A stretch of 64,000 nt of DNA, from positions 1 to 64,000 of the forward strand of contig JAPOXD010000023.1 of NCBI GenBank assembly GCA_026707285.1, in the 5' to 3' direction. The notes under the pieces are model-generated. The model did not search any database, was not told the origin of the DNA, and saw nothing but the letters and a program-made list of their open reading frames with translations. This DNA comes from Chloroflexota bacterium (GTDB taxonomy: Bacteria; Chloroflexota; UBA11872). Positions 1 through 64,000 of this stretch are shown here, piece after piece (within the stretch, counting starts at the first letter, position 1; every line of letters begins with the position of its first letter). The position numbers and the translations under genes were made by a program.

Positions 1-40
1 CCCGCTGCTTCCCCACGGACGATCCGAGGGGACTTGCAAC

Positions 41-70
41 ATACAAGGGGCGGGTTTGTAACCCGCCCGC
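41..70. repeat. Palindromic intergenic repeat (GGGCGGGTT type)
   Basis: A perfect inverted repeat with 9-base arms (GGGCGGGTT at 48-56, AACCCGCCC at 60-68) around a 3-base loop. It lies between the left window edge and the first gene. It resembles the palindromic half of the composite repeats seen elsewhere in this window (54665-54692 is the closest in design). Upstream, 12-28 forms a weaker hairpin with one mismatch that may end a gene beyond the edge. Confidence 0.6.
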
Positions 71-174
71 TGGTACTGGCCAGTCAGCCTGTCCGGGGAT
101 CGCGCAAGCCGACACGCCCCAACGTCGCGTAGCATCACCGACTGGCTCGAGAACATTCACGGTGGGGGATCGAC

Positions 175-960
175 ATGCGGTTAGCCGACAAGGTGGCAAT
201 CGTGACCGGCGGCGCCAAGGGCATCGGTCGAGGCATCGCGACCGCGTTCGCCGTCGAGGGCTGCCACGTGGTCATCGCCGACATTGACGCCGATACCGCC
301 GCGGAAACCGTGGCCGATATCCAGGCCGGCGGCGGACTGGCGGAGTTCCAGGCCACCGACGTGCGCGTGCCCGCCGACATCGAGCGGACCATCGAGTGCA
401 CCGTCGAAGCCCACGGCCGGCTTGACGTGATGGTCAACAACGCCGGCTGGCACCCGCCGGCCATGACCATTGACGAAACTTCCCTCGAGCTCTTCGAGTC
501 GCAGCTCACCCTCAACCTCACGAGCACCTACCTCGGCAGCAAGTTCGCCGTGCCGCACTTGCGCCGGACCAAGGGCAACATCATCAACACGGCGTCGTTG
601 GCCGGCGTCGTGGGACAGACGCTGGCGGCGGCCTACGCCGCGTCCAAGGCCGGCCAGGTGGGCTTCACCAAGGCCCTGGCAGTCGAGCTCGCGCCGCAGG
701 GCGTGCGGGTGAACTGCATCTGCCCCGCCGGCGTCGACACGCCGCTGCTGTGGGAATGGGCCAACACCCTCGACGACCCGGCGGCGGCCGCGCAGACGGT
801 GGACGCCCTGCATCCGCTGGGCCGCATGGCGCGGGCCGAGGAGATCGGCCGCGCGGCGCTGTTTCTCGCCAGCGACGACGCGTCGTTCGTCACCGGCCAC
901 GCGCTGGTTGTCGACGGCGGCGCCACGCTCGACTACTCGCCGGCCCAATACTCGGAGTGA
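175..960 (+). CDS. SDR family NAD(P)-dependent oxidoreductase
   Basis: A 261-residue classical short-chain dehydrogenase/reductase, a cytosolic enzyme that oxidises an alcohol or reduces a ketone with NAD(P). Visible motifs are the cofactor-binding TGGAKGIGRG at residues 11-20, NNAG at 88-91, the catalytic Ser141, and YxxxK with Tyr154 and Lys158. The C-terminal region VTGHALVVDGGATLDYS is the usual family ending. Length matches the family (about 250). The ATG at 175 has a GGGGG stretch about 8 bases upstream. The acidic end of the second strand (ADIDAD) suggests NAD rather than NADP. It converges with the sulfatase-fold gene, 31 bases away. The substrate cannot be told from the sequence. Confidence 0.92.
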   Translation: MRLADKVAIVTGGAKGIGRGIATAFAVEGCHVVIADIDADTAAETVADIQAGGGLAEFQATDVRVPADIERTIECTVEAHGRLDVMVNNAGWHPPAMTIDETSLELFESQLTLNLTSTYLGSKFAVPHLRRTKGNIINTASLAGVVGQTLAAAYAASKAGQVGFTKALAVELAPQGVRVNCICPAGVDTPLLWEWANTLDDPAAAAQTVDALHPLGRMARAEEIGRAALFLASDDASFVTGHALVVDGGATLDYSPAQYSE

Positions 961-991
961 CGCCCTCAAACGTCCTACGACCGCAAGCCTT

Positions 992-2419
992 CTAGAACTG
1001 CTCCGTCCGAATGCCGAGCTGCGTCCGCGACAGATACGGCGTACATCCCGGCTGCCCCTGAAACTCGGCGAAGTGCGCCGGAATCTCGCCGCCCGCGTCC
1101 TCGATCGCCAATCCGAGCAGTCGCTCCACGACGTCGGGATGCTGATCCGCCAAGTTGGTCGTGAGCTCCGGATCGTCCTGCACCCGATAGAGCAGCGGCT
1201 CCTCGCCCCAAATCGTGGCGTTGCACCACCAGGTGTCGTCGATCACCGTGACGAGCGGACCCCAGGCAACCGTCGCGTGGCTGCGGACGGACGATCCCTC
1301 CCCTGCCAGCAGCGGCCCGAGGTCGCTCCCATCCACATTTGGCTCCAAACCGCCGGCGGCCAGGATCGTCGCCGCAACATCCGTATTTATGACGAGGTCG
1401 TCGCAGGTCGTGCCGCGCCCGGTGCCGTCGGGCGGCCGGACCAGCAGCGCCAAGTCGGCCACGGCGCGAGTCAGCGGGTGTCCCTGCTTGCTGACCAGCC
1501 CCTTGTCGCCCGGATCGAACCCGAGATTGTGTCCGTGATCGGAAACCACGATCACCAGGGTGTCGTCCAGTCGGCCGCTCAGCTTCAGCGCCTCGTAGAA
1601 GTGACCGAACCAGCGATCGCACAGCGTCACCTCGCCGGCGTAGTTCGCCTGGCAGCGCTCCAACTCACGCGCCGTATACATCCCCTCGTGCGGCGCGTAG
1701 AGCGATTGGATGATGTCCGCCGTGTCGTCGTCGACCGGGTCGTACATGCGCCGGTAGTTCTTCGGCGGCTCCCACGGCTCGTGCGGGTCGAACGAGTCCA
1801 CGACCAGGAAAAACCGCTCCGCGTCCTGGTTTTCGTAGATCCAGCGGCTTGCGCTGCGGAAGAGTCGCGCCGGGTAGTAGTCGGCCTCGTCCCGGCGAAA
1901 CTGGTTGTTGAGCAAGTACTGCCGGAAAAACTCCGTGCGCTGGTGCACCGGCGGGAAACGCTCGGGCACGTGACGCCGGATGGCGCCCGGCGGCAGCGCC
2001 GGTCCCGAGCGAAACCGGTCGGTCTCCTGTCCGCGAATCCAGTCCCACTCGTCGAAGCCGCGGTGGAAGTTCTTCGACGGTTTGAACTGGTGATAGCAGT
2101 CGGTCAGCAGGGCCGTGCGGTATCCCGCCTCGCGCAGCCGCTCCGCCACCGTGTCCTGCTCTTCGGGAATCGGTCCCCATCCGGGCGCGCCGATAAAGTC
2201 GCCCTTCAAGGTGCGGTGACCGTGGAATGGATAGGTCCGCAGTCCCGTGTGAATGGCGCGGCGAAACGGCAGCGTCGGCAGCGACTCGGGATAGGCCCGT
2301 GTGAACCGCACCGACTCGCGCGCGAATGCGTCAAGATGCGGGGTTGAGATCCACTCGTTGCCGTAGGCCCCGAGATGGTCCTTCCGCAGCGTGTCGAAGA
2401 TCACCAGCACGATGTTCAT
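992..2419 (-). CDS. Sulfatase-superfamily hydrolase with Thr at the nucleophile site
   Basis: A 475-residue alkaline phosphatase/sulfatase fold protein. The N terminus MNIVLVIFDTLRKDHLGAYG carries the metal-binding Asp9, and VVSDHGHNLGF supplies the later metal ligands (Asp-His-Gly). The sulfatase active-site segment normally reads C/S-x-P-x-R-x4-T-G. Here it is TLPFRRAIHTG at residues 49-59, so Thr49 stands where the formylglycine precursor Cys or Ser should be. A formylglycine sulfatase is therefore unlikely; a phosphoesterase or phosphodiesterase using Thr, as in the NPP and alkaline-phosphatase relatives, is more plausible. The frame stays open upstream to 2698, but that part only translates a dispersed repeat, so the ATG at 2419 was chosen. 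No signal peptide is seen, so it is probably cytosolic. Confidence 0.88.
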   Translation of the reverse strand: MNIVLVIFDTLRKDHLGAYGNEWISTPHLDAFARESVRFTRAYPESLPTLPFRRAIHTGLRTYPFHGHRTLKGDFIGAPGWGPIPEEQDTVAERLREAGYRTALLTDCYHQFKPSKNFHRGFDEWDWIRGQETDRFRSGPALPPGAIRRHVPERFPPVHQRTEFFRQYLLNNQFRRDEADYYPARLFRSASRWIYENQDAERFFLVVDSFDPHEPWEPPKNYRRMYDPVDDDTADIIQSLYAPHEGMYTARELERCQANYAGEVTLCDRWFGHFYEALKLSGRLDDTLVIVVSDHGHNLGFDPGDKGLVSKQGHPLTRAVADLALLVRPPDGTGRGTTCDDLVINTDVAATILAAGGLEPNVDGSDLGPLLAGEGSSVRSHATVAWGPLVTVIDDTWWCNATIWGEEPLLYRVQDDPELTTNLADQHPDVVERLLGLAIEDAGGEIPAHFAEFQGQPGCTPYLSRTQLGIRTEQF

Positions 2420-2513
2420 AAGTGACGAGGCCCTTGCCGCCATGAGCCGGGCGGGCGGAAAGCTGACCGGCGGATCGTAGCCCAGCGGCACCGGGAGATT
2501 CTTGTGGATCTCC

Positions 2514-2701
2514 TCCGTGATGCCCGCGAAGGCGGGAATCCACCCTTCATTGAACTCGGGGGCTGCCGGGATTACCACGACCATCCGTCGTCCGACCGGA
2601 TATCTCATAGGTCTCCGAACGCGAGAATCTAGCGGACCCTTGCCCCGCTCATCCGCACGTAGGGGCGACGCATGCGTCGCCCCTACCCCGACACGCAAGG
2701 G
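2514..2701. repeat. Composite palindromic repeat element, copy 1
   Basis: Fills most of the 313-base gap between the sulfatase-fold gene and the folD-like gene. The left end has a short hairpin (CCCGCGAAGGCGGG) followed by AATCCACCCTTCATTGAAC. The right end is a 28-base perfect palindrome at 2659-2686 with half-site GTAGGGGCGACGCA, followed by CCCCGACACGCAAGGG. The copy at 53957-54150 matches both ends and parts of the middle (for example a CTAGCG segment). No ORF with coding character lies inside. This looks like a non-autonomous mobile repeat (MITE or BIME-like). Confidence 0.75.
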
Positions 2702-2732
2702 CTTTCATTCGCGAGCGTCGGACGGTGTCGGG

Positions 2733-3569
2733 CTACTCGCCCTGCACCGCCCGCGCCAGGACGAGCAGGTTGTCCAGCAGGCAATAGACCGTCAGCGGCC
2801 CGACGCCGCCCGGCACCGGCGAGAAGGCCGACGCGACCTCGACCACGGCCTCGGCGTCCACGTCGCCCTTCAGGCCATCGGCCGTGTACGTGGCGCCGAC
2901 GTCGACGACCGTCGCGCCCGGCTTCACGTGCTCGCGCGCAATCAGTCCAGGCCGCCCGGCGCAGGTGACCAGCACGTCCGCTTGCGAGGTCACGTTGGCG
3001 AGATCGAGCGTCCGCGAGTGGCACATGGTCACGGTGGCGTCGCGCGCCAGCATCAGCAACGCCACCGGCTTCCCCACGCTGCGGCTGCGGCCCACAACCG
3101 CTACCCGGCGCCCGGCCAATGGGATCTCGTAGTGCTCCAGCAAGCGCACGACGGCTGTCGCCACGCCCGGCGCCAGCTCGGAAGCTCCCGCCAGCACCGC
3201 GCCGATGGCGGCGCGCGTAATCCGGTCGACATCCTTCTTCGGCGGCAGGGCCGCGACGACCGCTGCGGTGTTCACCGATGACGGCAGCGGCAGCGCCACG
3301 ATGATTCCCTGGACCTCGTCGTCGACCGCCAACCGCTCCACGAGCCCGACGGCCTCGGCCGTCGAGGAAGCCTCGTCGAGCAGCTCCTCGGCGACCGGCA
3401 CGCCAACCCGTCGCGCGCCCCGCGAGACCTGCCTGGCATAGGCGGCCCCGGCGGGGTGCGTCGCGCAGCGAACGAAGGTGAGCGCGGGGGGTCTGGCGAA
3501 TTCCGAAAGCTCCGTCGCAATCGACGCCCGCAACACCCTGGCCGGCTCGCGGCCGGTCATCACCGTCAC
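2733..3569 (-). CDS. folD: FolD-like methylene-THF dehydrogenase lacking the cyclohydrolase Lys
   Basis: A 278-residue FolD homologue. The Rossmann part is intact: VVGRSRSVGKPVA at about 158-170, ATVTMCHSRT, and the C-terminal PVPGGVGPLT. In the catalytic half, the Tyr of the YxxxK motif is present (Tyr44) but the Lys is replaced by Val48. The Gln of GILVQLPLP is Ala92, DVDG has become DVDR, and the PCTP segment is absent (ELAPGVATA). The Lys and Gln are needed for the cyclohydrolase reaction in studied FolD enzymes. The protein may thus be a dehydrogenase only, with the neighbouring FchA protein supplying cyclohydrolase. The GTG start overlaps the fchA stop by 4 bases; an ATG at 3560 is an alternative. 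Last gene of metF-fchA-folD. A non-catalytic role cannot be excluded. Confidence 0.85.
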   Translation of the reverse strand: MTVMTGREPARVLRASIATELSEFARPPALTFVRCATHPAGAAYARQVSRGARRVGVPVAEELLDEASSTAEAVGLVERLAVDDEVQGIIVALPLPSSVNTAAVVAALPPKKDVDRITRAAIGAVLAGASELAPGVATAVVRLLEHYEIPLAGRRVAVVGRSRSVGKPVALLMLARDATVTMCHSRTLDLANVTSQADVLVTCAGRPGLIAREHVKPGATVVDVGATYTADGLKGDVDAEAVVEVASAFSPVPGGVGPLTVYCLLDNLLVLARAVQGE

Positions 3570-4192
3570 GCGTGCAACTCCGACAGCACGCGCTCCGCGG
3601 CCGCGTCGGCCCGCGCCAGCCCGGACCGAAAACGCTCGCAGCTGCGCTCCAGCTCCACGCGCGCCGCCTCGTCGGCCACCGAGCCGATATTCGCCGCGAT
3701 GTTCATCTCACAGATGCGCATGGCGCCGCGCGCCAAGGCCGCCCCAGCCGCGGCGTCGCACCGCACGTGGGGATTCGCCTTGGCAACGGCAGCGCCGGCG
3801 AGCTCGATCACGTCGAGCGCCAGCTCGCCAACCGCCGCGGGGACGCGGCTTGCCGCCAGCGCCGCGGTGGCAATCGCTTCGACCCGCGCGGCCTCGGGAG
3901 CGCGCGGCAGCCGGTAGGCCGCCAGCAGCCCGGCGTAGGCGTCCGAATCCGCCTCGATGAGCGCCAGCGCCTCAGCGCGAATCGCGTCCGTCCGAGCCAC
4001 GATGCGTTCCATCTCGGCATGCACGGATTTGAAGCGCTTCCGGGCCAGCGTGAGTTGTGCGCTCATGCCCACGAGCGCCGCTCCCAGCGCCACGGCCGCC
4101 GCCGCCGCGCTGCCGCCGCCGGGCGTGGGCGAGTTGGACGCCAGCGCCGCGGCGAAGCCTTCAATCGTTGCGCAAGCGGCGCCTTCCGCCAC
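3566..4192 (-). CDS. fchA: Cyclodeaminase/cyclohydrolase family protein (FchA-like)
   Basis: A 208-residue, mostly helical, Ala-rich protein of the family covering methenyl-THF cyclohydrolase FchA and the C-terminal cyclodeaminase domain of formiminotransferase-cyclodeaminase. The N-terminal signature SPTPGGGSAAAAAVALGAAL at about residues 21-40 is the folate-binding glycine-rich segment, followed by a long helix with RKRFKSV. Length fits the family (about 200-210). No formiminotransferase domain or histidine-degradation gene is nearby, and the neighbours are metF and folD, so methenyl-THF cyclohydrolase is the likelier activity. GTG start 1 base after the metF stop; its stop overlaps the folD start. 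Confidence 0.87.
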   Translation of the reverse strand: MAEGAACATIEGFAAALASNSPTPGGGSAAAAAVALGAALVGMSAQLTLARKRFKSVHAEMERIVARTDAIRAEALALIEADSDAYAGLLAAYRLPRAPEAARVEAIATAALAASRVPAAVGELALDVIELAGAAVAKANPHVRCDAAAGAALARGAMRICEMNIAANIGSVADEAARVELERSCERFRSGLARADAAAERVLSELHA

Positions 4193-4193
4193 G

Positions 4194-5240
4194 CTAGGCC
4201 GCGGTGGCGGCCGCGCCCACGGCAGCAGCGGGCGCCAGTGCCGGAACCGGCGTCGGCCGCGGCAGCTCCAATCCGGCAGCCTCCACGATCCGCGGCACGG
4301 CCTTCTCCCAGTCGATCGCCATCACGTGCACGCCGTGCACGCCCTCGATCTCACGCACTTGCTCGATGATCTCCAAGCAAATGCGGATGCCCTCGGCGCG
4401 CGGCTTGCGGGCGCCGCGCATGCGCTGCATCACGGCGTCGGGAACCTCCATGCCGGCGACCTTGAACTTCATGAACTCGGCCATCCGAGCCGACTTTAGC
4501 GGACCCACGCCCGCCAGTATGTGAATTTCTTCATGAATGCCCTCGTCACGTACGCGCGACATCCATTCGGCGAAGCGCTCCACGTTGAAAATCATCTGGG
4601 TCAGCGCGAATTCCTGCCCCGCGGCGGCCTTCTTGACCATGCGCAGCGGGCGGAAGCCATAGGGCGGCGCAAAGGGATTGGCCGCGCCGCCGATGAAGAG
4701 CCGGAAGTCGCCCTTGATCGGGTCGCCGGCGGCATTGCGATTCTCATCGCGGAGCTGCTTGAGCAGGCGCACGAGCTGCACGCCCTGCAGGTCGAAGACC
4801 GGCTTGGCCATGGGGTGGTCGCCCAGCACCAGCGAGTCCCCGCTGATTGACATAAAATTGCGAATGCCAAACGCCTGCGCCGCAATGACGTCCGATTGGA
4901 TGCCCAACCGGTTCCGATCGCGGCACGAGAGCTGCATGATCGGCTCTACCCCGCCCTGGAGGCAGAGCAGCGCCGCGCCCCAATGCGACATCTTGAGCGC
5001 CGCGCCCTGGTTGTCCGTGCAGCTGGCGGCGTCCACGAAGCCGCGCAGAATCTCGGCCTTCGCCCGGACATCCGCCGCGTCCGGTCCCTTGGGCGGCCCG
5101 AGCTCACAGGTGACGGCAAAATGGCCGGCGTCGAGCACGGCCTGCAAGTGGCTGTACGGCGGCCCCGGCGCGGGGCCGTCGACGGGAGGCGAATCAGACA
5201 CCGAAAGCGGTTGTCCCAGCAGCCGGCAAGTATTCGCCAT
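4194..5240 (-). CDS. metF: Methylenetetrahydrofolate reductase (acetogen-type MetF)
   Basis: A 348-residue TIM-barrel flavoprotein that reduces 5,10-methylene-THF to 5-methyl-THF. FAVTCELGPPKGPD carries the conserved catalytic Glu near the N terminus; ASCTDNQ, MQLSCRDRNRLGIQSD, NFMSISGDS and KPVFDLQGVQLV follow in family order. The wording matches the MetF form of acetogens and other anaerobes rather than the E. coli form. The last 30 residues are an Ala/Pro-rich tail with no obvious role. First gene of a three-gene one-carbon operon, divergent from miaA across about 50 bases that must hold both promoters. ATG start. A MetV partner was not seen in this window. Confidence 0.92.
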   Translation of the reverse strand: MANTCRLLGQPLSVSDSPPVDGPAPGPPYSHLQAVLDAGHFAVTCELGPPKGPDAADVRAKAEILRGFVDAASCTDNQGAALKMSHWGAALLCLQGGVEPIMQLSCRDRNRLGIQSDVIAAQAFGIRNFMSISGDSLVLGDHPMAKPVFDLQGVQLVRLLKQLRDENRNAAGDPIKGDFRLFIGGAANPFAPPYGFRPLRMVKKAAAGQEFALTQMIFNVERFAEWMSRVRDEGIHEEIHILAGVGPLKSARMAEFMKFKVAGMEVPDAVMQRMRGARKPRAEGIRICLEIIEQVREIEGVHGVHVMAIDWEKAVPRIVEAAGLELPRPTPVPALAPAAAVGAAATAA

Positions 5241-5291
5241 GCATGGTAACGCGGGCTGCCGCCCGACCAGTCCGGCCGCGAGGTGACCGCC

Positions 5292-6191
5292 ATGCTCGTG
5301 GTGGTGACGGGACCGACGGCGTCGGGCAAGACGGCTGCGGCGCTCGCGCTGGCCGACGACTTCCCGCTGGAGGTCATATCAGCCGACTCGCGCCAGGTCT
5401 ATCGCGGCATGGACGTCGGCACGGCCAAGCCCAGGGCCGATGAGCGCGCCCGAGTCCCGCACCACTTGGTTGACATAATCGATCCACCCGAAACCTACAG
5501 CGCCCACCGATTTGTCCAGGACGCGCGCCGAGCGCTCGACGACATTCGCAGCCGCGGGCGTGTGCCGGTAGTCGTCGGCGGTACCGGCTTCTACATCAAG
5601 GCGCTCGTCGAGGCGTCGCTGCTGGCCGACGTTCCGCCCGACGCCGAGCTTCGACACGACCTCGACGCGCTGCAGGCTCGCGAAGGCGTGGCCGGCCTGG
5701 CGGCGCGGCTGGAGCGCTTGGACCCCATGCGCGCCGCCACGATCGACCGCGCGAACCCGCGCCGCCTCGTTCGCGCCATCGAGGTCGCCGAACGCGGCGG
5801 GGCGGCGGTGGGCTCCCGGCCGGCGCCATCCAGCGCGATCCTCGGCATCGATGTCCCGGTGGACGTCCTGGCAACCCGCATCGAGCGACGCGCGCACGCC
5901 ATGTACGCCGGCGGACTGATCGAGGAGACGCGCGCCCTGCTGGAGCGCGGCGTTCCGCCGGACGCCCCCGCGCTCTCGGGCGTCGGCTACCGTGAAGCTG
6001 CGGCGGTGCTCAACGGAAGCCTTACGCTGGATGAGGCGCGGCGGCGAACGGCCAGCCGCACGCGCCAATACGCGCGCCGCCAACGCACCTGGTTTCGGCA
6101 CCAGCTTCCCGTACACTGGCGTACTCCAGAGACAATCGTGGAGGCGCTCGCCGCGCAGTTGCGCGGCATGAATCAAGCGGGACAGTCCTGA
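5292..6191 (+). CDS. miaA: tRNA dimethylallyltransferase
   Basis: Transfers a dimethylallyl group to N6 of A37 in tRNAs reading codons that start with U. The P-loop GPTASGKT is at residues 7-14, ISADSRQVYRGMDVGTAKP follows, and DIIDPPETYSA and VVVGGTGFYIKAL match the substrate-binding segments. The C-terminal SRTRQYARRQRTWFRHQ is the tRNA-binding region. The ATG at 5292 is preferred because AGGTGA sits 5 bases upstream; a GTG at 5283 would add three residues. 299 residues, normal for the family. First gene of a plus-strand run with dapF, dapL and hflX; in many bacteria miaA and hflX are also close. Confidence 0.96.
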   Translation: MLVVVTGPTASGKTAAALALADDFPLEVISADSRQVYRGMDVGTAKPRADERARVPHHLVDIIDPPETYSAHRFVQDARRALDDIRSRGRVPVVVGGTGFYIKALVEASLLADVPPDAELRHDLDALQAREGVAGLAARLERLDPMRAATIDRANPRRLVRAIEVAERGGAAVGSRPAPSSAILGIDVPVDVLATRIERRAHAMYAGGLIEETRALLERGVPPDAPALSGVGYREAAAVLNGSLTLDEARRRTASRTRQYARRQRTWFRHQLPVHWRTPETIVEALAAQLRGMNQAGQS

Positions 6192-6192
6192 C

Positions 6193-7032
6193 GTGAGCCT
6201 GGCATTCACCAAGATGCACGGAGCCGGCAACGATTTCGTGCTGCTCGACGGGCGCGAGGCGTTGTCCGACGACCTCGGTCCGCTGGCCGCCGAGCTTGCC
6301 GACCGGCGCTTCGGCGTGGGCTGCGACCAGGTGCTCGTCGTGCGCGATGGCCGGGATTCTCGCTTCGCGATGGAGATTTGGAACGCCGACGGCTCGCGCG
6401 CCGAGATGTGCGGCAACGGCATCCGCTGCTTCGCCAAGTGGCTCTACGAACGCGGCGAGCTTGGCAGCCAGCGTGAGGTCATTGAAACGCTCGGCGGCCC
6501 GCGCTGGGTCGAGGCCGCGGAAGCGAATGGCGGGCTTCGCGTCACCACGGGCATGGGCGTGCCGTCATTCGACCCAAGCGCGCTGCCAATGCTTCCCGGC
6601 GAGGCGGCGCCCAACATGACGACGCTTCACGTCAACGGTCACGCAATCGAGATCACGGGCGTCTCGGTGGGCAATCCGCACGCCGTGGCCTTCATCGACG
6701 ACGTGGAGGCGTTTCCGCTGGCCACGATCGGCCCACTGGTCGAGCATCATCCGACGTTTCCCGAGCGCACGAACTTCGAGATCGTCGACGTGGCCGCTCC
6801 AGGCAAGCTGCGGGTCCGGGTGTGGGAGCGCGGCGCGGGCCTCACGCTCGCCTGCGGCACCGGCGCCGCCGCGACGGCGGCCGCGGCCATCGCCGCCGGA
6901 CGGGTCGCGCCCGGCAACGTCGCCCTCGACATGCCCGGCGGACGGCTGCACGTGACCTGGGACGGCGACGGCAACGAGGTCACCATGCAGGGACCCGCGG
7001 CGACGGTGTTCACCGGCCAGTGGTCCGCATAA
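6193..7032 (+). CDS. dapF: Diaminopimelate epimerase
   Basis: Converts LL- to meso-diaminopimelate for lysine and peptidoglycan synthesis. The two catalytic cysteines are in EMCGNGIRCF (Cys73) and LACGTGAAAT (Cys221), and the N-terminal FTKMHGAGNDFVLLDG motif is intact. The length, 279 residues, is normal. GTG start 1 base after the miaA stop, so the genes are probably co-transcribed. Together with the downstream aminotransferase it completes the late DAP steps by the aminotransferase route, in which tetrahydrodipicolinate is converted directly to LL-DAP. Confidence 0.97.
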   Translation: MSLAFTKMHGAGNDFVLLDGREALSDDLGPLAAELADRRFGVGCDQVLVVRDGRDSRFAMEIWNADGSRAEMCGNGIRCFAKWLYERGELGSQREVIETLGGPRWVEAAEANGGLRVTTGMGVPSFDPSALPMLPGEAAPNMTTLHVNGHAIEITGVSVGNPHAVAFIDDVEAFPLATIGPLVEHHPTFPERTNFEIVDVAAPGKLRVRVWERGAGLTLACGTGAAATAAAAIAAGRVAPGNVALDMPGGRLHVTWDGDGNEVTMQGPAATVFTGQWSA

Positions 7033-7066
7033 TGGCGCTGCTTTCCACCCCAGTGGGCGCCGCCTA

Positions 7067-8242
7067 GTGTCCGCATCGCCAATCGAATTCGCCGACCGAA
7101 TCTCGGCCCTGCCGCCGTATCTCTTCGCGGAGCTCGACAAGCTGCGCGACGCCAAGCGCGCCGAGGGCGTAGACGTCATCAGCCTCGGCATCGGCGACCC
7201 CGACCTGCCGACGCCGTCGCCGATCGTGGCGGAGCTCGAGCGGGCGGTGCGCGACCCCGCCAATCACCGCTACCCCGAGTACTACGGCCTGGACGAGCTG
7301 CGCGCGGCCATCGCGGATTGGTACGGCCGACGCTTCGACGTCACCCTCGACCCGGGCACGGAGGTCGTGCCGCTCATCGGATCCAAGGAAGGCATCGCGC
7401 ATCTGCCGCTGGCGCTGATCAATCCCGGCGATACCGTGCTCATGACCGATCCGGGCTATCCGGTCTACGCCATCGGCACCATGCTGGCCGGCGGACGCTC
7501 GCACATGGTCCCGCTCACCGCCGCGAACGCCTGGCTGCCCGACCTGGACGCCATCCCGGCCGAGGCGCTGGAGGCGGCCAAGCTCATGTGGCTGTGCTAT
7601 CCCAGCAATCCCACGGCAGCCATCGCGCCCTTCGAGTTCTTCGAGCAGGCGGTGGCCTTCGCCCGCCGCCATGACCTGGTGCTCGCCCAGGACGCGGCGT
7701 ACTCCGAGGTGACCTACGACGGCACGCGCTGTCGCAGCATCCTCGAGGTGCCCGGCGCGTGCGACGTGGCCGTCGAGTTCCACTCGCTCTCCAAGACCTA
7801 CAACATGACCGGCTGGCGCATCGGCTGGATGGTCGGCAACGCCGAGGTCGTCGAGGCGCTCGGGCGGGTCAAGACCAACGTGGATTCGGGCATCTTCCAG
7901 GCCGTGCAGCTCGCGGGCATCGCCGCGCTGGACGTCTCGCAGCGCTGGATCGACAGCCGCAACGCCCACTTGGAACGGCGGCGGGACCTCGTGCTCGACG
8001 CCCTGCGCGCGTCGGGACTCCAACCGGAGACGCCCAAGGCCAGCCTCTATCTCTGGTCGCCGGTGCCCGATGGCATGACGTCGGTCGACTTCGCGCACCG
8101 GCTCATCGAATCCGCCGGGGTCATCGTCACCCCGGGCGTCGGTTTCGGCGCCGGCGGCGAGGGGTATTTCCGCATCTCCCTCACCACGCCCGACGACCGC
8201 CTTCAGGAGGCCCTGGATCGCATCGCCGCGCTCACCTTCTGA
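7067..8242 (+). CDS. dapL: LL-diaminopimelate aminotransferase
   Basis: A fold-type I PLP enzyme of 391 residues. The Schiff-base Lys is Lys243 in HSLSKTYNMTGWRIGW; ISLGIGDPDLPTP near residue 40, the CYPSNPT segment near 177-183 and the terminal GEGYFRIS arginine region are present. These match the LL-DAP aminotransferase group (DapL2-like) better than general aspartate aminotransferases, and the dapF neighbour supports the role: L-Glu plus tetrahydrodipicolinate gives LL-DAP. GTG start 34 bases after dapF. Another class I aminotransferase substrate cannot be fully excluded from sequence alone. Confidence 0.9.
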   Translation: MSASPIEFADRISALPPYLFAELDKLRDAKRAEGVDVISLGIGDPDLPTPSPIVAELERAVRDPANHRYPEYYGLDELRAAIADWYGRRFDVTLDPGTEVVPLIGSKEGIAHLPLALINPGDTVLMTDPGYPVYAIGTMLAGGRSHMVPLTAANAWLPDLDAIPAEALEAAKLMWLCYPSNPTAAIAPFEFFEQAVAFARRHDLVLAQDAAYSEVTYDGTRCRSILEVPGACDVAVEFHSLSKTYNMTGWRIGWMVGNAEVVEALGRVKTNVDSGIFQAVQLAGIAALDVSQRWIDSRNAHLERRRDLVLDALRASGLQPETPKASLYLWSPVPDGMTSVDFAHRLIESAGVIVTPGVGFGAGGEGYFRISLTTPDDRLQEALDRIAALTF

Positions 8243-8279
8243 GAGCGGTCCGCTTGAGGCTCGCGAGCGGGCCTTCCTT

Positions 8280-9509
8280 GTGGGCATCGACGGGCTCGCG
8301 TCGCTGGGCGATTGGCCGGCCGAAACCTCGCTGGATGAGCTGGGCCGACTGGTCGACACGGCGGGAGCATCGGTTGCCGGACGCCGCTGCGTCAGAATTC
8401 GCGAGCCCAATCCCGCCACGCTGATCGGTCAAGGCCAGCTGCGGGACTCCATCGAGGCTAGCCGCGCCGCCGATGCCAACGTCCTGGTGATCGACGCCGA
8501 GCTACTCCCGCGTCAGCAGCGAAACATCGAGCGCGCCTTCGAAGGCAAAGTGCTCGACCGCACCGGCGTGATCCTGGACATCTTCGCCGCCCGCGCCCAG
8601 ACCGCCGAGGGGCGACTGCAGGTGGAACGCGCCCAGCTCGAGTATCTGCTGCCGCGTTTGTCGGAGCTGTGGGTCCAATTCTCCCGCCAGCGGGGCGGCA
8701 TCGGACCTTTCCGCGGTCCGGGCGAGACGCAAATCGAAACCGACCGGCGGCTCTATCGCGACCACATCCGCGACATCGACACCCGGCTCAAGCGCGTCCG
8801 CGAGCAGCGCGGCAGCCGCCGTCGCCGCCGGCGCGACGCCGGCCTCAACGTCGCCGCGCTCGTGGGCTACACCAACGCCGGCAAGAGCTCGCTGCTCAAC
8901 GCGCTCACCGACGCCGCGGTGCTGACCGAAAACCGACTGTTCGCCACGCTCGATCCGACCACGCGGCGCTTGCAGCTGCCGCAGGGCGGGGAACTTTTGC
9001 TCACGGACACCGTCGGATTCATTCAGCGGCTGCCGCCGCGGCTCGTGGACGCCTTTCGCGCCACGCTCGAAGAGGTGCTCGAAGCGCAGTTCCTGGTCCA
9101 CGTCGTGGACGCGGCGGCGCCCGACATGCTCCGGCAAGTTGGGGAAGTGGAGCGCACGCTGAGCGAGATTGGCGTGAGCGCGCGGCCGGTGATCACCGCC
9201 CTCAACAAGAGCGACCTGGCCCCGGACGTCGACGTCGCCGACTTCCCCAACGCGGTGCGCGTATCCGCGCTGACCGGGCTGGGATTGGACGAGCTGCGCG
9301 ACCGGCTCGGAGAAGCGGCGCGCGCGTCGAGCGTAAACCTGACCGTGCGCATCCCCTACGCCGACAGCGAGCTGGTGAGCCTGTTTCATCGTCGCGGCGC
9401 GGTTGTGCGCGAGGCGCATGAACCGGACGGGACGCGGATCGAAGGCACGCTGCCCGCGGCCCTGGCCGGTCGCTATGACCACTACCGCGTCGAGGCCGAG
9501 CACCCATGA
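8280..9509 (+). CDS. hflX: GTPase HflX
   Basis: A ribosome-binding GTPase that splits or rescues stalled ribosomes. The N-terminal HflX domain contains LIGQGQL and LDRTGVILDIFAARA, then GPGETQIETDRR before a basic linker, and a Ras-like G domain. G1 is GYTNAGKSS at 196-204, G3 DTVGF, G4 NKSD. The annotated GTG gives 409 residues. The codons just upstream in frame encode L-E-A-R-E-R-A-F-L, matching the usual family N terminus (E-R-A-x-L-V-G), but no standard start codon exists there, so the true start is uncertain. The stop overlaps the next gene by 4 bases. Confidence 0.95.
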   Translation: MGIDGLASLGDWPAETSLDELGRLVDTAGASVAGRRCVRIREPNPATLIGQGQLRDSIEASRAADANVLVIDAELLPRQQRNIERAFEGKVLDRTGVILDIFAARAQTAEGRLQVERAQLEYLLPRLSELWVQFSRQRGGIGPFRGPGETQIETDRRLYRDHIRDIDTRLKRVREQRGSRRRRRRDAGLNVAALVGYTNAGKSSLLNALTDAAVLTENRLFATLDPTTRRLQLPQGGELLLTDTVGFIQRLPPRLVDAFRATLEEVLEAQFLVHVVDAAAPDMLRQVGEVERTLSEIGVSARPVITALNKSDLAPDVDVADFPNAVRVSALTGLGLDELRDRLGEAARASSVNLTVRIPYADSELVSLFHRRGAVVREAHEPDGTRIEGTLPAALAGRYDHYRVEAEHP

Positions 9510-10831
9510 CCCCGCCTGGCCGACTCCGGATCGGCGTCGCGAGCGGAAACATCACGCCCGCGGTAGGCGTCGACCTTTCCGGCTTCAGCCCGCGCATGGG
9601 GTCGGCCCTCGGCGTGCGGGACCCGCTCGAGCTGCATGTCCTGGCAGCAAGCGATGGCGGAACCACCGTGCTGCTGGCGGCGTTCGACCTGGTCGGGCTC
9701 ACGCCGGCGTGGATCGCGCGGACTCGGACACATATCAGCGCGGCGACGGGGATCCCGGCCAGTCATCAAATGTACGCCTGCACCCACGGGCACGGGGGAC
9801 CGGAAACCGGCGTGCTGCCGCCCATGGGCGATCCGGACGACGACTATCTCGAGGAGCTGTCGGCGACCACCGTTGACGTGGCCCAAGCAGCCCTGGAGCG
9901 GCAAGCGCGCGCGGAGCTCGTCATCGGCTTCGGAGCCTCGTTCGCCGGGGTCAACAGACGCTCGCGGGAGGTGGCCCCGGACGGACCAGGTGACGGAGGG
10001 CCCGACGACATCGACTCAACGCTCATTGCGGCGCAAGCGCGCGATGGTGACGGCCGGCCCGTCGTCACGCTGGTGAACTATGGCTGCCACCCCACGAGCA
10101 GCCGCGAACGCATCTTCTCCGCCGACTACCCCGGCCACCTGCGGCGGCGCGTGCAGCTAATCACCGGCGCGCCGTGCATCTTCGTCAACGGAGCCGGCGC
10201 CAACACGAACCTGCGCTTCGCGGATCCCCGAGCGCGCGGCTATGGCGAGGCCCGCAGCCATGGCCACGCACTCGCCCTGACGGCGGTCCGGGCGCTCCAG
10301 GCCGCGCGGCCATCGGCCTCGGCCGCGGTCGCCGCGGCAACGCAAGGGGCGACGCTCGCACACGCGGACCTGCCGAGTGCTGCCGAAGCCCGCGCGATGC
10401 GAACGGCAGGCGAATCGAACGTCGAAGCCGCCGCCAATGACGTGATGCGCCGTCACTACCAGGGCTACGAAGTCGAGCACGCCGAGCGGGTGCTCGCGGC
10501 CCACGGCGACCCGGCGTGGACCGGCCGGCAGCAGGTCGAGCTTCAGGCCCTGCGAATCGGCGACCTGGCCGCCATCGCGACGCCGGTGGAGCTGTTCGCC
10601 GCGGACGGGCAGGCCATTCGGGCCGGGTCACCGGCGCCGGCAACCATCGTGGCCGGATGGAGCAACGGCAACTGGGGCTACCTGCCCACGCGCCGCGTGG
10701 CCGCGCACGGCGGCTACGAAGCCGAAACGGCGCATCCGTGGTACCAACAGCCGGCGGCCTGGACGCCGGAGAGCGGTGACGCGCTGCGCGCCGCGGCGCA
10801 GGCGTCCCTGGCCGGCCTGTTTAGCGCCTAA
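9506..10831 (+). CDS. Neutral/alkaline ceramidase-like hydrolase
   Basis: A 441-residue protein resembling the N-terminal domain of neutral/alkaline non-lysosomal ceramidases. IGVASGNITPAVGVDLSGF near the N terminus, YACTHGHGGPETG with two candidate zinc His residues at about 93-95, NRRSREVAPDG, and VTLVNYGCHPTS fit the family. The usual nucleophile segment around GDVSPN is here FVNGAGANTN, so ceramide hydrolysis is doubtful. The C-terminal immunoglobulin-like domain of true ceramidases is absent. No signal peptide, so it is probably cytosolic. ATG overlaps the hflX stop. Its last 11 bases overlap the convergent recombinase gene. Substrate unknown; many bacteria have such shortened members. 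Confidence 0.8.
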   Translation: MTPPGRLRIGVASGNITPAVGVDLSGFSPRMGSALGVRDPLELHVLAASDGGTTVLLAAFDLVGLTPAWIARTRTHISAATGIPASHQMYACTHGHGGPETGVLPPMGDPDDDYLEELSATTVDVAQAALERQARAELVIGFGASFAGVNRRSREVAPDGPGDGGPDDIDSTLIAAQARDGDGRPVVTLVNYGCHPTSSRERIFSADYPGHLRRRVQLITGAPCIFVNGAGANTNLRFADPRARGYGEARSHGHALALTAVRALQAARPSASAAVAAATQGATLAHADLPSAAEARAMRTAGESNVEAAANDVMRRHYQGYEVEHAERVLAAHGDPAWTGRQQVELQALRIGDLAAIATPVELFAADGQAIRAGSPAPATIVAGWSNGNWGYLPTRRVAAHGGYEAETAHPWYQQPAAWTPESGDALRAAAQASLAGLFSA

Positions 10832-11849
10832 GCTCCTCGGGCGACCGGCGTCGGCGCCGTGCCCGGGCGGAGGCCTCGTCCGCCGGCACGCTGAACCGAT
10901 CGAAGACCTCGCGCAGATGCGCCGTTTCGTAGTGGGCGTAAATCCGCTTGGTCGTATCCGGCGAAGCGTGACCCAGGATGTCCTGCACGTGCGACAGATT
11001 CGCGCCGCGATTGAGCAGCGAGGTGGCCTTGAGGTGACGGAAGCCGTGGGTCGTGGCCGTCACTCCCACCGCCGCCCCGTAGCGCTTGACGATCTTCCAG
11101 ACCGACTGCGGCGATAGGCGGAGGCGTTCGCCGCCGCGGCCGGGATCGCGCGGCGCGCCGCGGTGGCGGATGAAGAGCGGCACGTAGGCGTCGCGCCGCA
11201 GCCCCACGTAAGTGCGCATGGCCTCCCGCGCGTCGTCATCGAAAAAGACCACTCGCTCGCGCCGGCCCTTGCCGGTGATCAGGGCCTGCTGGGCGTGCCC
11301 GTCGTCGACGTCCCGGCGATCGAGTCGTGCCACCTCCGCACGCCGCATGCCGGTGCCATAGAGCACCTGCAGCAGGGCGCGGTCGCGGGCAAAGCGCAGT
11401 CGGGTCTCCTCCCCGGCGTCGGCGGGAATCAGCGACGGCAGCTCGTTCTTGACATAATCCACAATGATCGCCAGCGAATCGTCCACCCGCGGCGTGCGAT
11501 AGCGCGGAGCGGACCGCACGCCGTGCAGCCGCTCCACGGCGCGCTCGATGGACAGCGTCGTCAGCGATCCCTCGCGCAGGCAATGCCGCAGGAACGCGCG
11601 GGCGGCGGCCACATAGGTCTGGATGGTCGCCTCGCGCTCGGGCCCAAGCTCGTCGGCCAGCGCCAGATAGAAGCCCTCGAGCGCGCCGTCGTCCAGTCGA
11701 TCGAGGGTAATCTCCTCGGCCCCGGCCACCTGGCGCGCCCACGCCATAAACCGACGCAGCCCAGTGGCATAGGTGCTCCGCGTCCGCGGGGATTTTGCCC
11801 GCAGACTGTCCAGGAAGCGCTCGGAGGCGGCGTGCAATGTACGGTCCAT
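10821..11849 (-). CDS. Tyrosine recombinase (XerC/D-like integrase)
   Basis: A 342-residue site-specific recombinase with an N-terminal SAM-like core-binding domain (about 1-105) and a C-terminal catalytic domain. The catalytic set is complete: Arg169 in YGTGMRRAEVARL, Lys194 in TGKGRRERVV, His268 and Arg271 in HGFRHLKAT, His294 in LGHASPDTTKR and the nucleophile Tyr304. The ending is very basic (RARRRRRSPEE). The ATG at 11849 is chosen because a good promoter ends 9 bases away; a TTG at 11873 would place the promoter inside the gene. No excisionase, phage or transposon genes adjoin it, so it may be a housekeeping Xer enzyme or a relic of an element. Confidence 0.9.
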   Translation of the reverse strand: MDRTLHAASERFLDSLRAKSPRTRSTYATGLRRFMAWARQVAGAEEITLDRLDDGALEGFYLALADELGPEREATIQTYVAAARAFLRHCLREGSLTTLSIERAVERLHGVRSAPRYRTPRVDDSLAIIVDYVKNELPSLIPADAGEETRLRFARDRALLQVLYGTGMRRAEVARLDRRDVDDGHAQQALITGKGRRERVVFFDDDAREAMRTYVGLRRDAYVPLFIRHRGAPRDPGRGGERLRLSPQSVWKIVKRYGAAVGVTATTHGFRHLKATSLLNRGANLSHVQDILGHASPDTTKRIYAHYETAHLREVFDRFSVPADEASARARRRRRSPEELRR

Positions 11850-11857
11850 AGGCCATG

Positions 11858-11886
11858 ACTTTACATAACGCAATCACAGGTGTCAA
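11858..11886 (-). promoter_or_regulatory. Sigma-70 type promoter of the recombinase gene
   Basis: On the minus strand, TTGACA (11886-11881) is followed after exactly 17 bases by TAAAGT (11863-11858). The -35 is a perfect consensus and the -10 matches four of six. The expected transcript start is within 2-3 bases of the ATG at 11849 and there is no Shine-Dalgarno sequence, which points to a leaderless mRNA. Confidence 0.55.
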
Positions 11887-11926
11887 GTACCCGTTACCGC
11901 CGCCGGTGGATCACTTCGAGTCCGTC

Positions 11927-12014
11927 ATTCCGGCGGAAGCCGGAATCCAGTCCGATTGCTCCGTGGCGGCCGAGGAATGCCGGATCCTGGACCCCGGCCT
12001 TCGCCGGGGTGACG
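11927..12014. repeat. Dispersed short palindromic repeats (CGTCATTCCGGCG type)
   Basis: Two facing copies between the recombinase and the HD gene. 11927-11958 reads as the hairpin unit CGTCATTCCGGCGGAAGCCG followed by GAATCCAGTCCG. 11988-12014 is a diverged unit in the opposite direction (CCCCGGCCTTCGCCGGGG). They belong to the same family as the left ends of the composite elements. Confidence 0.6.
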
Positions 12015-12029
12015 AGCTAAGGCCCGCGT

Positions 12030-12614
12030 TCACGCGTCCTCGAGCAGCCCCCCGGCCTCGGCCACCCGCCAAAACGCGTAGTCGGCGTGATGGACGATCG
12101 TGTTCTCCAGGCTGCGCTCCACAAGCTCGCCCTCCCCGGAGTGGGCGCCCGCCATGTGCGCCACCTCTTCCGGCAGCCCCACCGTCAGGCAGATGTGCAC
12201 GCCGTAGGCCGGGTGACGGATCGACGGACGTCCGGACTTCCGGGGCGCGGCTTGCCAGCGCGCCTGGTTCTCGGGGTCGAACTCCCACGGCTTGCCCACG
12301 TCGTGACACAGCGCGCCGGCGATCAGCAAATCGCGGTCGAGGGGCAGCGCGGGAAACTGCCGCTGCAACTCGTCGCCCAGCAGCATGGCCAGTTGGGTCA
12401 CCCCTCGAATGTGGTCGGCCTGGGTGCCGTTAATGAGCGTCGGCATTCCCGGATTGCCGGACGCCGGGATATCCGCAATGGCGTCGAAGCTGCTCCGGTC
12501 CAGCGCCACGGCCCACGCCTCGACGACCTTCTCGCGCAGCTCCGGGTCGACGATCTCGGCGACTTGCGGCAGCTCGTCCCTCACCTGCTCGCGCTGCTTG
12601 GCGGTAATCGGCAT
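12030..12614 (-). CDS. HD-domain phosphohydrolase family protein
   Basis: A 194-residue protein with an HD metal-binding domain: DHIRGVTQ, GALCHDVGKPW with the His-Asp pair, and IRHPAYGVH and VHHADYA supplying later ligands. Such domains hydrolyse nucleotides or phosphate esters. The ATG at 12614 is used because GAGGGTG lies about 6 bases upstream; a start at 12635 lacks a ribosome site. It stands alone between repeat-rich regions, so the context gives no substrate. It does not look like the larger HD-GYP or RelA types. Confidence 0.8.
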   Translation of the reverse strand: MPITAKQREQVRDELPQVAEIVDPELREKVVEAWAVALDRSSFDAIADIPASGNPGMPTLINGTQADHIRGVTQLAMLLGDELQRQFPALPLDRDLLIAGALCHDVGKPWEFDPENQARWQAAPRKSGRPSIRHPAYGVHICLTVGLPEEVAHMAGAHSGEGELVERSLENTIVHHADYAFWRVAEAGGLLEDA

Positions 12615-12743
12615 GGCACACCCTCGCGGCGGCAATCGATGCAGTGTGCCCCAGCGCGAGAGCGCCCCGCGACATCCCGGCGGCAGGCAGCTTCACTTCC
12701 GTCATTCCCGCAGAGGGAGACTCTTGGGTAGGCCCCTCGTCAT

Positions 12744-12828
12744 TCCGGCGAAAGCCGGAATCCAGTCCGGTCAAGACTGGCGGCGCGCCGGAATCCTGAC
12801 GTAGGGGCGACGCATGCATCGCCCCTAC
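12744..12828. repeat. Composite palindromic repeat element, short form
   Basis: The hairpin unit CGTCATTCCGGCGAAAGCCG at the left is followed 57 bases on by the 28-base near-palindrome at 12801-12828 (half-site GTAGGGGCGACGCA, one mismatch in the other arm). Same order and orientation as the copies at 2514, 53957 and 54608, and the same 57-base unit spacing as 54608-54692. Confidence 0.7.
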
Positions 12829-12951
12829 TACCTTGTGTCGAGGCCTCCGACGGCGGGAATCCATCCCGCAAGAAATCCGCGCGCAAGCCGAGTGCGCAGC
12901 TCGGCCCGCATGTCACCGCTCCATAGTCGCGCTGGCCCTACTGCCGATAGA

Positions 12952-12981
12952 TAGTAGAACTAATACGCATTAGTTCTACTA
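12952..12981. promoter_or_regulatory. Perfect AT-rich 30-base palindrome (operator or recombination site candidate)
   Basis: Two perfect 13-base arms (TAGTAGAACTAAT at 12952-12964 and its complement at 12969-12981) around ACGC. It is sharply AT-rich in a GC-rich setting, is not part of the GC-rich repeat family, and is not followed by a T run, so it is not a terminator. It could bind a dimeric regulator or be a core site for a tyrosine recombinase such as the one at 10821-11849. Nothing in the sequence decides between these. Confidence 0.5.
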
Positions 12982-13216
12982 ATTCCAATCACGAGCGGAT
13001 GGGCCCGGAAGCTGCTGCCCGGTCATGGGCGCACCGCCGGCATTGCACGGACCGTCGAATTCACCCGGGACCACCAGGTCCGGGAATCCACCGCCATCTC
13101 GAGTCCCTACCTGGGGCGCCGGACCAGGCGGCTCCCGGTGTTGTCGGTGAATTCCTCGCGCAGTCACCCGTATCGGAGACTCTTGCGAAAGCCGGCCAAG
13201 CTTAAGGATGACCGGA

Positions 13217-13256
13217 CGAACCCCGTCCGCCCCCAGATTCAATGAAGGGTGGATTC
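13217..13256. repeat. Dispersed repeat, reverse orientation
   Basis: ATTCAATGAAGGGTGGATTC followed by CCGCCTCCGCGGGAATGACG is the reverse complement of the left end of the composite element at 2514-2555, with few changes. No palindromic right end follows within 150 bases. Confidence 0.6.
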
Positions 13257-13411
13257 CCGCCTCCGCGGGAATGACGAGGGATAACGCAAAGGTCTCTATC
13301 GGGCGCGCGCAAGCGGTCGCCTATTCATCACGCGCCATTTCGATCCGTCCGTGTCCGGGCTCGCAACACGCGACGACACCATGATTGTTATGTAAAGCTC
13401 TCGGCCTGTCC

Positions 13412-14662
13412 CTACGAAGCACCCACCAGGCAGCCCACGGCCTCGATCGAACGAAAACGTTGGTCGAAGGCCACGCTGCCGTCGTCTTCGGTCGTGGTCA
13501 GCGTCACGCCCCGCTCGAAGACGGGCTGATTGCCCGCCAAGAAATCGGGCTCGTAGACGTCCCGGTCCACGTACTCGGCGGTGCGGCCGTCGGCCCAGCG
13601 GACTGTATAGATCGTGCGCGGCAACTCGATCGGGCTGGCGTCCGGTCGCCGGAGGCGGTGGATGAGATCTTCGTCGACCGTCACGCCGAGGCCCGGTCCC
13701 TGGGGCACCGGCACGTAGCCATGCTCGACTGCCAACGGCTCGATGAGCAGGTCGTAGGCGTAGGTGTTGAGGCAACTGATCGCCGGCCAGCGCGCCGCCG
13801 GCAGCACCGCGCCCAGGTGCATCGCAAAGGCCGTCGTGATGCCCGTGCCCACCAGCTGGAGCCACAGCGGCATGTTCGCAGCGTCGGCCTGTGCCCCCTG
13901 GTGCAGGCAGCTCGCGGCCCCACCGCTGACGACAAATCCGTCGCACACGCCCTCTTTCACAGCCGTCAAGAACGGCGGCGAATCGAAGTGCATCGCAATC
14001 GGGCGCGGCACGGCCGCCCGCAGGGCGCGGTTCCCGCCCACGTCAGTTTGCGGAATCGGCGTTTCGAATATCGCGACCTTGGGATAGCCCGCCAGCGTCG
14101 CCAGCAGCGGTTGGGCGTGCCCGGCGTCAACGAGCAAACCATTGAAATCCAGGTCCAGCTTCGCGTGCGCGGGCGTTACCTCGCTCACGGCCTCCACCTG
14201 CTCGACGATGTCGAACCACGGCCGTGCCTTCAGCTTGAACGCGGTGTAGCCCGCCTCGATGCCGGCGCGCGCTTCCGCCGCCCAGTCATGCGGCGGCATG
14301 TCGTAGCACCACCAGGCCAGGGGGCAGCGCGCGCACACGGCGGATCCCAAGAGCCGGTGCACCGGGACCCCGAGCGCCTTCCCGGCCACGTCGAATAGCG
14401 CTTGCTGCAGACCGGCCCCGAGCGAGTCGTCCCAGAGCAGGTCGGCCGGATTCGCGCCCATGGCGCGGTCCACGCTCTCGTCGGTCACGACGCCCCAGGT
14501 GTAGTGCGGCAGGGTCTCGCCCCACCCCACGAGCCCCGTGTCAGTGGTAACTTTGCATACTTCGGTAAGGGCCCAATCGGCCAGCCCGCGCCGCATATGG
14601 CGTCCCGCCGTGGGCGTGTGACCGGCGTCGACGACAATTCGCTCGATTCGTGTGATCTGCAT
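13412..14662 (-). CDS. Mandelate racemase/muconate lactonizing (enolase superfamily) enzyme
   Basis: A 416-residue enolase-superfamily protein: N-terminal capping domain with MQITRIERIVVDAG and a C-terminal barrel. Candidate catalytic lysines are in AFKLKARPW (K-x-K), and metal ligands in KLDLDFNG (Asp), AIFETPIPQ (Glu) and IAMHFDSPP (Asp). Members abstract a proton next to a carboxylate, giving sugar-acid dehydratases, racemases or cycloisomerases. The sequence does not fix the substrate; a sugar-acid dehydratase is a guess. ATG at 14662 rather than the in-frame start at 14674 because the protein then begins with the usual MxITxIE. Monocistronic as far as can be seen, divergent from the M23 gene. 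Confidence 0.87.
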   Translation of the reverse strand: MQITRIERIVVDAGHTPTAGRHMRRGLADWALTEVCKVTTDTGLVGWGETLPHYTWGVVTDESVDRAMGANPADLLWDDSLGAGLQQALFDVAGKALGVPVHRLLGSAVCARCPLAWWCYDMPPHDWAAEARAGIEAGYTAFKLKARPWFDIVEQVEAVSEVTPAHAKLDLDFNGLLVDAGHAQPLLATLAGYPKVAIFETPIPQTDVGGNRALRAAVPRPIAMHFDSPPFLTAVKEGVCDGFVVSGGAASCLHQGAQADAANMPLWLQLVGTGITTAFAMHLGAVLPAARWPAISCLNTYAYDLLIEPLAVEHGYVPVPQGPGLGVTVDEDLIHRLRRPDASPIELPRTIYTVRWADGRTAEYVDRDVYEPDFLAGNQPVFERGVTLTTTEDDGSVAFDQRFRSIEAVGCLVGAS

Positions 14663-14763
14663 TCCGGCCCTCAACGGCAGTTAGGCCGCAAAGTCTCGCA
14701 CGCGCACCCGGAGCGCCGCCGACGGCGGCGACGCTGGCCCCACGAAGGAGAAGCCACGCCGCC

Positions 14764-15474
14764 ATGTCTGATCCTGCGCTGCTGGTCTGCCGTCGGCGAG
14801 TGCTGGCCTATGTCGCCGGGCTTGGGCTGGCAACCGTCGCGCCGGTGACCGCGCGCCCGGCGCCCGCCGAGCAAGCGCTGTCGCTGCCGGTCCCCGGTGA
14901 GTCGTCGCCCCGAACCTGGTGGCTCGACCAGTGGTATGGCAACACCACGTTTGCCTACCGCATGCGCCGCAGCATCTACAACGAGGGTCAGGGGCTGCAT
15001 TTCGGCGTCGACTTCGGCATGGCGTGCGGCTCGGAAATCATCGCGGCGGCGGATGGCGTCGTGCGCGAGATTGGCGGCGTGCGCCGCGCATGGCCGCTGC
15101 ACGTATCCATCGACCATCCCTCGCTCGGTATCACGACCATCTACGGTCATCTGTCGCGAAGCATCGTGACGCACATTGGCCAGCGGGTTCAGCGCGGGCA
15201 GGTGGTCGGCGAAAGCGGCGACTCGGTGACGTATGCGTGCAGCGGTTCGCCGCATCTGCACTTCGAGATCCGGTACGACGCCATGCGCATCAGCACCAAC
15301 CCCTTGCCATGGGTCGCCGCCGATTGGCCCGCGATCTACGCGCCTCGCGGCGGGCTCCCGTTCCAGATTGACCTCAGCAATCCTTCCCGCTGGCAATCGA
15401 TCTACGACCAACCGGACGTGCGCTTTGGAGGGCCCTATCTCAACGACTTCGAGCAGCCGTGGCCACCGGCATAG
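14764..15474 (+). CDS. Secreted M23 family metallopeptidase
   Basis: A 236-residue LytM/peptidase M23 protein that would cut peptidoglycan cross-bridges or act as a degenerate activator. The N terminus CRRRVLAYVAGLGLATVA (about 9-26) followed by ARPAPA is a signal peptide with a twin-Arg flavour. Zinc ligands are visible: His79 and Asp83 in LHFGVDFG, His164 and His166 in SPHLHFE, with His129 in IYGHLS as the third conserved His. Because all are present, activity is likely. A GGAGAAG box lies upstream of the ATG, rather far (about 12 bases). Its 3' end overlaps the next gene by 16 bases. Confidence 0.88.
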   Translation: MSDPALLVCRRRVLAYVAGLGLATVAPVTARPAPAEQALSLPVPGESSPRTWWLDQWYGNTTFAYRMRRSIYNEGQGLHFGVDFGMACGSEIIAAADGVVREIGGVRRAWPLHVSIDHPSLGITTIYGHLSRSIVTHIGQRVQRGQVVGESGDSVTYACSGSPHLHFEIRYDAMRISTNPLPWVAADWPAIYAPRGGLPFQIDLSNPSRWQSIYDQPDVRFGGPYLNDFEQPWPPA

Positions 15475-16424
15475 ACCCTGCCACCGTGCGGTTGCAGGCG
15501 GCGGTCTTGCGCCCGGTGCACCCCGGCTGGATCTGGTCGCCCGACGGAGACGAGATCTGGATGCTCGACGTCGACGACGCCGGGCAGCCCTATACGCGGG
15601 CGGCGCACCTCCTAACAGGGGATGAGCGAGTCGTCTCGCACCTGTGGGGGCGGTTCTCACGGACGGGACGCTACATCCTGACCGCTGGTCAACAGCACGA
15701 GACCGCGCGCGTGCATGACCGCAACACGTTGGCCACGTGGGAGGTGCCGCGGATCGGCAGTGACCCGCTGCCGAATCCGGCGGAGACGCACCTGGCCGGC
15801 AGCCTGTGGAACTCGGGCGCCCTCGCCCCCTTTATGTATCCGGCGGACGTGGTTCGCACGCGGATGGATGGCGGGGATCGCCAGGTCGTGGCCCAAGTCT
15901 TGGGCGGCGTCGCCGGCTGGCGGGCCGACGGCATGTTGCTGGTGATCGGCGGCGACAACCTGGAGACGGCAACCACCCTTCGCGTGATTGGGCCGGACGG
16001 CCAGTTGCACGAGCAATGGCCGCTTGGTCGGCAGGTGCTCGCCGCAAACGTCTCTCCCTCCGGCCGTTACATGACGTTCGCCGTCGTGCTCGACGCGCGC
16101 GGCCGCAACGGGCAGTTCGCCATTGACCTGTTCAGCGGCCGCAGATGGACCCTGCCGTCCCGCATGAGCCTACGCTGGCTGCCCAATGAGAGTGGCCTCT
16201 TGGCCGTATCCCTCCGACGAGCGCCGGGCCGCCCGTTTCGCCTTTGGCGTCTGGCGGTCCCCGGTTTCTATATGGAAGGCGCGCTGACGGACCCGAACCG
16301 ACACGACGTCGACATGGAAGTGCTGGACTGGCGGATCAGCCCCAGCGGCGCCGCCCTGGCGTTCCGCGCGGCGCGCGAGGCGCACTTGCACGTCCTCACC
16401 TGGGAGCGCGCCCAAGCCAACTGA
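15459..16424 (+). CDS. TolB-like beta-propeller protein
   Basis: A 321-residue protein made of short repeats such as GWIWSPDGDEIWML, GRFSRTGRYILTAG, GWRADGMLLVIGG, NVSPSGRYMTFAV and DWRISPSGAALAF, which are WD40/TolB-type propeller blades. No enzyme motif and no clear signal peptide are seen. The GTG start lies inside the preceding peptidase gene, so the two are translationally coupled and may act together, for example in envelope or peptidoglycan sensing. If the peptidase is exported and this protein is not, that link is only genetic. Function unknown. Confidence 0.75.
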   Translation: MATGIDPATVRLQAAVLRPVHPGWIWSPDGDEIWMLDVDDAGQPYTRAAHLLTGDERVVSHLWGRFSRTGRYILTAGQQHETARVHDRNTLATWEVPRIGSDPLPNPAETHLAGSLWNSGALAPFMYPADVVRTRMDGGDRQVVAQVLGGVAGWRADGMLLVIGGDNLETATTLRVIGPDGQLHEQWPLGRQVLAANVSPSGRYMTFAVVLDARGRNGQFAIDLFSGRRWTLPSRMSLRWLPNESGLLAVSLRRAPGRPFRLWRLAVPGFYMEGALTDPNRHDVDMEVLDWRISPSGAALAFRAAREAHLHVLTWERAQAN

Positions 16425-16434
16425 GCCTTGGGGT

Positions 16435-17907
16435 CTAGCCGGTGGAGTTCCAGTTCACGTCCGGGGAGCGATTGGCCGTCACCTCGTCCAGCCGGCGAAC
16501 GGGCGCCGTCATGGGCGCGGCGTGCAGCAGCTCCGGATCCGACTCGGCCTCCCGGGCCACGCTGATCAGGGCCTCCGCGAACTCGTCGAGCGACTCGATC
16601 GACTCGGTCTCGGTGGGCTCGATCATCAGCGCCTCTTCGACGATCAGCGGGAAATACACCGTGGGCGGATGGACGCCATAGTCGATGAGTCGCTTGGCGA
16701 TGTCGGTGGTGCGGACGCCCAGCCCCCGCTGCCTCGTGCCCGACAGCACCACCTCGTGCATGCAGATGCGGTCATACGGGATGTCGAAGTGCGGCGCCAG
16801 TAGCGCCCGCAGGTAGTTGGCGTGCAGCACCGCGTCATCGGCCACCTCGCGCATGCCGGCACGCCCCAGGCTGCGAATGTAGGTATAGCCTCGAATCAGG
16901 TTGCCGACGTTGCCGACGTGCGAGTGCACCCGACCGATGCTGTCGGGACCCGCCGGCTCCAGTGCATAGCCCGCATCAGTCTTGACGATTTGCGGACCGG
17001 GCAGAAACGGCGCCAGATGCGCCTGAACACCCAGCGCTCCTGCCCCGGGGCCCCCGCCGCCGTGGGGCGTGGTGAATGTTTTATGTAAATTCAGATGCAT
17101 CACGTCGATGCCCAGATCGCCCGGACGCACCCGGCCCAGCATCGCGTTCATGTTGGCGCCGTCGCCATACACCTGTCCGCCGGCCGCGTGCACGCGCCGC
17201 GTGACCTCCAGGATTCGCTGCTCGAACAGGCCAAGCGTGGTCGGCAGGGTGAGCATCAGCGCCGCCACGTCGTCATTGAGCTTGGCGTCCAGCTCGTCCA
17301 AGTCGATGTTGCCGTCCGGCGCCGTGCCCAGGTGCCCGACCCGCATCCCGGTCATCGTGGCCGTGGCGGGATTCGTGCCATGCGCCGAGTCGGGCACCAG
17401 CACGGTGGTCCGCCGCTCGCCGCGACTGCGCAGCCAGGCCTGGATGCAGAGGAGTCCGACCATCTCGCCCTGCGATCCCGCCGCGGGTTGCGTGGTGACT
17501 GTGGCGAAGCCCGCAATCTCAGCCAGCAGGGCCTCCAAATGGTGAATGAGCGCCAGCAGCCCTTGCACCGACGCCTCGGGCTGGTAGGGGTGCGGCTCGA
17601 CCAGTCCCGGCAGACGGGCCGTCACCTCGTTGATCTTGGGGTTGTATTTCATCGTGCAGGAGCCCAGCGGATAGATCGCCGTGTCGATGCTGTGATTGCG
17701 CTGCGAGAGGCGCACGAAGTGGCGCATGACGTCGATTTCCGAGACTTCCGGCAGATCCAGCGCCTCGCGGACCTGGCCTTCGGGCAGCACCGCAGCGGGA
17801 TCGACGGCGTCGAACTGCGGCAGGGGCGGTCGCACGCCGGGGCGACCGGGACTGGCCAGCTCGAAGATCAACGGCTCGCTAGGCACGATGCACGGCCTGC
17901 CAGGCAT
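16435..17907 (-). CDS. gcvPB: Glycine dehydrogenase (decarboxylating) subunit 2
   Basis: The PLP-binding half of the two-subunit P protein of the glycine cleavage system. The PLP Lys lies in HLNLHKTFTTPHGGGGPG; GSCTMKYNP near the N terminus and DSAHGTNPATA are family marks. With the subunit 1 product it decarboxylates glycine and passes aminomethyl to lipoyl-GcvH. Length is 490 residues with the ATG at 17907; a GTG at 17886 just before the gcvPA stop is an alternative and would start close to the conserved PLIFELASPGR. It overlaps gcvPA by about 29 bases. The open frame continues upstream out of phase with gcvPA but is not real coding. Confidence 0.95.
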   Translation of the reverse strand: MPGRPCIVPSEPLIFELASPGRPGVRPPLPQFDAVDPAAVLPEGQVREALDLPEVSEIDVMRHFVRLSQRNHSIDTAIYPLGSCTMKYNPKINEVTARLPGLVEPHPYQPEASVQGLLALIHHLEALLAEIAGFATVTTQPAAGSQGEMVGLLCIQAWLRSRGERRTTVLVPDSAHGTNPATATMTGMRVGHLGTAPDGNIDLDELDAKLNDDVAALMLTLPTTLGLFEQRILEVTRRVHAAGGQVYGDGANMNAMLGRVRPGDLGIDVMHLNLHKTFTTPHGGGGPGAGALGVQAHLAPFLPGPQIVKTDAGYALEPAGPDSIGRVHSHVGNVGNLIRGYTYIRSLGRAGMREVADDAVLHANYLRALLAPHFDIPYDRICMHEVVLSGTRQRGLGVRTTDIAKRLIDYGVHPPTVYFPLIVEEALMIEPTETESIESLDEFAEALISVAREAESDPELLHAAPMTAPVRRLDEVTANRSPDVNWNSTG

Positions 17908-19237
17908 TCGTGAGCGCCTCCAGGTCGGCGCGCGTGGTGAGGTCGGTGGCGCACACCAGCAGGGCGTCATCGAGGGCGGGATCGACGCGGCCCAGCGGAT
18001 AGCCGCCGAACACGCCTTCGTCGGCCAGCGCCTTGACGGTCTCCTCGCCGCCGCGCGGCGCCTGCACGATGAACTCGTGAAAGTACGGCGCGGCGTCCCA
18101 GACGGTGGCCCCAACGTTCCTGAGCAATTCCGCGCACCGATGCGCCGCGCTCAGGCTTTGCGTCGCCAGGCTACGCAGGCCGCCGGGTCCGAGCGCGCTG
18201 ATCGAAATTGCTGCGCCAAGCGCCACCAGGGCCTGGTTGGTCGTGATGTTCGAGGTCGCGCGCTCGCGCCGGATGTGCTGCTCACGGGTCTGCAGGGTCA
18301 GCACGAATCCCTGCTGTCCATCGATGTCGGTCGTGCGTCCGGCAATGCGTCCGGGAAGCCGGCGAATGAACGCCTGCCGCGTGGCCAGCATCCCCGCGCC
18401 GGGACCGCCGTAGATCGGCGGACCGACCAACGACCGAAGCTCGCCGGCCACGATATCGGCCCCCAGTTCGCCCGGCGGCGTCAGCAGGCCGAGCGAAATC
18501 GGGTCGGTGACGACGTAAACAATCTTGGCCCCGTGACGTTCGGCGGCCTCCACCACCGGCGCCGGGTCCACCACCCAGCCGAAGAAGTCCGGCCGCTGCA
18601 GCACCACGCAGGCCGTCGTATCGTCGATGGCCGCGGCCACCGCCTCGATGTCCGGCGCCAGGTGGTTGCCGGTCCGAATCCAGGCGTCGACGGTGCGTAG
18701 CTCCACGTCGACCGCCTGGGTGTAGGTGGCCGCGACGTCCCGGTAGGCCGGATGCACGGTGCCGGCCATGACGACGCCGGAGCGGCGCGTGATGGCCCGG
18801 CACATGAGCACGGCCTCGGCCAACGCGGTCGCGCCGTCGTAAAGCGAGGCATTCGCCACCTCCATGCCCGTGAGGCGGCATACGAGACTCTGAAACTCGT
18901 ACATGGACTGCAGCGTGCCCTGCGTCATCTCGGCTTGATAGGGCGTATAGCCCGTGTACCACTCCGAGCGCAGCAGCTGCTGATCCACGAGCGCCGGCAC
19001 GAAATGGCGGTAGAACCCGGCCCCCAGGAAGCTGGAAACGCCCTCGGGGACGCGGTTCCGCTCGGCCAGCGCGCGCACTTCGCGCAACACGTCGACCTCG
19101 GGCAGGGCCTCGGGCAAATCGAGCGTGGGATCGCGGTGGGCGGCGGGGATGTCGACGAACAATTCGTCGATCGAATCGACGCCGATGGTCCGCAGCATGC
19201 GCGTGCGGTCGGCGTCCGTGCTAGGCGAGTAGCTCAT
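17879..19237 (-). CDS. gcvPA: Glycine dehydrogenase (decarboxylating) subunit 1
   Basis: A 452-residue N-terminal half of the split P protein. SFLGAGFYRHFVPALVDQQ, YTGYTPYQAEMTQGTLQSMYE and NASLYDGATALAEA are the family's strongest segments. ATG at 19237 overlaps the end of gcvH by 17 bases, giving the tight order gcvH-gcvPA-gcvPB. Split GcvP is typical of Firmicutes, Thermotogae, Chloroflexota and archaea. The aminomethyltransferase gcvT is not in the operon or in this window. Confidence 0.95.
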   Translation of the reverse strand: MSYSPSTDADRTRMLRTIGVDSIDELFVDIPAAHRDPTLDLPEALPEVDVLREVRALAERNRVPEGVSSFLGAGFYRHFVPALVDQQLLRSEWYTGYTPYQAEMTQGTLQSMYEFQSLVCRLTGMEVANASLYDGATALAEAVLMCRAITRRSGVVMAGTVHPAYRDVAATYTQAVDVELRTVDAWIRTGNHLAPDIEAVAAAIDDTTACVVLQRPDFFGWVVDPAPVVEAAERHGAKIVYVVTDPISLGLLTPPGELGADIVAGELRSLVGPPIYGGPGAGMLATRQAFIRRLPGRIAGRTTDIDGQQGFVLTLQTREQHIRRERATSNITTNQALVALGAAISISALGPGGLRSLATQSLSAAHRCAELLRNVGATVWDAAPYFHEFIVQAPRGGEETVKALADEGVFGGYPLGRVDPALDDALLVCATDLTTRADLEALTNAWQAVHRA

Positions 19238-19613
19238 CCACGAATGCGTCGTAGGCTTCGGCGTCCAACAAATCCTCGATTGCCGTAGCCGCGTCATCCG
19301 GGCGCACGCGAATCAGCCAGCCGTCGTGAAACGGCGAGCTGTTGACCAGCTCGGGCGCGCCATCGAGCTCCGAATTGACCGCGATCACTTCCCCCGCCAC
19401 CGGCGCGTAGAGCGGCGACACGGCCTTCACGGATTCCACGGTGCCAAATTCGTCCATCACGTCGACGTGGAGGCCTTCGTCGGGTAGCTCCACAAACACC
19501 ACGTCGCCCAGTTGCTCGGCGGCATAGGGCGTGATGCCCACGACGACGTCGTCGCCGTCAAACCGAGCCCATTCGTGCTCGCGCGAATAGCGCGCGTCTG
19601 TGGGAAACTTCAT
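19221..19613 (-). CDS. gcvH: Glycine cleavage system H protein
   Basis: A 130-residue lipoyl carrier. YSREHEWARFDGDDVVVGIT at the N terminus and the lipoylated Lys in GTVESVKAVSPLYAPVAGEV are diagnostic. It shuttles the aminomethyl group from the P protein to T protein and back to L protein. The ATG at 19613 is used; the frame is open further upstream but that part overlaps the divergent mazG and the leader inverted repeat. First gene of its operon. Confidence 0.97.
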   Translation of the reverse strand: MKFPTDARYSREHEWARFDGDDVVVGITPYAAEQLGDVVFVELPDEGLHVDVMDEFGTVESVKAVSPLYAPVAGEVIAVNSELDGAPELVNSSPFHDGWLIRVRPDDAATAIEDLLDAEAYDAFVDELLA

Positions 19614-19632
19614 AAGAACCCGTCTACCTGAA

Positions 19633-19672
19633 GTGGCGCGCGTGGGCCCGCTTGGTCGACGGAGCGCGCCAC
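19633..19672. promoter_or_regulatory. Inverted repeat in the gcvH leader
   Basis: Perfect 9-base arms (GTGGCGCGC at 19633-19641, GCGCGCCAC at 19664-19672) separated by 22 bases, 20 bases upstream of the gcvH ATG in the short divergent gap to mazG. It could be an RNA hairpin controlling gcvH or an operator. The conserved features of a glycine riboswitch were not seen. Confidence 0.35.
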
Positions 19673-19724
19673 GGTGCGCGGCAAGACCGACGCCTAGAAT
19701 AGCCCAGCCTCCCTGCTTGCGTTT

Positions 19725-21008
19725 GTGAAGCTCATGACATTGGTCCGGTCGTGCACGGTCGTCTTCGTAGGCGTCGGCGACCCTGCCGCGCTGGCGCCAC
19801 GATCTCGTAAGGCGATTGGCAGCGCCGACACGCTCCTGAGTTGGATCGAGCCGCCGGTGGGGCTTGTGGGGCGTCCCGTCGTGCGGCTGGTCACGCCGTC
19901 CCGCCAATCCTGGGAATCGCCGCTCCTAAACCTGACGACGGGCGACCTGACCTACCTGGCCCCTGGCTATGGGCCCGACGACGATCCCGGAGCGGCCATC
20001 GTTTCGGAAGTCCTGACCGATGCCGGCTTCGAGGTCGAGGTGTTGAGCCTGGACGGACCCCAGGCGCCCGGACCGGCGATGATCGGACCGGCGGCCCAGG
20101 CGTGGCTGCCCGACCCGGCGCTGGCGGCGGAGGTGCGGGGGATACGCGATACGGCCGAGCTCGAACGCTGGCGGCAAACGGTCGCGCGGGAGTTCGGCCG
20201 TGCCGCCCAGTTGCGCGTGCGCGCGTGGAGTGCCACCACCTGGCTGGACCTCGACGATCGGTCGGCGGACTTTCCCTTGACGCTGCGCGCCGAGCCCTCC
20301 GAGGCCTCGCGCGAGCGTTCGGTCGCTCGTCTCCGCGAGGTCTTCGAAACGCTGCGGGGACCCGAGGGCTGTCCGTGGGACCGCGCCCAAACCCACGCCT
20401 CGCTGCGCAAGTATGTCCTGGAGGAGGCCGCGGAAGTCGTCGACGCCATCGACGACGGCGAGCCAGCTGACCTTGCGGGCGAGCTTGGCGACCTCCTGGC
20501 CAACATCGTGTTGCACGCGGAAATCGCGCGCCAGGGGGAAACCTTCGCCTGGCCGGATGTCGTCCAGGGCATCACCGCCAAGATGGTGCGGCGCCATCCG
20601 CACGTCTTCGGCGAGCAGACCGCCCGACACGTTTCAGAGGTGGCGACCATCTGGCGGGACGCCAAGCGCGCCGAAGCCGGTCGCGACGGCCAGGTGATCC
20701 GGGACGGAGCGCTGCCCGCGCTGGCGCAGGCGGCCAAGCTTGCCGCCAGCCTGGATGGCCGCGCGTCTTCGGTTGGTTTGCCGCCGGGCGCCGCGGCTGC
20801 GCTTCGCTGGTATCGAGATTCAGAACCTGCCCCAGACGATGCCCGCGCCGGCGACGCGCTGCTGGGCTTGGCGCTCGCCGCCAAAGCCGCCGGAATCGAC
20901 CCCGAGCTGGCGCTTCGCGACGCGCTGCGGCGGATTCGCTCGCGGCTCGCGGCCGCGGAGTCGACGCATGCCGACGGCTTCTCGGCCGGGAGTCGTTATG
21001 TCAAATAG
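19725..21008 (+). CDS. mazG: MazG nucleotide pyrophosphohydrolase with degenerate methylase-like N domain
   Basis: A 427-residue protein. The MazG domain spans about 205-310: LRGPEGCPWDRAQTHASLRKYVLEEAAE is split here as LRGPEGCPWDRAQ and LEEAAEVVDAI, followed by the second acidic helix in ELGDLLANIVLHAEIA. It hydrolyses NTPs or dNTPs to monophosphates. The N-terminal 200 residues begin like a tetrapyrrole methylase (VVFVGVGDPAALAPRSRKAIGSAD is reduced to VVFVGVGDPAAL and SRKAIGSAD) as in YabN, but are short and lack most methylase motifs. GTG at 19725 or ATG at 19734. Divergent from gcvH. Confidence 0.88.
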   Translation: MKLMTLVRSCTVVFVGVGDPAALAPRSRKAIGSADTLLSWIEPPVGLVGRPVVRLVTPSRQSWESPLLNLTTGDLTYLAPGYGPDDDPGAAIVSEVLTDAGFEVEVLSLDGPQAPGPAMIGPAAQAWLPDPALAAEVRGIRDTAELERWRQTVAREFGRAAQLRVRAWSATTWLDLDDRSADFPLTLRAEPSEASRERSVARLREVFETLRGPEGCPWDRAQTHASLRKYVLEEAAEVVDAIDDGEPADLAGELGDLLANIVLHAEIARQGETFAWPDVVQGITAKMVRRHPHVFGEQTARHVSEVATIWRDAKRAEAGRDGQVIRDGALPALAQAAKLAASLDGRASSVGLPPGAAAALRWYRDSEPAPDDARAGDALLGLALAAKAAGIDPELALRDALRRIRSRLAAAESTHADGFSAGSRYVK

Positions 21009-21101
21009 GCCTCGACGGATACGACTGTCGGGCTCACCACGGCCAGCGCGCGCCCTCCCTGCCACCATGGGCGGCATGTACTCCGCGGCATTCGAGGCCT
21101 G

Positions 21102-21866
21102 ATGCAGTGCCTCGTCGCCCTGATCAGCGACTTTGGGACCACCGACCCCTACGCCGGCCAGATGGAGGCCGCCGTGTTGGCCCAAGCCCCGGACGCTCAG
21201 GTGGTGTCGATCACGCACGGAATCCCGCCACAAGACATCGCGCTTGGCGCGGTTGTCGTGGCGGCCACGCTGGAGCACCTGCCCGCGGGCGCGATCCTTG
21301 TGGCGGTCGTCGACCCCGGCGTGGGCGGCCGGCGCCGCGGCCTCATCGTGCGCGCGGCGTCGCGCTGGCTGGTGGGCCCCGACAACGGGCTCCTGATGGG
21401 AGCAGCCGCCGTCGAGGGCATCTGGCATCTTGACCGATCCGACTACTGGCGCGCCGATCCCCACCCCACGTTTCACGGCCGGGATGTGTTCGCCCCCGTC
21501 GCGGGTCACCTGGCCCGCTACATGCGACCGGACGCCATGGCATCACCCATCGACGACGCTATACCCGCACCCGAGACCATGGCGAAAACGCTGGACGGCA
21601 TGGTGGGGGGTCGAATCGTCCACGTCGATCACTTTGGCAATTTGATCACCAACATCCCGAGCGCCGCCGTTCGCGCCATCGCGCACGGCATCGTGGAGCT
21701 CGGCGGCGTGCGCATCGACGGCGTGCAGCCGACCTACGGATCGGGATCGGATCCGGTCGCCGTGGTGAGCAGCCTTGGGCTGTTGGAAATCGCCGTACCC
21801 GGCGGCAGCGCCGCAGCGAACCTGGCCGCGAAACGCGGCGACCCCGTTCGACTGCGGCCGGCGTGA
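21102..21866 (+). CDS. SAM hydroxide adenosyltransferase (SAM hydrolase, DUF62 family)
   Basis: A 254-residue member of the SAM-dependent chlorinase/fluorinase superfamily. ALISDFGTTDPYAGQM at the N terminus, VAVVDPGVGG, VGPDNGLL, TFHGRDVFAPVAGHLA and VDHFGNLITNI are the family motifs. The common bacterial and archaeal members hydrolyse S-adenosylmethionine to adenosine and methionine instead of forming a halogenated product; the short central region without the fluorinase loop favours that. Biological role in most hosts is unclear. It follows mazG by 93 bases on the same strand. Confidence 0.9.
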   Translation: MQCLVALISDFGTTDPYAGQMEAAVLAQAPDAQVVSITHGIPPQDIALGAVVVAATLEHLPAGAILVAVVDPGVGGRRRGLIVRAASRWLVGPDNGLLMGAAAVEGIWHLDRSDYWRADPHPTFHGRDVFAPVAGHLARYMRPDAMASPIDDAIPAPETMAKTLDGMVGGRIVHVDHFGNLITNIPSAAVRAIAHGIVELGGVRIDGVQPTYGSGSDPVAVVSSLGLLEIAVPGGSAAANLAAKRGDPVRLRPA

Positions 21867-21924
21867 CGCCGCGATTCGTCCATGCGCACTACGTTATGTC
21901 AAATCTAGTCCCAAGGATTCCGCC

Positions 21925-22554
21925 GTGCTACTGAGATACGCCTCCGACCCGGAGCTCCTCATCACCGTGATCGTGGCGTTTGTCGTGGCCATCACCATCC
22001 ACGAAGCCGCCCATGCCCTGGCTGCCACCTGGCTTGGCGATGACCTGCCTCGGCTCCAGGGGCGATTGACTTTGAACCCCATGCGCCATCTCGACCCACT
22101 CGGCACGCTCATGATCGCCATCGCCTCGTTCGGTTGGGGCCGGCCGGTGCTGGTGAATCCCTATCACCTGCGCTTCGGCGTCAACCGCGGCATGGCGTTG
22201 GTAGCGCTCGCGGGACCGGCGTCAAATGTAGTGCTCGCGGCCGCGATTACGCCGCTGACGCGACAGTTCATTGACACATCACCGGACGACACCATCACGC
22301 TGGCGCTCGTCGTGATCGTGCAGCTCAACATCCTGCTTGCGGCCTTCAACCTGCTGCCGGTCCCGCCGCTGGACGGATTCAGCGTGCTCGTCGGCGTCGC
22401 TCCACAGCCGCTCGCCGACCGGCTCAACGAGTTGCGACGGTATGGCCCCTACCTGCTCATCGGAATATTTCTGCTCATTTGGCTGATTCCACAGGGAACG
22501 ATCATCATCACTGGCCCGGCGCAGTGGGTCTCGAGACTCCTCCTTGGCGCTTAG
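21925..22554 (+). CDS. Site-2 protease family membrane protein (peptidase M50)
   Basis: A 209-residue multi-spanning membrane metalloprotease. The zinc motif HEAAHA sits in the first membrane segment (VIVAFVVAITIHEAAHALAA shortened to its core here), and NLLPVPPLDG supplies the third ligand Asp in the last core segment. Four or five hydrophobic segments are visible. These small M50 proteins lack PDZ domains and are common in Chloroflexota and Firmicutes; substrates are unknown. The GTG at 21925 has AAGGA 8 bases upstream; the frame is open further up but without a start supported by a ribosome site. Confidence 0.9.
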   Translation: MLLRYASDPELLITVIVAFVVAITIHEAAHALAATWLGDDLPRLQGRLTLNPMRHLDPLGTLMIAIASFGWGRPVLVNPYHLRFGVNRGMALVALAGPASNVVLAAAITPLTRQFIDTSPDDTITLALVVIVQLNILLAAFNLLPVPPLDGFSVLVGVAPQPLADRLNELRRYGPYLLIGIFLLIWLIPQGTIIITGPAQWVSRLLLGA

Positions 22555-23032
22555 CTATCGCCTGAAGCAGTTCGCCCAGACCTTCGTCGCCGCGGTACCG
22601 CGTCGGCAGCTGCACCAAGCCCAGAAAATCCTAACTCCCAACGAGCGCCAACTCCTGGCTCGACTCCAGCCCGCCGATCAGCGGCACTCGTTGGCCGTCT
22701 ACGCGGCGGCGCGCGAAGCCGCGCCGGAGGATCGCGTGCTCTGGGTGGCGGCGCTGCTGCATGATGTGGGCAAAGGCCGGCCGGGGCGCCGCGATCGCGT
22801 GATGCTGACGCTGCTGGAAACGTCCGCCCCGTGGCTGCTCATCCGCTGGCGGCGACATCCGCCGCGCAGCCGTCGCGGCCGGGTGGCGCGCCTGGTGGCG
22901 CACACCGAGGCCAGCGCGCAGCTGGCGGAATTGGCCGGATCGTCGCCCGACGTCGTGGCGACCATTCGCGCCTACGGCCACCGCGACCACGCCCGCGGGC
23001 GGCTCCTGGCGGAGTTGGACGCGAAGCGATGA
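22544..23032 (+). CDS. HD-domain protein
   Basis: A 162-residue protein with a minimal HD domain: RHSLAVYAAA, ALLHDVGKG (His-Asp) and ARLVAHTEA. A very basic stretch follows the HD pair (RPGRRDRV, RWRRHPPRSRRGR), suggesting contact with nucleic acid or nucleotides. TTG start overlapping the M50 gene by 11 bases; its stop overlaps scpA by 4, so it belongs to the M50-HD-scpA-scpB operon. Small HD proteins next to scpA are known in several Chloroflexota but no function is assigned. Confidence 0.78.
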   Translation: MALSYRLKQFAQTFVAAVPRRQLHQAQKILTPNERQLLARLQPADQRHSLAVYAAAREAAPEDRVLWVAALLHDVGKGRPGRRDRVMLTLLETSAPWLLIRWRRHPPRSRRGRVARLVAHTEASAQLAELAGSSPDVVATIRAYGHRDHARGRLLAELDAKR

Positions 23033-23799
23033 AGGTCCCGTGGCGCGCGGTCGGCCAGCATTCGGCGCTTACCGGCTTCGAGGTCCGGGTCGACGGGTTC
23101 GACGGACCGCTCGACCTGCTGCTCGATCTCATCGAGCGCCAGGGATTGGACATCACGGGCGTCTCCGTGCTCGCGGTCACCGACCAATTCCTCGCCTACG
23201 CGCAGGACATCGAGGCGCAATATGCCGACGCCGCCTCGGAGTTTCTCCTCGTCGGCTCCCAATTGCTGCTGCTCAAGTCGCGCGCGCTGCTGCCGGCCCA
23301 ACCGGACGATCCGGAGGAAGAGACGGCCGAGGATCTGGCCGCCCGATTGCGGGTGTACGCCGCGTTCCGAGCCGTCGCCGCCGAACTGGGCGAACGTTGG
23401 GAGTCGGGCGCCACCTCGTTCATTCGGGTCGCCACGCCGCTCGTCGCCCAGCCGCCGCTGGAGTCCGGAGGCGGCGACTTGGACGTGCTCATGGCCGCCA
23501 TGCGGTCGTTCGTGGCTCGCGCCGAGGAGGCAAGCGCCGGGCCGCCGGTGCCGCACCGGCGCGTCACCGTGGACGAATGCGTGCGCGCCGTTCGCGAGCG
23601 AATGGCGCGCGAGGGTGAGCTGACGTTCTCGTCGCTGGCCGCCGAGTGCAGCGGACGCGACGAGCTTGTCGCCACGTTCATGGCGTTGCTCCACCTGGTG
23701 ATCGAGCGCAGCGTGCAGGTCGTCCAGGCGCGTCCGTTTGGCGAAATCATGCTGCGTTGGTCGGCCGCGCCGGCCAGCGGCGATGGGCAGGCAACCTGA
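23029..23799 (+). CDS. scpA: Segregation and condensation protein A
   Basis: The kleisin of the bacterial SMC condensin, 256 residues. FEVRVDGFDGPLDLLLDLIE at the N terminus is the family signature, followed by the acidic linker (PDDPEEETAEDLA) and a C-terminal winged helix (FSSLAAECSGRDELVATFMALLHL in outline) ending in FGEIMLRW. ATG start overlaps the HD gene stop (ATGA), and the stop overlaps the scpB start. The protein bridges the SMC heads; no smc gene is in the window. Confidence 0.95.
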   Translation: MKVPWRAVGQHSALTGFEVRVDGFDGPLDLLLDLIERQGLDITGVSVLAVTDQFLAYAQDIEAQYADAASEFLLVGSQLLLLKSRALLPAQPDDPEEETAEDLAARLRVYAAFRAVAAELGERWESGATSFIRVATPLVAQPPLESGGGDLDVLMAAMRSFVARAEEASAGPPVPHRRVTVDECVRAVRERMAREGELTFSSLAAECSGRDELVATFMALLHLVIERSVQVVQARPFGEIMLRWSAAPASGDGQAT

Positions 23800-24410
23800 T
23801 GGCCTCTCCCGATCGCGGGTCGCCGGCAGACGACGGCCCGGACTTCGCCGACGAGCTGGTCGACGATCTGGGACTGAGCGTCGTCATCGAGGCGCTGCTG
23901 TTCGTCGCCGACCGCCCGCTGACCGTTGACGAGATCGCCGAGATCACCGGCGCCCCAGCCCCGGACGTGTCGGACTCGATGTCGCGGTTGCAGGACGTCT
24001 ACGCCGACCGCGGCATCGTGCTGCTGCAGCATGCCGACGGCTATCGGCTGGTCTCGTCGCCGCGGGCGGCGACGTTTTGCCGGCGCTTGCTCGGTCTCGA
24101 GACTCGCGCTCGTCTGTCGCGGGCCGCGCTCGAAACCCTGGGCATCATCGCCTATCGACAGCCGGTGACTCGGTCGGAAATCGAAAGCATCCGCGGGGTC
24201 GACGCCGACAGCGCCCTGGCCACCTTGCTCGCCCGCGGGCTGGTGGAAGAAGTCGGCCGGCTCGATACGCCCGGACGACCGGTCCAATTCGGAACGTCCG
24301 ATCTGTTCCTGGCCTACTTCGGCATTCCGTCGCTCAGTGCGCTGCCGGAACTCGATCTTCCCGACCCTGAGCACGGCGACGCTACGTCACACGGGACAGC
24401 GGACGACTGA
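23799..24410 (+). CDS. scpB: Segregation and condensation protein B
   Basis: The partner of ScpA, 203 residues, made of two winged-helix domains. VIEALLFVADRPLTVDEIAE, GYRLVSSP, LSRAALETLGIIAYRQPVTR and FGTSDLFLAYFGI are typical. TGATG coupling to scpA. It converges on rpsI with only 7 bases between the stops, so the two transcripts must end inside or overlap each other. Confidence 0.95.
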   Translation: MASPDRGSPADDGPDFADELVDDLGLSVVIEALLFVADRPLTVDEIAEITGAPAPDVSDSMSRLQDVYADRGIVLLQHADGYRLVSSPRAATFCRRLLGLETRARLSRAALETLGIIAYRQPVTRSEIESIRGVDADSALATLLARGLVEEVGRLDTPGRPVQFGTSDLFLAYFGIPSLSALPELDLPDPEHGDATSHGTADD

Positions 24411-24417
24411 ACGAAAA

Positions 24418-24810
24418 CTAACGCTTCGTAAACTGCTTGGCCTTGCGCGCGCCCACCAGGCCGGGCTTCTTGCGCTCCTTCACGCGGGCGTCGCGCGTGA
24501 GCATGCCGGCCCGCTTCAACGGCGGACGAAACTCCCGGTCCATTTCGCAGAGCGCTCGCGCCAGACCCAGTCGGATCGCGCCCGCCTGGCCGCGCTGTCC
24601 GCCGCCCTTCACCAGCGCCGAGATTCCAACGTTGGCCTCTTCGAGCACGCGCAGGGGTTCCAGGGCGTGGTAGCGGTCGAACGCCAGCGGCAGAAATTGC
24701 TCAATGGGTTTGCCGTTCACGATGAACGGACCGCCGCCTGGAAAGACCCGCACTTGGGCAATGGCTGACTTTCGCCGGCCCAGGCCGTAGTAGTAGTTCC
24801 CTTCGAGCAT
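24418..24810 (-). CDS. rpsI: 30S ribosomal protein S9
   Basis: 130 residues. YYYGLGRRKSAIAQVRVFPG at the N terminus and the ending KKPGLVGARKAKQFTKR are diagnostic; the last Lys-Arg pair contacts P-site tRNA. It is the last gene of the long superoperon, 4 bases after rplM. Confidence 0.97.
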   Translation of the reverse strand: MLEGNYYYGLGRRKSAIAQVRVFPGGGPFIVNGKPIEQFLPLAFDRYHALEPLRVLEEANVGISALVKGGGQRGQAGAIRLGLARALCEMDREFRPPLKRAGMLTRDARVKERKKPGLVGARKAKQFTKR

Positions 24811-24814
24811 GGTG

Positions 24815-25228
24815 TCAGGTTACCGCCTTCGGCCGTTGGCCGGTATGTGGATGCTCCGCACCGGCGTACACGCGCAGGCGGCGAAAGCAGGCCCGCCCGA
24901 GCGCGTTCTTCGGCAGCATGCCGCGGACCGCAAGCTCGATCACGCGCTCGGGGCGCTGCTCCAGCATGCGGTCAAGGCGCGTCTGCCGCAGTCCACCCGG
25001 ATAGCCCGAGTGTCGGTAGTAGTACTTCTGCGTGAGCTTGTTGCCCGTCACGCGCACCTGCGACGCATTGATGACGATCACGCCATCGCCGCAATCGAGA
25101 TTGGGTGCGAACTCCGGCTTGTGCTTGCCGCGCAGCAACTGGGCGACCTCGGTCGCCAGACGGCCAAGGACCCGTTCGTTCGCGTCGATCACCCGCCAGT
25201 CGCGGGCGCCGGCCGCCTTGGCGCTCAT
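24815..25228 (-). CDS. rplM: 50S ribosomal protein L13
   Basis: 137 residues starting at the ATG at 25228, which overlaps the truA stop by 4 bases. [33 protein letters not shown] and [18 protein letters not shown] are family motifs. A longer upstream frame is only truA read in another phase. Confidence 0.97.
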
Positions 25229-26016
25229 GCCGACACCTCCAGGGCCACCGTCGACTGGTTGGCGCGGTTCGTTGCAGACGGATACCGCACGCCCACGAGT
25301 GTCAAGCCGTGCGCGGGCGCCGTCGCCCCCACGGATGCGCGGTCGCCCGATTGGAGCAGGCGTCGCACGTCGCCGGCCGTCAAGTCTCCACGGCCAACGC
25401 GCACCAGGGCCGCCACCATCCGCCGCACCATGCGGTGGAGAAACGCGTTGCCAGATACGCGCACGGCGACCATGGATCCTTCGCGCCACACGGCAATGTT
25501 CGTGATGTCCCGCCGGGTGCGCGTCTCAGGCCCAATGGTGAAGGCGCGAAAGTCATGGGTGCCGATGAATTCGCCCGCGGCGTCCTGCATGAGCGCCACC
25601 TCCAGCGGTTCGCGAACGTGCCACGCGCGGCCCCGGTCCAAGACCGGACGCTGCGGCGTTTGGACGATGCGGTACTCGTAGGTGCGCTCGACCGCGTCCC
25701 GTCGCGCGTGGAAACCGTCGGCCACCGTCGTGACGCCACGGGTGACCAGATCCTCGGGCAACCGGGCATTCCAGGCGCGTCGAAGCGTCGCGTCATCCAA
25801 TCGCGTCTCCACGCGCGTGCTCACCACCTGGCCCGTCGCGTGCGTGCCGGCATCCGTGCGGCCCGCGCCCGTCACGTGAACCGCGTGGCCCACGACCGAC
25901 GCCAGCGCGGCTTCCAGCTCCTGCTGCACGGTGCGCGCGGCGGCCTGGCGCTGAAATCCGGCGAACCCGGCGCCGTCGTATTCGACCGTGGCGCGGACGG
26001 TGCGGGATTGGGTCAC
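25225..26016 (-). CDS. truA: tRNA pseudouridine synthase A
   Basis: Makes pseudouridine 38-40 in the anticodon stem. 263 residues; [14 protein letters not shown] at the start, the catalytic Asp in [11 protein letters not shown], and [16 protein letters not shown] start overlapping the rplQ stop by 4 bases and stop overlapping rplM, the rplQ-truA-rplM-rpsI order seen in many Gram-positives and Chloroflexota (without the ecf genes often found between). Confidence 0.96.
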
Positions 26017-26363
26017 AGCAGCTCCAGGCGCGCCAGGGGAGCGCCGTCGCCCAGCCGGCGACCCAGGCGGTACATCTTGGTGAACCCGCTGATGCGATCG
26101 GGAAACCGCTCCGGCACGGTGTCGAACAGGTCCTTCACGACCTCGCGGTCGGGGAGACGCGCCAGCGCCTGGCGGCGGGCGTGAAGATCGCCCCGCTTCG
26201 CCAGGGTCACCAGGTGGTCCACCTCAGGCCGGATGGCCTTGGCCCGCGCCTCGGTGGTCTGGACGTGGCCGTGCAACAGCAACGATCGCACCAGGCCACG
26301 CACCAGCGACTTGCGGCGCGCCGGGTTGCAGCCCAGGTGCCGTCCCTTGCGGCGGTGACGCAT
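26013..26363 (-). CDS. rplQ: 50S ribosomal protein L17
   Basis: 116 residues. MRHRRKGRHLGCNPARRKSL and the ending SGFTKMYRLGRRLGDGAPLA match the family. Two bases after rpoA, as is usual. Confidence 0.96.
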   Translation of the reverse strand: MRHRRKGRHLGCNPARRKSLVRGLVRSLLLHGHVQTTEARAKAIRPEVDHLVTLAKRGDLHARRQALARLPDREVVKDLFDTVPERFPDRISGFTKMYRLGRRLGDGAPLARLELL

Positions 26364-26365
26364 GG

Positions 26366-27334
26366 CTAGCTCGTCTCCTCCGCCCCATCGCCGTCGGCAA
26401 GCGTGAGCCCGCGTTGGGCCAGCCCGGCGCGAATCTCGTCAATGAGCCGAACGCCCATGCCACGCAGCGCGAAAAGGTCGTCTTCGGTCATCGCCGCGAC
26501 CTCTTCGATCGTCTCCACGCCATGCCGCTTTAGACAGTTCACCGCCCGATTCGAGAGCTTGAGATCTTCCAGCGGCTCACCCGGCGCCACGCCCTGGTCG
26601 GCCAGCAAGTCGATCGCCGGCCCGGTCGCCACTTCGTCGCCGCCGATCATGCCGAACGACTTGACGAGCTGCTGGGCGGCGGCGCGCAGCGCGTCGTGCG
26701 GCCCCGTCGTGCCGTCGGTCCACACCTGCAGCACCAGCCGGTCGTGCTCCGTGTCCTGCCCAACCTGGGCGTGCTCCACGTGGTATTCGACCTTGGTCAC
26801 CGGCGTAAACACGCGATCGAGCGGAATGACGCCGATCGGCAGCGACTTGGCGCCCTCCGACGGCACGTAGCCCACGCCCTGCTCGACGGTGAACTCGCAG
26901 CGCAGCAAGCCCTCGCTGGGGAGCTCGCACAGATAGTGGTCGGGATTGACGATCTCCACCCCGCTCGGCACCTCGATGTGGCCGGCGGTGATGACGCCGG
27001 GGCCGGTTTGCTCCAGCATGCACAGCGACGGCTCGCGGTTGAACGACCGCAGCCGCACGCGCTTGACGTTGAGCAAGAACTCGACGATGTCCTCGCGCAT
27101 GAACTCGAGCGTGCTGAACTCGTGCAAGGCGCCATCGATACGCGCCGTGGCGATGGCCGCGCCGGGCAGCGACGACAGCAACGCGCGTCGCAGCGGCGTG
27201 CCGAGAGTGTGGGCAAACCCGGGCCGCAACGGCTCGATGTGAAACAAGCCGTAGTCGTCGCCAAGTTCCTTCGACTCGACGGCGATTGGATCAGGCTCGA
27301 CCGGACTCGCGGCTTCCAACGATTCTAGTAACAC
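26366..27334 (-). CDS. rpoA: DNA-directed RNA polymerase subunit alpha
   Basis: 322 residues. The N-terminal assembly domain includes FAHTLGTPLRRALLSSLPG and the insert domain; the C-terminal DNA-binding domain has LEDLKLSNRAVNCLKRHGV and GVRLIDEIRAGLAQRGL. A linker of about 20 residues joins them. GTG start; the first 20 residues (up to DPIAVES) are an unusual lead-in, so a slightly later start is possible. Confidence 0.97.
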   Translation of the reverse strand: MLLESLEAASPVEPDPIAVESKELGDDYGLFHIEPLRPGFAHTLGTPLRRALLSSLPGAAIATARIDGALHEFSTLEFMREDIVEFLLNVKRVRLRSFNREPSLCMLEQTGPGVITAGHIEVPSGVEIVNPDHYLCELPSEGLLRCEFTVEQGVGYVPSEGAKSLPIGVIPLDRVFTPVTKVEYHVEHAQVGQDTEHDRLVLQVWTDGTTGPHDALRAAAQQLVKSFGMIGGDEVATGPAIDLLADQGVAPGEPLEDLKLSNRAVNCLKRHGVETIEEVAAMTEDDLFALRGMGVRLIDEIRAGLAQRGLTLADGDGAEETS

Positions 27335-27391
27335 AGGCGTCCTCTCGGATGCGGCTGGCGCACGTCAGGCATGCGTCTCCGCACGAAGTCC

Positions 27392-28024
27392 CTAGCGGGA
27401 ATAGAACTCAACGATGAGCTGCTCATTCACAGTGGCGTCAATGTGGTCGCGTTCAGGCAGCGCCGTCACCACGCCGCTGAATTCGTCAGGCGTCACGTGC
27501 ACCCATTCCGGACGCCCCATGGCGTCGGCCCGAGTCAGCGCGCCGGCGATCGCCTCGATCCGGCGGCTCTTCTCCCGCACCTGCACGTTGTCGCCGACCT
27601 TCAGCGTGGCCGACGGAATGGTGTGCTTGCGACCGTTCAGCACGATATGGCCGTGGTTGATCAGCTGGCGGGCCTGCGCCCGGCTGAGCGCGAACCCCAT
27701 CCGGTACACCACGTTGTCGGCGCGCAGCTCCAGCTCCTGCAGCAGGCGCTCGCCGCGCGATCCGGCGCCGCGGCCCGCGCGCTTGAAGTATCGGCGGAAC
27801 TGTCGCTCCAGCACCCCGTAAAGCCGGCGAGCCTTCTGCTTCTCACGCAGCTGCACCGCGAACTCGGTGGCCCGACGGCGGGAAAGCCCGCGCGCGCCGG
27901 GACCGCCACGATCGCCGCGTCGCTCGATGGCGCATTTCGGCGTGTGGCAGCGATCGCCCTTCAAGAAGAGCTTTTCGCCCTCGCGGCGGCAGAGCCGACA
28001 GACGGGACCGGTGTAGCGTGCCAT
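27392..28024 (-). CDS. rpsD: 30S ribosomal protein S4
   Basis: 210 residues, zinc-binding form: Cys9, Cys12, Cys26 and Cys31 in the N-terminal CRLCRREGEKLFLKGDRC and KC. The S4 RNA-binding domain contains YRMGFALSRAQARQLINHGH. It nucleates 30S assembly and in many bacteria represses the alpha operon. Confidence 0.97.
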   Translation of the reverse strand: MARYTGPVCRLCRREGEKLFLKGDRCHTPKCAIERRGDRGGPGARGLSRRRATEFAVQLREKQKARRLYGVLERQFRRYFKRAGRGAGSRGERLLQELELRADNVVYRMGFALSRAQARQLINHGHIVLNGRKHTIPSATLKVGDNVQVREKSRRIEAIAGALTRADAMGRPEWVHVTPDEFSGVVTALPERDHIDATVNEQLIVEFYSR

Positions 28025-28048
28025 GGGCGATAGTTCCTCGAATACGTC

Positions 28049-28438
28049 CTAGACGCGTCGGCGCTTCGGTGGGCGCGGACCGTTGTGGGGGATCGGCGTC
28101 ACGTCGGAAATGCTCGTGATGTTGAGGCCGGACCCTTGCAGCGCGCGGATCGCGGCATCACGCCCGGACCCCGGACCGCGAACGTAGACGTCGAGGTCGC
28201 GCATGCCCATGTCCATGACCTGCCGCGCCGCCTGATCGGCCGCCTGCTGCGCCGCGAAGGGCGTGCTCTTGCGCGACCCGCGGATGCCGACCGTGCCCCC
28301 GCTCACGCTGGTCAGCGTCTCGCCCTGGAGGTCGGTGATCGTGATGATCGTGTTGTTGAAGGTCGCGTGCACGTGCGCGGCGCCCTTGGGCACCGGCGTG
28401 CGGTCTCGGCGGCGGGCGCGACTGGATCGTTCGGCCAC
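28049..28438 (-). CDS. rpsK: 30S ribosomal protein S11
   Basis: 129 residues, GTG start. [35 protein letters not shown] and [19 protein letters not shown] are standard. One base separates it from rpsM. Confidence 0.97.
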
Positions 28439-28439
28439 G

Positions 28440-28823
28440 TTAGCCCCGCTTGATCACGCGCTTGCGGATCCCCACCGCACGGCGTGGCCCTTTGCGTGAC
28501 CGGGCGTTGGTCCGCGTGCGTTGGCCCCGCGCCGGCAGACCAACGCGATGGCGAATGCCGCGATAGCACCCAATCTCCCGCAGGCGCGCGAGATTGGTTT
28601 GCACCTCGCGACGCTTCTCGCCCTCCACGCGCAGGTGGCGGTCGATCTGGTCGCGAATTCGGCCCAGGTCGTCGTTCGTCAGATCGATGACCCGCTTGGA
28701 CCCGGTGACGCCCGCGTCCGCCAGAATTCGGCGGCTGGACGTGCGCCCGATCCCGTAGATATAGGTCAGCGCGATCTCGACGGGCTTCTCCCGTGGAATA
28801 TCGACCCCGGCGATGCGTGCCAT
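28440..28823 (-). CDS. rpsM: 30S ribosomal protein S13
   Basis: 127 residues. [20 protein letters not shown] at the N terminus, [14 protein letters not shown], and the ending [19 protein letters not shown] are the family marks. It contacts the P-site tRNA and the 50S subunit. Confidence 0.97.
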
Positions 28824-28835
28824 GGCGCTCCCCGC

Positions 28836-28949
28836 CTACCCTTGCCGCTGCTTGTGCTTGGGGTTCTCGCAGATCACGAGGACCCGGCCGCGCCGACGAA
28901 TGATGCGGCACTTATCGCAACGCGGCTTCACGGATGCGCTGACTTTCAT
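28836..28949 (-). CDS. rpmJ: 50S ribosomal protein L36
   Basis: 37 residues: ATG at 28949, stop TAG at 28836-28838. The protein begins [14 protein letters not shown] and ends [11 protein letters not shown]. It is the zinc-ribbon form, with Cys11, Cys14, Cys27 and His32. It lies between infA and rpsM, its usual place. Confidence 0.96.
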
Positions 28950-28958
28950 GCCACGCCC

Positions 28959-29288
28959 CTACTCGACCCGCTCATTGCGCAGGCGCCAGGTAATGCGTCC
29001 GCGCGTCAGGTCATAGGGCGAAAGCTCCAGCTTCACACGGTCACCCACGCCCACGCGAATGAATCGCAGCCGCATGCGGCCGGACAGGTGGGCCAGGATC
29101 GCCGGCGGCTCGTCTTCATCCGAACCCGTGACCAGGCGCAGCGGCTTGCCGTTCGGCCCGATGGGTCGCACCAGGAACATCGTGTTGGGCAGCGTGTCGA
29201 CCACCTCGCCCTCCACCTCGATCATGGGCGACTTGCTCTTGCCGTTGGAATCGGCCGTGCGGGCCTCGCGTGCCGATCGCTGGGCCAT
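28959..29288 (-). CDS. infA: Translation initiation factor IF-1 with extension and insert
   Basis: The OB-fold factor that blocks the A site during initiation. The core reads [36 protein letters not shown] and [14 protein letters not shown]. Ordinary IF-1 has about 72 residues; this one has 109. There is a 20-residue N-terminal extension ([20 protein letters not shown]) and about 16 extra residues ([20 protein letters not shown] region, 41-62) between strands 2 and 3. The ATG at 29288 overlaps the map stop by one base (TGATG). A start at Met22 (29225) would remove the extension but not the insert. Confidence 0.94.
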
Positions 29289-30076
29289 CAGGCGCCCGCC
29301 CGCTGCGTGAGCACGATCGGTCCCGTCGCCCCGACGACCACCGTATGCTCGAAGTGCGCCGACAGGCTGCCGTCGGCGCTGCGGGCGGTCCACCCGTCGG
29401 CGTCGAAGCGCACGTCGGGACTGCCTACGTTCACCATGGGCTCGATGGCCAGCGCGGTACCCACTTCGAGCACGGCGCCAGAGCCCGCGGCGCCGAAATT
29501 CGGCACCTGGGGCGGCTCGTGCATGGCCTTTCCGATTCCGTGTCCCACAAATCTCCTGACGACCGAGAACCCGGCGCTCTCAACGAGGCCCTGCACGGCC
29601 GCGCCGACATCACCGAGCCGATTTCCCGGTAGGGCGGCGGCAACTGCCGCGTCTAGCGCGTTGCGCGTGACGGCGATCAGACGCTCCGCCTCGTCGTCGA
29701 CTTCGCCGACGGCAACGGTTACCGCCGAGTCGGAGTGCCATCCGTCGAGGATCACTCCACAATCGATGCCAATGATATCGCCTTCCTGCAGCGCATTTCC
29801 ACTGGGGATTCCATGCACGATGACGTCGTTGGTCGAGGCGCAAATGCTGCCGGGAAACGGGGCAATGCCGGGAGCGGCGGCCGGCACGCCCAGGAACGAG
29901 GGCGTGCCCCCGTGGTCCCGAATGTACTCGTCCGCCACCGTGTTCAGCTCGTCCGTCGTGACGCCGGGCGCCACCGCCTCCTCGACCAGGGCCAACGCGC
30001 GCGCCAGCAAGCGGCCCGATGCCCGCATCCCCTCGATCTGCTCGGACGTCTTCAGGTTCACGGATCCCGCGTTCAT
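29288..30076 (-). CDS. map: Methionine aminopeptidase, type I
   Basis: 262 residues. Metal ligands are seen in [20 protein letters not shown] (both Asp), [18 protein letters not shown] (His), ALAIEPMV (Glu) and [10 protein letters not shown] (Glu). Removes the initiator Met from new proteins. ATG at 30076, overlapping the adk stop by 4 bases. The frame extends upstream through adk but only out of phase. Confidence 0.96.
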
Positions 30077-30648
30077 ACGGCGATCGCCTCCAACGCGTCG
30101 CCGATGCGCTGCGCCACGGTGTCGATGTCCGCGTCGCCGTCCACCCGCGCCACGAGACCGCGCTCCGTGTAGTACTGGATCAGCGGCGCCGTCGTGGTCT
30201 GATAGACCTCCAGCCGATAGCGCGCCGTCGCGTAGTCGTCGTCGTCTCGGCCGCGGCTCATCAGCCGGCCGAGCGCGACCTCGTCGGGCAGGTCCAGGAC
30301 CAGCACCACGTGCACGCGCGACGAATAGCTGGCGAGCACGCCATCCAGCGCCTCCGCCTGCGCCAGCGTTCGGGGAAATCCATCGAAGCAAATCCCGGTA
30401 TTCCGCTGTCCGGCCACGAGGCTCTCGACGAGCTGCATCACCAGGGGATCGGGCACCAGACGGCCCGACTCCACGTACTCGCGCACCGCCATCCCAACAG
30501 GCGCGCCCTCCTCGATCGCTTCCCGAAAGAGCCCGCCCGTGGACACATGGGTGATGTGCAGCCGCTCGACCAGCATTTCAGCCTGGGTGCCCTTGCCGGC
30601 GCCCGGCGGCCCGAGAAAAACCATGATCAACGGTGAATGACTCGCCAA
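30073..30648 (-). CDS. adk: Adenylate kinase (short-LID form)
   Basis: 191 residues. P-loop GPPGAGKGTQ, GFPRTLAQAEAL and the LID arginines in LMSRGRDDDDYATARYR. The LID is short and carries no zinc cysteines. TTG at 30648, one base after secY, or ATG at 30624 giving MVFLGPPGAGKG. It balances ATP, ADP and AMP; its place between secY and map is standard. Confidence 0.95.
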   Translation of the reverse strand: MASHSPLIMVFLGPPGAGKGTQAEMLVERLHITHVSTGGLFREAIEEGAPVGMAVREYVESGRLVPDPLVMQLVESLVAGQRNTGICFDGFPRTLAQAEALDGVLASYSSRVHVVLVLDLPDEVALGRLMSRGRDDDDYATARYRLEVYQTTTAPLIQYYTERGLVARVDGDADIDTVAQRIGDALEAIAV

Positions 30649-30649
30649 C

Positions 30650-31930
30650 CTACCGGATGAATCCTTCGTAGTTGCGCATCAGGAGTTGGGCCTCGAGCTG
30701 CCGCATGGTGTCGAGCACGACGCCGACCACGATCAGCAATCCCGTGCTGCTCAGCGCCACGGCGTTGACGTTGGTCACCAATTGCGCCAGGAAGGGCAGC
30801 ACGGCCACGAATCCAAGAAACAGCGACCCCGCCAGCGTCAGGCGATTCACCACGCGCATCAGGTACTGCTGCGTGGGACGGCCGGGTCGGATTCCCGGAA
30901 TGAAGCCGCCATTCTTCTGCAGGTTTTCCGCCAGGTTCTGCTGTTGAAAGATCACCAGCGTGTAGAAGTAGGTGAACGCGATCACCAGGAAGAAGGTCGC
31001 CACCCAGTAGATGAAGTTGCTGGGGCTCATGGCGTTCGCAATGCCGCTGGCCAGTCCGGCCAACCACGTGACGTCCGCGCCCTCGAAGTAGCTGGCAATG
31101 GTTCCCGGCAGCAGCATGAACGAGAAGGCGAAGATTAGCGGGATCATCCCCGCCGAGTTCACCTTGAGCGGGATGTGCGTGCTCTGGCCGCCATACATGC
31201 GGTTGCCGCGCACGCGCTTGGCGTAGTGGACGGGGATGCGCCGTTGCGCCTCCTGCACAAACACGATCGCGCTGATCATCGCCAGGCCGATCACCACCAC
31301 TGCCAGGAATCCGCCGATGTTCTCCCCGGCGAACAGGGCCTGCCCCACGGCCTGCGGCGCCCCCGCCACAATGCCCGCGAAGATGATGATGGAGACGCCG
31401 TTGCCCACGCCGTTCTCCGTGATCAACTCGCCGAGCCACAAGAGAAACATCGACCCGGCGGCCATGACGATCAGCATGGCCACGATCTCGGGCGCTCCCA
31501 GGGAAGGCGAGATCAAGTCGGCCTGCGAGCTGCGCAGCAGCGTGATCTGGCCGAAGCCTTGCAGCATCGCGAACGGGACCGTGGCGATCCGCGTGTACTG
31601 CGCGATCTTCTTGCGCCCGCTCTCTCCCTCCTTGGATAGCTCCTGCAGTCGCGGAATCAGCGGCGTGAGGACCTGAAACGCGATCATCGCGGTGACGTAG
31701 GGATAGACGCCCAAGGCCACGATGGAGAAGTTTTCGAGCGCGCCGCCCGAAAGCAGGTTCAGGAAACCGAGGAGCTGATTGCCCTCGAAGAACTCCTGCA
31801 ACCGATCCGTCGCCACCCCCGGCATGGGGATATGCGCCACGAGGCGAAACAGCACCAGGAGGCCAATCGTGAACAGGATCTTCCGGCGCACATCCGGCAG
31901 TCGGAACGCGGTGATGGCGGTCTGGATCAC
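30650..31930 (-). CDS. secY: Preprotein translocase subunit SecY
   Basis: 426 residues with ten predicted membrane segments. HIPMPGVATDRL near the plug, LGVYPYVTAMIAFQ and RLTLAGSLFLGFVAVLP are typical. Forms the protein-conducting channel with SecE and SecG. GTG start overlapping the rplO stop by 4 bases. Confidence 0.97.
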   Translation of the reverse strand: MIQTAITAFRLPDVRRKILFTIGLLVLFRLVAHIPMPGVATDRLQEFFEGNQLLGFLNLLSGGALENFSIVALGVYPYVTAMIAFQVLTPLIPRLQELSKEGESGRKKIAQYTRIATVPFAMLQGFGQITLLRSSQADLISPSLGAPEIVAMLIVMAAGSMFLLWLGELITENGVGNGVSIIIFAGIVAGAPQAVGQALFAGENIGGFLAVVVIGLAMISAIVFVQEAQRRIPVHYAKRVRGNRMYGGQSTHIPLKVNSAGMIPLIFAFSFMLLPGTIASYFEGADVTWLAGLASGIANAMSPSNFIYWVATFFLVIAFTYFYTLVIFQQQNLAENLQKNGGFIPGIRPGRPTQQYLMRVVNRLTLAGSLFLGFVAVLPFLAQLVTNVNAVALSSTGLLIVVGVVLDTMRQLEAQLLMRNYEGFIR

Positions 31931-32373
31931 GCAGGAATTTCCTCGGCGGTGCCGCCGGCCTCCTCGATCTTCTTCTTGGCCGCAGCCGAAAACTTGGGTG
32001 CGCGAATCGTCAGCGCATGCGGCAAGTCGCCGCCCGCCAGGATCTTGAACAGGCCGTCGTCGATGATGCCGTGGGCGCGCAGCTCGTCGCCCCCCACCAC
32101 GGCCCCTTCGTCGAACTGAGCCAGGCGGCCCAGGTTCACCGGCTGGTAGTCGGTTCGAAAGCGGTCGTTGGTGAATCCGCGGCGGGCGGGAAAGCGCCGC
32201 AGGAGCGGCGTCTGGCCGCCCTCGAATCCCGGCGTCGGCCCCGCCCCACTTCGCGCGCCCTGGCCGAGCATGCCGCGACCGGACGTCTTGCCGCGGCCGC
32301 TGCCTTCGCCGCGGCCGACCCGACGGCGGCGTCGTCGCCGTCGTGACGTTCGAACGAGCTCGTGCGGTTTCAC
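31927..32373 (-). CDS. rplO: 50S ribosomal protein L15
   Basis: 148 residues from the GTG at 32373 (MKPHELVRTSR). An unbroken run of eight arginines near residue 11-18 precedes GRGEGSGRGKTSGRG, and GFEGGQTPLLRRFPARRGF is the core motif. The start is 7 bases after rpmD. Confidence 0.95.
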   Translation of the reverse strand: MKPHELVRTSRRRRRRRRVGRGEGSGRGKTSGRGMLGQGARSGAGPTPGFEGGQTPLLRRFPARRGFTNDRFRTDYQPVNLGRLAQFDEGAVVGGDELRAHGIIDDGLFKILAGGDLPHALTIRAPKFSAAAKKKIEEAGGTAEEIPA

Positions 32374-32380
32374 GATTTGC

Positions 32381-32575
32381 TTACTCCGCGGCCTCGCGGC
32401 GGCATTCGACGAGGTGTCCCACCACCACGACCATGCCGTCGATCGCCGCCGACTGCTCGTGCTCGGCAGTCTTGCCAATCCGGCCCAGCCCCAGCGCGCG
32501 CAGCGTCTCCTGCTGGCGACGCGTGGCGCCGATCGAACTCCGCACCTGCCGCAGATGCAGCTTCGCGCTAGCCAT
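32381..32575 (-). CDS. rpmD: 50S ribosomal protein L30
   Basis: 64 residues. [20 protein letters not shown] and [14 protein letters not shown] identify it. ATG at 32575 overlaps the rpsE end by 8 bases. Confidence 0.95.
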
Positions 32576-33110
32576 CGCCGCCTGAGTCAATCGCGGCCAG
32601 CCGCAGCGCCCGCTGCTCGCTCGGGTCGCTCAGCGCCTGCAGGGCTTCAACGGTGGCCTGCACGACGTTGATGGCGTTCGACGAGCCGATGATCTTTGTG
32701 AGCACGTTGCGCACGCCGGCCAGCTCCAGCACGGCGCGCACGGCGCCGCCCGCGATCACGCCCGTCCCCGAGCCCGCGGGACGCAGGATGACCTTGGACG
32801 CGCGAAATCTTGCTTCCACGTAGTGCGGGATGGAGCCATCCTCCGTGAGCGGCACGTCGAACATGGCGCGGCGCGCTCGTTCCTGGCCCTTCTGAATGGC
32901 GTCCGCCACCTCGCGGGCGCGGCCGACGCTGACGCCGACGCGACCGTTGCGATCACCCACCACCACGATGGCGTTGAAGCCAAAGCGCCGCCCGCCGCGG
33001 ACGACTTTCGATACGCGCTTGATCCGCACCACGCGATCCTCGAATCGCTGGCGCTCGCCGTCGGCGTCCAGAAAGCCGGCCTGTCGTCGTCCCCGACCAT
33101 CGAATTGCAT
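32568..33110 (-). CDS. rpsE: 30S ribosomal protein S5
   Basis: 180 residues. [35 protein letters not shown] and [20 protein letters not shown] are the family motifs; the double-stranded RNA-binding domain is followed by the ribosomal fold. Involved in decoding accuracy. Confidence 0.97.
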
Positions 33111-33112
33111 GG

Positions 33113-33466
33113 TTAGAAGTCCAACCCATCGGCGCGCGCCGCGTCCGCCACGGCCTTTACGCGGCCGGCGTAGGCAAACCCGCCGCGATCGAATACCACC
33201 CGTGACACTTTCAGCGCCTTGGCGCGCTCGGCGATGGCCCGACCCACGCCGCTCGCCTGCTCCCGCCTCGAGCCCTCGCCCGCGTCAGACTCAAGCGTCG
33301 AAGCGGCGGCCAGCGTGACACCGCGGGCGTCGTCGATCACCTGGGCGTAGGTGTGCTTCAAGCTTCGGAATACGGCCAGGCGCGGACGCTCGGCCGTGCC
33401 GCGAACCCGGGTCCGCAGCCGTTGATGGCGTCGCAACCGGCTGGCGCGCCGAGAGTGCGCGGCCAT
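33113..33466 (-). CDS. rplR: 50S ribosomal protein L18
   Basis: 117 residues. [20 protein letters not shown] and [20 protein letters not shown] are typical; binds 5S rRNA. TGATG coupling with rplF. Confidence 0.96.
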
Positions 33467-34020
33467 CAGGCCGTCGCCAATCCGGCAGCGGTCTTGCCGG
33501 GCTTCTGCCGGACGTATTCGCCGGCATAGCGGACGCCCTTGCCCTTGTAAGGATCGGCCGGGCGCATCGCCCGAATCTCCGCGGCGATTTGGCCCACGGC
33601 CTCCTTGTCGATCCCCTCGACCACGATGCGCGTCGGGTCCGGCACCTGGATGTCCACGCCCTCCGGGGGCCTGATCACCTGCGGATGCGAGAACCCCAAC
33701 TGCAAGTCGAGTGCGCGGCCTTGAAGTGAGGCGCGATATCCAGTGCCTTGAATCTCGAGGCGCTTCTGAAAGCCCTCGGTGACGCCGGTCACCATGTTGG
33801 CCAGCAACTGGCGCGTCAGGCCGTGCAGCGCTCGCTGCTTGCGCTCGTCGTTCGGCCGGTCAACTTGCACCATGCCGTCGGTCGCGGTGATCGTCATGGA
33901 CGCCGGCAGCGCCCGCGCCAGCGAGCCCTTCGGCCCCTTGACTTCAACCGCGTTGCCGTCGCCGACGTTAACCGTGACCCCGGAGGGGATGGGTACGGGA
34001 AGCTGGCCGATGCGTGACAT
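33466..34020 (-). CDS. rplF: 50S ribosomal protein L6
   Basis: 184 residues. [40 protein letters not shown] and [15 protein letters not shown] are diagnostic. Two copies of the L6 fold. Confidence 0.97.
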
Positions 34021-34028
34021 GGCGTTGG

Positions 34029-34421
34029 CTACCAGACGAAGGCGAGCACTTCGCCGCCGAGTCGGCGCCGTCGCGCCTCGCTGCCGGTCATCAATCCGCT
34101 GGACGTCGAGACCAAGGCCACGCCGATGCCGCCCATCACGCGCGGGATTTCGCGGGCGCGGGTATACACGCGCAGGCCCGGACGGCTCACGCGCTTCGAG
34201 CCTCGCAGCAGCGGCTCGTCGTTCGCGTCGTACCGCAGGTCGATTTCGATCGACGCCCGCGGCGCCTCCTCGACCACGGAAAAGCCGGCGATAAAGCCCT
34301 CATCACGCAGCAATTCCGCAATGCCTTGCTTGAGCCCCGAATGCGGCACCCGCACTTTGCGGTGGCGCGCCGTCACGGCGTTGCGCATCCGCGTCAGCAT
34401 ATCGGCAATGGGATCAGTCAT
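34029..34421 (-). CDS. rpsH: 30S ribosomal protein S8
   Basis: 130 residues. DPIADMLTRMRNAVTARHRK at the N terminus and VSTSSGLMTGSEARRRRLGG at the C terminus. In E. coli it represses the spc operon; whether it does so here is not visible. Confidence 0.97.
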   Translation of the reverse strand: MTDPIADMLTRMRNAVTARHRKVRVPHSGLKQGIAELLRDEGFIAGFSVVEEAPRASIEIDLRYDANDEPLLRGSKRVSRPGLRVYTRAREIPRVMGGIGVALVSTSSGLMTGSEARRRRLGGEVLAFVW

Positions 34422-34427
34422 CGCGTC

Positions 34428-34667
34428 CTACCAGCTCGACTTCGTCACGCCGGGAATCTCGCCCTGCGCCGCCAGGGTGCGAAAACAGATTCGACAGAGG
34501 TCGAACCGCCGCATGTAGGCCCGCGGTCGGCCGCACAGGACGCAACGATTGCGATAGCGCACCTTGTAGCGAAGCTTGCGACCGCGCAGCGAACGCTCGT
34601 CGAAGTTCGGCGAATTGAACGCGTTGCGCTCCCGCTCCCATTTCACGATTTTGCACTTCTTGGCCAT
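34428..34667 (-). CDS. rpsN: 30S ribosomal protein S14, zinc form with N-terminal extension
   Basis: 79 residues. The zinc site is Cys42, Cys45, Cys58 and Cys61 in [20 protein letters not shown] followed by C, and the ending [11 protein letters not shown] is standard. Zinc-type S14 usually has about 61 residues, so about 18 extra residues ([20 protein letters not shown]) lie at the N terminus, partly like the longer zinc-free type. No later start codon is favoured. Confidence 0.95.
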
Positions 34668-34675
34668 GCAGACTC

Positions 34676-35227
34676 CTAGATGGCGTCTTCGCGTTCGAAC
34701 GGCAGACCAATGGCCTCCAGCAACCGCCGCGCGTGCGCATCGGTTTGCGCGCTGGTGACCAGGGTGACTTCCAGACCGCGAATCTGGTCGATCGAGTCGT
34801 AGTCGATCTCGGGAAAGACCAATTGCTCGGGCAGGCCGATCGAGTAGTTGCCGCGCCCATCGAAGGCGCGCAGCGACAGGCCGCGAAAGTCGCGCAGCCG
34901 CGGCAGCGCCAGGTTGATCAACCGGTCCACGAACTCATACATCCGCCGGCCGCGCAGCGTGGTCTTCACGCCCACGCGCTGGCCCGCGCGCAGCCGAAAC
35001 GCCGCCACGCTTCGCCGCGCCCGCGTCACGATGGGTCGCTGGCCCGTGGCCGCGGCGATATCGCGCACCGTGTGGTCCACGATTGCGTCGTTGCTCAGCG
35101 CCGCGCCGATGCCGACATTCACCACGACCTTCTCCAGCCGCGGCACCTCGTGGAGGTTGCCGAGCCCAAGGTCCCGTTGCAATTCGGGGCGAATCGACTC
35201 TCGATATCGGTCAAGCAAGCGTGCCAT
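34676..35227 (-). CDS. rplE: 50S ribosomal protein L5
   Basis: 183 residues. [35 protein letters not shown] and [20 protein letters not shown] are typical. Binds 5S rRNA and the P-site tRNA. The ATG at 35227 shares a base with the rplX stop. Confidence 0.97.
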
Positions 35228-35559
35228 CACTCGTCCAGTGGTTCGTTGCAGCTCTTGCAGTGGCGGATTCGCGCCCCGCGACGGCCCACACGAATTCCAA
35301 TCCGGGAACGCGTGTCGCAATGCTGGCAGACCAGCATGACGTTCGAGGCGTCGAGCGGGGCGTTGAACTCAATGATACCGGCCCGCTGCCCAATGGCACG
35401 CGGCTTGGTGTGCCGCTTTCGCACATTGATGGCCTCGACCACGAGCTGACCCGTCTCCGGCACGACGCGTTCGACGACGCCTTGGCGGCCCTTGTCACGC
35501 CCGGTGAGCACCTCGACGGTGTCACCCTTGCGGAGCCGAAATCGGTGCGGGCCGGCCAT
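35227..35559 (-). CDS. rplX: 50S ribosomal protein L24
   Basis: 110 residues. RLRKGDTVEVLTGRDKGRQG carries the KOW motif; the C-terminal part has Cys pairs (CQHC and CKSC) that may bind zinc. ATG at 35559, 2 bases after rplN. Confidence 0.96.
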   Translation of the reverse strand: MAGPHRFRLRKGDTVEVLTGRDKGRQGVVERVVPETGQLVVEAINVRKRHTKPRAIGQRAGIIEFNAPLDASNVMLVCQHCDTRSRIGIRVGRRGARIRHCKSCNEPLDE

Positions 35560-35561
35560 GC

Positions 35562-35927
35562 TCAGAGCACCTCGGGCGCCAGCGACACGATGCGCATGAA
35601 GCGCCGCTCGCGCAGCTCGCGCGCCACGGGGCCGAAAATGCGTGTGCCACGCGGCGCCGTGCCGTCCAGGACGACGGCCGCGTTGTCGTCGAATCGAATT
35701 CGCGATCCGTCGACGCGTCGGTATTCCTTCGCCACGCGCACGACCACCGCCTGCACCACGCTGCCCTTCGGCACGGCGCTGTTGGGCGCGGCCTGCTTGA
35801 CGCTGGCCACCACCACGTCGCCCACGCCGGCGTACTTCCGGCCGGAACCGCCGAGCACGCGGATGCACATGATCTCGCGCGCGCCGCTGTTGTCGGCGAC
35901 CTTGAGTCGGCTCTGTTGCTGAACCAT
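35562..35927 (-). CDS. rplN: 50S ribosomal protein L14
   Basis: 121 residues. [37 protein letters not shown] and the ending [14 protein letters not shown] are standard. Start at the ATG at 35927, 4 bases after rpsQ. Confidence 0.97.
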
Positions 35928-35931
35928 GGCG

Positions 35932-36387
35932 CTAGCGCGATTCACTTTCCGGTGCGTCGGCCGCGAAATCCGCCTCGGCTTCGGCCGATGTGTCCGTAGC
36001 CGCCTCGACTTCAGTCTCGGCATTGGCCGGCGCGTCGGCAGCCGCCTGGACGTCGACTTCAGGCGCAACGTCAACCACCTGCGCGGCCTCGCTGGCGGCC
36101 TCCACGGCAGCCTGTTCTTCCTCGGTCAGCGTGGCGCGATTCACGATGCGCGTGAGCCGCCAGCGTTTGCGGCGGCTATAGGGCCGCGACGAAACGATCT
36201 CCACGACATCGCCGACGTCGCACGCGTTGTCGGCGTCGTGCGCCAGTAGTTTGCGTCGCACGCGGACCGGCTTGCGGTACAGCGGGTGCCGGCGCACGGC
36301 TTCCACCTGGACCGAGATGGTCTTGTCTGTTCGGTTGCCCACCACGGTCCCGACGCGTCGCTGGCGCCGCTGGTCGTCCGAGTCCAT
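35932..36387 (-). CDS. rpsQ: 30S ribosomal protein S17 with long acidic C-terminal tail
   Basis: 151 residues. The OB-fold core occupies the first 85 residues ([58 protein letters not shown]). The remaining 66 residues are almost only Ala, Glu, Asp, Val and Thr, for example [20 protein letters not shown]. Ordinary S17 ends near residue 85-90. The tail is in frame with no break and is probably disordered. ATG at 36387 sharing one base with the rpmC stop. Confidence 0.95.
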
Positions 36388-36608
36388 CACGCGTCCTCTT
36401 CCACGGCGACGGCTCCGACAAGCTCGCGCTCACGCTGCACGGTCATGACTTGCGCAATGTCGCGCCGCAGCTCGCGCAGCCGCGAGGTCGCGGTGAGCTG
36501 TAGCGTCGCATGCTGCAGGCGCAGCCGGAACAACTCTTCCTTCGCCTCTCGGCGTCGGGTTTCCAAGGCATCGGGATCGAGCGCCCGAATCTCTGCCAGA
36601 TCAGCCAA
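36387..36608 (-). CDS. rpmC: 50S ribosomal protein L29
   Basis: 73 residues from a TTG at 36608 that overlaps the end of rplP by 8 bases; no ATG or GTG lies in a fitting place. The two-helix core is [20 protein letters not shown] and [19 protein letters not shown]. It lies near the tunnel exit in the ribosome. Confidence 0.9.
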
Positions 36609-37026
36609 CGACGACCTCGCGATTTCGGGTGATGACGCGGGTTGCCACGGAAATCTTGTGCGACGCGAGTCGCATGGCTTCACGGCCGAGCTCTTCCTCG
36701 ATGCCCGCGATTTCAAATAGCACGCGACCGGGCTTCACCACGGCCACCCAGTGGTCCACGGCGCCCTTGCCGCTCCCCATGCGCGTCTCCGCCGGCTTGG
36801 CGCTGACCGGCTTATCCGGAAAGAGTCGAATCCACACCTGGCCGCCGCGGTGGATGGCGTGGGTGATGGCGCGTCGCGCCGCCTCGATCTCGCGGCTGTC
36901 GACCCAGCCGGCGCTGAGCGCCTGCAGCCCGACTTCGCCAAATTGCAGGTCGTTGCCGCGCGCGGCGCGGCCGCGCCGCCGGCCTCGGTGAGCCTTGCGG
37001 AACTTGGTGCGCTTGGGCATCAACAT
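36601..37026 (-). CDS. rplP: 50S ribosomal protein L16
   Basis: 141 residues. [40 protein letters not shown] and [20 protein letters not shown] are diagnostic. ATG at 37026, the usual MLMPKR start. Confidence 0.97.
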
Positions 37027-37030
37027 GACG

Positions 37031-37780
37031 CTAGTTGCCTCTCGGGGCGCGTCGACCGCCCATCCCCGTCCGGCCCACGCGGCCGGCCAGCATGTCGGCC
37101 GTGTCGCTCAGCGCGTCGCGGCGATGGATCCACGCCTTGACGCCGATACGCCCTTGCGCCGTGCGAGCTTCCGTGAAGCCGTAGTCGATGTCGGCGTCGA
37201 GCGTCTGCAGCGGCACCGTGCCGCTGAGCTCGAATTCGGTCCGCGCCATCTCGCGCCCGCCCAGGCGGCCGCTCACCATGACCTTCACGCCCAGAGCGCC
37301 GGCGCGCATGCTGCGCTCGGCGGTGACCTTCATGGCTCGCCGGAAGGACACCCGGCGTTCCAGTTGCTCGGCCACGTTGCGCGCCACCAGGAATGCGTCC
37401 AGCTCGGGCTGCCCGATCTCCTGGACGTCCACGACGGTTCGCTTTTTCGTGTGCAGCTCCAGCAGGCGCTGGATCTCCTCACGGTTGCTTCCCCCGCGAC
37501 CGATCACGATGCCCGGTCGCGCCGTGTGAATGATCACGCGCAGCTGGCTGACCTGGCGTTCGATTTCGATGCGCGACACGCCGGCGCCGAATCCGCGCCG
37601 CCGTCCGCCGCGGCGTTGATCGCGCCGACCGGGCGGGTTGTCCAGGAACTGCCGCACGATCTTGCGAATCTGGAAATCCTCGGCCAGCAGCGCGGTGTAG
37701 TCGCGGTCGGCGTACCACGTGCTGAGCCAGCGCTTCGTGTATCCGAGGCGATAGGCGATTGGGTGAACTTTCCGGCCCAT
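37031..37780 (-). CDS. rpsC: 30S ribosomal protein S3
   Basis: 249 residues. [18 protein letters not shown] at the start, the KH domain with [20 protein letters not shown], and [14 protein letters not shown] basic insert ([15 protein letters not shown]) lies after residue 50. Forms part of the mRNA entry helicase. Confidence 0.97.
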
Positions 37781-37782
37781 GC

Positions 37783-38121
37783 TTATTCGCTTTCGTCGTC
37801 CACGACGACGGTGATGTGGGCGGACCGCTTCCGATAGAACCCCGGGCGCCCGCGAGCTTTGGCACGGTAGCGCTTCAGCGAGGGCCCTTGATCGACGCGA
37901 ACGTCCCGCACGACCAGGCTCTCGCGCTCCAGACCGTAGTTGTGCTCGGCGTTCGCCAATGCCGATTTCAGCACCTTGGCAATCTCAAACGCCGCGCGCT
38001 GTGGCAGGTGCGCCAGCGTCGCCAGGGCGACCTCCGGGCGCAATCCCCGAACCTCGTTGGCCACGAGGCGCGCGCGTCTCGGCGCCATGCGCACGTACTT
38101 GGCCGTTGCCCACACTTGCAT
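37783..38121 (-). CDS. rplV: 50S ribosomal protein L22
   Basis: 112 residues. VWATAKYVRMAPRRARLVAN, ALANAEHNYGLERESLVV and KARGRPGFYRKRSAHITVVV are typical; the long hairpin lines the exit tunnel. ATG at 38121. Confidence 0.97.
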   Translation of the reverse strand: MQVWATAKYVRMAPRRARLVANEVRGLRPEVALATLAHLPQRAAFEIAKVLKSALANAEHNYGLERESLVVRDVRVDQGPSLKRYRAKARGRPGFYRKRSAHITVVVDDESE

Positions 38122-38125
38122 GCGC

Positions 38126-38431
38126 CTAGCGTGCTCCCTGCTGCTGCGCCGCCGCCGCCGCCGCGCGCGACCCGGCCTGGCTGTGGCTGCGATAGGTGCG
38201 AGTGGGCGCGAACTCGCCGAGGCGATGGCCCACCATGTTCTCCGTGACGTACACGGGCACGTGGCGTCGACCGTCATGCACGGCGATGGTGAGCCCAACC
38301 ATTTCCGGATGGATCACGCTTGCCCGGCTCCAGGTGCGAATGACCTGCTTCTGCCGGCTGCGGCTGGCCTCGGCCACACGCTTCTCCAGCTTGGGGTCGA
38401 TGTACCAGCCTTTTTTCGAGCTTCGTGACAT
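38126..38431 (-). CDS. rpsS: 30S ribosomal protein S19
   Basis: 101 residues. [39 protein letters not shown] and [20 protein letters not shown] identify it. The last 20 residues form an Ala/Gln-rich tail ([14 protein letters not shown]). Confidence 0.96.
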
Positions 38432-38437
38432 GCTGCC

Positions 38438-39268
38438 CTATCTCCTGCGGCGTCGAATGATATAGCGATCGCTGCGGCGCCGCCCGAGGCGGGTTCGTCG
38501 CCCTTGGGCCGGCTTGCCCCACGGCGTCTTCGGGCCGGGGAGTCCCACCGGGGCCTTCCCCTCGCCGCCGCCGTGGGGATGGTCGCGCGGCGTCATGGCC
38601 GAGCCGCGCACCTGCGGCCGGCGGCGGCGCCAGCGAATGCGCCCGGCCTTGCCGGCCGATTGATTGCTGTGATCCTGGTTCCCAACGCGGCCCACGGTAG
38701 CCATTCCGGCCAGCGGGACCTGCCGCATCTCGCCCGACGGCATCCGCAGCGTGGCCAGACCGCGGTCCTTGGCCATCAACTGTCCGCCCATGCCGGCGCT
38801 GCGAATCAGCTTGGCGCCGCCACCGGGCACCAGCTCCACGGCGTGCACCTCGGTTCCCGCCGGCATATCCGCCAGGCGCATGGCATTGCCCACGCGCGGC
38901 TCGGCCGTTGGCCCCGACACTACTTTGGCGCCTACCCGCAGGCCCTGCGGCGCCAGGATGTAACGCTTCTCGCCGTCGGCATACACCAGCAACGCGATGT
39001 GGGCCGAGCGGTTGGGGTCGTATTCGATGCTCGTGACGGTTGCGGGCACACCCGGCTTGTTGCGGCGCCAGTCAATCACGCGGTAGCGCCGCTTGGCCCC
39101 GCCGCCGCGGTGACGCACCGTAATGCGCCCCTGGTTGTTGCGTCCGGCTCTCTCGGTCAGCGGTCGCAGCAGCGGCTTGTGCGGCTTGGACTCGGTCACT
39201 TCCTCGTGATCGACCGACACGTAGCCCCGGCGCCCCGGAGAAGTCGGATCGTAGGTGCGAAGTCCCAT
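38438..39268 (-). CDS. rplB: 50S ribosomal protein L2
   Basis: 276 residues. [20 protein letters not shown], the peptidyl-transferase-near His in [15 protein letters not shown], and a very basic ending ([14 protein letters not shown]). Normal length. Confidence 0.97.
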
Positions 39269-39270
39269 GC

Positions 39271-39558
39271 CTAGGTTCCCGGATAGATGTCGATGGCGTG
39301 CCCCTCGGCGAGGGTCACGATGGCCTTGCGCTTGGAGGATCGGTGGCCGGTAAACCGCCCGAACCGCCGCGGCTTGCCGCGGAGATTCATGACGTTCACG
39401 TTGGTAACGTCCACGCGAAACAGGGCCTCGACGGCTTCCCGAATCATGTGCTTGGACGCCGTGGGATGCACTTCGAACACGTACTTGCGATCCTCCACGA
39501 GCGTGGTCGATTTCTCCGTCACCACCGGTCGAATCACGACGTCCCCGGGATCAGCCAC
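39271..39558 (-). CDS. rplW: 50S ribosomal protein L23
   Basis: 95 residues from the GTG at 39558, which overlaps the rplD end by 8 bases. [20 protein letters not shown] and [20 protein letters not shown] are the motifs. Docking site for trigger factor and SRP at the tunnel exit. Confidence 0.95.
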
Positions 39559-40156
39559 TGTGGACGCCCCGCAGGATGTCGAGCGCGGCGTCGGTCGCCA
39601 CGACATGGTCGGCCGCGGCGACATCCATGAACCCCACGGCATCGGCGCGCTCCACCGTCACGCCCGGAATGTTGCGTGAGGATCGCCGGAGCGCCTCGGG
39701 CGGTTCGGTATCGAGCAGCAGCAAACGTCCGGCCAAACCGGCGTCCGCCAGCCAAGCCGCGCGTTCCTTGGTCTTGGGCGAATCTCCCCAGGCCTCGACG
39801 CGATGCACGCGGTCGGCCTGCGCCTTTTGCGCCAGCAGGCTGCGCAGCGCCTCGCGCCGCTCGCGACGACTGAGCCGGCGCCGAACGGTGCGTGGACGGG
39901 GGCCAAACGTGACGGCGCCGCCCCGCCGTTGTCCGGCGGACGCGCTGCCGGCGCGCGCGCGTCCCACGCCTTTTTGGCGGTAGAGCTTCTGCGCGCTCGC
40001 CGTGACCTCACCACGCGTCTGCGTGCTGCTCGTGCTTTGCCGACGGCGCTGCGCGCCGACCACGGCCGCCCGACGCAGCAACTCGTCCCGCGCTCCGGGC
40101 TCGCCGAACAGATCCGTTTCGACCGGCGCGATCGGCGCCACGTCCTTGGCAGCCAT
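39551..40156 (-). CDS. rplD: 50S ribosomal protein L4
   Basis: 201 residues. TRGEVTASAQKLYRQKGVGR and GQRRGGAVTFGPRPRTVRRR cover the tunnel loop; the C-terminal part has SRNIPGVTVERADAVGFMDV. In E. coli L4 controls the S10 operon; no leader for that is seen here because the operon is continuous with tuf. Confidence 0.96.
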   Translation of the reverse strand: MAAKDVAPIAPVETDLFGEPGARDELLRRAAVVGAQRRRQSTSSTQTRGEVTASAQKLYRQKGVGRARAGSASAGQRRGGAVTFGPRPRTVRRRLSRRERREALRSLLAQKAQADRVHRVEAWGDSPKTKERAAWLADAGLAGRLLLLDTEPPEALRRSSRNIPGVTVERADAVGFMDVAAADHVVATDAALDILRGVHSG

Positions 40157-40794
40157 CAGTCTCGGCTCCCATGTCGCGACGTCGGTCGGACCGCGAGAAT
40201 CCCCTGGCGCGGACCGGGCACGGCGCCGCGCAAAACGATGTAGTTCTTTTCCGCGTCCACGTGCTCCACGCGCAGGCGCTTGGCGGTCACGCGCTTGCCG
40301 CCCATGCGGCCGGCCATGCGCATGCCTTTGAACACGCGGCTCGGCGTGGTTCCCGCGCCCACGGATCCGGGGGCCCGCTCCCGGTCGGACTGGCCATGCG
40401 TGCGCGGCCCGCCGCGAAAGTTGTGACGCCGCACGACGCCCGCAAAGCCTTTGCCTTTCGAGACGCCCGTCACGTCAACCAGGTCGCCGGGCGCGAACAC
40501 GTCGGCCCGCACTTCGGCGCCCACGTCGAGGTCGGGCGCGCTGTCGAGGCGAAACTCGCGCAGCACGCGGTAGGCCGGCGCGTCCTGCAGGTGTCCCCGC
40601 TCCGCGCGTGACAGCCGTGAGTCACGGGTCTCGTCGAATCCCAATTGCAGCGCGATATAGCCATCGCGCTCCACCGTCCGCACGTCGGTCACCGTGCACG
40701 GCCCGGCCTCGATCAGCGTCACGCCGAACGCGCGCCCGGCGTCGTCGAAATGCTGGGTCATGCCGAGCTTGCGCCCAAGAATTCCGGTGGCCAT
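40156..40794 (-). CDS. rplC: 50S ribosomal protein L3
   Basis: 212 residues. MATGILGRKLGMTQHFDDAG, VTGVSKGKGFAGVVRRHNF and GSVGAGTTPSRVFKGMRMAG are standard. TGATG coupling with rplD. Confidence 0.97.
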   Translation of the reverse strand: MATGILGRKLGMTQHFDDAGRAFGVTLIEAGPCTVTDVRTVERDGYIALQLGFDETRDSRLSRAERGHLQDAPAYRVLREFRLDSAPDLDVGAEVRADVFAPGDLVDVTGVSKGKGFAGVVRRHNFRGGPRTHGQSDRERAPGSVGAGTTPSRVFKGMRMAGRMGGKRVTAKRLRVEHVDAEKNYIVLRGAVPGPRQGILAVRPTSRHGSRD

Positions 40795-40798
40795 GACG

Positions 40799-41188
40799 CT
40801 AGGACTTCAGCTCGATGTCGACGCCGGCGGCAAGCTGCAGCCGCAGCAGCTCGTCCATCGTCTGCTGCGTCGGGTCGATCACGTCGATGAGCCGTTTGTG
40901 GGTGCGCATCTCGAACTGCTCACGCGAATCCTTGTCGATGAACGGCGATCGGATCACCGTCCACTTCTTCTTCTGCGTGGGAAGCGGGATCGGGCCCCGC
41001 ACGTCCGCCCCGGTGCGATCGGCCGCCTCGATGATGCGTCGAGCGGCGTCGTCCAGCACCTTGTGGTCGTAAGCCTTGAGGCGAATGCGAATCCGCTGTC
41101 GCGGGGCCTGTCGCCGGGCGCGCCCACTGGCCGGCCGCCCGGCCGACGGTTCGGCTGGAGTGTCGGCGGGTGCGCGTGCCTCGGCCAT
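40799..41188 (-). CDS. rpsJ: 30S ribosomal protein S10 with N-terminal extension
   Basis: 129 residues. The core [40 protein letters not shown] and [19 protein letters not shown] is normal (about 100 residues). An extra 29 residues rich in Ala, Pro and Arg ([20 protein letters not shown] and on) come first. The ATG at 41188 is 5 bases after tuf; no later start codon exists before the core. Confidence 0.95.
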
Positions 41189-41193
41189 GACAG

Positions 41194-42396
41194 CTAGTTG
41201 ACGATCTTCGTCACGACGCCGGCGCCAACCGTGACGCCGCCTTCGCGAATGGCGAAGTGAACGCCGTCTTCGAGGGCCACTGGGGCGCCGAGCTTCACCG
41301 TCATCTCGATGTTGTCGCCGGGCACGCACATCTCCGTGCCTTCCGGCAGGTTGACCTCACCGGTCACGTCGGTGGTGTGGATGTAGAACTGCGGGCGATA
41401 GCCGTTGAAGAACGGGGTGTGGCGCCCGCCCTCGTCCTTGGTCAAGACGTAGACGTTCGCCATGAACTCCGTGTGCGGAGTAATTGACCCAGGAGCGGCC
41501 AGCACCATGCCGCGCTCGACCTCGTGCCGCTCGATGCCCCGGAGCAGGCAGCCGACGTTGTCGCCGGCCACGCCCGAATCGAGCGTCTTGCGGAACATCT
41601 CGACGCCCGTGCACACCCGGCGGTCCACCAGGTCGCGCATGCCCACGATGTCGACTTCCTCGCCGGGCGTGATCACGCCGCGCTCGACGCGTCCCGTCAC
41701 CACCGTTCCACGCCCCTTGATGCCGAAGACATCCTCGATGGGCATCAGGAACGGCTCGTCGACCGGGCGCTGCGGCTCCTCGAAGTAGGTGTCGATCGTG
41801 TCGACCAACTCGAGAATCGGCGCGAACTCCGGCGAGTCCGCATCTGTGCTCTCCGACTCCAGCGCATGCAGAGCGCTGCCGCGCACGATCGGCACGTCGT
41901 CGCCGGGAAACTCGTACTTGTTCAGGAGGTCGCGCAGCTCGAGCTCCACCAGCTCCAGCAACTCCTCGTCGTCAACCATGTCGACCTTGTTGAGGTACAC
42001 GACGATCGCGCCCACCTCGACCTGTCGTGCCAGCAGCACGTGTTCGAAGGTTTGCGGCATGGGCCCGTCGGGGGCGCTCACGACCAGGATGGCGCCATCC
42101 ATCTGCGCCGCGCCGGTGATCATGTTCTTGATGTAGTCGCGGTGGCCGGGCGCGTCGATGTGCGCGTAGTGCCGGCTATCGCTTTCGTACTCCACGTGAG
42201 CGATCGAAATCGTGATGCCGCGCTCGCGTTCCTCGGGGGCCTTGTCGATGGCGTCGAACGCCTCAAACTGCGCCAGGCCCTTCAGCGACAGCACTTTCGT
42301 GATGGCTGCCGTGAGCGTGGTCTTGCCATGGTCGACATGGCCGATGGTGCCGACGTTGACGTGCGGCTTCGTGCGTTCGAACTTGACTCGTCCCAT
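41194..42396 (-). CDS. tuf: Elongation factor Tu
   Basis: 400 residues, three domains. [14 protein letters not shown] (P-loop), [12 protein letters not shown] (switch I), NKVDM (G4) and RGSALHALE (G5). The switch II segment reads [18 protein letters not shown] at 81-98, where bacterial EF-Tu nearly always has DCPGHADY; the Ala and Arg match archaeal and eukaryotic EF-1A. The catalytic His85 is kept. The domain II and III sequence is clearly bacterial, so this is a tuf gene and not a transferred EF-1A. Delivers aminoacyl-tRNA to the ribosome. Confidence 0.98.
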
Positions 42397-42437
42397 TCGC
42401 TGCGTGCTCCTGATGCGCTGGCCATGCGGCCCCGCGC

Positions 42438-44507
42438 CTAGACTCCTGTCAGAACTTCCTGTCCCGTCCCGGCCCCCGGCCGGACGGCGTAGTGTGAAAA
42501 CTCCATCGAAAACGTACCCCGGCCCTGAGTGGCCGAGCGTAACGCACTAGCGTACCCAAACATTGTGGCCAGCGGTACTTCGGCGCGAATTACGCTTGAT
42601 CCGCCCCTCGGCTCGGTCCCCTGGACGTCGCCCCGCTTGGACAGCAGGCCCGCCAGCACGTCACCCACGTATTCGTCGGGAATCACGACGTCGACGGCCA
42701 TCACGGGCTCGAGGACCGCGGTTCCTGATCGTCGCAGGGCCTCTTCCACCGCCCACGCTCCGGCGATCTCAAAGGCAAGCTCGGATGAGTCCACCTCGTG
42801 GAACGAGCCGTCGACGATGCGGATCCGCACGTCGATGACCGGGTAGCCCTGGAGCCCCCCCGTCAGCGCGCGTCGCACCCCGCGCTCCGCCGCCGGCAGG
42901 AAGCTGACCGGGATTGCGCCGCCCACGATGCGCGTCTCGATCTCGACGCCCGCACCCGGCTCCAGCGGCTCGAGCTCGACGACCACGTGGCCATATTGCC
43001 CGCGCCCGCCGGTCTGGCGGATGAAGCGGCCCGGCGCCTGCACGGCCCGCACGGGGCGTTCGCGATAGGCCACCTGCGGGCGGCCCACGTTGGCGCCGAC
43101 GCGAAACTCGCGCAACAGGCGGTCCACGATCACTTCGAGGTGCAACTCGCCCATGCCGGCAATCAGCGTCTGGCCCGTTTCCTCGTCGCTTCGCACCTGG
43201 AAGGTCGGGTCCTCGTCACCGAGCTTGCCCAGCGCGGTGATGATGCGGTCTTGGTCCGCGCGGCTCTTGGGCTCGATGGCGATGGTCACGACCGGGTCGG
43301 GGAAAGTGATCGATTCCAGCAGCACGGGATGCGCCGGGTCGGCCAGCGTGTCGCCGGTGCTCACGTCGCGCATGCCAACGGCGGCGACGATATCGCCGGG
43401 CACGATGGGGTCCTTGATCTCCTCGCGCTTGTCGGCGTGCATCCGGAGCACCCGGCTCAGGCGTTGCCGCTTGCCCGTCCCAACGTTGAGAACGGTGGTG
43501 CCGGGCTCGATCCGCCCCGAGTAGACCCGAAAGTACGCCAGCTTGCCCGAATGCGGGTCCGCCACCATCTTGAATGCCAGCGCCGCGAACGGCGCGTCTT
43601 CCGACGCCCCGCGCTCGAGTGTTTCGTCGGTCGCGGGATCGATGCCGCGAACCGGCGGCACATCCAGCGGCGAGGGCAGGTAGCGCACCACGGCGTCGAG
43701 CACCGGCTCGATGCCCCGGTTGCGCAACGCGCTGCCAAACAGCACCGGCACCAGCAGCGACTCAATGGTCCCGCGCCGCAGCGCGGCGATCATCGCCCCG
43801 GCGTCGACGTCTTCGTCGTTCAGGTAGAGCTCGGCGATGTGGTCGTCGAATTCGCTCAGGGCTTCGAGCAGTTGCATCCGCGCCACGACCGCCACTTCGG
43901 CCAAATCGTCCGGAATGTCCTCGACCGAGGGCTGGGCCACAGCATCGCTGGGCCACACGATGGCCTGCATCTCGATGAGATCGACCACGCCCTGAAACTC
44001 CTGCTCGCGGCCGATGGGAAGCTGCACCGGAACCGGATTCGCCCCCAGCCGCTCACGGATCGAGCGGACCGCCGCGTCGGGGTCGGCCCCTACGCGATCC
44101 ATCTTGTTGATGAAGGCCACGCGCGGCACGTCGTACTTATCGGCCTGGCGCCAGACGGTTTCGGACTGCGGCTCCACGCCATGCACGGCGTCGAAAACCA
44201 CCAGCCCGCCATCGAGGACGCGCAGCGAACGCTCGACCTCGGCCGTGAAATCCACGTGTCCGGGCGTGTCAATGATGTTGATGCGCCGGTCCTGCCAATA
44301 GCAGGTCGTGGCCGCCGCGACGATGGTGATGCCGCGCTCGCGCTCCTGGGCCATCCAGTCCATTTGGGTCGTGCCGTCGTCGATGACGCCGATGCGATGG
44401 ATGCGCCCCGTATAGAAGAGGATGCGCTCGGTGGTGGTGGTCTTGCCGGCATCGATGTGGGCGATGATGCCGATGTTGCGAGTTTGCGCGATGTCAGATT
44501 CGGACAT
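42438..44507 (-). CDS. fusA: Elongation factor G
   Basis: 689 residues. G domain with [50 protein letters not shown] and NKMDRVGAD; domains II-V follow, including [18 protein letters not shown] and [15 protein letters not shown]. Full length and normal motifs: translocase EF-G1. The ATG is 17 bases after rpsG. Confidence 0.98.
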
Positions 44508-44524
44508 GGTGCTTCGGGCTCGGA

Positions 44525-44995
44525 CTAAAACGCGTAAATGGCGAATGCGCGATTCGCCTCGGCCATGCGATGCATCTCTTCACGGCGGCGCACCGCTCCG
44601 CCCTGTCCGGAAGCCGCATCGAGAAGCTCAAAGGCCAGTCGCTCGCGCATCGAGCGGCCGCCTCGCGCCCGAGCCGAGCTGATGAGCCAGCGCACGGCCA
44701 GGGAGTATCGCCGGTCGCCGCGGATTTCGACCGGCACCTGATATGTCGCGCCGCCAACACGGCGCGGCTTGACCTCGATCTGTGGCATGACGTTGCGAAT
44801 GGCCTCCTCGAAGGCGTCGAGCGCCGGCGTCCCGCTCCGCTCCTCGACGAGGTCGAAGGCGCCGTAGACGATGGCCTGCGCCTTGGCCTTGTAGCCATGG
44901 CGCATCAGCTTGTTGATAAAGCGCTCCACCGTCCGGTTGTTGTACTTCGGATCGGGTGCGGTCATTCGCCGCTCGGGGCGCTTCCGGCGAGGCAT
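44525..44995 (-). CDS. rpsG: 30S ribosomal protein S7
   Basis: 156 residues. [40 protein letters not shown] and [20 protein letters not shown] (here RREEM) are typical. AGGAGAT is 9 bases before the ATG. The 93-base gap to rpsL contains a small hairpin (GCTCCCGTGGAGC) but no clear promoter. Confidence 0.97.
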
Positions 44996-45088
44996 GCTGT
45001 TGGATCTCCTGGTTAGTGGGGGTGGCCGCGGGTTCCAGTCAGCCGTAGGCGATGCGACGCCAACGATTGCTCCACGGGAGCGCTGACC

Positions 45089-45502
45089 CTATGCGCCGCG
45101 CCTGGTGCCGTACTTCGACCGCCCTTGCTTGCGATTCTCGACGCCCGTGGCATCCAGAGGTCCTCGTACGACGTGATAGCGCACGCCGGGAAGGTCCTTG
45201 ACGCGTCCGCCGCGAATCAGGACGACCGAGTGCTCCTGGAGTTGGTGACCTTCACCCGGAATGTAGGCCGTGACCTCCATCCCGTTCGACAGTCGAACCC
45301 GCGCCACCTTCCGCAGGGCCGAGTTCGGCTTGCGCGGCGTGACGGTGCGTACCAGCGTGCACACGCCGCGCTTCTGGGGCGCCCCGCGCGTGCGCACCAT
45401 GCGCCGCCGCAGCCCGTTGTAGGCGAAGTGCAGCGCAGGCGCCGTCACTTTGCGACGTGACTTGCGCCGACCCTTGCGAACAAGCTGGTTTATCGTTGGC
45501 AC
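45089..45502 (-). CDS. rpsL: 30S ribosomal protein S12
   Basis: 137 residues. [14 protein letters not shown] at the N terminus, [20 protein letters not shown] in the centre and [20 protein letters not shown]. Two oddities. Position 57, equal to Lys43 of M. tuberculosis S12, is Arg; a Lys-to-Arg change at that place gives streptomycin resistance in studied bacteria. An insert of about 14 residues ([16 protein letters not shown]) lies between APAL and APQKRG. Its 5' side holds a terminator-like hairpin after rpoC. Confidence 0.97.
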
Positions 45503-45535
45503 ACGACCACCAAGGTCTGTTGAACTAGGGGCACG

Positions 45536-45561
45536 GCAAAACAGGGCGCACTCCGGCGCCC
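45536..45561 (-). terminator. Terminator-like hairpin between rpoC and rpsL
   Basis: On the minus strand GGGCGC (45561-45556) and GCGCCC (45549-45544) form a perfect 6-base stem with a 6-base loop, followed by TGTTTTGCC. The short T run makes it a weak terminator or attenuator, which would lower the rpsL transcript relative to rpoBC. Confidence 0.4.
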
Positions 45562-45574
45562 GCCTCGCACGCTA

Positions 45575-50101
<4,527 letters not shown>

Positions 50102-50115
50102 GCTCGTTTTGCCTC

Positions 50116-53574
<3,459 letters not shown>

Positions 53575-53592
53575 GGAGCCTCAGCTTCTCAG

Positions 53593-53612
53593 GTCCGGCA
53601 AACGTGCCGGAC
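53593..53612 (-). promoter_or_regulatory. Hairpin in the rpoB 5' leader
   Basis: GTCCGGCA and TGCCGGAC form a perfect 8-base stem with a 4-base loop, 18 bases upstream of the rpoB ATG. It could affect ribosome access or RNA stability. It is not followed by a T run. Confidence 0.4.
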
Positions 53613-53800
53613 AAATACCGTCGTGAATCCCGTCGGCCCTGTTGCAAGACGAGCAAGCGCGCGCCGGGCCTTGGTGCACGCTCGCGGTGCCGGGTCGCCG
53701 TCCACGTCCCATCAGACGCAATCGCCATGCGTGCGCTAATGGCCTCGCCTTGTCAGTTGCAAATCCAACACCCCGAATTGGGAGTTTTCCGAAGACAGCA

Positions 53801-53836
53801 CAAAACACCCAAAGCGGTCCGGGAACCGCCTGGGTG
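53801..53836 (-). terminator. Terminator or attenuator hairpin upstream of rpoB
   Basis: On the minus strand CACCCAGGCGGT pairs with ACCGCTTTGGGTG around a 6-base loop, with one small bulge, and TTTTG follows at once. It lies about 230 bases before rpoB and after the proposed promoter, so it may be an attenuator of rpoBC, or simply end transcription coming from the HIT-prmA side. Confidence 0.4.
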
Positions 53837-53896
53837 AAAGACCTATTCGATTCGCCCTAGCGCAAGCTGGGCGCAAAATCCCCGCACGACGTTTCA

Positions 53897-53924
53897 AGCT
53901 TAGCATGCACCCGGGGACGGTCAA
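53897..53924 (-). promoter_or_regulatory. Possible promoter for the rpoB superoperon
   Basis: On the minus strand TTGACC (53924-53919) is followed after 16 bases by TAAGCT (53902-53897). The -35 is good, the -10 poor. This is the only promoter-like pair noticed between the upstream genes and rpoB; the start point would give a leader of about 315 bases. Confidence 0.3.
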
Positions 53925-53956
53925 CCGTCGCGCCGTCCGGGTAAGCGGCGACTGTG

Positions 53957-54150
53957 AGTCCGTCATTCCCGCGAACGCGGGAATCCCCCCTTCGTTGAAC
54001 CTGGGAGCGGATTGGGTTCGCCCGATCATCCGCAGGCTTGGCCGAGTCTTGTAGAGGTTTCCCAAGGCGGGAACCTAGCGACCGCCCAACGAACCGGCCC
54101 ACGCGTAGGGGCGACGCATGCGTCGCCCCTACCCCCATACTCAAGGGACT
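53957..54150. repeat. Composite palindromic repeat element, copy 2
   Basis: The left unit CGTCATTCCCGCGAACGCGG followed by GAATCCCCCCTTCGTTGAAC, a diverged middle with CTAGCGACC, and the 28-base perfect palindrome at 54105-54132 followed by CTCAAGGG. It matches the copy at 2514-2701 in order, orientation, spacing and both ends. Confidence 0.75.
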
Positions 54151-54195
54151 CCAAAGACGAGGGACGGGAATCCACCACCGCAGGTCTATGCCCGC

Positions 54196-54570
54196 CTACC
54201 CAAGCCCCCCCTGAAGCTGACGGCCGCCCAGCACGTGCAGGTGCACGTGGCCCACGGACTGCGCCCCGTGGCGTCCGTGATTCACGGCCACGCGATACCC
54301 GGTCCCATGCACGCCCTCCAACCGCGCCACGTTCGCGGCGGCCGTGAGCAGGAGTCCCGCCAGGTCGGGATCCTCCCGCAGTCCGTCAAGACCCGAAACG
54401 TGCCGACGCGGCACCACCAGGACGTGCACCGGGGCCTGGGGCGCGATGTCGCGAAACGCGAACACCGCGTCGTCCGCATAGACCTGATCCGACGGGATTG
54501 CGCCCGCCACGATCTTGCAGAACAAGCAGTCGGCAACAACGTCGTCCGAATCCGTCGCGTTTGCCGTCAT
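54196..54570 (-). CDS. HIT family (histidine triad) protein
   Basis: 124 residues. The triad is in VGHVHLHVLGG at the C terminus, with LFCKIVAGAIPSDQVYADD at the N terminus and FRDIAPQAPVHVLVVPRRH in the middle. This is the HinT-like branch, which hydrolyses nucleoside phosphoramidates. ATG at 54570. It lies downstream of prmA on the same strand, separated by a repeat. Confidence 0.94.
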   Translation of the reverse strand: MTANATDSDDVVADCLFCKIVAGAIPSDQVYADDAVFAFRDIAPQAPVHVLVVPRRHVSGLDGLREDPDLAGLLLTAAANVARLEGVHGTGYRVAVNHGRHGAQSVGHVHLHVLGGRQLQGGLG

Positions 54571-54607
54571 GCTGCGACTCCCCGTGGTAGAGACCTTGGC
54601 GTGACCC

Positions 54608-54692
54608 CTCCGTCATTCCCGCGAAGGCGGGAATTCACCCATCGACCAACCTGTTGGCCGACGTGTAGGGGCGGTTCGCGAACCACCCCTAT
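54608..54692. repeat. Composite palindromic repeat element, short form
   Basis: CGTCATTCCCGCGAAGGCGG at 54608 is followed 57 bases later by an imperfect palindrome at 54665-54692 built around GGTTCGCGAACC. It fills most of the gap between the HIT gene and prmA. The right half differs from the GCGACGCATGCGTCGC form of the other copies, so palindrome type can change while the layout stays. Confidence 0.65.
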
Positions 54693-54701
54693 CTCATTCA
54701 T

Positions 54702-55595
54702 TCAATGGTTTCCTGATGGCGGCACGGTGAGGTTAAGGCATTCCCACCCATCCCGGCGCAAGACGCCCTCGACACGCAGTCCATGGTCGGCCGCCGCCGC
54801 CCGCATCTCGGCGCCTCTGGTCGCCGTGATGCCCCCCAGGATCACGCGACCGTCGCGGCGCACGGCGGCGCGGTAGTGGTCGAGACTGCGCAGGTGCGTG
54901 TCCGCCACGATGTTCGCCACCAAGACGTCCGCCATATCCCATCCGACGAGCGGCAGCCGTCCGTGCACCACCGACACGCGGTCGCCGCAACCGTTCTGCG
55001 CCACGTTCGCCCGTGCCGTCCGCACGGCGTCCGCATCGGTGTCGACGGCCCGCACGCGACAGGCACCGCTTAGGGCCCCGACGATCGCCAGGACGCCCGA
55101 GCCCGTGCCCACGTCGATGACGTCGTGCCCGGGACCAACCGCTCCTTCGAGGGCCTCCACCGCCAGTTGCGTGGTCGGATGCAGCCCGGTGCCGAACGCC
55201 ATGCCCGGATCGAGCCGAATCACTCGGCGGTCGCCGGACGGCGCATCCGTCCACGAAGGCGCGATCACGAAAGCGCGTCCGACGGGAAACGGGCGGTAGA
55301 ACGCTCGCCATTCGTTCAGGTATTCCTCGGGCCGCACCCACCGGATGCGCGGCGTGCGCAGGGTCGAGGCGCCGGTGGCTCCCAGGTGCCACAGGGCGCG
55401 CTCGATCGCCTCACGCGTCGACTGGCACGCCGGACCGTCGGCGATGTACGCCCGCAGGGCCACCTGCTCCCGCGCGTCATCCGGCGACTGCTCGACCGCC
55501 AGCGCCGATCCGACCCAGCGGGAAAGCTCCATGCGCACGTCGTCGGCGTCGGCGGGATCGGTATGAACCGTGATCTCGAGCCAGCGCTGGCTCAC
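54702..55595 (-). CDS. prmA: Ribosomal protein L11 methyltransferase
   Basis: 297 residues. N-terminal substrate-binding domain and a class I SAM fold: [27 protein letters not shown] and [12 protein letters not shown] (the N-I/L-V segment) are the PrmA motifs. It methylates L11 on several amino groups. GTG start overlapping the dnaJ stop by 4 bases; dnaJ-prmA is a common pair. Confidence 0.93.
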
Positions 55596-56698
55596 CGAAA
55601 TGCGGCGCGTGCCTTCTCGACGAAGCTTCGGCCATCGGCATCGCGACCGGCGGGCAGCGAGTCTCGCAGCTGCTCCAGCACCTCCCGCTGGTTCGACGAC
55701 AGCTTCTTGGGAACGACCACCTTGACCGTGATGCGCTGATCGCCCCGTCCCGACCCGCGATATCGAGGCACGCCGCGACCGCGCAGCTTGAGCACCGTGC
55801 CGGGCTGCGTGCCGGCCGGAACCGTCACGGTTTCCTCACCGTCGACCGTTGGAATCTCCACCGTGGTCCCAAGGGCGGCCTCGGCGATGTTGAGCGCGAG
55901 ATCGCTCACGATGTCGTCACCCTCGCGCTCGAGCTGCGGGTGGGGCTCCACCTCGATGGCCACATAAAGATCGCCCGGCGTGCCGCGATTGCGCCCGTGA
56001 TCGCCGGCGCCCGAGAGACGCAATTCGGTGCCAGGCGCCAATCCGGCGGGTATCTCGATCTCCCGGTTCATGGCCCGGCGTTCCAGCCCGGTGCCGCGGC
56101 ACCCGGAGCACGGCTCCGTGATCTCGCGCCCCTCGCCGTGGCAGCGCGGACAGGTCGCGACGTTCACGAACTGTCCGAAAAGCGATTGCTGGGTCCGTTG
56201 CACCTGGCCCGCGCCTCGGCACATCCGGCACGTTGACGGCTTGGTGCCGGGCTCGGCGCCATCGCCCCCACAGGCGCCGCACGGCTCGTGACGCTGATAG
56301 TCGACCACCTTCGTCGCGCCAAACACCGACTCGACGAATTCCATCGTCACGACGGCGCGGAGATCGGCCCCACGCTGCTCCGTTCGTCGGGCGCGCGTGG
56401 TGCCGCGCCCGAAGAACGCGTCGAAGATGTCGCCCACGCCGGCGAAGTCGTCGACGCCGGCCCCGAATCCGCCGCGCGCGTCGGCATGTCCGAACCGGTC
56501 ATACATCTGCCGCTTCTCCGCGTCGCGCAACACCTCGTAGGCCTCGTTGATCTGCTTGAACTTGGCGTCGGCGTCAGGCGCTTTGCTGACGTCCGGGTGG
56601 TATTCCCGCGCCAGCTTGCGAAAGGCACGGCGAATCTCGGCTTCGGAGGCGTTTCGACTCACCCCCAGCACGTCGTAGTAGTCGGGCTTGCTGCTCAC
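55592..56698 (-). CDS. dnaJ: Chaperone protein DnaJ
   Basis: 368 residues. J domain with [20 protein letters not shown] and the HPD motif in YHPDVS; a Gly-rich linker ([13 protein letters not shown]); four zinc repeats [24 protein letters not shown] and CSGCRGTG; and the C-terminal client-binding domains. Complete type I DnaJ. It follows grpE by 20 bases; dnaK is not in the window. Confidence 0.97.
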
Positions 56699-56718
56699 TG
56701 GTGCACCACCGTTCGCCG

Positions 56719-57468
56719 TCAGCCCGCGCTGTCGCCGGCCGGCGTGGCGTCACCCGCGCCTGTCGCCTCCGGCTCCGACTCTAGGCTGGCCGCCGGCGCC
56801 GATTTGACGAGCGTCGGACGCAGCACCCGATCCTGCATGCGGTAGCCGCGCTGCAGCTGCTCGGCCACGGCCATCGGACCGTCGCCCTCGTCCGACATCA
56901 CCACCTCGTGAATCGCGGTGTCGATGGGGTCGCCGCGCTTGCACTCGATGGGCGTGACGCCGTGCGCCTCCAGCACGCCCAGCAGTTGAGCCTGGGTCAG
57001 CGCAATCCCGTCTACCCAGCTCAGCAGCCGCAGCTCGCCGGGCAACGTCTGGAACGCGCGTTCGAAGCCGTCGATCACCCGCAAGATGTCGAACGCGATG
57101 GCCATGTTGGCGAACAGGGCGCGTTCTCGCGCGTCGGCCTCGGTGCGCCGCCGGTAATTGGCGAAGTCGGCCTGCACCCGCGTGAGTCGATTGAGCACAT
57201 CCCGATGCCGCCGCTCGAGATCGGGCTCATCGTCGGCCGGCGTCTCGGACGAGCCCGCATCGGCCGGTGGCTGGTCCGCGGCGCCCGAGGCCGCACGGCG
57301 ATCGGTCACGCGAATGGTCGGACGATCCTCGTCGTCGACCCGCGGCGCCTGGTCGTCCGGCGTCTCCGATTCACGAGATTCGGCTTCGGCCATGCCTATC
57401 GGTTCTCCCCGGGTGCTTTCCTGAGCCGCGGCCCTCGGGCCCATACCTTCAGCCCCGGCATTATCCAT
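56719..57468 (-). CDS. grpE: Nucleotide exchange factor GrpE
   Basis: The DnaK exchange factor. The coiled coil and beta domain lie at about 85-225: [50 protein letters not shown] and [17 protein letters not shown]. The first 80 residues are acidic and probably disordered. The start could be the ATG at 57468, or at 57393 (MAEAESRES), which has GGGGAG 11 bases upstream and gives 224 residues; the second is at least as likely. Confidence 0.92.
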
Positions 57469-57544
57469 GCCCGCGCGTCGCGGAGTTTCGAATCACCGGT
57501 CGGCAGCCGAGTCCGTGCAACTCGCCGGCGGGCGCCGCCGACCG

Positions 57545-60343
57545 CTATCCACCGTCCCGTTGAATTCTGACCTCGCCCGGCGCCACCACAAAATCGGCTC
57601 GGCTCACGGCCTGGTCGCCGACGAGAACCTCGACGCTCCACTGCCCCGTGGCGGCGGTTGGCGGAAGGAAGAACCAAAAGCCATACGTCGCCCGCGGGGA
57701 GGCTTGCACTGGATCGGTGAGGAAGCGGCCAATCTCACGATCGCCCGCGTTCCAGCGAATCCCGAGGCGCGTGCCGTCGACGATGTTGGTGAATTCGATG
57801 GAAATGCTCACCCGCTCGCCGGGGTGGAATTGGAGGGTTGGTTCCACCGGCCGTTGCGCCGCGTCGAGATCGAGCGCCAGCGTCACGGACTCGATGGTGG
57901 CCGATTCGTTCGCGGCCGCCTCAATGGTTGGCGTCGGCGTCGGCGACGCCTCCTCAGCGGCCTCCGGTGTCGCTTCCGCCTCGCCGGTCGGCGATGGGGG
58001 TATGACGAGCCTTTGTGTGTAGAAGCTGTCGAAAATCAACCAGACGATGCCCCGTCCCTCGAGCAGGTAGATTCCCCCATCATTGTCGATCGCCATATCG
58101 ATGGCGGTGAACAGCGGGATCTCGCCGGCCGGGCCCCCGGGCTGTCCGGAGCCGGTCGGGTCGCCGGCGATCACGCGCGCGGCGCCACCACCAACGGCCG
58201 TCACCGTCCCCGCCCCGCTCTCGACCACGTAGAACCCGCCGGCCGCGTCAGCCGCAAGCCCAATGGGAGCCTCGATGCGGACGGAACCCGCCGGCCCCTC
58301 GTCGGGCGCGGAGGTGTCCGACGAGCCCGCGGCAAGCTCGATGCTCCCGTCGCGGCGCAAGCGGCGCACCACGCCCGCTTGCAGCTGCGAGATCAGCACG
58401 TCGCCGCCGGCGTCGACCACCGCGCGCTGGGGAAAGCCCACGGCCGCCTCCGTGGCCGGGCCGCCGTCGCCGCCCGAGCCGAAATTGCCGGTGCCGGCAA
58501 TGGTGACGATGGTTCCATCGCGTTCCACGCGGCGCACCCGATGATCCGGCGCATCGACCACGTACAGCCGTCCCGATGGATCCAACGCCACGCCAACCGG
58601 CTCGGTGAGCGACGCGAAGGCCGCCGGGCCGCCGTCGCCACCTGAGCCGGGGGCGCTGACGCCGACCATCGTGCCGATCACGCCTTCGGGGTTAACCCGC
58701 CGCACCCGAAAGTTTCCGGCGTCGGCGATGTAGAGCGCGCCCTGCGAGTCGACGGTGACGTGGTGCGGGCGGTTCAACTGCGCCGCCGTCGCCAGGCCGC
58801 CGTCGCCCGAGAATCCCGGACTTCCGTTCCCCGCCACGGTCCGCACGGTGCCGTCAAGCTCGATGCGCCGAATGCGGTGGTTGCCGGTGTCGGCCACGAG
58901 CACGCGCCCAGCGCTGTCCACGGCAATGCCGCGAGGCGTGGTGAACTGGGCGTCCTCCCGCGAGCCGCCCTCGCCGTCGTATCCCGGCTCGCCGCGTCCC
59001 GCGAACACCTCGGCATACAGCTCCGAAGGAGCGGTCGGCGGTGGCGGCAGCGCCTGGGATGGCGCCGGCGGCTGATACGGCGGGGCCGCCGGCGCTTCGG
59101 GCTCGGCGGGAATCTGTGCAATTGGAACCAGCGCCCGCAGCCGGCGCGTGCCCTGTTCGACCACGAGAAGCTCACCCCGCGTGGTCACCGTCACGTCGGC
59201 CGGCAACTCCAACCTGGTGTCAACGGCCAAACGGCCCGATGCCGACGGCTGTTGAATGTCACCGGCGATCGTGGTGATGCCACCGCTGGAGTCAATGCGA
59301 CGGACGCGCCGGTTGTTCCAATCCGCGACAAACACGTTGCCGTCGGTATCCACGGCCACGGCCTGAGGCCCATGAAGCTGTGCGCTCACGGCCGAGCCGC
59401 CGTCGCCCCCCACCCCTGGCTCTCCGGTGCCGGCGAGCGTGTGAATGGCGGCGACGCTGCTCTGGCCGGAGACGCGACGAATCCGGTTTCCGCCAAGCTC
59501 GGCGATGAGGATGTTGGCAAACGCATCGACGTCCACGTCGACGGGCTGATTCAACTGCGCGTTCGCGGCGGCGCTACCGTCACCCGCACTGCCGGCGATG
59601 CCGGTGCCCGCCATGGTCGTCACGATGCCGTCCGGGCCGATACGGCGCACCCGGTGCGCGGCGCGCTCGGCAATGAACAGCGTGCCCTCCCCATCCAGCG
59701 CCATGCCGGCATTGCCCGCCAGGCGGGCCAGGCTCGCGGGTCCGCCGTCACCCTCGAGCCCCGGCTGCCCATCGCCAATGACCGTCGTGATCCTGCCGTC
59801 GAGCGCCACCCGTCGAACCCGGTGCAGCTCTGCGATCAGCAGCACCCCGGCGCCGTCAACCAGCAGCCGCGTCGGCTCGGTGAGCTCGGCCTGCGTCGCC
59901 GGACCGCCGTCGCCCGCAGACCCGCGAATGCCCGTGCCGGCCACGGTTTGAATCACGCCGTCGGCGCCGATGCGCCGCACGCGATTCGCCTGAGGGTCCG
60001 AGATATAGACCCGCCCTTGCGGATCCACCGCCACGCCGCCGATGCTTCGGAACTGCGCCAGCGCGGCCGGCTGTCCATCGCCTGAGTCACCGAACTCCCC
60101 GCTGCCGGCGAGATCAATGACCACCAGCGGGAGTTGCACGGCCGGCGGCAAGCTCGACACGGCAAGCGGGAGATAGGGCGTCGCGACTGGCGGGTCGGTT
60201 CGCTCGGGTGCCGCGGGCGGCGCCGGACCTTGGCCGTCACCGGTCGTGCCGAAATCGCATCCGGTCGCCGCCATGGCAGCCACGGCGCCCACGAGCATCT
60301 GCCGTCGGGTCAGTCGACGCCTTCGCTGGGTTCTACGCCACAT
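57545..60343 (-). CDS. Tat-exported lipoprotein with two NHL-type beta propellers
   Basis: 932 residues. LTRRQMLVGAVAAMAATGCD at 11-30 joins a twin-Arg motif (13-14) to a lipobox with Cys29, so it is a folded, lipid-anchored surface protein. Two sets of NHL repeats, about 75-405 and 445-780, carry units such as GDGGPATQAELTEPTRL and NRVRRIGADG. A Pro-rich linker (PPYQPPAPSQALPPPP) separates them; a Thr/Pro/Glu linker (PTPTPT) leads to a C-terminal Ig-like domain. No catalytic residues are known for this type. It overlaps the sugar transferase gene by 11 bases, which suggests a role in polysaccharide or envelope assembly. Confidence 0.87.
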   Translation of the reverse strand: MWRRTQRRRRLTRRQMLVGAVAAMAATGCDFGTTGDGQGPAPPAAPERTDPPVATPYLPLAVSSLPPAVQLPLVVIDLAGSGEFGDSGDGQPAALAQFRSIGGVAVDPQGRVYISDPQANRVRRIGADGVIQTVAGTGIRGSAGDGGPATQAELTEPTRLLVDGAGVLLIAELHRVRRVALDGRITTVIGDGQPGLEGDGGPASLARLAGNAGMALDGEGTLFIAERAAHRVRRIGPDGIVTTMAGTGIAGSAGDGSAAANAQLNQPVDVDVDAFANILIAELGGNRIRRVSGQSSVAAIHTLAGTGEPGVGGDGGSAVSAQLHGPQAVAVDTDGNVFVADWNNRRVRRIDSSGGITTIAGDIQQPSASGRLAVDTRLELPADVTVTTRGELLVVEQGTRRLRALVPIAQIPAEPEAPAAPPYQPPAPSQALPPPPTAPSELYAEVFAGRGEPGYDGEGGSREDAQFTTPRGIAVDSAGRVLVADTGNHRIRRIELDGTVRTVAGNGSPGFSGDGGLATAAQLNRPHHVTVDSQGALYIADAGNFRVRRVNPEGVIGTMVGVSAPGSGGDGGPAAFASLTEPVGVALDPSGRLYVVDAPDHRVRRVERDGTIVTIAGTGNFGSGGDGGPATEAAVGFPQRAVVDAGGDVLISQLQAGVVRRLRRDGSIELAAGSSDTSAPDEGPAGSVRIEAPIGLAADAAGGFYVVESGAGTVTAVGGGAARVIAGDPTGSGQPGGPAGEIPLFTAIDMAIDNDGGIYLLEGRGIVWLIFDSFYTQRLVIPPSPTGEAEATPEAAEEASPTPTPTIEAAANESATIESVTLALDLDAAQRPVEPTLQFHPGERVSISIEFTNIVDGTRLGIRWNAGDREIGRFLTDPVQASPRATYGFWFFLPPTAATGQWSVEVLVGDQAVSRADFVVAPGEVRIQRDGG

Positions 60344-61742
60344 CGCCCCGCATCACGATTCGCAGCGTCCGCATCAGGATTCGGAGATCGAACAGCAAGG
60401 ACCAGTTTTCCACGTAATACAAGTCATAGCGCGTGCGCTCGTCGATTGACGAATTGCCGCGCAACCCATTGACCTGTGCCCAGCCGGTCATCCCGGCGCG
60501 CTCACGGTGACGGACCATATAGCGAGAATACTCGCGCTCGAACTGGCGCACGTAGGAGGTCCGTTCGGGCCGCGGGCCCACCAGGCTCATGTCCCCGCGA
60601 ATTACATTGATCAGCTGCGGCAGTTCATCGATCCAGTAGCGCCGGAGCAGGCGACCAACGCGAGTGATCCGTGGATCGTTGGCAACGGTCCATGTCTGGC
60701 CGCTGAGCTCCGCGTCGCGGTGCATCGTTCGGAACTTGACGATCGGAAACCGTCGCTGATCGCGGCCCACGCGCTGCTGGACGTAGAACACGGGCCCGGC
60801 AGAATCCAGGCGAATGGCGAGCGCCACCAGCAGCATCGGAATCGACAATATGACCATGCCGAACATAGCGCCCGCCAGGTCCAGCGTGCGTTTGGTGAAG
60901 CGGCTCAGCCCCTGGAGCCGAACGTCGTTGACGGCCATCAGCGGCAGCCCGCGAATCCCCCCGGTCGTGACCGGCGACACCATCAACTGGAACAGGTCCG
61001 GCAGCAGCCACACGTCCGTAAACGACGCTTCGGTTTGTTCGAGAATCCCGAGCAGCGCGTCGTGCGAGAGCGACGGGATGGCCACCACCACTTTGTCGAC
61101 CTGGTGCTCGCTCAGCACGCCCGCCAGCGAGTCCACGCGTCCCAGCACCGGTACTTGCTGGCCGCGGGCGGTCACCGAAGTGGCAAAGTCATCCACAAAC
61201 CCGACCACCCGGAATCGCCGCGTGCGCTCGTCGAAGAGCCGCGCCAGCACCTCGGTTCCTTCGGTTCCAGCCCCAACCACGATGACGCGCGTGACCCCGA
61301 TGCCGAAACGATTGAGCGCATGGCGGACTCCGATGAGCAGCGATCGTCCGGCAACCACCAGCACGATCCCGGACAGCCACATGTACGCCACGAGCAGGCG
61401 CACGAATTCGAGCCGGTCCTGAATCACGAAGAACGTCGCGGCCACCGTGAGCAGCGCGCCGACGGTGACCGCCCCGGCGGTTCGCACAACCCGATCCAGC
61501 GTGCCTGCCGTGCGATGCCGCGTATACAGGCCGAGGGCAAGCCCGGCCAAGACGCTCGCAGCCGTGAACGTGAGGTTAACCGGAACGAAAAAGAGAAACC
61601 TGTTCGACGCCACGTCGGGCCCCCACCCCAACCGGAACCGCACCACGTACGCGACCGCGGTCGCGGCGAGCAACGCGGCAACGTCCAAGGCCACTGTTCC
61701 CGTAGCCTCGAGTCCGTGCCAGTTGCGTCGAACCCAGGTCAA
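60333..61742 (-). CDS. Polyprenyl glycosylphosphotransferase (initiating sugar transferase)
   Basis: 469 residues. Four or five N-terminal membrane segments, a Rossmann-like CoA-binding domain (VIVVGAGTEGTEVLARLFDE), and a C-terminal bacterial sugar transferase domain with KRTLDLAGAMFGMVILSIPM, VGRDQRRFPIVKFRTMH, RRYWIDELPQLINVIRGDMS and LVGPRPE. It moves a sugar-1-phosphate to undecaprenyl phosphate to start a repeat unit. Similar to WbaP/EpsE/CpsE-type enzymes; the sugar (glucose or galactose) cannot be told. GTG start. Confidence 0.93.
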   Translation of the reverse strand: MTWVRRNWHGLEATGTVALDVAALLAATAVAYVVRFRLGWGPDVASNRFLFFVPVNLTFTAASVLAGLALGLYTRHRTAGTLDRVVRTAGAVTVGALLTVAATFFVIQDRLEFVRLLVAYMWLSGIVLVVAGRSLLIGVRHALNRFGIGVTRVIVVGAGTEGTEVLARLFDERTRRFRVVGFVDDFATSVTARGQQVPVLGRVDSLAGVLSEHQVDKVVVAIPSLSHDALLGILEQTEASFTDVWLLPDLFQLMVSPVTTGGIRGLPLMAVNDVRLQGLSRFTKRTLDLAGAMFGMVILSIPMLLVALAIRLDSAGPVFYVQQRVGRDQRRFPIVKFRTMHRDAELSGQTWTVANDPRITRVGRLLRRYWIDELPQLINVIRGDMSLVGPRPERTSYVRQFEREYSRYMVRHRERAGMTGWAQVNGLRGNSSIDERTRYDLYYVENWSLLFDLRILMRTLRIVMRGDVA

Positions 61743-62629
61743 CCCACTGCCCCCTTGCGACGAGCCAGCGCCAACATCCGAAGAGCGCCTTGGCGGGCAA
61801 CGGCGCCAAGCGCCAGGACGACAATCGCGGTGGTGACCATCGCCCGCAGCCAGAGGCCGTCACGTTGCCGGTGCTTCCGATAGTAAAGCCAAATGGCTCG
61901 ATAGAATTCCACCCGCGCGCGGACGGCGCGCTGCCGCGTCGACTGCCGCTTGAGGTGCCGCACCACGACCGACGGCACAAAGAGGGTCGGCCAGCCGCCC
62001 TGTCGAATGCGGTAGGCCAGGTCGAGGTCTTCGCCGTAGGTGAAAAACTGCGGATCGAAGCCGCCGACCCGACGAAAGGCCTCGGCGCGCACCAGCATGC
62101 ACGCGCCGGAGACCGCGTCCACCATCGCCTCGCATCCGGAGGACGGGGCGACGTTGTACGGCCGCACGCCGCGGGGCGGCAAGCGGCGAGGCCAGCGAAG
62201 CAGGCGCATTGCCGCGGAGGCGGGGGTCGGAAATGAGCGACACGCCGCCGGGTCCAGCGATCCATCGGCCAGCTCGAGCCGCGGCCCCAGGATGCCCAAC
62301 GAGGCATCGGCATCGCCGCGCTCCACCAGGCGCCGCAGTCCGAGCGGCATCAGCTCCGTATCGGGATTCAGGAAGAGCAACCAGCGTCCCCGTGCTCGCG
62401 CGGCGGCAAGATTGTTGCCCCGCCCGAACCCCAGTTCACGGCTGCCTCGAATCGCCTGCACGTCCGCCCGCGACGCGATGCTGTCCCAGGTGCCGTCGCG
62501 GGAGCCGTTGTCCACCACCAAGACTTCGGTCGACAGTCCATCGGTCGATTCCGGAATGGTCGCCAGGCACCGGCGCAAGAGGTCGGGCACGTTGTACGTG
62601 ACGATGATGATCGAGACGTCCACGGTCAT
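61739..62629 (-). CDS. Glycosyltransferase family 2
   Basis: 296 residues from the ATG at 62629. VSIIIVTYNVPDLLRRCLAT, VVDNGSRDGTWD and LFLNPDTELMP (DxD-like region with NPD) are GT-A marks, followed by GACMLVRAEAFRRVGGFDPQ and GEDLDLAYRIRQGGW; a membrane-near hydrophobic region (MVTTAIVVLALGAVA) ends it. Resembles rhamnosyltransferases of the WbbL type. Overlaps the sugar transferase start by 4 bases. The open frame continues upstream in the wrong phase for the next gene and is not coding. Confidence 0.92.
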   Translation of the reverse strand: MTVDVSIIIVTYNVPDLLRRCLATIPESTDGLSTEVLVVDNGSRDGTWDSIASRADVQAIRGSRELGFGRGNNLAAARARGRWLLFLNPDTELMPLGLRRLVERGDADASLGILGPRLELADGSLDPAACRSFPTPASAAMRLLRWPRRLPPRGVRPYNVAPSSGCEAMVDAVSGACMLVRAEAFRRVGGFDPQFFTYGEDLDLAYRIRQGGWPTLFVPSVVVRHLKRQSTRQRAVRARVEFYRAIWLYYRKHRQRDGLWLRAMVTTAIVVLALGAVARQGALRMLALARRKGAVG

Positions 62630-62633
62630 CGTC

Positions 62634-63560
62634 CTAGCCCCTAAGCCGACGCCAACAGCCCGCCGCATAGCCCAGCATCTTGGCCGCATCGCCGACCACC
62701 CGCACGAGCGGAACCAGGGCCGGCGCGGCCGCACCGCCCCCGGGCGCCCCCCGCGCCCGAGCGATTGGGCGGCGCACGTAGCGATAGCCCAGGAAGGCGA
62801 GAAGCGCCATGCGGCCCCAGGATGGCCGCCGGGCCAGGGATAGACCCACGGCGTAGGCCGCGAAGCGCGCGGCGTGGCGTTTCCCGAGCATGCCGGCCCG
62901 TCCATCGCCCGACGCATAGTGAAAATACTGGCGGAAGAAGGCGGGCAGGCTCGAACGCGGTCGATTCCACACGTCGGCGCCTGGCGCGTGGACGAACCAA
63001 CCGCCCTCGGCCCAGATCCTCCGATCGAGCCACAGATCCTCGCCGTAGTCGAGCCATTCGGGAAAGCCGCCGACTTGATCGAACCACTGCCGTCGCAGCA
63101 GCACCGACCCACCGCTCGGGGGATAGTGCGCCGGATCGATCTCGTCCGCGAAGGGAAGTCCCACTGCGCCAATGGCCGTCTCCACGGTGCTGCCGGGCGC
63201 GGCCAGGATGTAGCCAAACGCCCCGGCGGCGAGCGGCGCTTCCTCCGCGGCATCCGCCAGCGCCCCAAGCCAATCCGGCGACCGGACGATTCCCGCATCG
63301 GTGAAGGCAACCAGGTCGGACGTCACCGAGCGCGCTGCCAGGTTTCGACCGGCGGCGATGTTGCTGCCGGGCGCTTCGATGACCTGGGCTCCCTCAATGC
63401 CAGCCAGGGACTCCCGCAGAATCTCGGCAGTTCCGTCGCTCGATCCACCGTCGACGACGACAAGCTCGTCCGGCTGCCGGCGCTGCAATCGCAGACTCTC
63501 CGCCAATGCTTGGGCGTCGCGGGCCTCATTGAGGACCGTCGCGCACACGGCCACCGTCAT
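62634..63560 (-). CDS. Glycosyltransferase family 2
   Basis: 308 residues. VAVCATVLNEARDAQALAES, VVVDGGSSDGTAEIL and LVAFTDAGIVRSPDW (DAG in place of DxD) are followed by GSVLLRRQWFDQVGGFPEWL and GEDLWLDRRIWAEGG. A hydrophobic and basic end (AFLGYRYVRRPIARARG) suggests membrane contact. Different from the next gene in sequence, so not a recent duplicate. ATG at 63560, 4 bases before the stop of the upstream gene. Confidence 0.9.
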   Translation of the reverse strand: MTVAVCATVLNEARDAQALAESLRLQRRQPDELVVVDGGSSDGTAEILRESLAGIEGAQVIEAPGSNIAAGRNLAARSVTSDLVAFTDAGIVRSPDWLGALADAAEEAPLAAGAFGYILAAPGSTVETAIGAVGLPFADEIDPAHYPPSGGSVLLRRQWFDQVGGFPEWLDYGEDLWLDRRIWAEGGWFVHAPGADVWNRPRSSLPAFFRQYFHYASGDGRAGMLGKRHAARFAAYAVGLSLARRPSWGRMALLAFLGYRYVRRPIARARGAPGGGAAAPALVPLVRVVGDAAKMLGYAAGCWRRLRG

Positions 63561-64000
63561 CCCCCGCCTCCATCGCGACCCGAATCTCGCAGGCCGCGGT
63601 AGACGTCCAGCAGAGCCTGGCCCACCACCGCCGGCGCATGGTGCTCGGTGACGTAGGCATGGCCGCTCCGCCCCATCTCGCACCGCCGCTCGTGGTCCTG
63701 CAGCAGATCGACGATGGCGTCGGCGAACGCCATGTCCGAGTCCGCCGCGGCAATGCCGTTGAGCGACCCATCTAGCCCCGCCAGCCCCGAGGCTTGAACC
63801 ACGACGGGGCGCGCCTGGGCGAGAGATTGCAGCACCTTCAGCGGCGCCCCCGACCCCACGGGCGCGGGCGAAGTGCTCAGCCAGGCCGCCCGCTGCTCCG
63901 CCTCGAAGTCATCAACCAACCCGCCCACGCTGCATCGCGCCGGGGCAATCGCGCGCAGGCCCAGCGACCCCGGACCCACCACTCGCAGCTCGGCCTCCGG
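63557..64000 (-). CDS. Glycosyltransferase family 4-like protein, C-terminal part
   Basis: Partial: the gene runs off the right edge. The visible 147 residues begin PEAELRVVGPGSLGLRAI, the typical start of the nucleotide-binding GT-B domain, and include VGSGAPLKVLQSLAQARPVV (the place of the E-x7-E motif, with the first Glu missing), and a C-terminal ARRCEMGRSG-like helix (here ERRCEMGRSGHAYVTEHHA). Its stop overlaps the next gene by 4 bases. Confidence 0.8.
   Translation of the reverse strand, partial: PEAELRVVGPGSLGLRAIAPARCSVGGLVDDFEAEQRAAWLSTSPAPVGSGAPLKVLQSLAQARPVVVQASGLAGLDGSLNGIAAADSDMAFADAIVDLLQDHERRCEMGRSGHAYVTEHHAPAVVGQALLDVYRGLRDSGRDGGGG

Follow-up and report, generated by a model that had tools for sequence, protein, structure and literature searches.

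In the metF-fchA-folD operon described here, the two steps of the single E. coli FolD would be split over two proteins, a FolD acting as the dehydrogenase and an FchA acting as the cyclohydrolase. From sequence comparisons, we put the probability of this division at roughly 0.88. The operon lies in the window, by which we mean the whole stretch of 64,000 nucleotides of Chloroflexota DNA that was analysed. A preliminary description of this DNA had proposed the division together with a decayed FolD. The division itself has strong support from co-occurrence, both genome-wide and across phyla, and from published E. coli mutants (PMC5688156), whereas the decay did not hold up.

A FolD without the catalytic lysine is encoded beside FchA

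The three genes run head to tail, with an overlap of four bases between fchA and folD and with metF one base upstream of fchA (Table 1), which confirms the layout as first described. All 13 loci examined from the same family share this gene order; in the two examined from the sister family, metF was not found next to fchA and folD. MetF and FchA match their Pfam families with 122 (PF02219) and 150 bits (PF04961). When compared with curated FolD families, as had been proposed, the FolD passes both Pfam cut-offs (PF00763, THF_DHG_CYH, 69.2 versus 32.8 bits; PF02882, THF_DHG_CYH_C, 173.9 versus 27 bits) and misses that of the NCBIfam bifunctional FolD equivalogs, where the best among the 25 models listed reached 248.8 bits versus a cut-off of 411. 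Another one-carbon function near the operon lies at 16435-19297 (minus strand), where a glycine dehydrogenase gene (GcvP2_C) adjoins a second long ORF (17879-19297), taken as the other GcvP subunit from its position alone.

Table 1. Coordinates of the operon genes and of two informative folD codons in the window.
Feature	Position	Strand	Details	Assignment
folD	2733..3569	minus	GTG start, 278 aa	FolD family, predicted dehydrogenase-only
fchA	3566..4192	minus	208 aa	FTCD_C-family standalone methenyl-THF cyclohydrolase (predicted)
metF	4194..5240	minus	opens the metF-fchA-folD run	methylene-THF reductase
Val48 codon of folD	3426..3428	minus	computed as 3569 - 3 x 47	aligns with catalytic Lys54 of E. 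coli FolD
Ala92 codon of folD	3294..3296	minus	computed as 3569 - 3 x 91	aligns with Gln98 of E. coli FolD

Alignment to E. coli FolD places Tyr44 at Y50, Val48 at K54, Ala92 at Q98, the conserved Asp115 at D121 and Arg116 at G122. Both motifs of bifunctional FolDs are thus broken, with Val48 for the Lys of YxxxK and Ala92 for the Gln of G(I/V)xVQ(L)PLP. DVDG reads DVDR, and the PCTP segment reads PGVA. The residues of the dehydrogenase (Tyr, Asp, PGGVGP, GRS and HS) are all kept, and the NAD(P) half is intact, including GRSRSVGKP, CHSRT and PVPGGVGP. On these residues the preliminary description was exact. All five congeners also have Val at the Lys position, and Ala or Gly at the Gln position, so Val48 and Ala92 are not a sequencing accident.

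The replacement of Gly122 by Arg, adjoining the pterin-binding Asp, is family-wide. The FolDs of the window's own genus further have Val for Thr142 (E. coli numbering; residues 135-137, window 3159-3167, minus strand) and no PCTP, and the sister genus retains the Thr. We take Thr142 to be Thr148 of human MTHFD, an NADP contact, based on our own alignment. Cofactor handling may differ in the own-genus FolDs.

The genome encodes one FolD and one FchA

We queried the 3.21 Mb assembly (96.98% complete) with profiles for PF02882, PF04961, FTCD_N and Fhs. It holds a single real FolD (PF02882) and a single PF04961 protein, both in the metF-fchA-folD operon. One other weak PF02882 match (20 bits, C46) was rejected as a second folD because it fell under the cut-off. 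A full folD elsewhere in the genome, which the preliminary description had named as evidence against its reading, is thus not among the genes of this 97%-complete genome. Fhs (formate-THF ligase) is encoded elsewhere in the genome.

The PF04961 protein is standalone, without a formiminotransferase. Its best match is a solved methenyl-THF cyclohydrolase (7vg4, E-value of 9e-25), with FTCD behind at 3e-14. Its sole NCBIfam family match, NF045657, stays below the curated cut-off (131.9 versus 275 bits). As no FTCD_N formiminotransferase was found in the 96.98%-complete genome, a role for FchA as the cyclodeaminase of histidine degradation was ruled out. In five other genomes of the window's family (G010, G012, G015, G016 and G017), of which two are more than 90% complete, a real FolD and FchA were not found. 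The missing operon reflects either an assembly gap or a true loss in these genomes.

The FolD is under purifying selection

Comparison of the window with the five congeners yielded dN/dS ratios of 0.18-0.26 for folD, 0.23-0.30 for fchA and 0.05-0.07 for metF, placing folD under looser selection than metF. None of the congeners examined has a broken folD. An AlphaFold2 model of the FolD has a mean pLDDT of 95.9 and a pTM of 0.92, and solved FolD/MTHFD structures match it with TM scores of 0.85-0.96 (0.95 for 6v6y). Decay of the FolD, as claimed in the preliminary description, is ruled out by its dN/dS and by the kept Tyr50, Asp121 and Gly262, and the predicted fold is likewise intact.

These data also bear on whether the FolD is degenerating and (nearly) inactive, in which case 10-formyl-THF would come from Fhs, and methylene-THF from serine and glycine only. 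We consider this very unlikely. Purifying selection is still clear even if dN/dS exceeds that of metF, and the congeners retain the NADP site, the PGGVGP loop and the Tyr and Asp that bind the substrate, despite the altered Gly122, Thr142 and PCTP segment. The FolDs of this order are long-branched (1.07 for the window FolD) and Fhs is present, as inactivity would allow, but the unbroken gene in every congener and the confident model speak for a functional protein.

Lysine loss accompanies FchA within Chloroflexota

Our Chloroflexota sample contained 146 FolDs, 77 without and 69 with the Lys. Of those lacking it, 73 share their genome with a standalone FchA, and for 56 the two genes are immediate neighbours. 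The remaining four, without a standalone FchA to match, were seen in G040 (77% complete) and G263, where no FchA was found, and as extra copies in G138 and G302. To the question whether Lys loss always goes with a neighbouring fchA, the sample thus answers that most Lys-less FolDs have a standalone FchA in the genome, but not always next to them. Three genomes encode two Lys-less FolD paralogs, the second of which is not near fchA (G049, L026/L056; G051, L019/L060; G055, L031/L054).

Conversely, 65 Lys-bearing FolDs belong to genomes that lack PF04961 or have only a fused FTCD of about 500 aa. The other four were at first scored with a standalone FchA, and after inspection only G194 stays: the FchA match of G164 is a fused 518-aa FTCD, while in G056 and G128 the FchA-like gene adjoins a formiminotransferase. 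In G194 (L264), the standalone FchA adjoins a class-III aminotransferase. We saw no close relative that has the Lys beside the same fchA, the second finding that the preliminary description had considered damaging to its reading.

Gln98 is kept in all 69 Lys-bearing Chloroflexota FolDs, versus 44 of the 77 Lys-less ones. The latter retain Tyr50 (74/77), Asp121 as D/E (77/77) and Gly262 (77/77). A pattern in which Tyr, Asp and Gly262 are kept and Gln98 drifts would be expected if only the cyclohydrolase were freed from selection.

The association extends to other phyla

Among 80 named FchA loci from a cross-phylum sample, 59 had a FolD, and 58 of these FolDs near FchA, from several phyla, lacked the Lys. 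Its position is taken by Ile in Chloroflexota and Poribacteria, by Ala or Val in Nitrospirota, by Val in most Actinomycetota and mostly by Ala, Val or Ile in Bacillota. The lone exception, Desulfosporosinus, keeps the Lys, has folD upstream of fchA and has Glu for Gln98. Lys-bearing FolDs located away from FchA were found in Streptococcus hyovaginalis, Ignavigranum and one Ignavibacteriales genome, each with the FchA-like gene beside a formiminotransferase. A Chloroflexota genome in which the FchA match is an FTCD fusion of 561 aa also had one, as did a genome from the Thermoplasmata, with Glu replacing Gln98. Most apparent exceptions thus have an FchA-like gene that is fused to, or adjoins, a formiminotransferase. 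Glu for Gln98 was seen together with the Lys in Desulfosporosinus (L219) and Thermoplasmata (L248), and without it in Pelotomaculum (L204, L228 and L241). These FolDs are possibly intermediates or a separate variant.

In an even draw from the Clostridia, the class of Sedimentibacter, all 43 FolDs from PF04961-containing genomes lacked the Lys, and all 67 from genomes without PF04961 had it. Four of the Clostridia FolDs (L330, L331, L332 and L333) have Gln at the Lys position and have kept Gln98, with a non-adjacent FchA in the genome. Fisher tests gave ~1e-31 in both the Chloroflexota and the Clostridia sets, ignoring kinship.

The association reflects few evolutionary changes

We next considered kinship, using trees built without the Lys and Gln sites. 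Only six to seven changes of the Lys state are needed on these trees. An independent-pairs sign test, for which too few pairs were available to reach significance, gave a median p of 0.5-1. Holding the main Lys-less FolDs as one clade was not rejected (p-AU 0.52), and these FolDs may form a single clade. The four Clostridia FolDs that carry Gln in place of the Lys come from genomes with FchA and form a clade (99*) drawn inside the Lys-bearing rows, so at least one further Lys loss likely occurred in this group. The Lys-less state is old and shared. Because the trait is so strongly clade-bound, the large co-occurrence counts do not represent independent events. The association of the Lys state with FchA is near-universal in our samples, yet based on few independent evolutionary changes.

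A proposed division of labour

Studies of the human and Leishmania enzymes have ascribed folate binding to Tyr52 and Asp125, and catalysis to Lys56 together with Gln100 (PMC3368264). In E. coli FolD, a K54N mutation makes the cyclohydrolase undetectable while ~19% of the dehydrogenase remains, a two-residue deletion at K54 also makes the cyclohydrolase undetectable, and Q98H leaves ~8% of the dehydrogenase and ~1% of the cyclohydrolase (PMC5688156). As K54N and Q98H also cost most of the dehydrogenase, compensating changes must be assumed.

We propose that the FolD would reversibly convert 5,10-methylene-THF to 5,10-methenyl-THF, probably with NADP, and that it would be unable to hydrolyse the methenyl group since the Lys/Gln pair is gone. 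FchA, which very probably takes over this second job of FolD, would interconvert methenyl-THF and 10-formyl-THF, and Fhs would connect 10-formyl-THF with formate. We infer that the FolD has retained its dehydrogenase activity, and that NADP is its cofactor because it contains the 2'-phosphate-binding Arg and His-Ser.

Alternatively, the FolD could be bifunctional through another residue, with FchA redundant or serving formimino-THF. It is true that methenyl-THF hydrolyses spontaneously (PMC5688156) and that some FTCD_C proteins are formimino-THF cyclodeaminases, but we regard this as highly improbable given that the genome has no formiminotransferase domain, that E. coli FolD has no detectable cyclohydrolase without its Lys and that Lys loss and FchA presence co-vary. 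A substrate other than methylene-THF, to which the own-genus loss of Thr142 and the family-wide Arg beside the pterin-binding Asp might point, is scarcely credible for the sole FolD of a genome, which shares an operon with metF and fchA and retains the Tyr44 and Asp115 that bind and orient folate (PMC3368264).

Relation to known systems

The division between a dehydrogenase FolD and an FchA resembles several known systems. In Clostridium perfringens, Aluri and co-workers reportedly found in 2016 that FolD is a dehydrogenase only, despite its bifunctional annotation, that FchA is the cyclohydrolase and that E. coli folD can be replaced only by the two together (Microbiology 162:145). The study is among the references of PMC7219735. 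This would be the same split in another phylum than that of the window. Acetobacterium woodii carries the operon fhs1-fchA-folD-rnfC2-metV-metF (PMC3315566, PMC10472528), where fchA and folD are adjacent in a one-carbon operon as in the window, but in an acetogenic Wood-Ljungdahl context. The preliminary description had set the window FolD apart from those of acetogens. This distinction disappears, as the genome matching A. woodii (G420) likewise lacks both residues: Ile replaces Lys54, and Phe replaces Gln98. The A. woodii dehydrogenase is reported to be NAD-dependent (Ragsdale and Ljungdahl 1984), whereas the window enzyme looks NADP-type.

The bifunctional FolD (MTHFD) of E. coli and human shares the two domains, the fold and the Tyr, Asp and PGGVGP with the window FolD, which lacks their catalytic Lys and Gln. 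Yeast MTD1 is a monofunctional NAD-dependent dehydrogenase (references in PMC11064299). Like the predicted window FolD, it is a FolD relative that retains the dehydrogenase alone, but it is eukaryotic and NAD-dependent. MTD1 is not known to have an FchA partner. The methylotrophs Methylorubrum and Methylobacterium use mtdA and fch (PMC9618320). The same two steps are here also performed by two proteins. Their dehydrogenase is MtdA rather than FolD.

Implications of a possible lysine rule

The arrangement of FolD with FchA is thus essentially known, and it is more widespread than genome annotations imply. We found no statement of a rule linking the Lys to FchA in the open papers searched, which is no proof of novelty, and this residue rule may be new. 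We consider it probable that Lys loss with a dedicated FchA is one rule across bacteria, spanning Chloroflexota, Bacillota, Nitrospirota, Actinomycetota and Poribacteria, so that a single residue flags wrong annotations of bifunctional FolD. If true, the rule predicts which organisms require fchA and which resist carolacton. Binding of carolacton to FolD depends on the catalytic Lys. FolD inhibitors anchored on this residue, such as carolacton, should fail against Lys-less enzymes.

FolD is labelled bifunctional nearly everywhere, and a 2023 survey of acetogens still does so in genomes that also carry fchA (PMC10103890). A Tn-seq study of Clostridioides difficile lists fchA among the essential genes (PMC12548448), which fits the view of FchA as a required step. 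If the Lys reports activity, this single residue would allow many annotations and flux models to be corrected, and fchA would be a required step in those organisms.

Follow-up and report, generated by a model that had tools for sequence, protein, structure and literature searches.

The inverted repeat at positions 12,952-12,981 of the window, the 64,000-nucleotide stretch of Chloroflexota DNA analysed here, is best explained as a dif-type chromosome-dimer resolution site of a Chloroflexota lineage, served by a linked Xer recombinase that is encoded at 10,821-11,849 on the minus strand. We put the probability of this reading at about 0.85. The recombinase appears dedicated to the site and would probably be the only enzyme to act there. 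An earlier note on this DNA had listed a recombination core site among its suggestions, although it did not propose dif itself. That suggestion is now well supported by the conserved pairing of site and recombinase, by a core that the site has in common with dif of Escherichia coli and by concerted changes in the two arms.

The site, a feature without assigned strand, reads TAGTAGAACTAAT-ACGC-ATTAGTTCTACTA. Its arms (12,952-12,964 and 12,969-12,981) are 13 nt long each, 100% complementary and 4 nt apart. On the 11-6-11 layout that the accessible text of PMC5357621 gives for E. coli dif, the 28-bp unit runs from 12,953 to 12,980 and reads AGTAGAACTAA-TACGCA-TTAGTTCTACT. A repeat search and the composition of all 30-mers in the window bore out the position, the AT-richness and the mismatch-free 13-base arms given in the earlier note. 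Its term, a 30-base perfect palindrome, holds for the two perfect 13-bp arms but not for the centre: since ACGC is not self-complementary, the inverted repeat is perfect in its arms but asymmetric at its centre. The AT-richness of the site is equalled by just 22 of the 63,970 30-mers in the window. Perfect 13-bp arms separated by 0-8 nt are found at three places in the window: at the site, which alone is AT-rich, and at the two copies of another palindrome, which is GC-rich. None arose in 20 Markov-simulated windows. Within the window, the arm word with up to two mismatches was found in the two arms of the site only (0.01 expected), and with up to one mismatch it occurred nowhere but at the site in the whole of its own genome (3.21 Mb in 61 contigs). 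This genome holds a single copy of the site, and not the many copies that the earlier note, which had called for a count, named as grounds for refuting its suggestions.

The GC-rich palindrome, GTAGGGGCGACGCATGCGTCGCCCCTAC, is a dispersed, REP-like element with copies at 2,659-2,686 and 54,105-54,132 of the window. A degenerate copy lies at 12,801-12,828, about 120 bp from the site, and look-alikes occur near the recombinase in genomes G197 and G034. Repeats of the CGTCATTCCGGCGAAAGCCGGAATCCA type are found around the site in both orientations (11,920-12,010, 12,700-12,770 and 13,250-13,280). Read as RNA, the site strand folds well (z -4.40), as any perfect inverted repeat does. We rejected a terminator, as the palindrome gave no terminator-like score; an AT-rich stem that is conserved letter for letter also speaks against one.

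The recombinase gene is taken to start with the ATG of MDRTLHAA and encodes the complete R-K-H-R-H-Y set. An alternative upstream TTG start would move the 5' end of the gene to 11,873 and give a 350-aa frame (10,821-11,873). The gene coordinates agree with the distance of roughly 1.1 kb between site and recombinase gene reported before. A gene for an HD-domain protein (12,030-12,614, minus strand) lies between the recombinase and the site, and an enolase-superfamily (MR_MLE_C) gene (13,412-14,662, minus strand) lies on the other side of the site; we consider both to be neighbours outside the system. Of the 19 family genomes, 18 contain a recombinase ortholog (68-98% identity), which is split across two contigs in G010 and G013. 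In 17 of these 18 genomes, ortholog and site are on one contig, about 0.4-1.1 kb apart, with the site on the 5' side of the gene. In the remaining genome (G001), recombinase and site each lie near a contig end. The neighbouring tyrosine recombinase is thus the conserved partner of the site in this family.

The site is as conserved as its pairing. We scanned 84,980 genomes, one per species, for the exact arms around any centre, in a collection from which records of the site's own genome were possibly left out. The scan returned 11 contigs with one site each, all of them labelled as Chloroflexi or Chloroflexota MAGs. When up to three mismatches were allowed, 17 of 101 relatives' genomes contained the site, each exactly once, and all 17 belong to the 19 genomes of the family; the 82 relatives' genomes outside it had no match at this threshold. 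A shorter pattern of 16 fixed bases with up to two mismatches placed the site in 18 of the 19 family genomes. The one family genome without it, G016, is 76% complete and also lacks a recombinase ortholog. G010, which the strict pattern had missed, carries TTATAGAACTAAT-N4-ATTAGTTCTATAA 0.4 kb from a recombinase fragment. At up to two mismatches, the 16-base pattern also gave chance-like matches in G021 (five), G019 (five more), G027 (two) and G011 (one more), and the control matches of this pattern fell in two of 41 genomes (G001 and G019).

When the sites of 17 genomes were aligned with the recombinase on the right, leaving out G001 for its unknown orientation, the two arms had mean identities of 98% and 96%, compared with 72% for the centre and 53% for each flank of 60 bp. 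Conservation of the site while its flanks change, a check proposed in the earlier note, is therefore what we observed. Within the family, then, the site has the marks of a dif-type element: a short, AT-rich inverted repeat (about 28-31 bp) whose arms lie close together, present once per chromosome and conserved while the surrounding sequence diverges. Among the sites L014-L030 and L127, the 4-nt centre has the opposite orientation with respect to the recombinase and the flanks in some close relatives. Its variants are ACGC or GCGT and ACAC or GTGT, and the change from ACGC to GCGT could equally consist of two transitions. Since the polarity of the centre varies with respect to both the recombinase and the skew, it gives no direction.

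The pairing of site and recombinase is weaker in the next family, where all five genomes contain a recombinase ortholog (51-53% identity). A perfect site is found beside the gene in two of them: G020 and G023 carry TACTAGATATAAT-N4-ATTATATCTAGTA, also given as CTACTAGATATAAT-N4-ATTATATCTAGTAG, 1.4-1.5 kb from the ortholog. G019 also has a perfect site (ATTAGACATAAT-CATT-ATTATGTCTAAT), which lies 361 kb from the recombinase. G021 has an imperfect candidate with two mismatches at 1.85 kb from the ortholog, and no site was found in G022, where the recombinase gene is near a contig end. Absence of the site despite the recombinase, which had been named as a finding against the earlier suggestions, hence does not occur in the family (18 of 18 genomes with the recombinase have the site) and applies in part to the next.

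Relatives of the recombinase extend further. A profile of 13 orthologs, applied to 400 Chloroflexota genomes at a threshold of E 1e-45, matched 69 of them: 18 in the family, five in the next family and 46 in others. For 20 of these 46, hand-chosen and mostly high scorers (although G119 among them scores only 223 bits), we took the 2.3 kb around the 5' end of the gene. Exact TAAT-N4-ATTA was present in half of these 20 regions and absent from the other ten, and it was found in none of 400 simulated regions (20 per region). By a weighted half-site score with 15 shuffles each, G127 and G239 also rose above their shuffles. The arms of the ten other-family sites are imperfect, with 8-11 of 13 positions alike. 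Outer arm positions are alike within a site in 55 of 90 cases, versus 43% between genomes, a value reached by 13 of 10,000 permutations. Some of the ten genomes are related, so the permutations treat them as more independent than they are. In G018, one arm is of the type of the window's family and the other of the type of the next family. That the arms change together suggests that one protein reads both.

The core of the site is that of a known dif. In E. coli MG1655, the stretch beside hipA, which we take to be dif, reads ATTTAACATAATATACATTATGCGCACC. Its 12-base core, TAATATACATTA, consists of the same 12 bases as the core of the site in G013, and TAAT-N4-ATTA is thereby common to both. The same 8 kb of E. 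coli contains a second TAAT-N4-ATTA, so in a genome of lower GC content the core by itself lacks specificity. We took G006, which consists of one contig of 3,002,743 bases, as a circular chromosome and sampled 1.78 Mb of it (L031-L090, L158-L197). In this sampled part, the site is the sole TAAT-N4-ATTA.

The recombinase itself has the Pfam domains Phage_integrase and an N-terminal SAM-like domain. The catalytic residues R-K-H-R-H-Y, in columns numbered after the residues of E. coli XerD, are present in all six orthologs compared, as in Xer tyrosine recombinases generally. The protein scored 144.9 bits with the XerC equivalog TIGR02224 (cut-off 335.15), 136 bits with the XerD equivalog TIGR02225 (cut-off 329.6), 135 bits with the XerA model NF040815 (cut-off 220) and 78.5 bits with the XerS model NF003462 (cut-off 267). 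Such NCBIfam scores below the cut-offs indicate that the recombinase is Xer-like, yet by these curated cut-offs none of XerC, XerD, XerA or XerS. In a tree of 16 rows, whose root and several forks are uncertain, the six orthologs grouped together (100/100) and separately from Xer2, a XerD-like paralog, and from E. coli XerC and XerD.

Structural comparison is supportive of the Xer-type reading. The predicted structure has a mean pLDDT of 78.4 and a pTM of 0.64, and among solved structures the archaeal Xer 4a8e comes first in sequence as well as in fold comparison (Z 16.2, rmsd 11.5, 256 aligned). The next fold matches are tied, at Z 13.9 for the integrase of phage Brujita, 13.8 for XerA and 13.5 for XerH. 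XerH (5jjv) was also matched by sequence (E 3.6e-7; fold Z 13.5 with rmsd 7.8 over 259 aligned). Matches by sequence and fold together include XerA, XerD and XerH. The fold of Cre was matched as well, and the rmsd of the Xer, Brujita and Cre fold matches is large.

The chromosomal position of the site was approached through G006, where it lies at 2.44 Mb. Cumulative GC skew reaches its global minimum in the 5-kb bin that contains the site and has a broad maximum from 0.83 to 0.94 Mb. The sign of the skew is opposite to the usual one and, taken by itself, would mark the site as an origin. On the other side of the chromosome, dnaA is at 799.7 kb; close to it, at 799.4 kb, three copies of TTATCCACA (DnaA boxes) are packed into 50 bases, and the sampled sequence holds no second cluster of this kind. 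The 16S gene (minus strand) maps to 783.7 kb, and exact parS sequences occur just twice, at 839 and 850 kb. These positions suggest that the origin of G006 is most likely at 0.80-0.85 Mb and that the site is on the terminus side, about 91-142 kb away from the point diametrically opposite the DnaA boxes and parS. With an origin there, the sign of the skew is inverted (a C-rich leading strand), and both 16S and the S12 gene (2,488 kb, G006:C1:2488170, minus strand) are co-directional with replication.

In a second genome, G011, the skew flips at the site from -0.108 on the left to +0.104 on the right, with the same polarity as in G006. No skew switch was seen at the site in the window, G005, G002 (own genus) or G018. 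The terminus position is therefore supported in one chromosome and, locally, in a second. Gene direction in G006 has no genome-wide bias (411 of 831 genes point towards the site), and the best two-point model of gene direction is weak (net 79 of 831) and opposite in sense to that expected of a terminus. A search of G006 for KOPS-like words returned strand-biased 6-8-mers of which the top ones are nearly all C-rich and follow the skew, and none was separable from it. We found no paper on GC skew in Chloroflexi in the open literature. Three of five genomes have the gene for ribosomal protein S12 at a distance of 32-46 kb from the site and oriented towards it (G006:C1:2488170, G005:C13:247506 and G002:C35:204641), an uncommon neighbour for a terminus; G011 and G018 have S12 and the site on separate contigs.

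If the GC skew had its usual sign, the site would be an origin-side element, either an origin or a partition site. The cumulative skew minimum at the site, normally the mark of the origin, and the nearby S12 gene fit this explanation, which we nevertheless consider very improbable: dnaA, the triple DnaA-box cluster, both exact parS and 16S all lie opposite the site in G006, and replication starting at the site would run head-on into both 16S and S12. Equally slim are the chances that the linked recombinase is the integrase of a mobile element and that the site serves this element for attachment or resolution. Here a tyrosine recombinase does adjoin its own site, and the genome contains seven further PF00589 matches. 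However, the site is present in nearly every genome of the family together with a recombinase at 68-98% identity, the genome lacks a second copy, and viral contigs lack the exact 24-base pattern TAGAACTAAT-N4-ATTAGTTCTA. A 17-base partial pattern was found in 21 viral contigs, which by a rough estimate is near chance for the size of the collection. The earlier note had also suggested a regulator's operator. An operator for the recombinase or for a neighbouring gene would fit the position of the site, which is 5' of the recombinase in all 17 family genomes with both on one contig. But its distance varies (about 0.4-1.1 kb in the family, up to 1.5 kb in the next family and 361 kb in G019), the HD-domain gene intervenes in the window, and no promoter-like pair was scored in 12,600-13,420, all of which makes an operator hardly credible.

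The remaining alternative is a sub-case of the dif reading, in which two recombinases share the site as XerC and XerD do, the linked recombinase on one arm and Xer2 on the other. G006 has just two PF00589 matches, the linked recombinase and Xer2, the core is of the E. coli type, and Xer2 is 37-40% identical to E. coli XerD and reaches 273 of the XerD cut-off of 329.6. Against this, identical arms that change together would need two proteins following in step, and only the linked recombinase adjoins the site. Moreover, the Xer2 sequences (L131:1438-2355; L128, L132, L133 and L134) keep R, H, R, H and Y but have no lysine in the E. coli XerD K172 column in any of the five compared (gap, D, D, S and N). 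Xer2 of G016 has a lysine one column earlier, in a hairpin where the alignment is uncertain. From its sequence, Xer2 is possibly a non-catalytic Xer, and we regard a two-recombinase dif as unlikely.

With a single recombinase at a dif-type site, two protomers would bind the two identical arms, and two sites on a dimeric chromosome would synapse in a tetramer. The catalytic tyrosine would then cut the strands where the central 6 bp (T-ACGC-A) meet the arms, and exchange would yield monomers. Activation would probably come from the FtsK translocase with its gamma domain, which was over the cut-off in all five genomes tested (in G006 just barely). The same recombinase would occupy all four positions as a homotetramer, which is most likely because the arms are identical and change together between lineages. 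More tentatively, and at somewhat less than even odds, we propose that a single-recombinase dif/Xer lineage extends across many Chloroflexota families. In such a lineage, the module would be inherited, arms and specificity would drift together, and the ancestral XerD partner would have become the lysine-less paralog. The site would have reached perfect symmetry in the window's order, and its symmetry would leave the orientation of the centre free.

A linked module of site and recombinase would be a candidate terminus marker for these uncultured Chloroflexota. It would also supply a set of naturally occurring recombinase-site pairs, with specificities that seem to have changed in concert, in which to study how Xer systems with one recombinase and with two interconvert. 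Kono et al. gave three Chloroflexi dif sites, all predicted and all from Dehalococcoides, in the accessible text of PMC3025954. We found no other Chloroflexi dif predictions in the open literature, with most subscription papers outside this search.

Compared with known systems, the site resembles E. coli dif with XerC and XerD in that it fits the 28-bp 11-6-11 layout, has the TAAT-N4-ATTA core, is AT-rich and single-copy, and occurs where FtsK gamma is encoded. Unlike in E. coli, where 7 of 13 arm positions are alike, its arms are identical, and the recombinase gene is linked to the site and scores far below the XerC and XerD cut-offs. Archaeal XerA/dif is likewise a single-recombinase system, and the best structure match is the archaeal Xer 4a8e, but at 135 bits the window recombinase stays below the XerA cut-off of 220. 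A single recombinase is also common to difSL/XerS and difH/XerH. difSL is next to xerS according to the accessible text of PMC5357621, and difH adjoins xerH according to that of PMC9765430, although the arms of these sites are described as imperfect (PMC5357621, in part), and the XerS model gives the window recombinase 78.5 against a cut-off of 267. By published description, and not by sequence, the site is also like Legionella dif with XerL. The accessible part of PMC9765430 reports a single recombinase and a terminus-proximal, AT-rich site of about 30 bp with uninterrupted inverted-repeat arms, of 10 and 12 bp in Legionella. For L. pneumophila, however, the same account puts more than 400 kb between dif and xerL, whereas site and recombinase are linked here.
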